This document shows, one piece after another, positions 1 through 64,000 of a DNA stretch of 64,000 bases. Source of the DNA: Xylona heveae TC161 (lineage: Eukaryota; Ascomycota; Xylonomycetes; Xylonales; Xylonaceae); assembly GCF_001619985.1 (NCBI RefSeq), contig NW_017264193.1, positions 1,183,726 to 1,247,725 on the forward strand. Direction: 5' to 3'. The notes under the pieces were generated by a model. That model made no database searches. It was not told the DNA's origin and was given only the letters and a program-made list of their open reading frames with translations. The translations under genes and the position numbers were made by a program. The number at the start of each line of letters is the position of its first letter. The stretch's first letter is position 1.

Positions 1-80
1 ACCTCGGTATGGGCGAATGGATTATGGATCAGAGCGTTGCCATCATGGGCGCCAGCAGCTGGTTCGAGCGGAAGCGGTAA
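1..80 (+). CDS. 3' end of an unidentified gene
   Basis: An open frame enters from the left edge and ends at a TAA at 78-80. The visible tail is about 26 residues ending in SSWFERKR. Only the last exon fragment is present, so no family can be named. It could also be chance coding, but the frame is open to the edge and is followed by AT-rich DNA typical of a 3' flank. Confidence 0.4.
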   Translation, partial: LGMGEWIMDQSVAIMGASSWFERKR

Positions 81-781
81 ATTGAACGTGTACGAGCCCA
101 CGTCGAGACAATGAGCATCGGGCTGCTTTAGAGATACGCCTTCGGCCAGATGGCCTTGAATGTCGCCGCCTTATCCAAAGGCATCAAGCATATTCGTTTT
201 CCGTCACGCGATTTGATTGTGAATAGGGTCAACAATGCTCTCTCTTCGCTCTTACACTATATCTGGGATTTTACAATGGCGTCTATCGAGCGGATTATCT
301 GGGTTCTCGTATCACTTGAAAATCTATATATTATAGGATACCTCACTGATCGAACAATATCAATTACAACTCTTCTCTTCGACAATTTCTTCTCATTTTT
401 CAGAAGCGGCTTATTCTAACCCAAAAACTAATAATAATTCTGTTCCTCAAAGCCAAGCCAACCTAACGGCAAGTTCTCGATTTTGTTTCCAAATGCCGAG
501 AGAGCAAACTTCTATTGGGCTTTATACGGTTTGCAGGTTGAGAGGACGTCAATGCGCACCAAATGGGGAAAAGCAAAGTTACCAATCCGTTGAAAATATC
601 CAGAATACTAATGAGTCTACTAAGATTTGCATGCTCCATCCTTTGTCGCGTTCCTTCAAAGAAATATAACTCCTAAAAAGAGCCTAACAATCTTTTGCAT
701 CAAGCAATCTCACCTCTCACCACCTGACCCATTTGGTGAATGAAAAGGAAGACCATTTAGGCTCCATGCTTCCTCTGTTAA
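81..781. other. gene-free 3' flank region
   Basis: AT-rich DNA between the tail of the left-edge gene and the stop of the coiled-coil gene on the minus strand. The two genes are convergent, so this should hold two 3' ends. An 89-codon open frame at 150-419 is rich in I/L/F/S, has no recognisable motif, and is not called. Confidence 0.5.
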
Positions 782-2737
782 TCATTCTTCATCTTCTTCG
801 TCCTCGTCAATGACGAATATTCCACTGTCATATTTTCTCTTCTTTCTCTTGCAAGGTGTCTCAGCGCCGCCAAAGGGCTCAAACTTTCCGCTGTTGCTCA
901 CTGGGGTCAGCAGCCCAATTGAATTCTGGTCACAATCGTGCGCTCTCAGATAGTCGTCTCTTTTCTGAGTGCATCGAGCTAGGCAGGCGACCATTTCGCT
1001 TTGAATGGACTCGATAGCAAATTTGCCCGCTCGAGTCTCTTCGGCCAGTCGTGCCTCGAGTTCCGCTTTTATCTTTTCCAGAGTTCCGACTAGTGCATCG
1101 GCGTCTGCTAGCGAAGCCCTCAGCCTGGCGGCCTCTTGGAGATATTCTTTCAATGTCGAATCTGTTTCTCTCCTGAACCTTTCTTGATTCTCACCCTGTT
1201 GGGACAAATCCTCTCTCAAAGCTTGAATGTGAACCTCTTTACACCGGAGAAGCTCCTGGGTGTCGCACTGAATCTCCGAGATGCGGTTGTTCGCACACTC
1301 CAAGTCAAGTTTCAACTGATTCACAAGCTCACTGAGCTTGTTGCGTTCTGCCATTGTGTCTCCGTGCTCGCGTTGCTCATCCTCTAATTTCGATTCAAGG
1401 TCCGCCACCGCCTCGTCAGCATCAATCTTCTGGGCAAGTATGCGGGCGATCTCTGCGTCTTTCTCTTTGAGTGTGCTTTCGAGCACGCTGACCTCGCTGT
1501 GACACATGTCCAAGGCGAGTTCTAATTTTTCTATCGAGAGGGTCTGTTCGTCTCTTTGTGCGGTGAGCTCATTCAGTTCGGCACGGTAAAGCTGCTGTTG
1601 AGAATTGCTAACAAATAGCTGCTTTTTAAAACATTCATTTTCTCGCTCCAGCTTGCCTGTTCGAAATAATGAGCCATCAAAATGTCTTTGCAGCGTCGCA
1701 CGTAATTGGTTATTTTGGTCTGCGAGGGCTTCAGCTTTCTGGGCTCTGCGAAGCAATGCTGCGACGCGGTCGGTAGCAATGTCAAGAAAGCGCGAGCTTT
1801 CAAATCCACCAGGAATCTCACCCGGCTCCATGCGCTCCAGTCGTAATCTGGCTTGCCTAAACGCATCTTTGATGGTTGCAATCATTTCTTCCGGTGTGTC
1901 TCCTCGGAAACCAAGCGCAGAAATATCATTTTTCAGCGCTTTAAGAGAAGAGTCAAGCCGCTGCTGAAGATTGAAAGGCTGGTCCAAACAGTCATCATCA
2001 GCAGGCCTTCTTGTTATTGGTGTGATCTCAAGCTCTTGGGACGTGCCGGAAGGACAAGAACTGGATGGCGATTTGATCAGCCGATTCTCTTCCTTCATGT
2101 CCTCCGTGGTGGTAGCGTCTGCTTCTGTGGCGTCGGTCTCATTAATGCAATCGAAATCATCATCTCTTTCCAGAAAGCATGTTTCAGAATCAACATCAAT
2201 ATCTTGCCTGTCATCCATAGGCAATTCCTTCCCCCTTATTCTTCCGTCGGTTGAAATTGTACGTCTGAGCGAGCTTCTTCTTCGAGCTTCTTCTCGGCGA
2301 CATGCTTCGATGCTATTTATCTCTTCGCTCAAGTGATTTCTCCTGATACGCCGCTTCACCCGCGCGTCCAGTAATTGCCTTAACGGAGCGAATTGTACCT
2401 CGCCCGAAAAAGGGATATCCGGAAGTGGGAACGACACCCTGCGACGCTGTCTCCTGGATGGAGTAGGTGGGCATGCCTTTGACGTGTCCAAAGTCAATGT
2501 CGACCGTTTCATTGCTGGCGTTAATCCAGTAGAGCCGGAAACCAGGCCAGGATCCGAGTATCGAACGCGCTTCCTTTGCGTTCTTGGAGTTGCCGGGATT
2601 CGGATTTCTGGAACTTGAGCCCTCGACATATCTAGACCGCAACACTCGTCTCCTTGCATATGAGTATCGCTGTCAGCTTTGTTTACCCCGACACCCTGAG
2701 GTTCTATGCCTCGAGCGACCGAGGTTTGATCGAGCAT
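782..2737 (-). CDS. coiled-coil, nuclear-type fungal protein, unknown function
   Basis: Single-exon model of 651 aa. The frame stays open for 41 codons upstream to 2860, but that stretch starts with TTG, so the first ATG at 2737 is used; an upstream exon is possible. The N-terminal third is basic, with repeated S/T-P sites and arginine clusters (TPRTQRKRVRYSD, TPSRRQRRRVSF) that look like kinase target and nuclear localisation segments. Residues about 330-620 form a long coiled coil rich in E, L, K and Q. The C-terminus has a second basic patch (CKRKKRKY) followed by an acidic tail (DEDEEDEE). This plan suits a structural nuclear, spindle or chromatin protein, but that is inference. I do not recognise the family. 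Confidence 0.75.
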   Translation of the reverse strand: MLDQTSVARGIEPQGVGVNKADSDTHMQGDECCGLDMSRAQVPEIRIPATPRTQRKRVRYSDPGLVSGSTGLTPAMKRSTLTLDTSKACPPTPSRRQRRRVSFPLPDIPFSGEVQFAPLRQLLDARVKRRIRRNHLSEEINSIEACRREEARRRSSLRRTISTDGRIRGKELPMDDRQDIDVDSETCFLERDDDFDCINETDATEADATTTEDMKEENRLIKSPSSSCPSGTSQELEITPITRRPADDDCLDQPFNLQQRLDSSLKALKNDISALGFRGDTPEEMIATIKDAFRQARLRLERMEPGEIPGGFESSRFLDIATDRVAALLRRAQKAEALADQNNQLRATLQRHFDGSLFRTGKLERENECFKKQLFVSNSQQQLYRAELNELTAQRDEQTLSIEKLELALDMCHSEVSVLESTLKEKDAEIARILAQKIDADEAVADLESKLEDEQREHGDTMAERNKLSELVNQLKLDLECANNRISEIQCDTQELLRCKEVHIQALREDLSQQGENQERFRRETDSTLKEYLQEAARLRASLADADALVGTLEKIKAELEARLAEETRAGKFAIESIQSEMVACLARCTQKRDDYLRAHDCDQNSIGLLTPVSNSGKFEPFGGAETPCKRKKRKYDSGIFVIDEDEEDEE

Positions 2738-3635
2738 CTTCCCAAGTAGTTGCGTAGGTAATGAAGTGTTTTTGTTCTGTTCGATACGCTCAGGATTTCT
2801 TGCCCATGACCAGTGTATGGAAAAAGTGTCTTCCTTGTGGTTATATTCCAGAAAATGCAAGACTGATCTCTAGATTGTTGTGGATTAAACTGGCAGGCTT
2901 CATAAGCCCTTTATATTTATACCCCGGCGTTGCGTGTGACGATCGTTCCGTTTCGGGTAATAAATAAACACAACTGTTGCTCCTGTCCCTCCTCGCTTAG
3001 TTCCTGCGCCGGCCAAAACGCGCCCGGTGGCGGGCTATCGCGGTCAACGTCGCGAATACTACCTTTGGGGAAAATGCCGGTTTCTTAATGCCATTATATC
3101 ACTCGGGTGAATGAAATTGTGGCGCCTGCAATTGTCTAGATTCCCATTGACATGGAAAAGAACATTCAAGCTGCCATGAAAACAGGTGAAGTCCCTCTGC
3201 ACGTTGTGTTGTTTGATAATGATCATAGTGGGTGATTGAGTGATGTAGTCCGGACATGATGCAACGGGATACTTGGCTGGGCTAACCAAAGGCTGATTAA
3301 CAGCCATGTTGTATAACATGATTAGAGTATAAAGGTGTAGTGCAAACAGAGAGATATACTTGAAATAAAGGCAGGAAGAATCAACGGGACAGACACTTGG
3401 GTCCACATCCGAATCCGCAATTCTCTCGAAACAGCTCCAGAGGCCTTCAAAAAATGGCAGCCCACTGGCTGGCACGTCAGTATATCCAGTGTTTCATGTT
3501 ACAATTTAAAATGCTAAAGTATATTGAAGGTTACTTGGAGATATATCAGTATATCCAAATTTTAAAAATCAAGTAGATATATGATCTATAACTTAGGATA
3601 TTCTGTAGTGAGGGAAAGAGAGATATATAGCCATT
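2738..3635. other. upstream region of the coiled-coil gene
   Basis: Lies upstream of the 782-2737 gene and downstream of the small membrane gene; both are on the minus strand. It contains a GC-rich patch near 3010-3055 with CGCG cores (AACGCGCC, GTCGCGAA) resembling fungal MBF/SBF-type cell-cycle elements, but this is a weak match. The 138-codon open frame at 3059-3475 (minus) has no recognisable feature and is not called. Confidence 0.4.
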
Positions 3636-4076
3636 TTAATAGATCACTCCAACAACCTTGACAGCTCCAGCAAGTATTCCCAGTATAATCAGTCCTTCGA
3701 TAGAGCCTTTGAGCAAAATCTCCGCCACGGTCCACATATTCCACTCCAGATTCATTTCGACCCGCTTCTGTGCTGCTGCCAAAAACTGGGTGGTTTCCCC
3801 CATGACTGCCACCCAGCAGAAGAATAGCCCCAAGGATCCGGCGATGAAGGACAGCTTCCTTGTCGTGGAACGTATATCATCATTGTGTTCGCGTTCTGTA
3901 CTTATTTCCGGGGAAAGGCGACCGCCGAGTTGATGGAGGAAAGCGCCGAGCGGACGGCCAATGTAACTGCTGCAGAACCAGACTCCTGCGACCAGCGTTG
4001 CTAACGCGAGGATACAGCCTGAAATTCGAATGGCGGTTTGAAGGCTTGAAAGAACAAGGTCCATGCTAGTCATCAT
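3636..4076 (-). CDS. small membrane protein, three predicted TM segments
   Basis: Single-exon frame of 146 aa. Hydrophobic stretches at about residues 18-38, 73-92 and 125-144 suggest three membrane spans. Between the first two lies a polar loop (SPEISTEREHNDD). There is no signal-peptide cleavage site and no known domain. A start one codon in, at MTSMDLV, is possible. Neighbours give no hint. The even alternation of hydrophobic and charged segments argues for a real protein, but support is only from reading frame and composition. Confidence 0.45.
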   Translation of the reverse strand: MMTSMDLVLSSLQTAIRISGCILALATLVAGVWFCSSYIGRPLGAFLHQLGGRLSPEISTEREHNDDIRSTTRKLSFIAGSLGLFFCWVAVMGETTQFLAAAQKRVEMNLEWNMWTVAEILLKGSIEGLIILGILAGAVKVVGVIY

Positions 4077-5096
4077 TTATTGAGGTAGCCACCTGGTAGG
4101 TCAGGATGACTTTGGCCAAGAAGTATGGCTTGCTGGAAGAAATGGCGGCAGTTGATGAGAAGAATCAGGGCAGCTAGCTACCAGCTGCAATGACCTCTGC
4201 TGGAGTGATTTTGACTTATTTTCTTTTTTTTGGGGGGCGTTGGAGAATTTTGCCAAGAACTATTGCAATGTTGAGGGTTTGTGGATGCAATGACTGAGCG
4301 CGGCCCCCGTCCTGACGTTGAATAATAAGCAATTGTGGAGCTTTATACTTACATAAGATACGTTGGCCACTTCGAATTAGTAATGATTTATTTTTAATAC
4401 TTGTACACCATTCATGCATCGACGTTGATAACCCTTCTCTGGTCGTACAATTCAAGCTGTTTACTTATATTCATAGAATTGAAGTCATTGTCCAATCATC
4501 TCTGTGCTCGATAGGATCCGACCAAACGCCAAAAGGTTTAGCCATATTTTCGTAGGTCTTAACTGTAACGGAAGCTACCAGGTTAAGCTTCAGTTAACTA
4601 ACTTCTCGAGTAAGCTTGTCTCTTTCGCTGAGCTAAGCAACCCTGTGTTTCCAAGTGTTCCCCGCCTTCGCCATAAGATGGATACCAACATACCTAGGCG
4701 GGAATAACCGAAACAACAATGAAGATAAGGACGTCACCCCAGCGTATGCGACCAAGAGCGAAAGACAACACCAGATCCAGGACCATTACGACATCTCCCA
4801 TTAACATTAATCCGACCTGTGAACCTGCGCCAGCAAAGCTTGCTCCCATGCCCATGCGCTTCCTATTAAATCAATTCTGACCGAATCCACCTTGATGTGC
4901 AAGCTTTGCTGCCTGATGTAAGCTCTGATTGTAACACTTTCGATTGTATTGGAAATGGAATGGCTGATACCGCAACTAGTAGCTAGGTGGTTGCCGCATT
5001 TTAGCATGGTTTAATGAGTTGTGCAGTCAGACATGCTGAAGCATAATCTTTGTACAAATCTCGTCGGAAGTTCCGTGATTGCGTGAGGGCACCAGG
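4077..5096. other. intergenic region upstream of the F-box gene
   Basis: Divergent promoter space between the small membrane gene (minus) and the F-box gene (plus). I see no RNA gene and no strong element. Short open frames here are not convincing. Confidence 0.45.
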
Positions 5097-6526
5097 ATGA
5101 TCGCACAGCGATCTTCTCCTCTCCTTTGTTTGCCGGCGGAACTAATCTACCAGATCCTTCAGCAACTTCCCGCCACATCGCTTTCCGTCGTCGGCGCAAC
5201 ATGTCGCAGCCTTTATGAGTTCGTTATAGATGATCGCCTTTGGCAGGCATTGGTGGAGGAAAACTTACCGGGTCATCGACTGGACGTGCCGAGCCCTTAT
5301 ACGTCTTTCAGGGAACTCTTCATATCGCATTTCCCATATTGGTTTCTCGTACGGAATAAAATATGGTTTTCGGACGATGTTCATACTGGAAGATTGTTGA
5401 TTGCGCGGTATGACGCTAGACGTGGTTGCATTGAAGCCTATGCGCTTGTTGCGGAGCGCGGATCTCACCTATTTCAGACCTGGGAATTCGATTCCGATGT
5501 CATCATCCACACGTTCTCCCCAAGGGTTCGACTTCATCTCGATGAAGCATCGATAAAATTAGACCCTAGCGCTTACAAGAATGCTGGAGGGCGAGGGCTC
5601 CATAAGGAGGTACTCATGCCTACCGGAAGTGCAGCTCAACGAATCTTTTCCACAATTTTCCTCGCGCGAGCGATTCATCCTGCAGCTATCTCGCCCACAA
5701 CCGCTTTATGGCCTCCGAGGACAATCCCTGCGCCGGAGCGGGTCCGATGCGAAAGCCAAGAAGGGTTTCACGGCATCGGTCACCGGCCACAAACATGGGA
5801 TGAAGTCAGCGAAACTACTTTCCGTGTTAGGAAATGGATGGAGTTTGGCAGTATTGGTCTGGGTCCAGTCGGAGTTAGGATGGGCGAAGCTGTGGCCACA
5901 TATAGTACTTTGTCTGAAGAACTTTATACACCTACCGCCCAAAAGCCGTGGCAAGGAATATGGGTTGGGGACTATACAGGACATGGCTGCGAGTTCCTTG
6001 CGGTTATGCAGCCAGATACTCCAAGCGCGTCTGCTCCCCGAGCCCTATCATTCTCTTCTGACTCTTCTTCGGCGTCATCCTTCCCTGATGGGGAGCATAA
6101 CATGAACGGCAGTTTGTCTGATGAGAATCCCAACGTGCCGTCCGTTGGAAACACGACCTATAGCGGGCGCATAGAAGCAGTCAAGCTCACGGGCGACATT
6201 AATGTTCCTCGAGGAGAATACAGCTTTGTCGCAGACGATATCGGAGAAGGCGGCTTTGTCAGGATCGCCGAAGAAGACATTTTCAGGGGAGCGAGGGTAG
6301 TGAGAAGTGTTGGACACATCGCCGCTAGAGGGTTCAGAAATGACAGATACATCCCCTCTCAGTTGATTCTGATCTCTCCCAATCGGATAGCGCATTATTG
6401 GAAGGAGCTTGGGCATATCAGGTATGTTTTCACCTTTTGACTTTTTTTTTTCTACAAAGTTTTCTGACCTCTATCTATAGCTTTTATCAACGAGTAGATA
6501 TTGAAGCTTTTCTTGATACCGCTTGA
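5097..6526 (+). CDS. F-box protein
   Basis: Two exons, 5097-6421 and 6481-6526, joined by a 59-nt GT-AG intron (GTATGT...CTATAG), giving 456 aa. The first ATG at 5097 is used. Residues about 8-55 are an F-box (LCLPAELIYQILQQLP, then CRSLYEF and LWQALV), the Skp1-binding part of SCF ubiquitin ligases. The rest is a fungal C-terminal region that ends HISFYQRVDIEAFL once the small last exon is added; this ending is typical of a group of Pezizomycotina F-box proteins. A low-complexity serine/acid stretch lies at about 320-350. The expected role is substrate selection for ubiquitination, but the substrate is unknown. Without the splice the frame would end in a run of intron-encoded residues. Confidence 0.88.
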
Positions 6527-6979
6527 GCCACTTCACCTGAAAAATGGGATGGGTATTTTCAAAATTCGAATATTTGCATAGCGTTAGGATTGTTTCATGT
6601 AATCAGGCTATGGCTGTCTTTTAAAGCTATGGTTTCCCCTATAACGTATTTGAATCGAGTATGCTCGCCATTTTTATTACAACATGGATGTAAGGGACCA
6701 GTAACCAAAAGTGACGTCAAGATAAGCGGGCCGAAATCTGGGGTAACTCCAAAAGTGAACCATACAAGCTTCGGATTATTGAATGGCGCACACTAAGCAA
6801 ACCTCACTTCTCCCAACAATCTCGAAGAAGCGCCGTAGACCTGGTCGTCCCTCACGAGCCTATAATTGTTACTGTTTACATTTTCATCAAAGCTCTGATT
6901 TTTCCAGCCGCATCTACACCTTGGCTTAACGCACCCAAGACTCTCTGAGCACCTTGAAGTGCTTTACTCAATCACCGCA
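6527..6979. other. intergenic spacer, F-box to DUF1769 gene
   Basis: Tandem same-strand spacer of about 450 bp. It should hold the F-box 3' UTR and the promoter of the next gene. No further structure seen. Confidence 0.5.
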
Positions 6980-8162
6980 ATGGCTGAAAAGTTCGTTTTG
7001 CGGGTCACGGCCGGACCCTCTTATGATCCCTCAACGCATCAATTGGTCAATGTCAATTCGCCGACATCAATGGACATTTCCAATGCGCATATGGATTCAA
7101 AGATAAATGTTCGAATTAAGAATTATCGCGGTATGGCCAAATATTTTTGCCCCCTCCCCCATAGCGGGATGAACGTGCTGACTTGTGCCATGGTTGTTCA
7201 TTGTATCAGGATTACCCAAAGGCTCACCATCTTCGAGCCCATATTTCTCTACACCTGCCCACACTAGCGATCTTTACTCGATATCCTTCTCTTTTCGGCC
7301 GAAATCGTCCATCAACGGCAACGACCTACTTTTCGGCAATGACTTTGACCATCCGATCCGCGACCGATTACCGCCTGGCTTCAACACTGCATTTCGCATA
7401 GTCAAATGGGCCATCGATCCTGGCCTGGATGGCGACGTCATGGCTGATGAGCCTTATCTATACGGTCCTGCACTAAGCAGCCTCAATGCCTTTCGCGTGG
7501 AAGGGAAAGAAAGCACTGCTCTACCAGAGATGGAGAGCGAGGAAGCACCTTTGGAGGAAGGCGGCGACGAGGATGGGCTTCAGCTGAGAGAGGATCAAGG
7601 CATTCCTGCCGATGCAGCTGCGCGAAAGAAGCACTTTTTGGTGGAAAAGAATCGTGAAGATTTCGAATTCAGCGAAGGCCGTGTCTATCAAGCCGACTTT
7701 TTCAATCCATATCTCGATTTCAATGGTACAGTTTCCCGCTCGAGGAAATCCAACCTCTTCTGATAGTACACTTTGCGCTGACTCTGGGGGGGGGGGGTTG
7801 TCAGAATTTTCACTCAAGCTCCCTGGTTTTACGTTGCCGGTCATTAAATACTGGGATGGCCAGCCGCTCCGGTAAGTCACAAGGCTGAATTCTCCCAGCG
7901 CTTTTCCTTGTCCTTCAATTTCTACCCGATCTTCTGCTTACTTTATACCGCGCCTTCCTCGGCGATTGGCTGATGAAGCACGCATTCTCTTAGATATGTC
8001 CTCCGCAATCGGCAAACCAAAGATTTATACTTTGTGATTGTCTTTACTTTGCTGCCGAAAGAATCAGTGGAGAGCAATGACGAAAGTGACTCGGAAGAGT
8101 CTGACGAAAACGAAGACGCATTTGAGGATACAGTTGAGACCTTTGACGATGATATAGATTAA
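6980..8162 (+). CDS. DUF1769 / UPF0590 family protein
   Basis: Four exons: 6980-7130, 7210-7725, 7805-7871, 7994-8162. All junctions keep frame and give 300 aa. The N-terminal block (KFVLRVTAGPSYD, then INVRIKNYRGLP), the F-x-P-x-x-x-I-x-G-N-D-L-x-F-G-N-D-F-D region, and the C-terminal LPGFTLPVIKYWDGQPLRYVLR block after exon joining are hallmarks of fungal DUF1769 (UPF0590). A fission yeast member has been linked to the cell cortex through phosphoinositide binding (from memory, not checked). The middle holds an acidic disordered insert (EEAPLEEGGDEDG) and the C-terminus is acidic (DESDSEESDENED). Introns 1 and 2 are both 79 nt. Intron 2 carries a run of 12 G just before its acceptor. Confidence 0.87.
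7786..7797 (+). repeat. poly-G12 tract inside intron 2 of the DUF1769 gene
   Basis: Twelve consecutive G residues lie between the likely branch site (GCTGACT, about 7777-7783) and the acceptor TTGTCAG ending at 7804. This is where a pyrimidine-rich tract would be expected. Direct observation. Confidence 0.9.
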
Positions 8163-8368
8163 TTGGGACTCGTAGACGGCGTCTGGGGGCTATATTTTCA
8201 GAGTTTATAACGCAAATCAAGAGCACTTTAGAATCTAGCAACAGCATTCCACATATCTTCAGATGACACCCAAAATTCCAAAAAAGTAAAACCGGTATCA
8301 TTTATATACTATATGGGGTAACTTTTGACATCATTAAAAGTGAAATTCTTTTCGTGGACTTTCAACAT

Positions 8369-9681
<1,313 letters not shown>

Positions 9682-10557
9682 CTTGAATTGATGGCACAGA
9701 TATTATGCAACTTAGATCGAGACAAAAAAAAAAGAAAAGGAATAATCTAAACAGATATTCAAATTGATGCGTATGAAACGATTAATCGTCCAATTTAAAC
9801 TTTGGTTGTGTATCTCCCCACGACCTGATGATTCCCACGAGCCGATGTCGGCAGGGAATTTTGAACCGAAGCTAAGGGGGAGTGTGAGCGGGAAAGAATA
9901 ACCGAAAGTGATCAGTTAGAGAATTACCCATTTGGGGTGTTGACACGTCCAGTTGCTGGTCCCTTTCTCCATTTCGGAATCCCCTAAACTAAATCAGGGT
10001 CTCTCGTACCGGTACTCGTCCATGCTTATCCTTAGCTCGATCAAACGCTGTACTCATTGGTAGCTAACTCTTCCTCTTGAGGTACTGGTACCTTTTCCGG
10101 CCATTAAGTCATTGCGAACCGTTGTTGCCCTTTCCAAGGTTCCTTAACTTAATTGCGTATTTTCTACTGTCACACGACGTCAGTGTCCTCTAGTAGACGC
10201 CTTGTGTTGGCCACACCGCAACCATTTCTCTTACTTCTCTCTTCATACGGGAGAAATCGTCGTCAAAGGATTCCAAAGTGGGATCGCACCTCAATTTTGA
10301 TAGAGCACAAGTGTAAGTAGATGGACTTTGTGGGAACATGAGTGAATACAATGACATTTTGCCGAGCAAGGGGGCGTCTTGCAGAACCCTAGCAACGTGG
10401 AAACCGTTACATATTGATGGCTTGGGTTGCCCTGCGTTTCACAAGCTGCACTTGTCATATCCCCCGCAAGGGGCTCTCTCCCGCGTTCCCTCCACACTTC
10501 ATTTGTTTTCCTGTCACGACGCGAATTATTTACTGATGGAAATCGCATTTAACAGCC
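9682..10557. other. divergent promoter region, LYS12 and 10558 gene
   Basis: About 875 bp between two divergent starts. It has short GGTACC/GGTACT motifs around 10008-10095 and a pyrimidine-rich stretch near 10225-10250. No RNA gene found. Small open frames on both strands here are not supported. Confidence 0.5.
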
Positions 10558-12231
10558 ATGTCAAGTACTCGTTCTAGTAGTGGCGGTGTGCGAAATCTAC
10601 GCGCCATGTTTGAGCAAAGCAACAACGAATCTTCTACGTCCCATAGCCCTGTGCGATCGCCTCTTGGCCTCGATGGCCAAGCTGCAAGCGGCGCTGATGG
10701 AGACCGTCCCACCAACAGAGTCCGCGCAAGCTTTGTCTCTGTCGGACCTAGCGAGCCGGTCGAGGAGCAATCAGGAAAGGGACGTAAAAACAGTGGATCT
10801 GAATCCATGTCTGCCAGACGCGGAAGCTTTTGTGCTCATCAGGAGTCAGACCCAGGCATCATTGAAGATGCCAAGGAGACTGTAGGGCACGAATTCCAGG
10901 AGAGACGGAAGAGTGTCATTATAGATGAGATTATCCCTGAGAGTGCCCTTGAGGCTACCCCTGCAGCCACTCCCATTGTTGAATTGCCGGAGCATCCTCT
11001 CAAAAGCAGCGCTCTAGAGGAGGAGAGCTCATCGACAGATACGCTCGCTGGAGAAGCCTCGCCGTCCGTGAACATGGACAAGCCAGTTTCTGCACAGCAA
11101 GACGAAGATGCGAAGCTGCTTCCAGCCGATCCCAAAGACGAGGCGGTAGTTGATGGGAATGCGGCAATTCCCCAGCCAGTGAACGAGCCTCAAGAGTCTC
11201 ATAAAGAGTCAGAGGCAATCTCCAAACCACTTGAAGAGCCGCCCGTCGGCACCACAAAACAAAATGCGACTCCTCAATCTCCCCAGCCCCTTCCGGCTGA
11301 AACTGCGAATGAAGATGAGGTCGCCGCCCCGTTGGAATCTTCCTCTGCTGGGCCCAACAATACGGTCGAATCCGAAAAGCCGGTCGCCGAGGAATCGGCG
11401 GAAGTCGTGCAGCCGACCATGTCCTCCACACCACCTCGCAATAAGCATGCTCCCTCAGCTATTTCAAGCCCATCGTCATCATCAAAATCGCATGCTCCAG
11501 CCAGCCAGCCACCTTCCCAGTCAGCATCACCTACGCGATCGAAAAAGTCAATCCCTATCCATGGCGGAGCACCAGCTCAAAGCCCAGGTGCGGCATCCGT
11601 TCGGACACGAAGATCATCTGTTTTGGCTCAGCCGCATCCTCCTCCCGCCACCACCGCTCGACCTGCCAGACCTACAACAAATAAGCAGACAGTAACATCA
11701 TCGGGTGCAAAGTCTCGATCAAAGTCTCCCACCCGGCCGGCCCGCCTTCCTGCGGCGGCTACTGTACCAACTGCCTCGTCTGCTGCAAAGTCCGGCACTG
11801 GCTCGTCTCCTAGCCGGTCAAACAATCTTTCCAGGAAATCGTCCAAGGTTGCTCGTAATCCCTCTTCGGGAACTCGTCCAACGGCACAGCCTTCTACCGT
11901 GTCGCGGAAGCCCCAGGCTCCTTCAGCGCAAGACCATTCCGAACGGCCCGGGTCTCGAGCGAGCCATCCAGGTCCCAAAATCTCAAGGGATGATTTCTTT
12001 GCTCGTATGATGCGTCCTACGGCCAGCTCTGCGAGCAAAGTTCACGAAAAAGTTGAGCCGAAAACACACGCGCCCGCTAAAAAGCCTCTACCAAAATCAG
12101 GAAGCTCAGCTACGCATGCGCCGAGGACTGGGCTCACTGAAGGATCGCACAAAGTGCAAGGAAGGGCAAACGGATCAGCAGCCGTAGGTGGTCCCGTAGA
12201 GCGTTCGGAAGGGAAAGATTCTCAGGCCTGA
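10558..12231 (+). CDS. Ser/Pro/Ala-rich disordered fungal protein
   Basis: Single exon, 557 aa, first ATG at 10558. Almost the whole protein is low-complexity, with acidic first half and basic Ser/Pro/Ala-rich second half. Two short ordered-looking motifs stand out: VRNLRAMFEQ at residues 10-19, and a conserved-looking patch near residues 475-495 (DDFFARMMRPTASSASKVHE). Such motif pairs occur in fungal cortical or cytoskeleton-associated scaffolds, but I cannot name the family. No signal peptide or TM segment, so a mucin label based on composition alone would be misleading. Confidence 0.8.
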   Translation: MSSTRSSSGGVRNLRAMFEQSNNESSTSHSPVRSPLGLDGQAASGADGDRPTNRVRASFVSVGPSEPVEEQSGKGRKNSGSESMSARRGSFCAHQESDPGIIEDAKETVGHEFQERRKSVIIDEIIPESALEATPAATPIVELPEHPLKSSALEEESSSTDTLAGEASPSVNMDKPVSAQQDEDAKLLPADPKDEAVVDGNAAIPQPVNEPQESHKESEAISKPLEEPPVGTTKQNATPQSPQPLPAETANEDEVAAPLESSSAGPNNTVESEKPVAEESAEVVQPTMSSTPPRNKHAPSAISSPSSSSKSHAPASQPPSQSASPTRSKKSIPIHGGAPAQSPGAASVRTRRSSVLAQPHPPPATTARPARPTTNKQTVTSSGAKSRSKSPTRPARLPAAATVPTASSAAKSGTGSSPSRSNNLSRKSSKVARNPSSGTRPTAQPSTVSRKPQAPSAQDHSERPGSRASHPGPKISRDDFFARMMRPTASSASKVHEKVEPKTHAPAKKPLPKSGSSATHAPRTGLTEGSHKVQGRANGSAAVGGPVERSEGKDSQA

Positions 12232-12859
12232 TGGAGGACGTGCCCAGGATACGGTTGGAAACCAACCGATCATTTTCGCGCCCTCAAGCTCTGATCCATT
12301 CACGTGAGGTGAATTGCACTCATCGCATGTACTCTTTTTTGAGGAGTTATGTCATTAGCACAAAAGAAGGACCCACGACTAAATTATATCTGACGGACCT
12401 GGCAAAGGCTCCTTCTGGTTAAGGAGTTGGTGGGTAAAAGCATAGAATCTCTGCACTGTAGAATAGTTTCCTCGCGGAGATAAAATACCAATTGACTTTG
12501 TTGCACAATTATAACAAAAGCTACCATTGAGGATCTTGTGGAATAATTCTTTTGCAAAAGCGAATATCCTACAATCCCACATTCTGGGAAGAACATTGAG
12601 CTGAGCGGGAATATAACACCGAAAACAGTAATAGAGCGATTTTTATTGTCTTCTAAAAATTCCTTCCGGACGCCAAATATGCATTAAATATACGGAGCCC
12701 TCACAGGGTCCCGAAGCCCGTATAATACAAATCCCATCGACTTCTTCCCTTCTGGAGCTCGTCGAGTTTTGATGAACGTGGGGGGGCAGAGAAAGCTATC
12801 TTATCTGCAATGGAAATTCTGCCTGGATCTTGACACACACCCAAGGTAATGAGCCATTT
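12232..12859. other. convergent 3' region
   Basis: Between the stop of the disordered protein gene (plus) and the stop of uS8m (minus). It should hold both 3' UTRs. A G-run occurs near 12780. Nothing else seen. Confidence 0.5.
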
Positions 12860-13363
12860 TTAGAAAGCCCGGCACAAGAGCATACCTCCTAGCTTCCTTC
12901 TGACACATTCTCTTGCTTCCATGATGCCTTGATCCGTCGTCACAAAGAGACATTCTCCCGGCTTAGTCAATCCTTTGACGTATCCTGCGTTGCGTCCTCT
13001 AACAATCTTGCTCAAATCCTCTGCGTTCATCCATACCCGCCTTGTGGGCTTTGACACCATGCTCATCTTGCTAAGGACAGGCTCGTTGTTCCAGTACTTG
13101 AGACCCAGCCATAATCTTCGCGAGGCGATGTTTTGTTGCGTAACAGGCTCCTCATCGAGCGCAGAAAATGGTAAAGCTTGACCCGACAGACTTGGAGGGG
13201 GTTCCAAACCGCCGCGCTTCACGTTGGAAATGAAACCCGACTTTTGCAGCGACAGCGCCAAAGCCAGGATGAGGTTCGATGACGGAACAGATGTGAGGCC
13301 GAGCCGTGCCTTGGAGGCATTTTGAATATGCGAACAAACGTGGGAAAGATTGACCAAAGACAT
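12860..13363 (-). CDS. MRPS8: mitochondrial small-subunit ribosomal protein uS8m
   Basis: Single exon of 167 aa starting MSLVNLSHVCSHIQNAS. Bacterial S8 features are present: the N-terminal helix with an initial LSHVCSHIQNA block (S8 binds 16S rRNA helix 21), SFISNVKRG-like middle, and the C-terminal GECLFVTTDQGIMEARECVRRKLGGMLLC, matching the S8 G-x-x-x-x-x-T-x-x-G-x-x-x-x-x-x-A-x-x-x-x-x-G-G ending. Length is near that of fungal mitochondrial S8. It assembles into the mitoribosomal small subunit; no cleaved presequence is obvious, as in other fungal members. Confidence 0.88.
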   Translation of the reverse strand: MSLVNLSHVCSHIQNASKARLGLTSVPSSNLILALALSLQKSGFISNVKRGGLEPPPSLSGQALPFSALDEEPVTQQNIASRRLWLGLKYWNNEPVLSKMSMVSKPTRRVWMNAEDLSKIVRGRNAGYVKGLTKPGECLFVTTDQGIMEARECVRRKLGGMLLCRAF

Positions 13364-14012
13364 TTTTGCTCGATAACTGTGGAAAAATGCCTACTGTAGC
13401 CCGGGGCGGGAGTTGGCCCAGGTATCAGAGCAAGTTGGTTGATTCGGGAACGGCAACAAAACCAAAGGCTTTTGAGCCTAGACGCCCAAGTCAGTAGCTG
13501 AACCCACAAAGTCAATCCAGATAGAGTGTGTATTGCATACCAAACGAAAAGATCAATTGGAGTCGTCAATGTGTATATCAAATTCGCTGCCTGGCCGCAC
13601 CAGAGAACGGAGATGGATAGCCTCAGCACGGAGTACTCGCGAAATCTTCGACTCTGCCTCCAATGGCGGCTGTCGCAAGAACCACAGATGGTTACCCGGA
13701 AAAGTTGCGAGCCGGGACCCTTCTCGCCGCATTTGATTGGGCGATTTCGCTCGTTCCATTGACCTGTGATCGCCCTCCTGGCAACCTGGTTCGCCTTTCA
13801 CAAGCATTATTTAGCCGCCGAGAGCTGTGGTTCGAGGATGGCATCCCGGCCAGACTGCGGGGGTTGATTCTCCCAGGCGGCCTTCCTTTTGGCCAGCCTT
13901 TCTTATAATCCCATCATGTCTCTTTTCAACTTTCTATATTGCTGGGTAGAAATACCTATATGGTCGATTGCGAGCATAGAAAATACACCGACCAACGTTC
14001 TCGCAAATAGTC
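13364..14012. other. divergent promoter region, uS8m and 14013 gene
   Basis: About 650 bp between divergent starts. It contains one copy of the motif CACGGAGTACTCG near 13625. Overlapping open frames on both strands in 13526-13908 have no recognisable features and are not called. Confidence 0.45.
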
Positions 14013-15633
14013 ATGGAGAGCTATCCCCGGGATGAGCTTGCTCTGAATGCGTAAAGCTTCCTTCGTCTTCCCATAATTATACCTTTATAGTCATTGACAA
14101 TATTACTCGATAGATTCGCCGACGTCCACTACTTCTTTAGTGACCCTTCAGCGAGGCCTTTGCAGCATCGCTTCGATAAGGGTTCACATGTGTTGCTCCA
14201 TCGCAATGCTGCGGAGCGAAAGGGACGTTTGGAGATAGCGAACAATGTTGGCAATCCTGACCAAGATATTCTTGTTGGTGGTTAGCAGAAAGTCTTACTC
14301 GAAGAGCTTTGAGACTGGCAACTAATGAGCCTCAGTCCTTAGTCGGGTGCGGCTTGAGCATTCGCTCAATCACCCTTGCTTTGTTAGCTTAATTGTTTGC
14401 AAACCGGGCGTCGAGGGCAATTATATTGAGCATGATGGCCGGGGGCAGCAATGGTCCCTCCGAGATGCGGATCACCGAAATGGAGGACAATCCCTTTTTG
14501 AGATAAAGGCCCTGGACATTTATTTCTGGAAGCCCGAAGATGCCATGACATTCTCACGCGCTTTCAATAGTTTACATGGACATGGGCAGCTGAACACTTC
14601 TATCGATTCTGCCAAATCTGCGGAACCGGATCCTATGAGCCCCGTAGTACAACGATTAGAAGAAGCCGTCATATCTGAAGACTACCGCCCTGAAGCATTC
14701 GGCACTGCATCGGCAAAGTCGGATTTTGATACCTATGGTCATACAACTGCAGGAACTGTAGCACCAGCGGGTGCGACATCGCCCGCACAGGGCATGTCAT
14801 TTGCTCCAATGGCGTACAATCCAGCTGCTCCGGCGGCGCCAGAGCCAATTCGAGAACGAGAAATGACGCCTCCTCCCACGGATGGATCTGATGGCACTGG
14901 ACTGATGGCCGTAGCGGTCAACGAGGAGGGACAAGTCCCGTTGCCCACGTTTGCTCCGCCTCCAATTCAGCACAGCGCTACCTTGCCACAGATCTCTCAA
15001 CCCTATTCGCATCCAGTTTGGCAGTCTTCGCAACAGACTGCCGAGCAAGCAATTCCTTCTGCGCAGTCTACAAATTTCCAATCTCCTCGTTTTATGCAAT
15101 ATGGGCAATTAGAGCGAACTCCGTCCTTCCCTCCCCCACCCCCTCCCCCTTCGGCCGTACCTGCCAATGTCCCGTCGGCCAGTCCTCAGCATTACCATGA
15201 AACCCATGCGCAACAGATTCCGGCTCTTTACGGTCAAACTCGTAGCGCTTCTCAAGGTGTCCCTTTCTCGCAGCCGCCGCAGCAATCCAGGAGCCCGTCA
15301 TATGCAATATACCCAGAGCAACATACTTCGATCTACGGACAATCGCTTCCGCTTACTCCCATGTCCCCTGGCTTTGCAAGCGCGCCGGCTCAGTCCCCTC
15401 CTCCGGTGGGTTCAAATCAGGCGCAACAAGCGCCGGCCGGGTTGGATAATCCATATAATGTTCACAGCCAAGTGTACGTGCCGACAGAAGCCGAGCTCAA
15501 GTCCCATGGTGGTAAACCGAAAACGCCCAAGGCTGGACCTGGGCAACAGCCGGGCAAGTTGGAACAGAGGGCCGAGCGCTTGGAGAAGGGAGTCAATCGC
15601 TTCTTTAAGAAATTGGAGAAACGAGGTGTCTGA
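14013..15633 (+). CDS. conserved fungal protein: globular N-terminus plus P/Q/S-rich tail
   Basis: Three exons, 14013-14050, 14114-14280 and 14336-15633, giving 500 aa. The second intron is only 55 nt and its acceptor at 14335 follows a good branch site (ACTAAT); using the next AG seven bases later would break the frame. Residues 1-160 look globular, with alternating beta-like strands (GSHVLLHR, GRLEIANN, HPCFVSLIVCKPG, ALDIYFWKPEDAMTFSRAF); the last block resembles the closing strand and helix of a PH-like fold, which is inference. Residues about 190-440 are disordered and rich in P, Q, S and A, including a P8 run. The C-terminus is a basic amphipathic helix (QRAERLEKGVNRFFKKLEKRG). No family recognised. 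Confidence 0.82.
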
Positions 15634-16015
15634 TCGTCGTTGGGATACTGATGGACTCGCGGAGTCTAGCCTGAGCACCTTTTTAACGGCGATACCTGGG
15701 TTTTTATTCACGAGCTTCTTGATGCAATGTACCTAATATGACTTTGTAGCGTGCGGGAATACATCTTTAATTACCCTCGTTCCTCCCCTGCCCGGAGAAT
15801 ATCTGCAAGGCTGCCAGGGATTATCCCTTATGGGCAGATCAATGCATAGCACAGAGCTCTGCACCCACGTGGCGCCTGGTGTCCTGCACCATCGCTCCCA
15901 CTAGATCAAGGTTATTTTAGAGTATTTCTCTTACGTGGTAATCGGGCCCGTTAACTAAGCTGTCGATTGATGGAGCAGTAGTGATGTGATGAATGGGCGA
16001 CTGTTTTGCCAGCTT

Positions 16016-16039
16016 ACCCTCGTGAGGTTTGACGAGGGT
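16016..16039. repeat. perfect 8-bp inverted repeat
   Basis: ACCCTCGT followed after 8 nt by ACGAGGGT. It lies about 380 bp after the stop of the 14013 gene and 710 bp before the MET16 ATG. Function unknown. Confidence 0.7.
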
Positions 16040-16693
16040 CTTTGAGTATATTTAGAGAGGGGTGGAAGACTCGATGAATATAGCGATTAGTCAATAATAG
16101 ACTAAACATTGTGTACATTTTTGTCGAATATCTATCATTTGCTCTCACTGCTGGTTGATGGTCAACGTCAAATTATAACCATTGTGAGGGTTTCTGGCCG
16201 ATTTCAAGCATATTCAGATGGCTTCAGAGTCTCTATTTTAACCGTTACTGTGGAGATGAGGTTAGTTGGAGTACACCGCGCGCCTGTATCGTCAGGAACC
16301 AGGAGAAAGATTGGGTCGGCGCGATCCAATCTCTCGCGCCAACCCGATTGAGGGTTAGCGTTTCCATGTTTGGTTGGCGTCCGTCATGGAGAGCCACCAA
16401 AAGTAATCATGTCAAAGGCCTAGTGGATTGCGTGCTCACGTTCAAAAATTCGCAACAATGCTCTTACGCCGTGGACTGCCCCCAATTGGAGATTCCGTGC
16501 TTGTTATGCTGGCGCAAAATGTAATCGTAATCTGGTGCTTGATTTCTAATGTCGGCGATGGCTTCCGGGGTTCTTAGATGACTGTTCTTTTTATCCCTCT
16601 GCTCTCTCACCCTCTCTCTTACTACTTCTTCTTGCTGTGCTTTCATCAACTATTTTGCCGTGTCTTTTTCATATCTTAATATATTCGAGACAA

Positions 16694-16700
16694 TATAAAA
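16694..16700 (+). promoter_or_regulatory. possible TATA box of MET16
   Basis: TATAAAA about 50 bp before the ATG at 16751. This is close but workable for a short fungal 5' UTR. Confidence 0.4.
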
Positions 16701-16750
16701 GAAGCATCTGTTTCAAATACATCGTCACCTTCATCATTATTGCTTCCACC

Positions 16751-17780
16751 ATGTCTGCATATGAAGAACGTCCCCTGTCCCCCAGGGACTCGGAGTCGGG
16801 TTACGCCAGTGGCAGTTCGAGCGAGGCATCCATCACTGAAGTCTTCTTCACCAAGCCTCACTTGAAGCACCTGAATCAGCAACTTCAGAAGCTGGAACCA
16901 GAGGGTAAGCGGTTTTCTTTCATGAGAGCGAGATGGTGACTCTTGTGTCATTGTGATAAGTGTTAACATCCCCCGGCAGATATTCTGAAATGGTGCATCG
17001 TCTCGCTGCCATCACTTTATCAAACGACGGCATTTGGTCTGACCGGTCTCGTCACGGTGGATATGCTTGCTCGTCTCAAAGATTCCATGTCGACTCAAGT
17101 CGATCTCATCTTCCTCGATACCCTTCACCACTTCAAGGAGACGATGTCTTTGGTAGACAAGGTCCAGAAGCGCTACCCTCAGGTCAACTTGCACGTGTAC
17201 AAGCCCCAAGGAGCCGATAACACCGAAGAATTTGTCCGAAAGTACGGTGAAAAGCTGTGGGAGACCAACGAAGAACTGTACGACTGGGTTGCCAAGGTGG
17301 AGCCAGCACAGCGTGCTTACTCTGAACTCCAGGTCAAGGCAGTCTTGACTGGCAGAAGAAAGAGTCAGGGTGGAAAGCGTGGAGATTTGGACATTATCGA
17401 GGTCGATGAGGCCGGTTTGATCAAGATCAACCCCCTCGCCAACTGGAACTTTGGCCAGGTGCAAGACTACATTAAGCGGAACAACGTTCCGTACAATGAG
17501 CTGCTCGATCGGGGATATAAGAGCGTTGGAGATTGGCACTCTACGCAGTAAGTGTTAATAACTCAGTTTACATATCAAATTCCGTTACTGACCTCTTTCA
17601 AGACCAATCAAGGAAGGAGAGGACGAACGTGCCGGCCGATGGAAGGGACGAGCCAAGACTGAATGCGGTATCCACAACTCTCGCTCGAAATACGCTCAGT
17701 TTCTTCGCGAGCAGGAGTTAAAGATGCAAGAAGAAGCCCTGCGACAAGCAGTGGAGACCGGACTCAAAGTCGAGGCCTAA
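16751..17780 (+). CDS. MET16: phosphoadenosine phosphosulfate (PAPS) reductase
   Basis: Three exons, 16751-16904, 16980-17547 and 17603-17780, giving 299 aa. The enzyme reduces PAPS to sulfite using thioredoxin, in assimilatory sulfate reduction (known as sA in Aspergillus nidulans). The joined protein shows QTTAFGLTGLVTVDML in the PP-loop (adenine nucleotide alpha hydrolase-like) fold, LIFLDTLHHFKET with the expected DTxxHFxET motif, TGRRKSQGG, and the catalytic C-terminal ECGIH with the reactive Cys at about residue 262. The family's fungal members carry an N-terminal Ser-rich extension like the one here (SPRDSESGYASGSSSE). The ECGIH motif is only recovered by splicing to exon 3. Confidence 0.95.
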
Positions 17781-18839
17781 AACGTTCTTTTCATGCAGCA
17801 TTTTGTTTATTTTCGTTTTTTCCTTTGTTCTTTTATCCATTGGGTGATATCATATCGGCATGGCTATAGGCGTTTAGGAGGTTTCCAGCATTTTGTGCAA
17901 GGCGCTTTACACCTGGAGGTTCTGAAAGTTTTGAAGAATTGGCACCAATATTTAAAGGATAGACTCTTGGAAGAGATCAAATTACAATTTATTCAATCCG
18001 ATTTGCCTGTAATACATAATCTAAAATGGTCGCGTGCTCGAATTACGGTAGGTGACGAGATGACAGGATGTGGTGAGGGCTGCCGTTGAAGCTTATCGCT
18101 GTAAACGGAAAACTGCCGGATTGGGTTGGCTGCAACGCTGACACAGCGAGACATGGTGAGCGCAGCACCGAGCACGTTCAGCTCTCCCCGATCCGTCAAT
18201 CCCGCCCTGGGGGTTGGTTGAACCCTTTTATCTTGTCCTGGTTACGGCAACCCGTATTCCGCAAAAATCACGCCGCCAGGAACGTTCCATCAACCTTAAA
18301 GAATTGAGATATACAATTGACATTCTCGACTTGCAATTGCCAATTGTTGTTCTGATTTTCGCCACCTCCGCGTGTGCACTGCCCTGTACCGTACTGGACT
18401 GTACAAAGCGACTATACAAAGCGACTGGACAACAGCGACAAGCCTTCAAACTGTACACTCAACTCTGGGTGGTGTCAGCATATGTCTTTTTTTAGCTCGA
18501 CCTCTCCCTCTCCGGCGCTTTAGATCCGAATTCTCTCCCACAAAGCTGTTGAATATTATTGTGAACGTGCGTAAAGAGCCTCGACTTGGTTCTTGACTTT
18601 TCCGATACTTGGAGACATTTCGGCCTCGATAGTGTCTATGCACATGTTCGAATGTCATTAATGGCACCAACGTAGTTGTCGCATGTCTCGGGCCGAAGAA
18701 GTCAAGAGCGCGCATCATTTCGACCTTGAAGGCTTTGGGCTTCTGAAGATCAGGCCTTTTCGTCCTACTCTTTCTCAACTCGCTTTCAAATTCGATCTCG
18801 AACAGATTCGCTCCTTCTACAACCTAATCACTCAACGTA
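17781..18839. other. intergenic region after MET16
   Basis: About 1.06 kb between two plus-strand genes. It holds a short direct repeat, ACAAAGCGACT at about 18400 and again at 18413. No gene or RNA found; short open frames on both strands are not supported. Confidence 0.45.
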
Positions 18840-20403
18840 ATGCGACTGCCTTTGCAGCTTCGGGCTGCGCCAACGGAACAGGGACCACCACCTCAAAGCA
18901 CTGGCACGGCTGACTCCCACAGCGGAGGTGGAAATGGTCATACCCGTATCATAGTGGTACGTGAGGAATTCCACTGCCCAGTAGTCGTCATTGCTGGCTA
19001 TGATGTCATTCATATTCTAACTCTTTCTGACAACAACAATATAGGCTACTGTTCTAGTCGCGGTTGGTGTAATAGGCGTAATTGCTGTATATTTTTACCT
19101 TGCCCATCTGGAGAAGAAGCGACTGGGTTATTCGGTGCATCCGTGGCGGCCATGGATAGTCAAGCTGAAAACCCGCTGGTCTCGATCAAAGTATGCCCGC
19201 GCACCTAACGACAACTCGGACGAGTCAGGCCGACGAAATGGCGCGACTTCAAGTGAAATGTCTCGAAGCTCACGACCTACAACTGGCGCCGGAACAACCA
19301 ATGGTGTTGACCGGAATACGTCTATACGCTCTATCATGACCCTTCCCGCCTATGCCCCGGCTCCACGGCCTACCGAACAGATCCTCGGACGAGAAGGTGA
19401 CCGAGCCGGCATTGATGTAGTCGTCGAATATCCAGAGACGGCAGAAGAAGAAGAAACCCGCCGCGAGCAACAAATGTCCTCACTCTACCAGATCCGGCTT
19501 GCCCGCCGAGCTGAGGCCGCCGAGCGGGAAGCACAACGACGGCTCCGTCGAGAAGCCCGCTCACGAGGCGACAACACAACCCTGGAAGAATTGCGAGTTC
19601 GAAGCCGACTACGTGCCGAAAGCGCCAGTTCTGTCGGCGGCAACGGCGGGCCAGGAGCCAGCACGACCAGCTTGAGCTCGGCGTCGCTGATCCAGGAGCA
19701 CGCCGCTCGAGAGCGGGATCGGAGAATCCCTTCTGTGAGCTACGCGGATGTTGGTCTGGCGCGGCATGACGGCAGCCGCGTGAGAGCAAACTCGAACGAC
19801 TCAGACAGGCCACTGCTCACATCTGTTGCCTCGACCGGTGCGCGAAGTAGATCTGGATCAAATCTCGCATGGCACGACCGCACGCGGTCCGCAACGTCCG
19901 TCTTGTCGTTATCCACAACCAATTCAGGAGGAAACGGGAACCGCCCGCCCATGGGCGACCCCAACGGATCCGACTTTGAGGAAATTTCCTTGCAACCGAC
20001 CTTGGCCAGCTCGCATGGCACGCCACCTGAAAGCGACATTGCCGAGGCTCGAAGCCTGATACATCCAGACGAGCATCCCCCAGAGTATGAGCATGTTGAT
20101 TGGGGAGATGCGCCTCCGTATGAACATGACAATGATCATTTCCACGACATTCGCACCAGTGATGATGTGGATGGTGACGATGACGATGAGGATACACCTC
20201 TTGGCACCGCCAGCAGGAGTGCTAGTGATAGCAGCAGCAGCAGCAACCACCATGATACACATCGAGAGTCGACATCCCAGCCACCTGTTCTTCCTGCCTT
20301 GCATACTCTACCCGCGATTGAAATCACGGGCACAACACCCGCAAGCTCGGCTCCCCCTACGCCAGTCTCACCTCATTCTAGAGAACCGAGAGAAATGTCA
20401 TAG
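18840..20403 (+). CDS. single-pass membrane protein with cytosolic PPxY motif
   Basis: Two exons, 18840-18956 and 19045-20403 (88-nt intron), giving 491 aa. The first 39 residues are polar and lack a signal peptide. Exon 2 opens with one strong TM segment (ATVLVAVGVIGVIAVYFYLAHL) followed at once by positive charges (EKKR), so the long C-terminal part should be cytosolic. That part is Ser/Arg/Glu-rich and disordered and includes an arginine-rich helix (ARRAEAAEREAQRRLRREA). Near residue 390 it has PPEY within HPPEYEHVDWGDAPPYE, a PPxY motif of the kind bound by Rsp5/Nedd4 WW domains. Single-TM proteins with PPxY motifs act as Rsp5 adaptors in yeasts (Rcr1, Ssh4, Bsd2 types); assignment here is inference. 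Confidence 0.8.
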
Positions 20404-21333
20404 TCCTTTTTATCCATTTTCCCTTTTCCCCTCTCTTCTTCTCCTTTTCCTTTTTCCCTCTCTGTCCTCCTCCTCTTTTAATCCTTTCTTCTTCTTTTTC
20501 CTCTCATGTTTCATTTTCTATTTCTCCTCGCCTTTTGGCCGCTTTGCAAGGTATCGAGCGTCATGTCCACTTTTGTTTTTGTCATTCTTCTTCTTTTACT
20601 ACTGTTCCTATTACCCCTTTCAAAGTAATTGTCATGCCGTTTTCATTTGAATCACTTTCTTTTTTTTTGGTTTTACATTTTTTTGGTTTTACATTCTTGG
20701 GAATCAAGCAGAGCTGGTAAAAACTTACCGCTAGCTAGTCGGGAAGAGCATGTGGTGTTCTGGCGCTTCCCCTTTCGCTTTTCGTCTATCATTCTTTTCT
20801 TCGTTTGTTTTGTTGTGCGCATTTCATTCGTAAACCACATCTTGTTTCTTTTTTTTTTTCTCTCCTCACAGTATCTCAACTAGAGCCTCGCATATCGCAT
20901 TTTATATTTCCCTGTATTCGTTTGTGTGGTTGTGTTCGACATCTACCTTGGCTACTTTACCTACCTCGGGTTGCTTAGTCTTGTTCTACTTTGTTTGCAA
21001 AAAAATCAGCGCGTGAGTTTTGGATTATTGGGATTTCTTTGTCTCTCGTTATACATATACCTACCTTTTAATTTATTCTCTGCACAAGAACAGTGATATA
21101 TTTGGTTTTGTGTGCAGTGGCTTACTCAATGGGTGATACTTTTTTTGGAAATGACATTGTTATGATTGTCTTAGATATTTTCTATCGTCTGTGAAGTTTC
21201 TCATAAAATTGGGAATGGATAACGCCATTACGGATCCAAGAAAAGAAAAAGACGAAACTACCAGGACTAACGCCCCCCACCCACCACACGGACACATAGG
21301 CACACAGCCATACTATCGCTCAGCATATTCGCA
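20404..21333. other. convergent, T-rich 3' region
   Basis: Between the stops of the PPxY membrane protein (plus) and the ABC transporter (minus). The plus strand is strongly pyrimidine-rich from 20404 to about 20880, with long CT and T runs, giving spurious S/F-rich open frames. Consistent with 3' UTRs. Confidence 0.6.
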
Positions 21334-24300
21334 CTATGCCCCCTCGTCCCAAAGACCAGCACTCATCAGCTTGGCAAACGGTCCGTTGCATCTCATCAAT
21401 TCATCCCAAGTTCCCTGTTCAACTACTCTCCCAGCATCAAGCATGACTATCCTGTTCGCCAGCTTCATCATATACGCATCATGCGTGATAAGCACGACTG
21501 TGATTCCATGCTGCGCTGCAATCTTCATAATGGATGCCGCGATCGCGTCGCGATTCAGCGTGTCCAGCGCGCTGGTCGCTTCGTCGAGGATGAGCACTTT
21601 TGGTCTCCGAATGAGCGCTCGCGCGATGGCAATACGCTGCGCCTGGCCGCCCGAGAGCCCCATGCCGCCTTCGCCCACGAGCGTGTCGTAGCCCTGAGGA
21701 AGAGAGGAGATGAATTCGTCAATGCCAGCGGCGATTGCGGCGGCGCGGACGCGCGCAGACTCTTCTTCTTCTTCTTCTGCAGGAGGTGCAAGTGGGACTG
21801 AGGAGCAGGAGGAGCGGAGACCGTAGGTGATGTTTTGCGCGATTGTGGCGGGGAAGAGAGTAGGTGATTGCGGGACGATGGCGATTAGGGATCGGAGTGT
21901 AGGGATGTGTATAGATCGAATGTCATGTCCGCTGATAGTGAGCGGTGGCTGTGTGGATGTACGAAAGGGAAAGTGGGACTGGGTAGTAGGTGAGTAGAGG
22001 GCGAGAATGAGGGAGGCAATGGTTGATTTCCCACTGCCTGAGAGTCCCACAATCGCGGTACACGTATCGCGTGGGATTGTGAAGCTGATGGAGTTTAACG
22101 CCCGGGAAGCTGGCCGCGAGGGGTAGCTGAATGACAGGTTGTTGAAGATTATAGGCGTAGGCTCAATTGGTCGTATGTAGCCTGTGGATTCGTGAGATGA
22201 GCGTGGGAGGCGTGAGAGTCTTAGAACTCGCGCTGCAGTGTCTTTTGAAGCACTGATTTGTGGGACTATGAGCTCTGTTAGCGGGAAGTGATCTTGGATT
22301 ACATAGATTAAGATGGGGTTGTCTTGCGAAGAACTTGGACACACGTACTGAAAGAGACAATGGCATTGGCGTTGCTCACGCTGAAGAGAAGAATGGAAAA
22401 GACGGAAAGAATTTCTTGCGTGGTATACTGAAAAGTAGCAGCCAGTACGGAGCCGTAGTAGAATAGAATTGCTTTTTTTTTTTCCATAGGTCAACATTGC
22501 GCTTGATGAATGGGAAAGTTGAAATTATACTCACCAGTGACGAAGACAACGGTGGAATCTGAAAGTCCAAAGAAAAGGCCAGAGTACGCAGCCCGCTTCA
22601 CTCCAATACGCCAACAGCTTTTCACAGCATTTGTATGCTTTTGTTGAAAATATTTCTCCAGTGTCAAAGCCCTGACCGTCGTAACAGAAGTAAAGGCATC
22701 GTCAAGCGCGACACCGCAAGCGATCGAGGCGTCATTACTCAACTTTTCCCATTTTCCACTGACATATTCATAAGTTCTCGTAATGGCGTATGCAAAAGGG
22801 GCGACCGACAACCCCACAAGTGTCAATTTCCAGCTGATTATTGTGCCCCAGACAATGGCGACCACCATCATCAGAGCAGCGACAAATAGCAGTCCTGCAA
22901 ATCGACCAATCAAATTCCTCATTTCTTCTGCATTTCGGTCAAGACACTCCAGTATCCGGGCAACTTCATTCTTCTCTTCATCAAAAAATGCCCGGGGTTG
23001 GTCGATGACGCGACTAAAAGCTTCCAGTCTAAGCGCGTCGATCCAGCATTGTCCACAGCGTTCAAGCAGATAATGCATTGCAAAAGAAGAAATAGAATCC
23101 CCCAGTGCAACTGCAAGAATTGACAAAGACCATGTCAGAGCAATTTCTTTTTGATGGTGCCGGACGTAAAGTGAACTAAGCAACTTAGAAAATACCCAGG
23201 AAAACAGGGGCGTCCCGGCAGCGTGCATCGCGGCAGACAGAAAGCCCAAAATAAGAAGAACACGGCCCTTTGTATCGAGTACCGGCCATATTGTACTGAA
23301 GATTGATTTCATGGAAATGACTGTTTCCAGGTTGTTTGCAGGTAGGCCTATTGGTGGGCTCATTTCGTACATGGTCGTCAGACGTTTGCTTTCAGTCTTT
23401 CTGAGTTTTGAAGACTGTAAACGGGCCTGAGAAGATGCAAGACCACTGGTTTCAATCAGTTCAATGTCGCTGCTCGCAGTCATCCTCTTAAAATTCGTGT
23501 TCTGGAACCTCTGGGGCTCTTGCACGTTGTATAGAGGATCTAGAAAGGACTGAAGGCTCGACTGTCGCACCTCTGCAGGGGCAGAAAGGAAAGGCGATAC
23601 AAGAACAGAAGATTGACGGCGACACTGGACTTGATTGGCGCTCGTGGCGGCGAACACAGCCGGTATGATTGACGAAGGCCGTATCCGGCTTCTTTTATAC
23701 CAATCATTAGGTTGCGGCAGAGCAAGTGTTCTCTCCTCTTGCCTTGATCGCTGATTGAACTCGTCCCGGAGGCTATCCTTAGCAGAGCATTTCCCACCGA
23801 CATCCCGTGGCGCAGCAAGCGACGAGAACGAGCCTGGATCAGAGTTCTCTATGTCGCACCGATATCCCTCCTGAACGACATTTCCTTTGTCAATGAGGTA
23901 AACATAGTCATTTGCTAGGATTTGATCAATATGATGGGTGATAATGACGGTTGTCTTATCTCGTCGCCATCGTCGAATCGAGTCCATCAGAAGAGTTCGA
24001 GTCGTAAAGTCTAGAGCGCTAGTTGCCTCATCCAAAATGAGGATAGGCGTATCGCGCAGCTTGCTCCGCGCAATAGCAACTCGCTGCCTCTGGCCACCGC
24101 TGAGTGAGCCGCCCCCGGCTCCGACTAGGGTGTCTAGACCATCAGGTAGGTCGTTGACTGTCCGCTGCAACAGTGCAAACTCGGCGGCGTTTTCAACTTC
24201 ATGACTGGCAACATTCCGATAACTACTGGACGCAAGAGCTATGTTTTGCAAAAGTGATTCGTTGAATAGAAACGTTTCTTGCTGGACAAAGGTTATATTG

Positions 24301-25741
24301 CGTCTCAGCCATTCGGTGCTAAGGGTCTGTAAAGAATGGCCATCAATGAGGATATTGCCCTGCTGTGGAGCATAAAAACGCATCAATAGAGCTCCTAGTG
24401 TGCTCTTGCCAGATCCACTCTGACCGACAACGAATGTGAGCTCTCCCGCAGGAATGAATAGGCTCGCGCCCCGTAAAACAAGTCGATCAGGACGGGAGGG
24501 ATAAGAAAACGAAACCTTTGCGGTTAGTTTAAGCGTTAAGTAGGCCCGGGAAGGCTCACATTTCTAATGTCAATGTCCCCAACGCTCCTTGCCAATTCCT
24601 TCCTTCCCATAGGTAAACAACCACCTCCTTTGGCCGCGTTGCAGGAGATCGTGGAATAGAGAGCCGCGCCGGCAGCCTTGCCCTTTTCTACCACGATTAG
24701 ATGCGGTAGTATTTGCTCGATTGCCTGAGTAGCCATGAGACACGCCCAAAAAGTGGTAAGAATGTCGCCAGCAGATTTTTGGCCAGAAGAAACCAGCGTA
24801 CTGCCATACCAAAACCCTTGAACAAACATTCCTAGAGTAAAGATGCGCACGAACCCTATTTGAAGAGCATTTATACGGGCTTGGATGAGATAATCCTTGG
24901 CAGCAGCTTTGATGGTTTTGCTATAACGCGATATCTCAGAATCTTGCCCGTTGAAACATTTGACGGTTTCTATGGAAGACAGCGAGCCATTTGCAATTTT
25001 CGACGCTGCTGCGAGCTGATATGTTTGCTCTGCAATACTAGGCTGCATTTTTGCTGAAATGAATGACAAAGTAATTGCAGCAACCGGCATTGTGGACATT
25101 GTAACAAACGTAAGTTTCCAAGAGTAGTAGAATGCCAGAGCGAGTGCAGAAAGTACTGTGCTCGTGTATTGGACAATGAATCCCAGCGGTTGAGACGTCG
25201 CAGTCTGCAAATCATGTACCAATCTATTATATTATTTCAATACAAGGCCCCACAAAATGGGCGAAAGTATCGAGACTTACCTTTTCATCCTCGGCAGCAA
25301 AGCTCCGGTGCCGTTTGATTCCATGTCATACCATTCAACATTCTTCGTGCTGAGGCTGGCAAATATTCTTTCCCTTGCACTTCTGGCTTGAAGCTCACCA
25401 AAGCATACCCAGAACATAAGATAACTTCCGTTCAATAACCAACTTGCCGATCCTAGGCCTGCCAGTACGGTGCAATCATGAGATACTCTTTGACGTAGAG
25501 TTGAGCCGTCAATCCGCCCAGCACCGAAATCTGCGAATGAGTTGAATGTTTTACCAAGCACAAAGGCAAGCGCAGGTACAATCATGCCGGATATTATTGA
25601 AAGTAAAACAGCAAAAGACAGCCATAAGGCATCTGATAGAGAAGTAAACCTAAAAAGTGCTCGCCATGTTGCACACGCTCTCGAATCCGCAGCCTCAATT
25701 TGACAGGGACCATTGCTTGCGACTTTTGCGTCTTCCAGCAT
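21334..25741 (-). CDS. full-size ABCB transporter, Ste6 (mating-factor exporter) type
   Basis: Five exons: 25741-25281, 25223-24560, 24515-22535, 22471-22349, 22265-21334, all in frame, 1386 aa. Order is TMD1-NBD1-TMD2-NBD2. NBD1 has Walker A GQSGSGKST at about 406-414, signature LSGGQRQRVAIA and Walker B ILILDEATSALD. NBD2 has Walker A GLSGSGKST at about 1150-1158, LSGGQAQRIAIA and VLILDEATSALD. The short 123-nt fourth exon encodes a TM helix. A long, poorly conserved linker follows NBD1. Overall plan and weak TMD similarity to MDR pumps fit the fungal Ste6 group that exports lipidated a-type pheromone, but a drug-efflux ABCB is possible. Upstream of the chosen ATG the same frame stays open for about 35 codons, so a short 5' exon may be missing. 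Confidence 0.88.
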
Positions 25742-26582
25742 GGGCGAAATAGCTTCCTGATGAAGAGCTTTCCACCGGACTGAAACGGGATGAGAATTGA
25801 AAGAAATCTTTGTCGGTTTCTGTCTGCCATATATTCGTTGATTGAGTCATAAGGTGATGAAGAAACGATTGGTTAATCTGACAAAAAGAAAGATGTAGGT
25901 GAATTTCTGCTTTTATCTGACGACACCGATTCTGTCCATATCGCCAAGCATAAGAATGCGCGCGCAGTCGATATCATTCTTCTATTGAAACAATACTAAC
26001 TATTGTCATTATCGCCATGCGTGCAGTTAGCGAAGTCTCCAAGACTTTAAGGACAATAGGAAGCTGCAGACAAAGAACATTTGCCGAATGCCGACCACCG
26101 CTCATTTCTGATTAGTGAAAATGCATGGAGACGGAAACAGCGGACTTTAGCAGGTCAGAAATCGGATTTGAAAAATTTCGTTCAAGGTAAGTTGCATCGA
26201 TTTGTTTACAGATGGATTCTCGCGAGATATTCAGCATCAGGTTGATCGAGTAAAGACCTACCAGCTATTAGTACTGATCCAGGGGACCCCTTGGCGAACA
26301 GGATAGAAGCCGGATTAAAGCTATCCGCAATAAATAGAACATCGTACATGGATCTTGGCACTCAGGTCAATGGGTTAACTCGATGGTGCATCACTCCTTC
26401 ATCTCACTCGGGGTTGATTTAACACGCAATAGGTCGAAAGCCCGTTGCAAAAATAGACAAACGAAAGATGATTTTGACTTTTAGAAACAGACGCCTTACA
26501 TTTGCAATCTATAGTCGTCACATTTGTAGCAAAACGCCGCTCCCTGTAAATAATGACGAGAAAATAGGATTTATGCTTCGGT
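25742..26582. other. intergenic region upstream of the ABC gene
   Basis: About 840 bp between two minus-strand genes. It may contain a missing first exon of the ABC transporter in 25742-25860. No other feature seen. Confidence 0.45.
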
Positions 26583-27292
26583 TTACTTGGCTTCACTGGG
26601 ATGTTCACGTTCGTAGATCCAGTCGTTCAGACCAGCCCGATTCCTTCGAGTGTGAGTAAAGATCATTTGAAAAAGAAATAAGGTAGGGAACCAACCGTGC
26701 TATCTCAACAGCGTAGAATTGCATACGAACGGCTGTTGTAGTAAAGGTTCATCAGCAAAATCCAACTAGCTGCTAGGACGAATATCCTACCAAAAATCGT
26801 CTCCTTCTCCCCGTACTCCCACTTCGGGTTCGCTCGGAGCATAGTTCCGAAGTTATAATCGTCGACAGTTTTCTCGTACTTCATGAGGAAGTTCCGCCAC
26901 CTTTCTTTGCCTGCTTTGCTCTTCATTTCATCTTCGTTGATGGTTGCGGCAGGGTCAAAGTCGGGAAACTCTTCTTTGAAATGTTCGTATATCTCATCAT
27001 CCATTTTCGTAAGTCGTAGCTGCGAGCCCCGCATCTTTTCCAGAATGGCCCAGTAAGTGGACATGTGCTGCACAACTGTTTTGGCGGCGTTTGTTAGTTT
27101 GAAATCGAGTATGAGCGTGACGCTGTCAAGCTGCTGAATGTTGCCGAACCTTTAACTGCGAATTGCTTCTCGATCTATATGTCTGTCAGCACTGGCCCTG
27201 CTCCTTAGGTGGAGGGAGTCTATTGAACATACGTCTTCGAAGTTGTCCGCCTTCTCGGCGTCAAACTTCCCTGGAGCCGGTGCGACAGACAT
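26583..27292 (-). CDS. PBDC1 / Ypl225w-type protein (eEF1A-folding factor family)
   Basis: Five exons: 27292-27233, 27174-27150, 27075-26791, 26732-26696, 26643-26583, all in frame, 155 aa. The joined protein has DNFEDIEKQFAVKVVQHMSTY, RLTKMDDEIYEHFKEEFPDF, MKSKAGKERWRNFLMKYEKTVDDYNFGT, and a C-terminal VRMQFYAVEIARNRAGLNDW. These blocks are characteristic of the PBDC1 family (Pfam 'Polysaccharide biosynthesis' domain, a misleading name). The yeast member Ypl225w has been reported as a co-translational chaperone for eEF1A. Two introns have unusual donors (GTTCGG after exon 2, GTTGGT after exon 4), and two exons are only 25 and 37 nt. The conserved C-terminus depends on splicing these small exons. 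Confidence 0.88.
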
Positions 27293-27931
27293 ATTGGGAG
27301 AAGGGATTTTAGTGACGATATTCCAGGAAAAGATATTTACAAAAATTGAGGGTGATGAAATGGGGCTTCTTGACCAAAGAAGAAGTAATCAAAATACGTT
27401 TCAGGGAGTTAGTAAAATAAACCTACAATTTCGAGATTTTTTCGAAATCGTCATACTTAGCAGACGCGGAACTTACCGGAGGATACATACGGAGTACGGA
27501 GCGAGGCAGAGTATCCAAGTGGTTCAATTTAAGCAGAAGCGCATTATCTTCCAAATCACACTCCCACCATTATACGATGATGTTTCCAATCCAATCTCTA
27601 TTTAACTAGAAAACTGAATTTTTCAAAGATCGGTTAAATGATCAGTTGATGGATGTATTCAATATCAAACTTTTCTTTATGATCGTAACTCCTTGTCAGT
27701 ATGTGGTATGCTTATGTCAATGCAACTAAAGTAGAAATGACGCCGTGAACTACCATACCATTCATTATCGTACCAATGAGCAAATTCCCCGGGGTATCAC
27801 CATCATCTCGAATCTATCTTTCAGTTATATATGATCTGCAACAGATCGACACTAGCTGGAGGCTGGTCTCGACTCATCAAAAATGCGCGAAAAGGTTCTG
27901 ATGTCTGTCTAGCGCGGGCCTGATCAGGCGA
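27293..27931. other. spacer between two minus-strand genes
   Basis: About 640 bp upstream of the PBDC1-type gene and downstream of NOG2. It contains two overlapping copies of the TACGGAG motif (TACGGAGTACGGAG, about 27488-27501). Confidence 0.5.
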
Positions 27932-30089
27932 TCACGAAGCAACATCACTTCCGCTCTCCTCTTCAAAGCCTTCAAATTCTCCCCCTTCAGAATCAGAGTC
28001 GTCCTGTTCTGCAGTGGAAGAAGCCGCGTCAGATTCGGGAAGCTCGTTAAGCTCCTGCCCATCATCTCGTTTTCTCTTTTTTCTCATCTCACCCAATCTA
28101 CCCTCACGGCCCTCAATATCCTTGGCCCCTTCACCTTCAGTATAGGGTGGAGGGGTGTACCATGGGATCTTTCCTCGTAGAAAGTCATTCAGCACCATTT
28201 TGGCCACGCCGTCAGTGTCCGCCTCTCCGCCCTTTAACAATCTTCCACCCTTTCTCGCCAGGACCTCCAGAAAGTCTATCGCCGAGCCCGTAATTTTGAC
28301 ATCATACGTGCGCTCAAGATGTTGCGGTTTGCACTTCTTCAAAACTGCCGCGATATACTGTTCAGGATTTTGAACATTTTCCACGCGGACAACGCCTCGA
28401 AGCAAAATGTCCTCTTCCGAATCATTTTGGTTGGGTGGCACCACACCAGGACAGTCTATGAGGTAGATTCTCTTCATGAGCGTAATGTACTGCCACACCT
28501 TTGTCTCTCCCGGAATTGGAGCGACAGTGCAGACCTTCTTCTTGCGAAGTGTATTGATGATGGAGGATTTTCCAGTGTTGGGGTAGCCGATGAAGCCGAC
28601 AGAGACTTGTTTGCGATCAGAATGTAGGGACGAAAATTGTCGAAGAAGTTGAATCAACGAGCCTTTACCAAAGGAATTCGTGATTGAAGCATGGAATGCT
28701 AGAGTTGGATAGTCTTTTGACAGATTTCGAACCCAGGCGGCCTGAAAATAATAGTGTTAGCTTCTTAGTCAAGAAACATAAGAAAACAATAAAATGTATG
28801 AAACTTTGCGTAAGGGAGACACCAAGAGCACCCGCAATAAGCAGTGATGTTTCCCTGAGAATGCTAGAGACATCCCTCAGCTCTATTCGATAATCTCCAA
28901 TACGGAGATATATCAACTTGCCAACAGAAAGCTGGCAAGCGGCGAGCTGAGGATTAATCTACCAAAGTTGTAACAGACAAGCCATCCACGGATACGCATA
29001 AAAATGCTGGAAGGCGCCTTGACTTAACAGTGGAATGTCTGTGCAAAACGGAAAAGAAATTTCCACAAGGACAAGGAGAAGAAAAACACGAAACAATTGA
29101 AGTAAAGGAATGCGACTTACAGCAACACCAGTGGGCACAAGATCGCACTTATTGAGGACGAATATCAGGTGCTTGTGAGGGGCTTCCTCCCGGATATATT
29201 TCTCAATACTCCTGCACCTTGTTCCCAGCGGATCTCTAGCGTCTAGGACATGAATGATCACATCCGAAGAGTCTATGACCTTGTAGAGCTCGTTCCATAT
29301 CCGCTTGCTTTGACCTTTCGAAAAGACCGGCTCTCTCGCTGTGGTCAAAGTCTCAACATCAAAGGCAGAATCGCCACCTTGTTCAGCCCCTTCGGAGTTA
29401 CCACTCAGCAACTTTGCCTGTTCCAAGCGGTCCAAATACGTATCGTGCATCTTTTCTGATTCTCCAGCGAGATCTTCAATGGAGCCAACAGCGAGCTTTA
29501 CCCGCTTTCGCTGCGCCTTCGGCCCAAATGTTTCAGCAAAAGGCGCTGACTCCACTGTCATTTTTGCTTGATGTTGCTTTACACCATTTACGCCTTGGCC
29601 ATCTCTGATCAAGCTCATAGGGAGCTTATTACTTTTCAGCAATACTTGATAAGGATCCGAGGCTCGTTCGGCCATGGCGTCACGGAACGAATTGAGAGCA
29701 TCCTGGCTGATGACTCTTGTATTGGTGAACCACTTCCTGTTTGGTTCAATTCGTGCATTGGGTATTTCCCGAGATTGGAATGAGGCGGCCTTTGTGACTT
29801 CTCCAGCTGCATTATGCTGAGCCTTGCCCTCTTTGAACATATTCAATTGCCTCGCTTTCTTAGCATTTCTGCGGCAAAGATTACACATGTTAGCTTGAAA
29901 ACGGTTACAAGAAGCAGACGCCGTGCTTGAAAAGCAGGACACGGGGACGTCAAGGCTGGAATGATAGCATCAATTTCTTCTCAAGACTTACCGATAGAAA
30001 TTCTCGCCCTTCGTCCGTACATTGGCCATTCCATCTCCAACCTTCCCCTGGCGCTCTCGCCTGGTAGCCTCCTTCTTTCCGGTACCCAT
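27932..30089 (-). CDS. NOG2: nucleolar GTPase NOG2 / GNL2, 60S ribosome assembly
   Basis: Three exons: 30089-29992, 29868-29121, 28741-27932, in frame, 551 aa. It opens [20 protein letters not shown] and follows yeast Nog2 closely. The GTPase motifs are circularly permuted, as in the YlqF/YawG family: G4 NKCDLVP comes before G1 GYPNTGKSS (about 334-341) and G3 DCPGVVPP. Also present are [34 protein letters not shown] and [10 protein letters not shown]. The protein acts in the nucleolus and nucleus on pre-60S particles, holding rRNA helix 69 and gating export. The C-terminus is acidic. Intron 2 is 379 nt, several times longer than other introns in the window, and hosts a probable snoRNA. The gene is divergent from PET123. 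Confidence 0.96.
28792..29036 (-). ncRNA. snR191: intronic H/ACA box snoRNA, snR191-like
   Basis: Lies within NOG2 intron 2 (29120-28742, minus). Domain 1: lower stem CCACTGTT (29033-29026) with AACTTTGG (28969-28962), pairing CCA/TGG and GTT/AAC; 5' guide AGTCA (29024-29020); upper stem with AGGC/GTCT, GCC/GGC, CCA/TGG and GCAT/ATGC; 3' guide GTTAC (28974-28970) directly after the upper stem. H box AGATTA at 28960-28955 fits ANANNA. A strong extra stem follows (28954-28944 with 28883-28872). The last domain has AGGGA...TCCCT and ACATCA/TGGTGT, ending 15 nt before an ACA at 28797-28795. The guides complement GUAAC-psi-A-UGACU, the 25S rRNA site of yeast psi2258. Yeast snR191, hosted in the NOG2 intron, guides psi2258 and psi2260. 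The second pocket's target is not assigned. Ends are estimated. Confidence 0.78.
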
Positions 30090-30529
30090 TTTGAGCTGAA
30101 AAGAAACCGGCGATGTCAAACAAGTCTTCGAGTACACAAAGTCGTGGTGGATTCAAGAGACGAGAGAAATTTCAACTTTTTTTTATCAGCCTTCGCCTAG
30201 CGATGCCAAGACCCCAGGGACCATAAAAACTCCCTGCCAGCACTAGAGGTCCGATACTTGACTGAAGAAGCGAGGTACAGATCTCAATGTACCTTATTTG
30301 CGTCTCTAGATGCAAATAATCAAAAATTCTGTGGAGATTACTGAGGCGAAGTACCTTTGAGAATAGTATCGCTTGGTATATTAATTGGAGATTGAATTTG
30401 AGAGAGACACGGCCTTTTTGATTTTGCTTAGTCATACAAAGTCATCTCTACGGGGGAAGGAAATCAATGTTGGATATTTTGATCTCGAAAGGCTCCAGAA
30501 CGCCCATCGCTGCCAGTGTCAAGTTCGCC
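30090..30529. promoter_or_regulatory. bidirectional promoter, NOG2 and PET123
   Basis: About 440 bp between two divergent starts, one for cytosolic and one for mitochondrial ribosome production. An in-frame ATG at 30467 could extend PET123. No specific factor site is asserted. Confidence 0.5.
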
Positions 30530-31444
30530 ATGACGCGAACAAAACCTTTGCTCTCTGTGCCTTCGAGGCTAGGGCAATGTCATACTTTCCTCCCTCGACA
30601 CTTCTCCACGTCCAAGGCGGCCTTCAAGATTGGTCCGGAATCGCCCAGATTTATCGAAGTTCCTCAACCAATTCAGCCGCAAGCCCCCGGGGTGCCAGTT
30701 GTAAAAGGTGTACTGCCTGTGCCTCGACAGATTTTCTCGAAGCGTGGGCCGGTGAAAACATCAAAAGCCTACTATGATAAAACTGTACCAAAACCAAACA
30801 AGCACCATCGCCATGTCGGAGCAAAGAACTCGGAAGAGTCCCATTATCTTATTTGGAAAAAACAATCGGCGGAGCTGAGAAGACGGAATTTGCGAGAAGG
30901 ACTTTTGGAATTGTCGCACAGAAAAATAAACACCGATAATATTGTTGCAGCAAGAAGCGCAGCGAAGCAGGCCGACCATCAGCGGCTCATCAATGAGCCT
31001 GAGCGGGAAGACGAACGCCTCACAAATCCTTCTATTCTGGTCTCGATGAAGCAACAGAAGATTGGCATGCTGCCTGATCCCAACCGAGAAAGCCGAATTG
31101 TCGACAAAACCTTGAAACTTCAAGAACGCCAGGCTGCGAAAGAGCAAGAACGGAAAGATCGGTTGCATACCCTTTATACTCAGGCTCGAGAATTTATCAC
31201 AACGGAGGCGCAACTCAACGAAGCCATTGACAGAACGTTTGTGGAGTACCCCGAAGAGTTCACCAGTGATGGAGGGCTTGGTGAGAACATTTGGAACAGA
31301 GGGTCACCTGAGACAGTTCAGCAGATGCTGAATGAGATCAATAGAACCGGAAGCAATGCAATCAAGCATTACACCGGTGTGGGAGATATTACTCAGAAGC
31401 GTGTTCGGAGAATTGCGGAAGAATTGACCGGCGGTCGATTGTAA
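30530..31444 (+). CDS. PET123: mitoribosomal small-subunit protein Pet123 / mS26
   Basis: Single exon. The ATG at 30530 gives 304 aa starting MTRTKPLLSVPSRLGQ, a basic, hydroxylated, non-acidic stretch that reads as a mitochondrial presequence. An in-frame ATG at 30467 would give 325 aa but has a poorer context. The core block YYDKTVPKPNKHHRHVGAKN and a long charged helical region (RIVDKTLKLQERQAAKEQERKDR) are typical of fungal Pet123 (37S subunit). The C-terminus (NAIKHYTGVGDITQKRVRRIAEEL) is basic. It is needed for mitochondrial translation in yeast. Confidence 0.85.
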   Translation: MTRTKPLLSVPSRLGQCHTFLPRHFSTSKAAFKIGPESPRFIEVPQPIQPQAPGVPVVKGVLPVPRQIFSKRGPVKTSKAYYDKTVPKPNKHHRHVGAKNSEESHYLIWKKQSAELRRRNLREGLLELSHRKINTDNIVAARSAAKQADHQRLINEPEREDERLTNPSILVSMKQQKIGMLPDPNRESRIVDKTLKLQERQAAKEQERKDRLHTLYTQAREFITTEAQLNEAIDRTFVEYPEEFTSDGGLGENIWNRGSPETVQQMLNEINRTGSNAIKHYTGVGDITQKRVRRIAEELTGGRL

Positions 31445-34400
31445 ATTCACAAAGGCGTCGACAAACGGTATTTGTTTTTACGGCACATGTACTACCACGT
31501 TCTTGTCATAATTTGTCATTTATATTCTGCGTTTCGATCTTTTTTCTTACGTTTGGAAACGCTAGATTTGTGAATAGATCACATTTGCTCTTGAAGGCCT
31601 AAACAACCTGTGCCAAGAAGACGAGGATTTGAAAACTCGTGTTACTGCTGACGGGAAGACACATGATTTGGATCAAGTGGGGTCATTTTACAGGCATCTA
31701 CGCGTGTGCCTCTGATAGCTTTCGAGCTTCTCAGATGGGTCTGCCAAAAGGCCAAAGAGCGTAACAATTCCGTCCATGTCAGAAAAGGTTACGCACAAGG
31801 GCCTCGTGTGCAAATTCATAAGGGAGGTATATTGAGACATGGAGAGAGTGTGTGTGTTCTTTAAATTGTTGCGCGTACAACTTGGCGAAGGTCGAGATTT
31901 CTCTATCTTGTTTTTTCTTTACTTTCTCCAATTGATCGCATTGTTTTCCCAAGATATCTCCTGATGGAAAACCCCGCGGAAGGCCTTGGCCAGTTTCTCA
32001 TCGCTTAGGCCAAAATTGGGGTTCAGGAATGATGATACTCTTGAGCCCGAGGTGGTTAGAGGGTGAAGTAGAGCTCAACGGGTGGAATTGAGTTTCAATG
32101 CATCTACGCTAACCCCCCCGCCTGCTATGACTAAATGATCTAACTAACCCTTTATTACCCGCGTAAGCCGTTGGCAGAACAACTATTGGCAATTATAGTT
32201 TCCAGGTTGTGAAGGCCCCATGGCAGAAAAGGATGGGTTGTCAGCCCTGAAAGCCTGATGTTCTAAAAATGTATCCGGAGAGCCATTAATCTCGTTCTGG
32301 GCTCTGGATGGTAGGAACGTTGAGGTCAACACATGATCGTACAAGATATTTCATTTTCTTGCTTTTGCTAGCAAACAATGTCAAGTTACCATGGAAAGAC
32401 AGACCTTTATTTCTCAACTCGGACCATATGCCACGACGTAGGCAAGGTAAGGTGGACGCACAATGACCAGTCAGCAAAGAGCTGCATTTTGCATCGGGCA
32501 TTTCTCTTCCGACGTCTAAGTTATACGGATCTTGGCTCTCTAGTTACTAGAATCGTTGACTTGCATGGTCACCTGGGTGACCTTCAAGGTCCCCTGTTCC
32601 CCTCCCGGGTGTGGGCCCTTTGAGAGGGTTGAAATAAGTTATCCGAGGTAAATAATTGATAACTAGCACAGCCAATTCAAACTTGGTTGCCCCTCGTCTT
32701 TCCCGTTAGTTACGAGGGAAATGAGCTCTGCAGCGGCAACGATCGGCACCCAAGACTCCAAGCTTTGTGGCGTTACCTGATCAGACACCGAAAACAGCCT
32801 GTTATGACGTTACAGTTAACCTACAGAGATAGGCAAACCTCAACGTGAACTGTTCAAGTGCAAGTGCGCTTTTCCGCACCGCCTCGCCGCTATTCAGCAT
32901 CTGACACCTCGTATCAGCTCTCCAAAATGACTTTGCCCTAAAGCGGATGAGGGTCCTCGTTCATCATGTCACTTCTCACCCGTTTTTCCCCAATTTACAC
33001 TTTGGTCCTAGGGTGAACTGTGACTTTTGAAACTACTTTCACAACAGAACAAGGGTATCAACAATCTTGGCGATCCTTCATTATGATTAAACCATTCTAG
33101 ATGGCCCGTTTCTCAATTGAAGAATGATCATAATAGTGGAGATCAGTAGGAGAAATAATTCGTTCATAGGGCAAAAGATTCAGATCACGGCTGAATTTGA
33201 AACGTTTGATGTAAATATCGGTAATGAGTGAAGCAAGGAGCCCATTCGAAAAAGGAAAAAAGATGACAACTCCCCAAGAGATCCTACCGTAGTATGCAAA
33301 TCGCTAATGATGCATAATATCAGGATTACCGCATGAAATTATGGAGAAGAAGGCGAGTCGAAGAAAGCCTTGTCGAGTGAGTTATTCGGTCATGAACAGC
33401 TTGGCTTGGCCGGGGCGCGACGCTATCGTATACGAGGCGTCGAGCCTGGCCAGGATTCCCCGCATTTTGAGCTGCGGGTGGAGGCCGGCGGAGACATGAA
33501 GCAACCACTCCACAACCAAGTTAACTTACACTCTTTTCTTTCTTTTCTTTTCTCTTACACACACACACACTCGCACTGTCAGGTCCTGCAGATGACACTA
33601 ATGAACACCCATTTATATTTTTCAGCCGCTTCATGGCCTAAGCTGCCATGACGCTTTGGCGGCACCAGGGTCATACTCGGTTGGGTTTACCTCGCCCACC
33701 CCAGTGCGGCAAAAAGGGACAAGATGACCGCCGAGCCTCCTGGGAAGATGATGTTTACTGCCAAAGAAGATTAAAGGGCACCAAACAACCAATCGCGTCC
33801 TCCCCCCTGGCTTAAGGCATCCTGTATCTTGGCGGTGCCTCATCCAGCTCGTAAACCACTTCCCGAGCTGGTTCCTCGGGAAGATGGTCCGACTTGCTTG
33901 ACTGTCACCACAAGAGATCGAGCATGTACGCTTTGAGCCTAGGAATATCCTAGTTTGATGCCCGGCCATGGATGTAAGTCGTCCCTCCCCGACTCCCCCT
34001 GTGTGGCCTGCCACTAATAATATCAGATCGTGTACGGTGCTGTTGCGTCCACGAAATCTCATTGGAGACCCAAAGAAAAGAATACACGGGCGTGGCTAGT
34101 GCTGCTACGACAACGAGATCTGCTTCTTTTTACCCCGTTTTTCTTTTACGATGCTCTAATTGCCTCTCGTCTCACCTCGTTTCAATGTGACCATGGGCCC
34201 CGCATCTTCATGTTGGAGCTGTTCACAGTGATGACATCGTGTGTTTTGCCACCAGACCGTGCCTTTCTCATATGAGGCCAGCCGGACTTGCCAGCCAAAG
34301 CTATATAGACCCCTCGAGAGCTCCCGTTCGAACAAGTTCATCATTCCATCTCTGAACCCCAAGGGCTAAAGCATACAAGCCAATCGTTCTATACTTTATT

Positions 34401-34457
34401 GTTTGTGACAAGCCCATTGGGAACAGATACCCGCTTCTCTTATCTTGAACCATCAAC
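31445..34457. other. 3-kb gene-free region
   Basis: The longest stretch without a supported gene. Open frames are short and uncharacteristic. It contains a pyrimidine and CA-repeat patch (CACACACACACAC, about 33559-33571) and a TATA box near its right end. I see no terminal repeats, transposase fragment, tRNA or snoRNA. Most of it is probably promoter space of the secreted But2 gene, or an unrecognised non-coding transcript. Confidence 0.45.
34302..34308 (+). promoter_or_regulatory. probable TATA box of the But2-domain gene
   Basis: TATATAG about 150 bp upstream of the ATG at 34458, followed by C/A-rich DNA (CTTGAACCATCAAC) just before the start codon. Confidence 0.5.
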
Positions 34458-35627
34458 ATGTTGAACACATACGCTGTTTCGGCTCTGGCCCTCGCTCTCG
34501 GTGCCAATGCCCTCGTTGCTAGGGACGGCAACTGCTGCTTCCACTTGACCGCATCTGGCGGAGAGTCTGGTACTGTAGGCCAACTGTCTGATGGACAGAA
34601 CAGAATTGGGGGTGGTCTATCTCCTGCTACCTATTGCATTGACTCTAATGGTGGTCTTACTGACGGGAATGGCCGCGGATGTATTCTTACGCGTATGTCT
34701 CTCTGTCCCTGAAGATCTCAAAAAAGGATCAAAACTGATCTTGTACAGCTCCAACCACCCAATTTCAATGTGATTCCGGTGCGACGCCTACTGGCGGATT
34801 CTCAGTCGGATGTGACGGAAGCGTTTCATACAATGGCAATTCCAATTTCCAGGCCTGCCCTACGGGTGAGAATGGAGAGTACAACATCTACACCACTGCG
34901 CCCTCTGGTCAAGGAGGTTGTGTCACCATTACTCTCAATGCTGATAGCTGCCACTCCGGCTGCCCTCCGCCCCCGCCAAAGCAATGTCCGGCCGATCTCT
35001 CTGGCACTTTTGAGTGAGTCTAGGCCTTTCCTTGAATTCTGCAGTTACTGACTCCGTCAAAAAAAGGTTCCCTCACTTGATCGTCCCCATCGACAAGAGC
35101 AACCCTGATAAAGCATACGGGACGTCGTACAATGGAGAGGTCACGCCCACCATTTCGTCCATTTTCAACTTTGACATTCCCGCCTCCGACTCGGGCAAGA
35201 CGTGTACACTTGTGTTCCTATTCCCGAAACAGAGCGACTTGCAGACGTCGTCATTCACTTTCTCCGGAAGCGGCCAGATCGACTTCAGCTCGCTGGCTAC
35301 TACTGCCACTCAACAGACTACATACAACAATGCTCCCAAGGTTTCAAAGGATCTGGGCGTCTTCACTGTCTCTCCTGGCAATAGCTATACCATTAGCACA
35401 TTCAGCTGCCCTGCCAACACAGCAATCAGCTTCGAGCTCAGCACAAGCTCCGACACGAACCTTAACTACTTCCAGGACTACAACCCCTCGCCGTAAGTTC
35501 CCACTAACCCACTGTCTCCCAATTCTCCCCTGCTTCAAGAGCTTGTCCAGACCTTTTCAATTTATATTTCTTCGGTTTTACTGACATAATACCCACTAGA
35601 ATCGGTCTCTACATTACCGTCTGTTAA
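34458..35627 (+). CDS. secreted Cys-rich protein with C-terminal But2 domain
   Basis: Four exons, 34458-34692, 34749-35013, 35067-35492 and 35600-35627, all in frame, 317 aa. It begins with a signal peptide (MLNTYAVSALALALGANALVA, likely cut after Ala). Residues about 25-170 form a Gly/Ser/Thr-rich region with many Cys (GNCCFHL, CIDSNGG, FQCDSG, CPTGE, CHSGCPPPPPKQCP), suggesting disulfides. Residues about 175-315 match the fungal But2 C-terminal domain: FPHLIVPIDKSNPDKAYG, SSIFNFDIP, CTLVFLFP, FSGSGQIDFSSL, SFELS and the end YFQDYNPSPIGLYITVC, which needs the 28-nt last exon. The domain name comes from a ubiquitin-like-protein binding study in fission yeast, but secreted members like this are likely wall or surface proteins; there is no GPI tail. 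Confidence 0.9.
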
Positions 35628-35728
35628 AAAACATTCCGACCGACGTGCGTGGCATTCTGAGCCCCCTGCAATTTTTCCGCACCTGGAAACTTGTGTTATC
35701 CTTGGGAAAATGTCTCACGCTCTTCATA

Positions 35729-35750
35729 TTTTTTTTTTTTTTTTTTTTTT
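35729..35750 (+). repeat. poly-T tract (T22)
   Basis: Uninterrupted run of T about 100 bp downstream of the But2 gene stop, likely in or just after its 3' UTR. Direct observation. Confidence 0.9.
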
Positions 35751-36217
35751 GCATTCATTCATTTTAATAACTCACGACTCGACGTAAATTGTGCTCCAGC
35801 CTCTCTGCCTCGTTGCACAAGTTAAATTTTACGTTTTTCACGACTTTTATTGCCCTTCCCACCCCATACTCGTGCTTTTTAATAATTTTTTTTTCCCTCT
35901 TCTTTCTCCTTTTTCTGCGGCTCACTCAGCATTACTTTCGATGCAAAGCAGAAAAACTTATTTCATCTCTGCAGTGCTATTGCACTATGGGTGGTCAATC
36001 ACGGGAAAAAGGGAAAATAAGCCTCTCTGTAGTTTTAACATCAGGCATACCTAGTTTTCTATTTATCATCTACTATAGCTAGGAAGGCATAATAATATAA
36101 TTGAGCGCTTTGGCGTTATAATTTGTTCTTAGGGACGTTATTTGATGGTTGTCTTGACCGTGACTGTGAACTTGTTTGGCCATCTATCACTGTTTTATTT
36201 TTATCTAAATTTTTTTC

Positions 36218-36243
36218 ATTTTATTTTATTTTATTTTATTTTC
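36218..36243 (+). repeat. (TTTTA)n microsatellite
   Basis: Five tandem ATTTT units in the convergent spacer before the PIN-like carrier gene. Confidence 0.85.
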
Positions 36244-36628
36244 TAGGAATTAAGCAGAGATAGCACCTCCGGCTCGGAACAATGACAATGTGATGCCTTA
36301 AAGCTGAGATGTATATATTTACAGATATATTTGCCCGGTTTGCACTGTGTAAAATCGAGTCTGAAAACTCGCATATCCAAAGATGAAAAACCACATGAGT
36401 CTGAATACCAGTGTATCGAAAAATACCTACAGCAACACTGTAGAATACAAATATGTATGAAAGAATCTTGGTCGTAAATTACTATTCTCTAACTCTGTAT
36501 ATCGACTCTGTCTTCTACTACGCTGTATCGTACGCAATCTACCAAACTGTCTAATGAAAATGGACAGATAAAATAATAAAACGAAATCAAGCACGGTAAT
36601 CATCCTGTACTCCGCGGTAGAGTTGTAA

Positions 36629-38272
36629 TCACTTCATTGCGGCCTGGGACGCTTTCAGACTACCCACGACAGTAAAGCAGATCAAAGGCGAAATGGCATA
36701 CGTAATCTGTGTACATTGTGTCAGTCGCTGCGACACAGATCTATGGATCAAGTGGGAAAGAAGATGTCGGGATAGTGGAGAAGGGAGAATGGGAAAAGTG
36801 GAGAAAGGAGAATAAGGGAAAAAAAAAAGGCAACGTACAGTCAAAAACTTTGCAATGGACATTTTTTCTGCCTCGGAAGAGCCGTCAACGTCGGCGAGAG
36901 CGACGAGTTTCATGGCAGATGGGCCGGTGGGCATCATCATCATTGCGAACCACAGGATTGGGTCCTCGTCGAGCCAGTGCGTGCGTGATGCGATGGCCCA
37001 TATGGCGACAATGCTGATGCTGGATGATTGATTGATATTAGCCACTTGGCCCTTTTATTTTTTTCATATTTCTGGGCAAGTTACTCACATGGGCCACAAG
37101 ATGAAGCGAATAAATGTAATCAAGACCATTGATATCCACGGCACCTTTTCTCCCTGGTCGCCCTTCTTTGTCAAGGAGCTATGCAGCTTGACACCGACGA
37201 CGAGCACCTGCAACACGGCAAAGAGGTTGCCGACATTACGTACGGCCGTGGTCAGCCAGGCATTGAAGTACCCGCCTTCCTCAGTCGGATTGAAAAAGAC
37301 TCGATGGAGAGGAGGTACGAGTCCGACAAGAAGACCAATGAGTCCGCCAATGACGGGCGCGTTGACAAAGGCGTATGCAAAGTCGAGTGCTTCCCGCACC
37401 CATGGTGGCAGGCGTTTGTAATAGTGAATGGATTTTTCAAGTCCCTTTTTATGCGCCATGCGACCACGTCGAATGACGGGATCAGGTAGCAAGGGCGTTC
37501 GCTCCTCTGGATCATCCCCTCGTGCTGCTGGGTGGGGGATATCGCCATGTTCGGCGGGACTGTTGGGGTCTGGATGATGACCATCGGTTTGGTCATCGTT
37601 GTTAATTTGCTCGCCGTCGCTGACTTGGGAATTGGACTCGTCATCTTCATCATCACCCTGTTCAGCGTTTGATATGGACGACTGAGCGGATTTCCGGCGT
37701 GTCCGGTCCTTGTCGTTGCTGTCAGGCTCGTCGGGACTGTCCTCTTCGTGTCCACCGTTGAGCAGGCTGGGTCCAAGTGCAAACGTCAAGGAATTACCAA
37801 CGAGCGAGCAAACGAGAAAATACGACTGCGCACGAGAAATTGCATTTGGAATTGTGTCAGTGTCAGACGCAAGCAGCCGCGTCAGAATGCCAGTCGTTTC
37901 AAGGGACTGGACAAGAAGTAAAGGGAGCGAAGTGGTGTTGTTGAAGCATATCGCTGGTGTTGCCCATGCTGGGAGTCGTAGGACTCGAGTCGCAAGAATG
38001 CCAATGGCCATTGATACAAGGGTATAGATAATCGACCAGATGAGAATAGGGACATATCGCAGGGCCGTGGACAGGTGGAGCTCCGATCCCACCTTTGCGA
38101 TCAAGAGACATGGTAGAAGGAGCTTGACGCACAGCCGGGACACTTGTTTTGTGGATTTCTCATTGAGCAGGTCGAATTGAGCAGCAATAACGCCAAAGAG
38201 GATTGTCAGAATCACAGACAGGCTGGCCTGGAGAGCACCCAGAAAGCTACTCAAGAGACCATCATCTGCCAT
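36629..38272 (-). CDS. auxin efflux carrier (PIN-like, Mem_trans) family transporter
   Basis: Three exons: 38272-37089, 37019-36839, 36706-36629, in frame, 480 aa. Start MADDGLLSSFLGALQASL. The N-terminal half carries about five TM helices with the family block CVKLLLPCLLIAKVGSEL and AICFNNTTSLPLLLVQSL (N-x-x-S-L-P-L type motif). A cytosolic loop at about 190-285 is very acidic (EEDSPDEPDSNDKD, EQGDDEDDESNSQ) and ends with a dileucine-like EERTPLLP. The C-terminal half has four or five more TMs, including ILWP-IISIVAIWAIASR across the first splice junction and MMMMPTGPSAMKL. Fungal relatives (such as yeast Ecm3/YOR092W type) are ER or endomembrane proteins of unclear substrate; there is no reason to infer auxin transport. 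Confidence 0.9.
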
Positions 38273-39028
38273 TTTGAAAGCGATTGCGTAGCAGTTGATA
38301 GGGTGATTCACTGGGAGGAGTACACATGTATGGTCAATGAGTTGCCGGGATTGCCATTGATGCTGTTTTCCTCATCTATTCAAAATCGGGCTCAGACTTA
38401 GATAAAAGGAATAAACAATGCGGTGGGACAAACAAAAGAAAGTTCACAGTGGGTGGGTGGTGTGTGCCTTAGGGTAACTAATTCCAGATTGCCATAGCCT
38501 ATCATGTTACAGCAGTGCGAAAGCGTAAACTTGGAAAATTCCTGATATCAGGGAATGGAAAGTTGAACTGTGGACGGGGTCCAGTCCCATAAAAGGGGAA
38601 ATAGACGTCATGGACCCCAATAGGGCAGTCACTCCCCCCATTCCTTGAACTAAATCTCGCCCTAAGGGAGAGATAAACTCCCGTGCCAAGAAATTCAACT
38701 TTGTGGGGTAAAATGCCACACGAAAGTGTCTCGCACGTGAAATCCCATCAATGACAACACTGTATTTCTTGACTTTATTGCCAAATTACGGAGTTTATAT
38801 AAAATATTCTGAACATTTTTTTTTTCTTACTTTACTTGGATTGACTCAAGAATCTCAACCTTGGCAATGTGATTGAGCTTGGTAAGATGCACTATTCAAC
38901 GCTTTAAAGATTGTTCACGGGCCTGCAACATCGAGTAAACAGAGGATATTGTTTTCATAAGCTTAATCAATGCCCGCAAACTCAATTCGTCAAGCCCTGT
39001 TACGGCATGTCATCATATCCTGTTTCCT
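38273..39028. other. spacer between two minus-strand genes
   Basis: About 755 bp upstream of the PIN-like carrier. A TATATAAA sits near 38795-38802 and a partial TACGGAGT motif just before it. No gene found. Confidence 0.45.
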
Positions 39029-40099
39029 CTACAACACTATCGCCATGCCCACCAAGCCGAGCGCACCAGCAACGGCTCCAGCCAAATTGGTGGGAGCTGC
39101 CCAATTTGTAGAAGATTTTGTGCTGCTCACACTGGCTGGGTGATCTGTCGCGCCAGTTCCAGAAGCAGAACCAGAGGAAGAAGTTGCTGCCGTATGACTG
39201 GACTTGGCGCTGGATGCTGCGGAAGAAGCAGAGCCTGACACCGCCGATGCCGAAGCTGATGCTCCACTAGAAAGAGACTGTTCCATTCATTTAGTAATGT
39301 TTTCGGTTGTATTCAGACGACAAAATGGAAAAACATACACTGGCTACGGATGACAGCGATTCCGACAAAGATGAGGCGTGCGAAGACAGTGCACTCGGTG
39401 TCGACGTGGTGACAATTGTACTTCCAGCCGAATTGGTAGTTGTTATGATTCTAGGAGCGCCAGAAATACCAGTGCTTGCGACCCCACGTAGTTCACTTAT
39501 GGCCGATTCCAGTGCTTCGACATTGCTAGAGTACTTGCTCGGGATCGCGCTGAGGAAGGGCGGAGGAGTTGCGGCAGTCAATGCGGAATGAACGACCTAA
39601 TGTAAAGTATTAATATCTTCTAGGCTCGCTGATTCGGAATTTCTGCCAGTCTCCTTCATGGACTTACTGAGTTGATATCTCCGGTCGTCAAGGAAAGCGC
39701 GCTCTGAATGGCTACAGCGATTGGAACAGCCACTGTCGGCGGGATATATCTGGAGGAGCACAGCCGTCAGCTTCGACTCTGCAGATACTCTGGGCCCTGT
39801 AAGCTCAGCTCGGAAGAATAAGACTTACAAACTGATCAATTGATCCGCCGCGCTCGAGAATGCAGCTTCAGTAGAGCTGCAGCTCATATCAGCTTTTTGC
39901 GTACCCAAACAAGCTCACACTCCACGTTCACTGGCATAGAGTGCGCTCCGCTGGAAATAACTCACGCTGTCGCTTGTCTCTTTTCCGCATATACCACTCG
40001 CTGGACATTGACAGGAGTGTCTTCAACAGCGACGACGCCAGTCGACAATGCGACAAGAGAAAGAAGCGCCAAAAGAGACGGAGAAATTTTGACACGCAT
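39029..40099 (-). CDS. GPI-anchor-type Ser/Ala-rich cell wall protein
   Basis: Five exons: 40099-39966, 39876-39829, 39749-39668, 39596-39339, 39277-39029, all in frame, 256 aa. The N-terminus is a signal peptide (MRVKISPSLLALLSLVALSTGVVA). A middle part of about 100 residues (SAADQLISLYIPPTVAVP, VVHSALTAATPPPFLSAIPSKY) is moderately hydrophobic and helical. The following region is a Ser/Ala/Thr-rich, likely O-mannosylated stretch. The last 20 residues are a hydrophobic tail (LAGAVAGALGLVGMAIVL) after a small-residue omega-site region, the standard GPI signal. No catalytic domain. The architecture is common for small fungal wall proteins of unknown role. Small exons of 48 and 82 nt make it easy to miss. 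Confidence 0.85.
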
Positions 40100-41466
40100 T
40101 TTGTCGAAACAACAAAAGTCCAATGGCAACGATTTATTGCACGAAAGAAAGCGGATTTCTAATCGCGATAAGAATTGACAATCGTTGGGGTTGATGAGGA
40201 GCAAGTTTCCCAAGCCTGCAAGCAGCAAATACTGAAAGTGTCAGACACAAGCATTAAGCGTGCACAATATAATTTCCTCGGACAAAGAAGCTTCTCAAAA
40301 TCAGCGCGTAATTTAAAGATGAAACCCGATCAAAACGCGAGACGCACACGGGCTCAAAGGCAATCCGGGGGCAGACACAACAGAAGAGGCTGGGAGCTTG
40401 GCGCATATATATATTGGTGCCACCTGTATTACCAGTGCCACCATGAATCTGGGCACAAAATAGCGGATACCTGCTTTAAGCTTGAGCGTGGACCCATGTT
40501 GGAATGCATGTAGTAGAGACGTTCCCTGTTTCGCAGTACGCAGTGGATCTCCTCATTGACAATTTAAGTTCATTACTGTGTAAGAACCCCCATGAATCCC
40601 AAATTCTTGTTTTCTTCTCTTGTGCTGCGGGAAACAAATCTACATAGCCCGATGCGACGTTTGGAGCGGAGAAAGACTGTTCACGCCATCTGGGACTCTG
40701 GATTCATCGGCAAGTCTCGATTTTGTTAGCTCCTTGATCTTGAAACCCCGTTGGGCACTTACTGTAGTAGTCGTCACAAATGCCATTGATCACAGACCTT
40801 TGCGGTCTCTTGGTCCCCTGATTATTGAGTCATGCATACGCTTTGAGAAATCATTGGATTATGTGGCGAGTGCATTTGGGGCTAGAAGAGAGCGAGTGGA
40901 AAAAGTCAAAAAGCGAAACAAATGGGGGAAAAGGCAATATGCAATATTGCCCTCGTTTGCACGAACTGCATCGTAGTACTCCAAAGTACACGGGCCAGTA
41001 GGGTCTTGTTATTGTGTGGCGTACCCAAGACGTCGTATAATGCTGTGATAATATTACCATACAGAAAGCTTGTATATACCTACCTAGGTAGGTAGTACAG
41101 AAGACTGGTGGCTCAAAGTGTATATAATGGCTTGGTGGGTTTTGCTCATTTGGACCACTGGGGCATGAATTAGAAACGTGCCACAAATGCCCATAACGAG
41201 AATACCCTCTTTCTCTGTGCGATCGTGACATGAAAGCCAAGACGGCGGAGGAAGTATATAATTTAAAGAAGGAAAAAAGGTATTAAAAAAAAACTATCCT
41301 GTAAAAACTATATAAATATCATTTGAAATGTCTCATATTCAAAATATGCCCGTCCTCGAAGCACGACCTCGGAAGGCTAGGATACGACAACACCGTTTAT
41401 GACAGAACACCCCAAACACCCATTGTACTCTGCAAGTGCCCGAGACCTTAACACTTATTCACTTGT
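40100..41466. other. intergenic region with an 18-bp palindrome
   Basis: About 1.4 kb between the GPI protein gene and the 72-codon gene, both on the minus strand. TATATATAT lies at about 40407-40415, some 310 bp upstream of the GPI gene start. An 18-bp perfect palindrome is at 41077-41094. Open frames here are not supported. Confidence 0.5.
41077..41094. repeat. 18-bp perfect palindrome built from TACC/GGTA
   Basis: TACCTACCTAGGTAGGTA reads the same on both strands. Related GGTAGGTA pieces recur at about 54395-54402 and 59110-59117. Confidence 0.85.
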
Positions 41467-41823
41467 TTACTTGTTCGGCTTCTCTGTGACACTACCATCC
41501 AGATGTACATGCTTCGTCATAATACGAATTTCATTCTCATCCAAGAATTGTACAGAGATTACTTCTTTAGGGTCGCTTGGGTCTGAATGGGATTTGTGTG
41601 CCCGAGCACCCCCAGGTAACGAACAAATAAGTAGCCTGAAAATGATTACATACTGAGGGACTTACTTGATCTTAACCTTCTTGACCTTGGGATCCTTTGT
41701 ATTAATCACGTTAGCTGCTATCAGCGGTCTCAGAAACAGCATTACTCACTGCTGCTTCTTGTTCGTTTGCAACCCTTTCAATGCTTGATACCCATTGCTA
41801 CCATTAACCGCGGTCAGCGCCAT
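41467..41823 (-). CDS. hypothetical 72-aa protein, three exons
   Basis: Exons 41823-41750, 41694-41666 and 41582-41467 join in frame through canonical sites (GTGAGT/CAAAG and GTAAGT/TTCAG). The protein starts MALTAVNGSNGYQALKGLQT, has a basic middle, and ends with a well-formed segment VISVQFLDENEIRIMTKHVH followed by LDGSVTEKPNK. The first exon and this last segment look like true coding DNA. Against it: the 29-nt middle exon reads more naturally in another frame, and no homolog is recognised. It is divergent from the SRPK-like kinase across a 397-bp region. Confidence 0.42.
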
Positions 41824-41975
41824 GGTGGTCAAAAAGACACGTGTTGGTGGAGCTCTCCTTTCGGCCTCATGCTCTGCCAAACACACCAGATGCTGTCCCC
41901 AACGCCTGAAACCTTGTCAAGCACATACGGAGTAGTTAAATGAACGGGGTCTGGACATGGCGGGGGCCTGGTTGC

Positions 41976-42024
<49 letters not shown>

Positions 42025-42220
42025 TTCCAGCAGAGCTCCAACCGCCTAAAGATGGTTTCATATCTGATTTGGACCTGACAGGCAGACAAGCCACGAATCC
42101 GGAAAGGCCACGAGCGCTCATTCAGTGCCATAGAATATAATCTTCAAAAAGCTCGCCCCCAAGGATACCTCTTTTCTTTCTTCTACCGTACAATAGCGCA
42201 GTGACTCAACAACACATGGT
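41824..42220. promoter_or_regulatory. divergent promoter with CAA repeat
   Basis: 397 bp between the 72-codon gene (minus) and the kinase gene (plus). It carries one exact TACGGAGTA motif at 41926-41934 and the (CAA)n tract. Confidence 0.5.
41975..42024 (+). repeat. (CAA)n microsatellite, about 16 units
   Basis: Uninterrupted CAA repeat on the plus strand, ending about 200 bp before the kinase ATG, so probably in its promoter or 5' UTR. The open frames across it (poly-N on plus, poly-V or poly-L on minus) are repeat artefacts. Confidence 0.9.
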
Positions 42221-43709
42221 ATGAATGCTTTCCGCCAATTAGGTCCTCGGCTCTACCGCCAAGGCGCCTCCCCTCCACACATCAACCAATCTTCCATCTT
42301 CCCTATACTCGACCCAGCTACGAAAATTGAGGAAGAGCGGATGCCTGCTTATGAGCAAAGCCTCTTTTACCCAGTCAAACTAGGGGATGTGTTCTGCGCA
42401 AAGTATCAAATTATTAGCAAACTGGGATTCGGTGCAAATGCAACTATTTGGTTTTGCCGTGACCTCCAGTATGAGAATTATGATTGCTTTTAGGTTTCCA
42501 AATATGCGCTGATTTGCAGATAGATCACATCGTTATGTTGCAATGAAGGTTTACATACACAGCTCTGAGACCAGTCGGGAAGTGCAGGCCCTTAAACACC
42601 TTTCGAGTCTGAAAACCGACCATCCTGGCAGTGCGCTTGTCCGTACAATGATAGAGAATTGTGTAATTCCTGGCCCCAGGGGCAATCATCAATGCATTAT
42701 ATACCAGCCACTTCTCACAAGTCTTTTACATTTTCAAGCAACGCTGAATCCGACGAGCTTACCGGAGGATCTATTGAAAGGGGCATTGCAGCAACTATTA
42801 CTCGCACTGGATTATTTGCATTCAGAAGCCCATGTCATACACACCGATTTGTGCCTTTTCAACATATGGTAGGCTGAAGGCCAATGACTGATGTGTTCCG
42901 TAGACATTCAAGCCAAGAACATTATAATCAGTACAAAGGACAGCTCGATCTTTCGTCAGTGGGAAATTGACGAGAATACCGATCCAAGCCCTCGAAAGAT
43001 TGACGGTAACCGCGTCGTCTACCAATCACGATTGTTCCGTCGTAAAAAGGGCTGGACCGGTTTTGGGATGCCTATTCTCTCAGACCTCGGCGAGGCTCGC
43101 ATTGGAGATGTACACGATGGACTGATTCAACCGGATATCTACCGTGCCCCAGAGGTTGTTCTTGGAATGCAGTGGGATTCAAAAGTCGATATCTGGAACG
43201 TTGGAGCATTGGTGTGTATGCCAAAAGCACTTTCTTTTCCTGGTTGCTGTTTATGCACCGATTATGCATTGTATGAATCACGAAGCTGTGAATGACTCTT
43301 ATATTTGATAGATTTGGGACTTGTTCGAAGATCACCATTTATTTGACGGCAGAGGGCCCGATGGAAAGCATTCAAACGCCCAACTTCTAGCGGAGATGAT
43401 GGCAATGATTGGTCCCCCACCACTTTCATTTCTTCGCAGGCGTGATCAGAGTTGTAGATATTGGGATCATTCAGGTAATGTCCTCTGCCTTCTAAACAGT
43501 TTCGCAAATGCAAAATAACTCGACCAATAGGTAATTGGAAAGGCCCAGTAGAAGTTCCTGACTTAACACTGGAGGACTCGGAAGAGTACCTGGAGGGAGA
43601 AAACATGGAAACGTTTTTGCGATTTATGCAGAAAATGCTACGATGGGATCCCAGGGATAGACAGAGCGCCCGAGAACTTTTAACGGACCCTTGGTTAACA
43701 AAGCCATGA
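42221..43709 (+). CDS. SRPK-like serine/threonine protein kinase
   Basis: Five-exon model: 42221-42468, 42524 to about 42846, about 42904-43211, 43312-43474, 43531-43709, 406 aa. Kinase marks: glycine loop LGFGANATIWFCRDL, VAMKVY with the ATP-binding Lys, catalytic loop HTD-IQAKN split by an intron, LSDLGEAR (DFG position DLG), PDIYRAPEVVLGMQWDSKVDIWNVGALIWDLFE, and LRWDPRDRQSARELLTDPWL. The insert RQWEIDENTDPSPRKIDG and HTD rather than HRD are typical of fungal SRPK-related kinases, which phosphorylate SR-type proteins; the substrate here is unknown. Four junctions are canonical. The one within the catalytic loop has no GT donor that keeps frame, so the gene may use a non-canonical intron, or be damaged. 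The N-terminal 40 residues have no clear domain. Confidence 0.78.
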
Positions 43710-44226
43710 ATGGCGACTTGCCAGAAACCTTGATGACTTAACAGTACGAATAACGTTGGTAGGGCACCAACTTCATACAGGTCAGAGGCCATAAATGAAC
43801 ATTCATCTGAGAACCCTACGGAAACAGTGCATCAGAATGACCGAGCTATGCGACTTCAGCAACTAGGTGCTCAATTTGAACTTTAATAAGTATTAACATC
43901 TTAAGAGAGGGGCATGCGACAACGCTCTCTGTACAGTAATTTATATATTACAAGCTTCTATTTGTGCCGAGAAACATCATATTCCCAGCAAACACCCAAA
44001 AAGAGATTTAAAAGACCGCTGAGCCGGGAAAAATGGCCAAATTTTTCAAAGTCGCCAATGACATGCTTGATAACTTCCACAAATGCAGCGGACGAAAATT
44101 CAAGGAGAACAAAATAACCGCCCTGCAGTCAGAAACGGGCGTAATGACATGCAAACGTGGGTTTATATATCCGCAAAAGTCGATCCCAAGAGATGCGGTG
44201 AATTAATTGGGAGAAGAGGTAGTGTA
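43710..44226. other. convergent 3' region
   Basis: Between the stops of the kinase (plus) and the giant coiled-coil gene (minus). Nothing recognisable beyond expected 3' UTRs. Confidence 0.5.
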
Positions 44227-47200
44227 TTATTTTATCAAATCTTTGAACCGCTCCCGTTCAGTGACGATCTGAGCCTGCAGTCGTCTAGTCTGTCTCATAG
44301 CTTCGTCCCTATAATTATTGAGCGACGAGTTAGCTGCAAGTAGGGGAAAAAAAAAGAGAAAAGAGTAAAGAGTCGATTCCGCATAGGTTTGTAAAAGTGA
44401 AGAGTATCACGTACCTTGCCGTTTGCAATTCGGCGACTTCAATCTGAGCCATATTCATCCGGCCGACTACTTCCTCCATCTCGCGATCCGCATCCCCCAA
44501 GGCTTTTTCTAACTCGCGAACTCGCTTCTCCAAGGAATCGGCTTTCGTAGCTTCCGCCATGGTAATACCGAGCCCACTCGTTGTAATATCTAACTTGGGG
44601 GACTTTGTCAAGAACAACGGCGATACAGGCATCGTGGGAGAAAACTTGGATGGGGTCAAAAGGCCGGCCTTGATGAGCTGCATTTGAACACGATGCGTCT
44701 CATTGAGTTCGCGCACCTCGTCTTCGTGCTGAGTGATTATCTCCTCGGAATGATGCTGCGCCGACATGACCTTGTCTTCGAGGGTTTTGAGCTTGTCCTG
44801 CACTTCGGTGATTCTCGCCGCCGAGGCCTTCTGGGCATATTCGCCGCGGCCAACGGCGTCGGCCAGGCGTTGTCGGAGATTGTTGTTTGAATCAAGTTGC
44901 TGCCGAATTTGAATAGAGAGCTCTTCGACGCGCCGAGCAGAGTCTCGGAGCTGCGTAGCCAGTGATTGCTCTTCGCCCATATATCCCCTCTCAGCCTCCT
45001 CAAGTGACTCGGCATGAAGGCGATAGGCTTCGGCTTGTCTTTGTGCTAGGTCCCTTTCCGCCTCTGCATCTGAAATGCTTCGTAACAAAAGATCCATTGT
45101 ATTCGCAGCCTCCTCGCTGGCCGTAGCCAAGGGCGCATCGCCGTGGAGTTCTCGAATACGAGCTACGGAGAGCGCATGGGTCGTCTGCAGTTCCCGATAC
45201 GCCTTTTCGAGAGAAGCCGATGTTGCTTGACTCGAAGCAACAATGTCCACATCCTCCTCAGCAGAACCCTGCTGGCTCTCGTCAAGGGTCGCGGACTTCG
45301 CATTTTGTTCAGGGTTGAGAATGTCTTGCTCCTGCAAGAGCAAGCGTAGGGTGCCCGTCTCTTGCTCAGCCCGGTCGAGATCAATCTTGATTCCGCTTAA
45401 TCCCTTCTCACACTGCCACTTTTGTTCGAGTGCATCATCGGCTCGTCTGCGAAGCTGATTGATCTCGCGACGAACCACAGAAACTTCCTGGTGGTACGCG
45501 CGACGGCGGAATGATCCCGATAAAGCGCGATCTCGCTCCATTTCGAGTGCTCTAATACGCTTTTGGGATTGTGATGCTTGATATTCTTGTCTCTGAATCA
45601 TGCTCTTCAAGGCCTCGTGGAGGGCATCCCTTTGAGCTTCAACGTCCTTGACTCGTTCATTCGCGGCCTCGCGAGGCTCCTGTTCACGTACAGAGCTGGA
45701 CCGTGTCAACGAGCTGGACCGTTTCGTCGGGGCTCTGCTGCCAGCGACAGTACCTCGTGCGAGCGAGTTCGATCGCGTCAGACCCATCCGGGATCGATGA
45801 AGGTCAGCTTGTGAAAAGCCTTCTTCAGCAATCGAGTTGATAGATGAGCGTTGCGCTGACGAGCTCTGCGTTTGCTGGAGACTCTCTGCCCGCGTTCTCT
45901 TTGCGTTGGCCAAAATCTTGTGCTCTTCCTGAAGAGATCTCAATTCCGCATGCTGCCGTTGGTACTGTTGCTGTTGAAGATCGAGCTCTCTATCCTTTGC
46001 TGCCAGAAGAGCCTCATTTTGGTCTTTAAGAAGCTCCTGCTCACGCTGCTGCTGCTGAAGTTGCTTCTCTAATTGCAATTGTAGCTCTCTTGCTACCTCG
46101 AGCGCGTCGAGATGATCTGGCAATGAGCGCGCGTCCCTGGCTTCCTCAAAAGCCAACTTTTCTTCTTTAAGCATCTGCAATTCCTGTTCTTGTTGGTGGA
46201 GTTGGCCCTGCAAAGTCTCTTGCATCTGCTCTGCTAAAGTAAGCGCCTCGGTATGGTCGGAAGGCGTAAAAGCTTCCTTGGCGCTAATGAGAGCTTGTTT
46301 TTCCTCCTGAAGTGCGTCGAGCTCTTGTTGCTGCCGCTGGAGCTGTTCGTGCACAGACGTATGTGTTTCGCTCGCAACCGTGAGTGCTTCATTCTCTTCT
46401 CTTACGGACCGCAGCTCCAGCTGCTGTTGCTCGAGCTGCTCTTGCAAGTTCGTGTTCGTTTCGCGGAGCATGGTGAGGGCTTCAATCTCCTCCCGGAAAG
46501 AGTACAAAGCTTCTTCGTGCTCCCGCTGGAGTCGAACTCGAGACTCTCTCAGATCCTCGTTCTCCTCCCTTAGAGCCTGTAGCTCCTGTTCATGGTGTTC
46601 TAACCTTTGCACGAGATCAGAATGAAGCTTCTCCGAAGAAACAGCAACCGCATCTTCCTCGGCATCCAAGGCTAGCAGAATATTTTCGCCGTCTTCGTCC
46701 GGGCTTCGAGATGCGCCCTCTTGAACTGTCTTGCCTGCATTCGACAGCGCCAAATTTTCTTCTCGCAATGATTGGAGCTCTCCCTGATACCGTTCTAGCT
46801 CGTACTTCAAATCAACATGTGTCCCATTCTCGTCAATTAGAGTTTTCTTTTCTTGCTCCAGAGCCTGGAGAGCTTGCTGGTGCTGTCGCTGCTGTTGCTC
46901 GTGAAGGTCCGACTGCATGTGCTTCGCATCAGAAAGTGCGATGTTTTCTTCTTTGAGCGATTGCATTTCTTGTTGCATGCGAGTATATTCGTATGCTAAT
47001 TTTTGTGATTCAGCTACAGCGGCCTCGAGCCCTTCGACCTGCGACTTTAGTGACGGGACAATTTCCTCACGCAGGTTGTCTCGTTCGTTCCGATGGCCTT
47101 CTAATTCTTCGCGAAGAGCAGAGACAAGATCCTCAAAGTTTTCTTTGACCAGACGCTCCTCGGCGAGACGCCGACGAACATCCTCCAGAGAAGCTTCAAG

Positions 47201-48771
47201 ATCCTCGACGCGGGTGACCGTTTTGTCGGAGCGCGAATGTTGATTCTGCATCATGTCAGCGAATCCAAGCAAGCTGCTTCAATTTCGGAATGAAGAAAGC
47301 AACCCACCTGGCTGGCCTGTTCCTGCAGGCTCCAGATTTCCTTCTCCAATCGACTTCGCTGAGCACGTTCATCTTGAATCTTGTGCGAGAAGTCAGCTTG
47401 CAGCATTGCCTTTTCCTGCTCGACTCTCCTCTGTGTCCTTTCCAAAGCTTCAATCTTGGCTTCGCTATCCCCAAGCGGATACCGTACAGAGCTCGTGCCG
47501 GAATCCGAAAAGTAATCGCTCGTACGTCGATTGAAATCTGCCGCAGGCGCTGGTACTACCTCGGTCTGCAGGCGCTCCACCATATCCTCCAGATCCATCT
47601 CCCGCTTGATGGATGCCGCCAGCTCGGCACTAATCTGGCGAAGCTCATCCTCCATTTCGGTGAGCTGCGGAGACATGGCGGGCGTAAGGGGCAGTCGAGC
47701 CATGGTCGGAGCGGCAACAGATGATGGGGTTGAGTCAGCGTTTGCTCGAGAAACGTCAATGGCATGCGGGGGTGGTGTGCGACCGGGTCTATGAACGCCG
47801 TCTTCTGCCGAACTCAAGGAATATGGTGAAGGCAGCGGGGAGGGGCTGCGATCCGAAAACGTCGTGACCGAAGACTCGGCCCCGGGGGATGTGGCTCCCC
47901 AGCCGAAGAGGGAGGTAAAACGTTGCCCCGGAGACTTTGGCTTAGAGGCGTTGATAGATTCGTCGTATTGATCATGAAGCTGCTCTGAGAAGTCTCGAGA
48001 GTGTGACTGCGTATCAAGTTGCAATTGCACCTGGGGCGACTGATGAGACGATTTCAACGACATAGTAGCCGAACGACCTCGACTACCACCACCAGCCCGT
48101 GCGCGTTCCTGCTGCTTGCCTGACGATGAGCTTGTGATCGATGCTATGATGGTATCGCTCCCTAATCGAACATAGCTGGGCCGTGCTTGAGGGCTCCTTG
48201 AGTAGTTGCTATTCGCAAAGTGACCTTCTTGCTCTGTTCCAAAAGAGCTCGAGTCTCTCTCAGAAGTGTTTAGAGGCAAGCCAGGTTGTGGAGTTGGGCC
48301 ATGAGCAAGTCTAGTACATATTCAGTACGTCCCCTTCCAGAGCTCATATTTTCTAGTGGATTGTGGGGATGTATCGGCTAACCTGTCAGGGTTTCGAGGC
48401 TGTGATTCCCAAGCTGGAGTAGTATTCGATGATGGTCGAGATTGCAAACTCTCAATAGAAAATGGACGAGCAGTCGCAATGGCACCAATACGTTCGCCGG
48501 GCCCCGAATATTCAGCAAAAGTGGGAGAGGAGAGGCCCGTAGCTAATGGTGAGGCAGTAGAGGGGAGAGGCTTGCGACGAACAGGACCGTACGAAGGTGC
48601 TGGCGACGTCGGCGGCCGCACAGCGGCAACAGAAGCTCTCTCAAACCGGTCGCTCTGCCCAATGGACTGATTGCCCTGGCGAGACGAACGCCGTACAGCA
48701 GGGTAAGGAGGATCGGGAGCCGCCGTGTCGGCCGTAGAGGGAGGATAGGATGGACGATGTTCGGCAGCCAT
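44227..48771 (-). CDS. giant coiled-coil protein with Q-rich internal repeats
   Basis: Four exons: 48771-48383, 48310-47308, 47245-44415, 44308-44227, in frame, 1434 aa. The last exon uses acceptor ATTATAG at 44309; the earlier AG would give an immediate stop. Residues 1-300 are disordered, with Ser/Pro/Arg and a short FTSLFGWG block. From about 300 to the end is coiled coil. Residues about 520-800 hold repeats of roughly 45 residues with a core L-E-x-x-Q-x-E-L-x-x-L-R-E-E-N-x-A-L. The C-terminus (SLEKRVRELEKALGDADREMEEVVGRM) continues the coil. Relatives in Aspergilli are often labelled 'M protein repeat protein', a label based on coil composition, not function. A tethering or scaffold role is inference. 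Confidence 0.85.
45990..47010 (-). repeat. degenerate coiled-coil repeats inside the giant coiled-coil gene
   Basis: The encoded core (such as QQLELRSVREENEALT, QQQELDALQEEKQALI, QEQELQMLKEEKLAFE, QQREQELLKDQNEALL) recurs about every 30-50 residues. It suggests growth by internal duplication followed by drift. Confidence 0.7.
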
Positions 48772-50812
48772 GGTGCGTAATTCAGCAGACAGGCATAGTT
48801 GACCACCAAACAAAGATCAATACCTCGGCGCTGTTGATCGGCGCCGCAACTCCGAGCAGAAGAACGGAGGTTGCAAAAGGGGGGAACTCGGATGGGACGG
48901 CGTGTAGAGTGGTAGCGGCCGAGTGTGCTTAGGACAGAATCTGGTCCCAGGCTCGAGCAAAAATTCCGGGGTAGGAAACGTACGCCGGTGTAATTTTCTT
49001 TTCCGAGAGCGAACAGGTTGGCTGTCAGGATCAACAAAGGGAAAGATCTGACATGACTTCAAATGATTGGTTATCAAAGGAGGCAAGTAGTTGTGCGTAC
49101 GTAGGCTTGAGGGATCGGAAGAAAAAGGAGAGACAAGAAAGTTGCGAGATCGTCGCCTTGCGGCCACAAGAAATTGAAGATTTGCAACAAGATCTCACAA
49201 GGGGGATCTCTCGGCGTGTCAGGGGTCAGTGAAGGCAGGCGAGCGGCAGTCGCACTGACTTAGCTTCGCGTCATCATGGATGGATTCATCATCCATTCAA
49301 CTTTTCTCACCCGCTGGTACCGCTCGGCCCCTCCAAAAGGGGGGAGGGGTGGCCCTTGTCAACTGGCAAATAATGCATGCAAGTGCTGGAGCAGCAGTGA
49401 GGGAAGACGGCGACTCGCCAAAGCTCAAAGGCGGGTATGAACCACTCAGAACAAGCATCTTTGTTCATAGGCCAAGTCTACCGCCGGGAAAGACCCACCA
49501 AAGACCCTGGACACGCCCGAGTCAACTGTGGGAGTGGGGTTGAACCAACAGTAGCGCTCATCAAACAGCAAAAGGTACTCTGTACAGCATGGCGAAATCA
49601 AACAACGAACATCCACGGTCAAAACGGCTGCAAAATCTGGTTGATGTCTCACGCACATTATGCGCCGTGCTGAGCAAGGATACGTGACACAAGGCAGGCT
49701 CAACATCAGATTCGATGTATCAAATTCTAGGTCCATCTTTATTAGAGGCAATGACAAAGAAAGAAAAGAGAAAAATACTCGGAGCGACAAACCCCTTCAA
49801 ATGAGTTGGGGCTACTAATGCAGGATCCGCTACTTTGTACTGGAAGTTTGATTAGAGAAAGAAGAGAAAAAGGAAGTGATCGTCAGGAACAAGACCCAAA
49901 GACAAAGGAAAGCAAGGAAAAAGGGGATGGCGAGGGAAGCAACAAGCGAGTTTCCCCTTTCGTGGCCATGTGATTGGCGCGTGGTTAGAACTGTTTGTTC
50001 CCCCTCGCATTATTGTCCTTGGGGCTTGGCGCCCTTCACTATTCTAACTTTAGCACCAGGATCAGGAGCAATGAACGGTATCTACAGAGTATAAGTTAGT
50101 TCGCATGTTAGATATTTGGAATACTGTCCTTGCCCTTCTCTCATTGCTGTTGGCTTTCTCCTCACAGATCAAAATGGAAAAGTACACCGACTGACGACCC
50201 AACAGTGAACACTGCCTTCAAGTGTAATTCCATTTAATTTCTGGTCATTTTCAATCAAAGCCATCATAATGAAGAGATCTCCAATAATGCTCGCTTAAAT
50301 AAATGTAAGTCTGCGAGAAACCAACCCTGTCAGGCTGATATATATATACATATATATAATATTCCATTGGGTCATCCAGCATCCAAATCTGAGGAGTCCA
50401 GTGCCTCTTATCAGGAGAGAAGGGAAAAGAAAACTTAAAGAACGAAAGATGCCGCATAACTGAAAACAACTTCATATATCGCTCAGGGTATATAGGATAC
50501 ACAAGAAACAATGACCGGAAACTTCACACCGTTCCGGCAACACCACGACCATCGTTGCTTTCCACATGACCATGTAAATCGAATCCTCAAATGCTGTTTA
50601 TAAGTCACACATTCTGGCATGTATATTAGTCCTTAAAGGAAGAACTAGATGAAGCATCGTCGAAAGATGGCGCTGAGAGTCATAATATCAAGGTGCATGG
50701 CGCACCAGTATCTGGAAATTGGCATGCAAGGTCCACTGTACTGCCGCAAGGAGTATTATTCCAGCTCCACAGACCATGTTCGTCGTCCGCGTCTGAGACG
50801 CCCCCAGAGAGT
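48772..50812. other. 2-kb gene-free region
   Basis: Upstream of the giant coiled-coil gene and downstream of the next minus-strand gene. It contains a TATATATACATATATATAAT-type stretch near 50338-50360. Short open frames on both strands lack features. No RNA gene recognised. Confidence 0.45.
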
Positions 50813-53361
50813 CTAAAAGATCTCATCGCCACTTTCCCCGTCAAGTATTTTTCGTGCATTCTCCAATCGCGAACGCCAGAGCTGTCGCATCTGGGAATCC
50901 GAACCCGAATTCTCAACTGCCAAGTGGGCGCAAACACGCCGCAAACTCCCAATGATTTTGTCGACCACAACAAGATCATCTGAACGTAAACTGGGCAAGA
51001 CGTGGCCTGTCAAACCAGTATCGGCGAGAATTGCAGAAAGAAGAGCAGTGGCTGCTGATGAGTGTTGAGGAGCATCTTCTGCATGGCCATTGCGAACCAA
51101 AGGGAAAAGGCGGGGTGTAGCAGCTGGTTCGGCGGATTTGTCTTGGGGCCCGACAACATCTGCACCTACACTGGATATGGCTGTCTGAGGAATGCTTGTA
51201 TGGATTGGCTGCTTTGCAGCCGCGGGAGGCTTAATCGGTGCCATACTAGTTTCTCCAAGAGCGTAGGGTCCCCCAACGGCCCGAATATAACGGGAGCTGA
51301 CAGACTCGACCCTCGGTGGAGAAGACCCATTCACCAAGCTAGGGTGTGCCTCATCGTCTGGACCGACCCCTTCTGTCGCCGTCAAAAACGTTGCCATCGA
51401 GGATAGCGAGTCTTTGCTTTTCTCTCGTCGGTGCAATCTTGAGGGTGGTGCACGAATTTCGTCTGTCGGAGACGAACCTGGGAAGCTCTCTGCCGGTGAA
51501 GCCTGTTGATGAGGGTGAACAGAATCAGGACCTTTTGTTGTCTCGACCGAATCGGTTGAGCTCAAGCTATCACGGCGGTCTCTCAACGCTGGGGCATAAC
51601 GGCCGAGGCCGCTGTGAAGGAACGAATGCTCATAATTAAAAGCGTCGGCGCGATCCTCGTGCCTGGCTCCGGGAGAAATCGCATGTACTTCCTCGTAATC
51701 ATTTATACTGTAGAAGTCGTCTTCATCCTCACTTGAGTCCGCAAGACTTTCTGTGGTTTTGCGCGCTCTTGGTTTCCGATACGCATTAACGGAAATGGAG
51801 TCGTCCGGTCCAATTTCGCTGGATAGGTCCGTGAGTGTACTACCATTTCGAATATGAGTATTTCCTGAGACAATGATATTTTCTTGCGGGAGGCTGGTCC
51901 CATTGCTTTTGTGCCACGTCGAAGTCGAAGCGCGACCAGATGGATCACTCCACTCTTCGGCGGAGCTGAATGGAGTAACCTCCCTTAAACTTTGGAGACT
52001 TCGCCGTCGCAATCCATCTTCACGCGCACGCCGCTGCAAACTAGAAATCTTTCCTTTCAAATCTCTCATCTGAAGACGAAGGTCATTCATTTGTGTGGTG
52101 GACTGCGATCTGGCCAAGCCACCGTCTGGTCGTGGCATTTTATTCCAGTGACCATCTTCTCCGTAGATACCCAGACCCTGTGTCGGTTCGTCTTCAGTGA
52201 GCGGTTGAAGAACAAGCCCCTGCTGAGATCGAGGTGCATATATTACAGATCTCCTATCGCCAGATGCTGAAACTGGACGGAGAGGAGCGCGTGCTGGAGC
52301 TTCCCAGTTCCCTCGTTCCACGGTTCGGTGTGACGACTCTAATGAAGACTGGACGCCGTTGAGCCGATCAATCGACCTAGGTTTACGAGGAACCTGGTGA
52401 GATGAGCTATTGGTGTCGTATGTAGATGATGGCAATGAAGTTTCGCTAAATACCCGCGTGTGGCCGGGGCCAGCGTCTGCCCACGAAGCGTCGACTCGAC
52501 TCTGCCTCGTTGGAGGAATATCTAGCGCTGAGCGTGCTCGGTGTTCGTTGGAAGGGAGGCTTGGCAGAGGAGATTGTTTGGTAGTGGAAGAGCTATTGGT
52601 TGAAGACGAAAACATTGCTGAAGAGGGGGAAAGCATGAGAGAGCGACGGGCGCGATTGAGATTTCCTTCCATGGCCTAGTCACCGGTTAAATTCAGATTT
52701 CAGTCAATATTTCCAATGTCAGAATACCCACGTCGAGCCTCTTCTTTGCATTTGCAAGTATCATCTCTGCGCGGCTGCTCAGCGCCGCATGTGAATCTGG
52801 TCCATCTTCATCGCCGCTGGGCTCGTCGTGGTCATTGGCGTCATGCTGAGAGATATTGCCGCTGCTCACGAGCTTACGCAGCTCTTTTGCGTTCATGCTT
52901 CCATCGCTGTTGAAGAGTAAGGACTCTTTGGAAGCCAGGCGACGGAGCCGCTCCAGGGACGACTTAATCGTTGGCTGCATCCCGTTGGTGGATAAGTTGG
53001 CCAAGGTCGGTGAAGATGCTAGAGGAAGATCGGTCGTTTGGGATGCCGAGAAATCATGCTGTTTTACGCGATACGGTGCTTTCAATATTCCTTCCTCAGT
53101 TCCAATGTCCAATGTTCCGGATACGACGTCGGATGTGTCCGCTGATGGCTGAATCTCTGCTGCTGCGCCTGCTGCGACAACATAAGCTCCGGGGCCGTCG
53201 AAACCGTGAAACATGTGCGATGGAAGATCGACGGTTCGCGGCAGCGGTGAAGCCGTCGAGTCCAGACCGTGGTCATGCGGCAGGATCATATCGGGGTTTG
53301 TTAAAGTTGGTGAGGGAGGAATTGGCGGCAGCTCCATTGCGGTTCGACGGAATTGCTGCAT
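50813..53361 (-). CDS. conserved disordered fungal protein, unknown function
   Basis: Two exons, 53361-52732 and 52675-50813, with a 56-nt intron, 830 aa. The ATG at 53361 (MQQFRRTAMELPPIPPSPT) is preferred; the frame is open upstream to 53574, but that part reads like 5' UTR. The junction joins ILANAKKRLD to AMEGNLNRARRSL, forming a plausible conserved helix. Other notable parts are a short coiled segment (MNDLRLQMRDLKGKISSLQRRARED), an acidic patch (SLADSSEDEDDFYSINDYEEVHAI), and a C-terminal helical region (AATALLSAILADTGL, DDLVVVDKIIGSLRRVCAHL, MRQLWRSRLENARKIL). The rest is Ser-rich and disordered. No named family. Confidence 0.83.
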
Positions 53362-54652
53362 CTTCGAGCCGCTCAATTGGGCGCCGAATGCCAGTCCCAC
53401 AAGAGAGAAAAGTGGTTTTCCCCCCAAGCAATGGGCGGCCGGACGGGCACGACTTCTGTGGGCGACTGTCCGCGAGTCGTCACACGCAAACGGGAGAACG
53501 TTGCACACCCGACGCCTAGGGAAAACAGCGTTGTGACATGTACAAAGTTCAATGTTGAGGGGTACGCTGAACAAGAAATGGGTGCGACACCCGAAATCAT
53601 GACCCCTGCATTTAGATCTCAGCGCGAGGGCTCGTTTGGAGCGAGTAGGCTTATTTTGTGGAGAAACAGAGCTTCACTCTGAATCCCCACTGGAGTCAGC
53701 GAAAACTGTTCGACTCGGATCCAGCAGCACGTAGACCCTATAATTTCTGATGAGCACTTGCGAGTCGGCGCTCTTGATCACGAGAGGAGAACAACGCTGA
53801 GACTGCCGCATTTGTCCGGGGTCAAAATTTGGCGTAATTTTGGCCTTCTAATAGATATAGAGGTCCTAACGGGCCACGAGCTCGTTGGAAATGGGGCCCA
53901 ATCATGTCCGTTTTGTTGACAGGGGACGTGTGTGTTCCTGCTCTTCAGGGAACAAGAATCCTCCGCCCCATGAATGATCGACTAGCTCATCGCTAAAGAG
54001 AACCCACTCCAATATTAACACATCCACTTAATAATTTAGTACTATTACCCAAGGGATGATTCAAAACATGCAGGCAATACAAAACATTCAACCCCCGATG
54101 GTTCATCTGCGGGCATTTGCTTTTAAATCTTCTCTGAATTAAAGGAACAGAAGAGCAAATTGGACGTGACAAGGTGTCATCGTTCCCTTTTGCGACTTGG
54201 ATTCCTTAGGTAGCTACAAGTACAAAAAAATGATTCCAAAGCGAAGCGATGGTTGGCGTTGTCGCTCACCTCGGTCGGCCCGACAGTCAAAATAGGGGGG
54301 AGAACCGTGGAACAGGCAAGATGTCAAACTTTAGTTGTTGGCTCCATCACGTGTGCAACCGCCAAATCCTCAGGCCCAGGTACCCTGCCTACAGGTAGGT
54401 ACCTTAGGCCCGTGCCCATTATTCTTAGACCTGCAATTCTGTACGGACACGGGACAATCCCAACGGAGAACCAAACGTGACATTCCGCAAACCAGGTCGC
54501 AAAGGTAAAATAAATATGTATAACTTTTCGGAACGTGAATCCTAAGAATGCCGGCCTTACGCTCCGACACCATAAAACAAAAGAATCCTTCGGATTTTCG
54601 AATCTACAACGCCAGAGGGCAATCGACGTTTTCAATGAAGAAACATTCTGAA
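53362..54652. other. intergenic region with GGTAGGTA elements
   Basis: About 1.3 kb between two minus-strand genes. It includes the start-side flank of the 53361 gene and a GGTACC/GGTAGGTACC cluster near 54378-54405. No gene found. Confidence 0.45.
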
Positions 54653-56781
54653 TCAAGAAAGCTTTTCAAGCAGAATCTTAGCTCCCTTGTTGGAGTGCTG
54701 GGCAGGCGGGTTCTTTGCGCTCTTGCCGTCTTTGCTAGAGCCCTTTTTGCTTTCCGCGGACACCTTAGAGCGAGGCGGACTCGCTGCGGCTTCTAGAGCT
54801 TTCTTTCCCTTCTTCAACAACTTCAAGAGACCATCTTTTTCTGAAAATCCGTCGGCTTCAACAAGCCCTACAACGACAAATGAACTTGGGCCGGTTGCCC
54901 AGTCAAGGATATGGTCCTTGATTCGCTCATAGAGGATGTTGTGAAAATTGAGAGGAGGATCTACCCTCACAACCTCTTTCGTTTTGCTGTTGAAATGGCC
55001 TTCTTGTACCAAAGTCTTGAGCATCCTGCCGACAGCGGGAGACTGCGCAACGTGACCCTCTTTTCCTGGATTACCAACTGCTTGATCCGCAACGGCGTCC
55101 AGAGCTGCTTCTTTATCTCCATCACAGCCGAGCAAGAGCTCAGTAACAAATTGGCATCCGAACGATGTCTCCAACATCGTACTTGCGTGAGACTGCGTCA
55201 CGCTAAGTAAGGTAGGGGAGATTGCGCGGATCAATTCCCGTCGGCGAAGATTGCTATCTTTCTTGGAGGTCGAAGCGCGAATCTGATCAATCTCTTCCAA
55301 TACAGCCACATCCTCGGGTGGCAAAAGCCACACGGCTTTGTCGGCAAATAGGTACAGGAGAGGAATTCTGGCGTTAAGACTGACAACGCAGGCCAGAACC
55401 GCATCAGCTTGAGTCTCCGGTGCCGCATCCTTTCCAAGGAGCTCAGGAAATATGGATTTCGATGTCAACACCGTATCATCGATCACATCGTATGCTGCCA
55501 ACAGGATCTGATGACCGAAACTATCGAAAGCTAGATCAACAATGAGATCTTTGTAGAACTTCAGAATTTGCTTTCTGTCCTTTGCACTTCCATATGCCAA
55601 TGCCAAGCAAACAACTCTGGCTCCTGACTTCGTGAAAGCCAAATTCTTGAGAAGTCCTCCTTCTTCGTCTCCTTTCAAGAGTTCAAGAAACTCGTTGGCC
55701 TCGTGTGAGCCAGGTTTCGTGTTAAGGAAATACTGTAGCATTGCATCATGAAGAATTGTAAAGCCGGTCATTCGCTTTTGAGCAAGCAGATTAATCAATT
55801 CATGCATGTATTGCATCACAGGAGCACGCTTTTCTGGATTGTGCGAGAGTATGACTGACAGGTCCGAAGTCGGTTGTTGCTCGTTGTTCGTCTTGAAAAT
55901 AGCATATTCTGGTCCATACCATTCACGGAGAAGGCAAGCTTTTTGCCGAGGGGTAGCAATGCCTCGATAGATATCATCAAGAATCCATGATGCTTCTGGA
56001 TGTTTAATGAGGCGGCGGACATGGCCGTAAAATTCAGGTACAATTATATCTCTGACTTCAGCATCGCTATAGTGATTGTCAGCCTCAAATTCTAATTTGA
56101 TTTAATGCCTATCCCTACTTACCCATGCACAAGCAATTTTCCAACCAGAAATTTGGCGTAACGCCCTTCTGCCAGGGTGCAGTATTCGCCTTTCAGTTCG
56201 CGGGCGATCATCTTTCTCTGCTCGAGAGTGGCATACTTCAAAGCTGTCTGAATGACGCGTACAGAATCGTGCTTGAGGACGAAGTCCTTCACTCGGCCAG
56301 TAATGATATCATAAAGCTCGGCCACGAGCTCCTTTCTCTCGTCGCGAGGGACATGGGACTTGCGGCGTAAGCGTTCCCATAGTTTCTTCGATCGCTGAAT
56401 AATATCAGAATTAGGTTTCGCAGATTTGCGCTCCTGTGCGAGAGCCTTCTGTTTTGCGTGCGACTCTCTTGACGAATTTCCTGATTGTTTATGAGCCTAA
56501 AGAATTGCATTCGACGCTCCCTTCTTACCTGTGGGCTTTCCTTTCTTTGAGCCTTCTTCATCATTTTTGCTTTCCTTCTCTATGCTCAAAGTAGAAGAGC
56601 CATCATCAGAAGAGCTTTCCTGGTCACTGAGTCCCTCAAAATCATCGGAGACTGAATTAGACTCCAAACTCTGGATCTTGGAGGGCTTTGCGGTGGATTT
56701 TTCAACTTTGACCTTCTTGCTTTTTGCTTCACTGGAAACCCTTGCGGCCTCCGAGGCTCCTTTGCGCTTGAGATTGGCCAT
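54653..56781 (-). CDS. PUF6: PUF6-family Pumilio/CPL-domain ribosome biogenesis protein
   Basis: Three exons: 56781-56529, 56480-56123, 56066-54653, in frame, 674 aa. The first intron is only 48 nt (GTAAGAAGG...AATCAG). The N-terminus is basic then acidic, like other nucleolar proteins. From about 100 the Pumilio-like helical repeats begin (LWERLRRKSHVPRDERKELVAEL, DSVRVIQTALKYA, GRYAKFLVGKLL), continuing to about 420. A CPL domain follows (PLLYLFADKAVWLLPPEDVAVLEEID, FGCQFVTELLLG), and the C-terminus is Lys/Ser-rich. Yeast Puf6 binds pre-60S and ASH1 mRNA. Sits tail-side of Cus2 on the same strand. Confidence 0.9.
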
Positions 56782-57363
56782 ACTGTTGCAATGCTCCCTA
56801 CCGAATGGACTTGTCCACTGCTCATCAACCAGCAAACTAGGCGCAACTTTTTTTTGTCCTTTGATTATGAACCGAAGTTTCATCGGAGGTCGGCCATTAG
56901 GCTGTAGGTGTTTGCACCGTTTGACAAATTTTGTAAATTACCACTTTAAGTTAGATCGCTCCCGCCTCGGCCAACGCACCCCTTCCTCATGGCCCAGGAT
57001 TGATCGATTCATGTGCAAAGGCCGGGAAGACTTATTATATGTCCAATTGTGATCAAGTTTCTTCTTCTCATTTTCCGCTTAATTTTCCTTCCAAAAGATA
57101 TCTCCAGCATCTACAACAGATTTGGAGCAAATTCCATCTTTTAAGAAAATTGGTCTGTGTAAAAATGCTCCATGTGTTGCGAATATCGTTGATTTATATT
57201 ACTTATGCATGATTCAATCAAATACAAGCAACTGAGGCACTCGATTGACTTCTTCACCCTATAGTCTCCCCCTATTCCTTTTTCTTGAAGTCTCTTCTTG
57301 GAAGGCGCTCACAGCTCGATGATTGATTGCAGAGTAAATAAATAAATATGTCTCTCATATCGG
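56782..57363. other. spacer between Cus2 and PUF6
   Basis: About 580 bp: PUF6 promoter and Cus2 3' flank. No element recognised. Confidence 0.5.
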
Positions 57364-58845
57364 TTACTCTGCGCCACCACTTTCCAACCATGAGCCAAAT
57401 TTATCCAATCTTTCCTCTTCCTCATCTTCTTCGTCATCCAAGCTCGCCTTCTTCTCATTTGTTTTCTTAAACCTCTCCGATCCATCTGCGATATAGGCTT
57501 CAACTCTGGTGCCGGCGAAAAATCTTCCGTCCATGGCCTGCCGTTGTTAGGGGTAAACAAGAGCATCGATTGGGCCTATCTTACCTGTACACATGCACGG
57601 GCAGCTTGAGCATTGCCGAACCGGACACTTGCCACTCCATCCGGCTCCTTATCAAAGAGAACAACATTCGTAACTTCACCGAGCTTTTGACACTCCTCTC
57701 GAATATCCTCTTTAATATCTAGAATGGCAGTGGGGTCCTCCTACCATATTGCATTAGCAGCATCTCTAAAAACTTGAAAAAGAGTGGACACACTTCAAGT
57801 TCATTCAAAGTAAACATGTGCTTCAAGATGACGACTTTATCCCACCTAGTATTTGTCTCTGAAAGGACGGAAGGGTCATCATCGTCCCAATCGGCTAATT
57901 TACTATAACGCATATTAGCATCAAACTCGAACTTTGGCTTTTCCAAACATACTTATTGAGCCTCTGTGTTTTCCTTATAATTTTCTTTTTGTCTTTCACA
58001 GACGACTGTGCAGGTGCCTCTTGCTGGGACTTGTAGGAAAAGTCTGCAGCTTGAACCCGCATTTTGCCCGACGATACCGAAACGCCTAGTCTGAAATCGG
58101 TGTCGTCGAGCATTTGAATTGCGAGGTCGACAGACTCAGGACGGAAATACACGATTAAAGCGTCCCCTTTGAATTTCCCTGAGTCGTCCGTATAAAGTTT
58201 AATGCGATGCTTGCCCCCATCTATTTCTTCCGCAACGACGCCGCATTTCGAAAAAAGAGAATGCACCTCTTCAGTCGTGGCGTCATCTGGTAGATTCGTA
58301 ACGTATACCGCGGTGTTCTTTCGTACGCGGGGCTCAGCATTGCCTTTTGCCTTTTTGCCCTTTCCCTACAATAATCGATACAGTTTAGAAATGGCCGAGA
58401 ACGTTGGAGTGTCGGAGGCGGTATTTGGCTTACCTCATCTCCATTTTGATAGGAGGCCTTTCTTTTCTTCTGAGGTCGCGCAGATTCTGACTCGTCGACG
58501 CCAGGAACCGCATAGGCTTCTCTCTGTTGCGCTAGCAGACTGTCGTCCAACTGTAGGTCCAGATAGAAGAGTCAAGGTATTAGAATTGCCGTCCGGGTAT
58601 TACCAAAGCCAGAAGAGCGAAACGCGAAACGGATGCTTGTTTTGTGACGGGACACTGCGTACCACTGGGATCCATCTCTTCAGCAACACGTCGTACTCAT
58701 ATTCTGAGCCATTGTCCTCTTCTAAAAGCCACTTTCTGTCGAGTAATGAGAATGAAACGCGAGGATCCGATTCAAATTCCTCGGGCGTTTGAGGAAATGC
58801 TACCTGGACGGCAGAAAGGCCGTGGGCAGTGTGATCACCTTCCAT
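57364..58845 (-). CDS. CUS2: U2 snRNP-associated splicing factor, Cus2 / HTATSF1 type
   Basis: Six exons: 58845-58663, 58550-58434, 58365-57953, 57902-57794, 57740-57585, 57537-57364, all in frame, 383 aa. Start MEGDHTAHGLSAVQVAFPQT. After a WLLEEDNGSEYEYD segment, RRM1 lies at about 115-205 (TAVYVTNLPDDATTEEVHSLF as RNP2, GDALIVYF as RNP1). A conserved linker KLADWDDDD follows. RRM2 at about 240-335 has VVILKHMFTLNELE, REECQKLGEVTNVVLFD and VASVRFGNAQAARACVQAMDGRFF, a UHM-like second RRM, ending with an acidic and FGSWLES tail. Yeast Cus2 aids U2 snRNA folding and Prp5-dependent prespliceosome formation, acting with SF3b1. No targeting signals. Confidence 0.92.
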
Positions 58846-59511
58846 TCAGTGTGATCGCTTCTGCGTTGTACAGTTGGTATTGCTTCCGAGCCTAGAAACA
58901 AAAGCAAGATGTCCAGCAGTAGTTTGGCTACGCTTAACTTGTTCGCGAATCGGCGGACCAGATTATGCATGTGCTTCCATCATGGTGTCAAGTAATGCAA
59001 AACCTCTTCTGGCGAGTTCAAGTGGAACCTCGGGGAGATTTGGGGAGCTTCTCGCTTGATGTGGGGATATCGCGGGACGTTCCTTCAAGTGGAATCGCAC
59101 CCGCATAAGGTAGGTATGTGCCACTTGACGTAATCATAAAGGACTCGTAAATAATTGTTTGCCTAGCTTACAACCCTCTGGTCTCAAAATTAGGGTACGA
59201 GATGATTGATCTCAAGACATTTATGCTTTGACATTAAAATTTTTAGATATCATTAAACAAGCTATGAATCTCGACCATGAAAGTAAAATATGGGTGGGGA
59301 ATATTGAGTACAAGAGTGCATTTATCAAGGTAGGACCTTGAAACAGACGTCGGAGATTAACTAAAATATCGCCGAATTCTTAAAAAGAGCATCAACTAAG
59401 GTAACATCATGTTACATGTGTCTGAATATGCGATCTATCGAATTCGGAATCCAATCCGCCAGATCGATACCCAAGACCAACAATCAATGCTCTGAGGTAT
59501 CGTTCCAGCCT
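58846..59511. other. spacer between Cus2 and the ammonium permease
   Basis: About 665 bp between two minus-strand genes. A GGTAGGTA copy occurs near 59110. Nothing else seen. Confidence 0.5.
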
Positions 59512-61296
59512 CTACTGGGCGATGGATGCAGGATCGCGGCTGGCAGTAGTAAACTGCTTCTCATTGGGTCCAACAGGGGAGTCACGGTCACCAGAGAATT
59601 TGGAGGACCCTTCGACGGCATCGGTTGGTACGATATCACGGGTAAGCTCGACATAGTCATACTGCAGGACACGGGTTAGCCGAGGGGTAAATATCGAGCA
59701 AATGAATACAATGTATGCTCACAGCAAACTCGCCAATCTCGGCGTCGTCGATACCAAGGATTTCGGCTTCTTCGCTCACGCGAAGGCTGAGACCAGGAAT
59801 GAGATTCATCAGGAAGAGGATGATACAAGTTCCGCCAAATGAATAAGCGAATCCAGAAACTGAATCAGCAAGCTGGTAGCCGAGTTGGATCCAGTGATGG
59901 TTTAACCAGCCTCCAGGAATTACAGTAACGCCGTCCAAATGCGCGATATAGTCACTGGAACGAGTCAGTTATTTTGCTCTTAAGGAATTGGCCTGTTTCT
60001 GAACTCACGCGGCGAAGAAAGCGGTAAGAACATTTCCGACGAGGCCTCCAATCGTGTGCTCAGCAAAGATGTCAAGCGCATCATCGACACCGATGAGGAA
60101 CTTCAGCTTGGTAGCGTAGTTGCACAAGGCTCCACCAACAACGCCGTAGACGACGGCTGACCAAGCAGGGACGAAGCCAGATCCCGGGGTGATAGCGACC
60201 AAACCAGCGACCACGCCCGAGCAAAAGCCGACGGTTGACCACTTTTTCTCAAGACGGTAGTCAATGAGGCACCAAGTGATACCGCCCACCGAAGCAGCCA
60301 GATTCGTGACGACGGCAGCCATGACAGCTCTCATATTGGCGGACAGGGCCGAACCAGCATTGAAACCGAACCAGCCGACCCAGAGGAAGACCGTACCGAT
60401 AACCACGTGGGTTACATTGTGAGGGCGATAGTTGAGTTCGGTTGTGCCATGACCACGACGCTTGCCCAGCATGACAGAGTAAGCCAGGGCAGCTGATCCA
60501 GATGAAATATGCACAGGAGTACCACCGGCAAAATCGAGGCCGCCCATTTTAAACACCCACCCGGCGGGATTCCATGTCCAGCATGCAATAGGATCATAAA
60601 TGACAGTGGTCCAGATGAACATGAAGACAAGGCAAGGGAGCATACGTCCTCTTTCGGCCACAGCGCCAACTGCAAGGGCAACACTAGAGCGGAACTATTA
60701 GTTGTTGTCAAGGGAATTCGTCGAGGGGAAAACTCACGTGATGGCAGCGAACATGCCCTGATATACGCAAAAAAGCAAGTCTGGGATATTGCTGCTTCCA
60801 ACAGATGGCTGAGCAAGGGTGTTCATCAAACCAAAGTTTTTCAGATCGCCAATGTATTTTCCCGCTGAGTGGGAGAACGCGAGCGAATAACCCCAGAAAA
60901 ACCATTGGAACGAGACCAGGGCAGTAGCCATCAGAGAGAGCCAGATCAGGGAGAGAGCCGACTTTCTACGAGCCAAGCCGGAATAGAAAAACCTAATTGA
61001 AAGGTATGTTAATCCATGGTGCGCCAGATAACTCATAGGAATTGTAGGGTACGAACCCAACGCCTGGAATCATGAGGAGGACGAGTGCGGTTGAAGTTAT
61101 CATCCATGAGATATTGCCAGACTATGCAAAATAGTGGGGTCAGCTCTCTCCGATCGTTAGGTAGTTTCCGTGAGAAACTGTGAACGGACAGCAGGCTTAC
61201 CTCATAATAGATGTTAAGGTCTTGAGTGAGGGAGTCTCCACCAGTTGCTTTGGTCCCGTTGTAGGGATAAAGCGGGACATAGTTGAGGTCCGACAT
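59512..61296 (-). CDS. ammonium permease (Mep/Amt family)
   Basis: Six exons: 61296-61201, 61121-61057, 60992-60738, 60683-60009, 59954-59723, 59661-59512, all in frame, 490 aa, the usual length. It imports ammonium across the plasma membrane. Family blocks: SWMITSTALVLLMIPGVGFFYSGL at the start of the fold, WNPAGWVFKMGGLDFAGGTPVHI with the pore-lining signature, NYRPHNVTHVVIGTVFLWVGWFGFNAGS (with the conserved His), and CNYATKLKFLIGVDDALDIFAEHTIGGLVGN (second pore His). About eleven TM helices. The cytosolic C-terminus is short and includes ELTRDIVPT. Fungal MEP genes are usually under nitrogen control by the GATA factor AreA/NIT2; several GATA cores lie upstream. Confidence 0.95.
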
Positions 61297-64000
61297 CGTG
61301 GTTGCGAGTTGACGGACTCAGACTCACTTGAACCGGGACAGTCAGGGACAGCTGAGCTCTAGGCTCGACACAGCGGGGTGCAGCAAGCAGGAGCTTGAGC
61401 TCGATCAGGGACTCGAGCTACGTGTGCGTGAGAGGAACTGAATGCTTGAAACGAGCAGCGTGAGTGGTGTGATTGCAAAAGATGAAACAAAGACGCAGTA
61501 AGGAGCGTGTGATGAAGGAGTGAAGGTGTTGAGAAAAAGAAAGAGAGGGCAGGTCAAGAGTGGAGGCTCAAAGTGAGTGTGGGATTGCAAGTGAATATTT
61601 GTCGGTTAGGACCGCGTGATGAGCAAGGATATGTCAACTCACAAGAATTATTCACTTGGCCAGTTGCCCGCTGGTTATTATCGACACACAGCACTGCAAA
61701 GAAAATTTGGGCGACACGACAGTGCATGCATATGGGAACCAGGAGGTGGGATCATCTCTAAGGTATATAATCTAGCTTTATCTACGAGGGTGGTCCCACG
61801 AACAATGGCGGCGTCTGTAGTAGCGTAGGGGCGTTCGAGTAACTTACGGCAAAAATAATGCAGTAGCGGCGTTGTTGAAGCAGTAATCAAGGGGTGCGTG
61901 CAGGTCCCCGCTCCCAATCTGCGGGACGACATGCGACCACCAGGGCAGGTGGGAATCGAATCGGGACGATTGTCATGGCCGCTATCGGTCCCAGTTCCTG
62001 GTGATACGGAGCTACAGCCAACGCGACAAAGTGCTTTTCCTGTTGTTGCTGAGGGAGGTCACCACCAGCTATCAAGGAGGGCGCACCGCAGATTACTTGC
62101 GATATGGTAGTTGGCCAGCATTGATCCCGCCATGCACGACCAGACCGGAGTGGTGTTAGTAGGGCGGCCAAAGGCGAAACGGCGTCCACACACGCGGTAG
62201 GGATGTGTGGCAAGCACAGTCGGGCCCTACGGAGAGAACGGGGCCTGCCGCTTACCCTGAAGAGTACGCTTTACCCGACACGTCGGTAGGTATCTGCTCA
62301 AAGCCAAAAAATCGGCGTACAATAACCATAATTCCCTGATGGTTCCATTTCACCCGGTCTCAAAGCCTGGGCAGAATTGCATTCCTGTTCTTTGTCACTG
62401 CGGCGTCACTGGTGTTGATATCGGCATAGATGGTAGCCAACCAGGGACGGGACTCGCACCATCTTCCTTCCGTCCTCCAATTTGGCTCCACATCTAGGCT
62501 GGTCACTGCGCTGGAGGCCTCGGAGCTGAGAAGCCACTCTCTCTCCATTTCGCTTACTGCCCGCCCTGCCGCATCTTCATTGGTCCGAAGCGACCAACCT
62601 TATCATCACCTCCATAACGCGCGGAAATGTGTCAGAGGAAGCGATCAATGGATTTTTCTTTTTTACATGTAGAGTGGAGGCCTCGAAGCCGGCTCGCACG
62701 AGAATCATTCGTGAGTATGCTCATCTGACAGGTGACGTGCAAACGCAAACCACGGTTATCGGAGTAGGCGGGATTCTCGAGATCATGTATTCTTCCAGAA
62801 GTTGTCATCGGCCTTGCTTCAATGCACGACATTGAGTTCAATACTTGGATCGGATCGCTTCTTTGGCATGCGACTCGTTCGAGGGAGAAACAGAGGCATC
62901 TCCATGAATACTCGTCTCTTGATACAGGAGCATGTGGCATTGCCAAGAGTGAAAAGAGGCTACTATGCTTGTTCGAGTGACCACTTCTACTCATTTTTCG
63001 CTACCTTTTCCAGAAGCATCTCAAATGCCTACCTAATAAGCCCGGGCGTTCGTCTATGCGCCTAGGTCATGGATGCCGCTGTGAGATGGAGTGCGATTCG
63101 ATAGTTGATCTCGAAGCATTCCAAAAACTGCAGAAAAGGGAATAGAGCAATATTATATCCGAGAAGGATGAGCCAGTGTTCGTGATAGTGATCGCTGAAC
63201 ACATGAAAATGAAAGGGTTCACAAGCCACACGGGACGAACAGGGAGCGCTGATAAGGTAATTGAATCCTATTGGTTGAGTTTCCAAACACGGAGGTAGGG
63301 CCATTTTGGTGCGATACGTTAGCTTGAAGAAAGTTGGAAAGATTAGGCTGTCGCCGAGACTGGCGGCCAACTCACCCACCAAATATATCACTTTCCATGG
63401 AAATGGAAAGGTTCTAATTAATTGGCCTTCATCCGAATTCTATTTAGATATACTCCGTAGAATAAGCGACCAAACAACAGTATTCGTTGGGAATCTCACA
63501 AGCATGTGAAACGATAACTAGCTCAAACCTTGCTTTTAGAAAGGATGCAAAATGCCCGTTCACCCGACTTTCTAGAATTAAGGGTGCAGGGCTTACGGGG
63601 ATTTGAGGAAATTTTTTAAGGTTCTCAGCGCATTCAACCTAGAAATCGGTCTCCCGATGTCGGCTGTGCAAAAGAGCAAATACCGGGATGCAAGTCTTCT
63701 ATGATATCTACGAGGAAATTGCCTACTGATACGGTCGTAGAACACCTGCTTCACCAATCCTTCCCGGCTATTGGTTTTGGATGGAAGCTTCTACAGGCTA
63801 GCTTCTCCAACGGGTGAAACAGAGTTCTTCGAAGGACCAACTTCTGCTCGCAATAATGAGACCTTACAAATTCTTCCTGACCCTTGCAACCGAGTAGCTG
63901 AACCATGCAGGGTACTGAAAAAGCCAGGCTAAAAAATGATGTGCATGTTCAAAGCAGTCCGAGTCTCCTGGTGCAGCACCGTAGCGGTTTTAGGAGACAA
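61297..64000. other. 2.7-kb gene-free region upstream of the ammonium permease
   Basis: No supported gene to the right edge. The first 300 bp are the probable 5' UTR and core promoter of the permease. GATA cores matching HGATAR are present, including TTATCG near 61677, TTATCT near 61778, CTATCG near 61981, CTTATC near 62600 and TGATAAG near 63250. One TACTCCGTA copy is at 63451-63459. Open frames (up to about 120 codons) lack features. Confidence 0.45.

What the first reader, a model, noticed from the sequence alone, without database searches (positions are those of the whole stretch)
28742..29120. NOG2 intron hosts an H/ACA snoRNA with guides for the universal 25S psi2258 site
Seen: the intron is 379 nt while other introns here are mostly 44-125 nt. 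Its first domain forms a standard H/ACA hairpin with guides AGTCA and GTTAC flanking the upper stem, then an AGATTA H box, then a last hairpin 15 nt before an ACA. The guides complement GUAAC-psi-A-UGACU exactly (10 pairs). Known: yeast snR191 sits in the NOG2 intron and directs psi2258 and psi2260. Inference: host-guest linkage is conserved from budding yeast to this filamentous fungus. The ribosome-assembly GTPase and an RNA that modifies the particle it acts on are made from one transcript.
Basis: partly seen in the sequence, partly recalled or inferred. Interest (0 to 1): 0.8.

Follow-up and report, generated by a model that had tools for sequence, protein, structure and literature searches.

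The report
snR191 snoRNA in fungal NOG2 intron
A long intron in a fungal ribosome-assembly gene carries a small guide RNA (snR191) predicted to direct a chemical mark on ribosomal RNA; this arrangement is already described across fungi, but this copy seems to have lost one of its two usual guide pockets.

Summary
Intron 2 of NOG2 (29120-28742, minus strand, 379 nt) contains an H/ACA snoRNA. Rfam snR191 (RF01263) is the one family over its threshold in the 64 kb window, only just (46.4 bits, cut-off 46, E 2.3e-7). The psi2258 guides AGUCA/GUUAC sit 14 nt before the H box AGAUUA: 1 such place on both strands of the window; 20 of 20,000 intron shuffles have one.

A second fungal NOG2 gene, contamination in a bacterial MAG (L001), has the intron at the same place, with identical guides and compensatory changes in the middle domain.

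The claimed host-guest conservation is already in print: Lim et al. 2021 report the NOG2 intron position in 72% of fungi and name snR191. Trichophyton rubrum has a 251-nt intronic cDNA of the family.

Beyond the finding: the second pocket (GAGU/UAGU, fitting psi2260), present in the Rfam consensus and L001, is not recognisable here. So this copy probably guides psi2258 only. Whole-RNA minimum-energy folds do not show the full canonical layout. Expression and modification were not testable.

The parts
28742..29120 (-). NOG2 intron 2 (379 nt, phase 0), host intron
   Evidence: GTAAGT/TTTCAG; splicing gives an open 551-aa frame with NGP1NT and MMR_HSR1 domains and best PDB match Nucleolar GTP-binding protein 2
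28792..29035 (-). snR191 H/ACA snoRNA, predicted 244 nt
   Evidence: Rfam RF01263, 46.4 bits. Start is Rfam's; Rfam's own match ends at 28840. The 3' end used here was set by me from the ACA shared with L001
29020..29024 (-). 5' guide arm AGUCA, pairs UGACU after psi2258
28970..28974 (-). 3' guide arm GUUAC, pairs GUAAC before psi2258
28955..28960 (-). H box AGAUUA, 14 nt from the pocket
28875..28952 (-). middle domain: 9-pair closing stem plus two hairpins (three-way junction); similar layout in L001 and in the Rfam consensus
   Evidence: 6 two-sided compensatory changes in 20 pairs registered by hand against L001; closing stem present in the whole-RNA fold, 9 of 9 pairs
28798..28873 (-). 3' hairpin; pocket letters AUUCUC (28862-28857) and UAC (28812-28810), not the psi2260 guides GAGU/UAGU
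   Evidence: fold of this stretch alone; in the whole-RNA fold its lower part pairs elsewhere
28795..28797 (-). ACA box
   Evidence: UUCAUACAU shared with L001

Best explanation
This is the orthologue of snR191, an H/ACA snoRNA made from the spliced NOG2 intron. After splicing, debranching and trimming, about 244 nt should remain, bound by the H/ACA proteins. Its 5' pocket pairs with 25S helix 69 on both sides of U2258 (yeast numbering) and presents that uridine to the pseudouridine synthase. Shown here: the family match, the guides, boxes and spacing, folds of the separate domains, and conservation in a second fungus. Inferred: expression, ends, trimming, protein binding and modification. In this copy the 3' pocket no longer carries a recognisable psi2260 guide, so it most likely guides psi2258 alone.
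For: RF01263 is the one family over its gathering score in the window. The 10-pair bipartite guide lies 14 nt from the H box: 1 such place in 64 kb on both strands, 20 of 20,000 shuffles. L001 has the intron at the same place in the protein, the same guide arms and, with ends set as described under parts, 243 against 244 nt and 50 nt to the 3' splice site in both. Hairpins A and B of the middle domain have 6 two-sided compensatory changes, 12 unchanged pairs and 2 pairs formed only in the window, of 20 counted. A 251-nt intronic cDNA of the same Rfam family is in print for Trichophyton rubrum, host gene not named in the passage (PMC3890542).
Against: The Rfam score is barely over the cut-off, and its alignment ends 48 nt short of the 3' end used here. 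L001 scores 43.0, under the cut-off of 46. L001's H box reads AGAUUG, not strict ANANNA, so box-requiring scans miss its psi2258 guide. The minimum-energy fold of the whole 244 nt keeps the base of the 5' upper stem (4 of 4) but not the 5' lower stem (0 of 3): AACUUUG pairs instead with CAAAGUU near the ACA (7 of 7). The whole intron loses the base of the 5' upper stem too (0 of 4), and L001's whole-RNA fold also lacks it (0 of 4). I therefore rely on folds of single domains. The middle closing stem is not column-matched between the two species and was not counted. The 10 pairs counted in the 5' hairpin are unchanged and say nothing by covariation. Only two sequences could be compared.
Confidence: 0.95

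Rival explanations
1. The 3' pocket still guides psi2260 through weak, mismatched or bulged pairing, or through a pocket I did not model, so this is a full two-site snR191.
For: The family consensus has the second pocket, and the ACA end is conserved. One 3-base arm, UAG at 28866-28864, lies 16 nt before another ACA at 28850.
Against: For U2260 no pair of ungapped arms of at least 3+3 and 8 in total exists in the intron, with or without a box (0 and 0). L001 has 5 with a box, all sharing the UAGU arm, one of them GAGU/UAGU in its predicted pocket. A mismatch-tolerant scan (8 of 10 or better) at the ACA of 28797 printed 10 candidates, none for U2260; the best was 9 of 10 for U2258 at 17 nt, with its 5' arm away from the hairpin base. 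The window letters at the matching place are CUC(A) and UAC(G).
Confidence: 0.25
2. The 3' pocket has been retargeted to another RNA, of the form GUA-psi-N-GAGAAU.
For: Folded alone, the hairpin has a pocket and an AUG/CAU lower stem directly before the ACA.
Against: No fungal rRNA or snRNA was available to search for such a target; the arms may simply have drifted; the lower stem is not in the whole-RNA fold.
Confidence: 0.2
3. The long intron is an ordinary structured or chance-folding intron without a snoRNA.
For: The Rfam score is marginal and the whole-RNA fold is not canonical.
Against: The combined guide, box, fold-energy and cross-species evidence.
Confidence: 0.02

Closest known systems
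snR191 of Saccharomyces cerevisiae (Rfam RF01263), intron of NOG2
   Same: Host gene, H/ACA type, psi2258 guide and H box (Rfam alignment), middle domain with branched hairpins, ACA end
   Different: About 244 nt here against 274 nt given for yeast in PMC12389098 (passage); the GAGU/UAGU pocket of the family consensus is not recognisable here
snR191 homologues in filamentous fungi: Sporothrix schenckii and Cyphellophora europaea (PMC8476143, figure legend and passages), Trichophyton rubrum Trnc_4006 (PMC3890542, passages)
   Same: H/ACA snoRNA in the NOG2 intron (the first two), or in an intron whose gene the passage does not name (Trnc_4006, 251 nt)
   Different: Trnc_4006 has three predicted targets (18S 935, 25S 1239, 25S 2245), of which I could not place 2245 on yeast numbering
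L001, fungal NOG2 locus on a contig filed under a Deltaproteobacteria MAG (NYXK01000235.1)
   Same: Same intron position, same 5' guides, 243 nt, 50 nt to the 3' splice site
   Different: Keeps the psi2260-type pocket; H box AGAUUG; Rfam score under the cut-off

Membership tests
snR191 (RF01263) | Covariance model match over the gathering score | tested here: met
   46.4 against 46 bits
snR191 (RF01263) | 5' pocket complementary to both sides of U2258, 14-16 nt before the H box | tested here: met
   5+5 pairs, 14 nt; same with the 28S letters printed in PMC12180492
snR191 (RF01263) | Second pocket (GAGU/UAGU) for U2260, 14 nt before the ACA | tested here: not met
   Not found in the window copy; present in L001 and in the Rfam consensus. 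I treat this as divergence within the family, since orthology rests on place, 5' domain and model score; 'guides both sites' is not claimed for this copy
snR191 (RF01263) | Location in the NOG2 intron (usual, not universal: Candida parapsilosis has it elsewhere, PMC5033589) | tested here: met
Box H/ACA snoRNA | H box ANANNA and ACA box 3 nt before the 3' end | tested here: met
   AGAUUA and ACA in the DNA; the RNA end itself is inferred
Box H/ACA snoRNA | Hairpin-hinge-hairpin-tail fold | tested here: inconclusive
   Seen when domains are folded alone, not in full in the whole-RNA minimum-energy fold
Box H/ACA snoRNA | Binds the H/ACA core proteins and accumulates as a stable RNA | not testable with these tools
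   needs RNA data

The most novel reading that the evidence does not exclude
In this fungal lineage the NOG2-hosted snR191 has lost its psi2260 guide and become a one-site guide (or its 3' pocket has been retargeted), so the second of the two helix-69 pseudouridines is either missing or made by another guide.
Probability: 0.6. Interest if true: 0.3.

Novelty: new member of a known kind. Interest (0 to 1): 0.2.

Why it matters
It adds one more case of a ribosome-assembly gene that also encodes an RNA predicted to modify the same subunit. If the loss of the second guide is real, it offers a natural test of whether two of the most conserved rRNA pseudouridines are needed together.

Tried and rejected
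No whole genome is held for the window, so the fungus's own 25S rRNA could not be searched. A 37-base 28S pattern gave 0 matches in viral contigs; its first letter was mis-recalled, and a 34-base pattern with the printed letters also gave 0. NOG2 gave 1 relative in genome contigs (of 40 stretches that matched a pattern) and 0 in viral contigs (of 2). The genome behind L001 has 0 matches to a 26-base target pattern with up to 2 mismatches and 1 snR191 match, at the place of L001. A paper search for helix 69 with Aspergillus and snoRNA found 0 papers. Canzler et al. 2018 (PMC5824354) and Badis et al. 2003 (PMC1370443) are not held. The Neurospora crassa table (PMC2780460, section 5 read) lists 20 H/ACA snoRNAs and names snR191 for none; its abstract calls the list not exhaustive. 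An ACA at 28850 as the true 3' end was considered, because Rfam's alignment ends at 28840, and rejected: 24 nt would separate it from the middle stem without a canonical pocket, whereas the ACA at 28797 aligns with that of L001. In one search a text look-up for the 3' upper stem hit an earlier AGGGA and reported 0 of 5; the dot-bracket line of the same call shows that stem formed, so the 0 is an error of my script.

Full report
What is there. The minus-strand gene starting at 30089 encodes a 551-residue protein once two introns are removed (29991-29869, 123 nt; 29120-28742, 379 nt). Pfam gives NGP1NT and MMR_HSR1 over their cut-offs, and the best solved-structure match by sequence is Nucleolar GTP-binding protein 2 in entry 8pv1. 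The gene is therefore NOG2, and the second intron is the one flagged.

The intron holds an snR191 snoRNA. A scan of the whole window against 4227 Rfam families gave one match over a gathering score: RF01263, snR191, 29035-28840, 46.4 bits against 46, E 2.3e-7. A permissive scan of the window added one sub-threshold U3 match elsewhere. The intron folds better than all 100 shuffles, z -4.81.

The guides are as described. AGUCA ends at 29020 directly before the upper stem. GUUAC starts at 28974 directly after it. The H box AGAUUA begins 14 nt on. Requiring 5+5 Watson-Crick pairs and a box at 14-16 nt, both strands of the window hold 1 place, this one. Of 20,000 dinucleotide shuffles of the intron, 445 have the arms and 20 have arms plus box. 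The target letters were first recalled; GUAACUAUGACUCUCUUAAGGUAGCC was then seen (as DNA) in one passage of PMC12180492, a vertebrate R2 substrate. Bases just upstream of it had been recalled wrongly; a rescan with the printed letters left the guides unchanged.

A second fungus. NOG2 as a query found one relative in genome contigs, L001, on a contig filed under a Deltaproteobacteria MAG. The gene has introns, and its two protein segments are 67% and 75% identical to ours, so I read the contig as fungal contamination. Its intron (329 nt) interrupts the same place in the protein and matches snR191 at 43.0 bits, under the cut-off of 46, E 2.5e-7 in that search. The guide arms AGUCA and GUUAC are identical. 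With starts from Rfam, the L001 end from Rfam and the window end set by the shared ACA, the RNAs are 243 and 244 nt and both end 50 nt before the end of the intron. Identity in the MAFFT alignment (A1) falls from 59 of 82 columns in the 5' domain to 43 of 81 in the middle and 41 of 82 in the 3' domain. In two hairpins of the middle domain, aligned by hand from the predicted folds, 6 of 20 pairs changed on both sides and stayed paired, 12 are unchanged and 2 are paired in the window only. One pair of hairpin B in each sequence without a counterpart was left out, and the closing stem, which exists in both folds but in different columns, was not counted. L001's H box is AGAUUG, an imperfect ANANNA, so scans that require a box do not return its psi2258 guide.

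A caution on the fold. The domain folds show the pockets. The minimum-energy fold of the whole 244 nt keeps the middle domain (9 of 9 closing pairs) and the base of the 5' upper stem (4 of 4) but not the 5' lower stem (0 of 3); AACUUUG next to the 5' pocket pairs with CAAAGUU near the ACA (7 of 7) instead. In the fold of the whole intron the base of the 5' upper stem is also absent (0 of 4), as it is in the folds of L001's RNA and intron (0 of 4 each). Free-RNA minimum-energy folds of H/ACA RNAs need not equal the protein-bound form (general knowledge), but the canonical layout is thus not shown by thermodynamics alone.

The second pocket differs. In the Rfam consensus the 3' hairpin has unpaired GAGU and UAGUA around its upper stem, the latter 14 nt before the ACA. 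GAGU and UAGU fit the two sides of U2260 by 4+4 pairs. L001 keeps both, and the unconstrained fold of its 3' domain leaves them in the pocket. The window copy does not: at the same places it reads CUC(A) and UAC(G). A scan for U2260 guides with ungapped arms of at least 3+3 and 8 in total found 0 in this intron, with or without a box; L001 has 5 with a box, all using the UAGU arm. A looser look found three 3-base 3' arms in the window copy, each with at best a 3-base 5' arm. Folded alone, the window's 3' hairpin has a lower stem AUG/CAU directly before the ACA at 28797. I take this as a probable loss, or retargeting, of the psi2260 guide in this lineage. One genome cannot tell which, nor when.

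What is known. Lim et al. 2021 (PMC8476143, abstract, legend and passages) report NOG2 intron positions conserved in eight intron-poor fungi, including Sporothrix schenckii and Cyphellophora europaea, with H/ACA snoRNAs in the intron (one species, Meira miltonrushii, with low confidence for its second stem-loop), and the position kept in 72% of fungi species; they also suggest functional coordination of host and guest. Trichophyton rubrum Trnc_4006 is a 251-nt intronic RNA filed under RF01263 (PMC3890542, passages). In Candida parapsilosis and C. orthopsilosis snR191 is no longer in NOG2 (PMC5033589, passage). Removing the yeast NOG2 intron gave a growth defect (glycerol medium, 37 C) without changing NOG2 mRNA or protein (PMC10667330, passages). 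Hooks et al. 2016 report snR191 orthologues in all Saccharomycotina and, in the passages seen and unlike for snR44, do not mention Pezizomycotina for it (PMC4937481), and the Neurospora table names no snR191 homologue.

On the second-guide loss: I found no report of it, but the search was shallow. A search for snR191 with 2260 listed 7 papers; I saw passages of two of these (PMC12389098, PMC8476143) and only the listing of the other five. Other listings seen are (the last found no paper). Canzler et al. 2018, the likeliest place, is not held. So this is not a claim that it is unpublished.

Verdict. A correct and well-read observation of a known system; a new member with one informative difference.

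Noticed in passing
window 45403-45503, minus strand: Sub-threshold Rfam U3 match (26.3 bits, cut-off 34) inside a 974-residue open frame with a DUF7603 domain; most likely chance.
   Followed up: partly
L001 (NYXK01000235.1, 66149-74217): A fungal NOG2 gene with introns and an snR191 homologue sits on a contig filed under a Deltaproteobacteria MAG: apparent eukaryote contamination in a prokaryote genome collection.
   Followed up: partly
window 30467-31444, plus strand, and 30089, minus strand: A 325-residue open frame without a Pfam match at E 0.001 lies head to head with NOG2, with 377 bases between the two start codons.
   Followed up: no
window 54653-55816, minus strand: An open frame with a CPL (NUC119) domain, recalled as typical of Puf6-type ribosome-assembly proteins, lies in the same window.
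   Followed up: no
window 28969-28963 and 28808-28802, minus strand: AACUUUG beside the psi2258 pocket is complementary to CAAAGUU near the ACA, 7 of 7 pairs in the whole-RNA fold; it would compete with the 5' lower stem, and L001 lacks the CAAAGUU partner at the matching place.
   Followed up: partly
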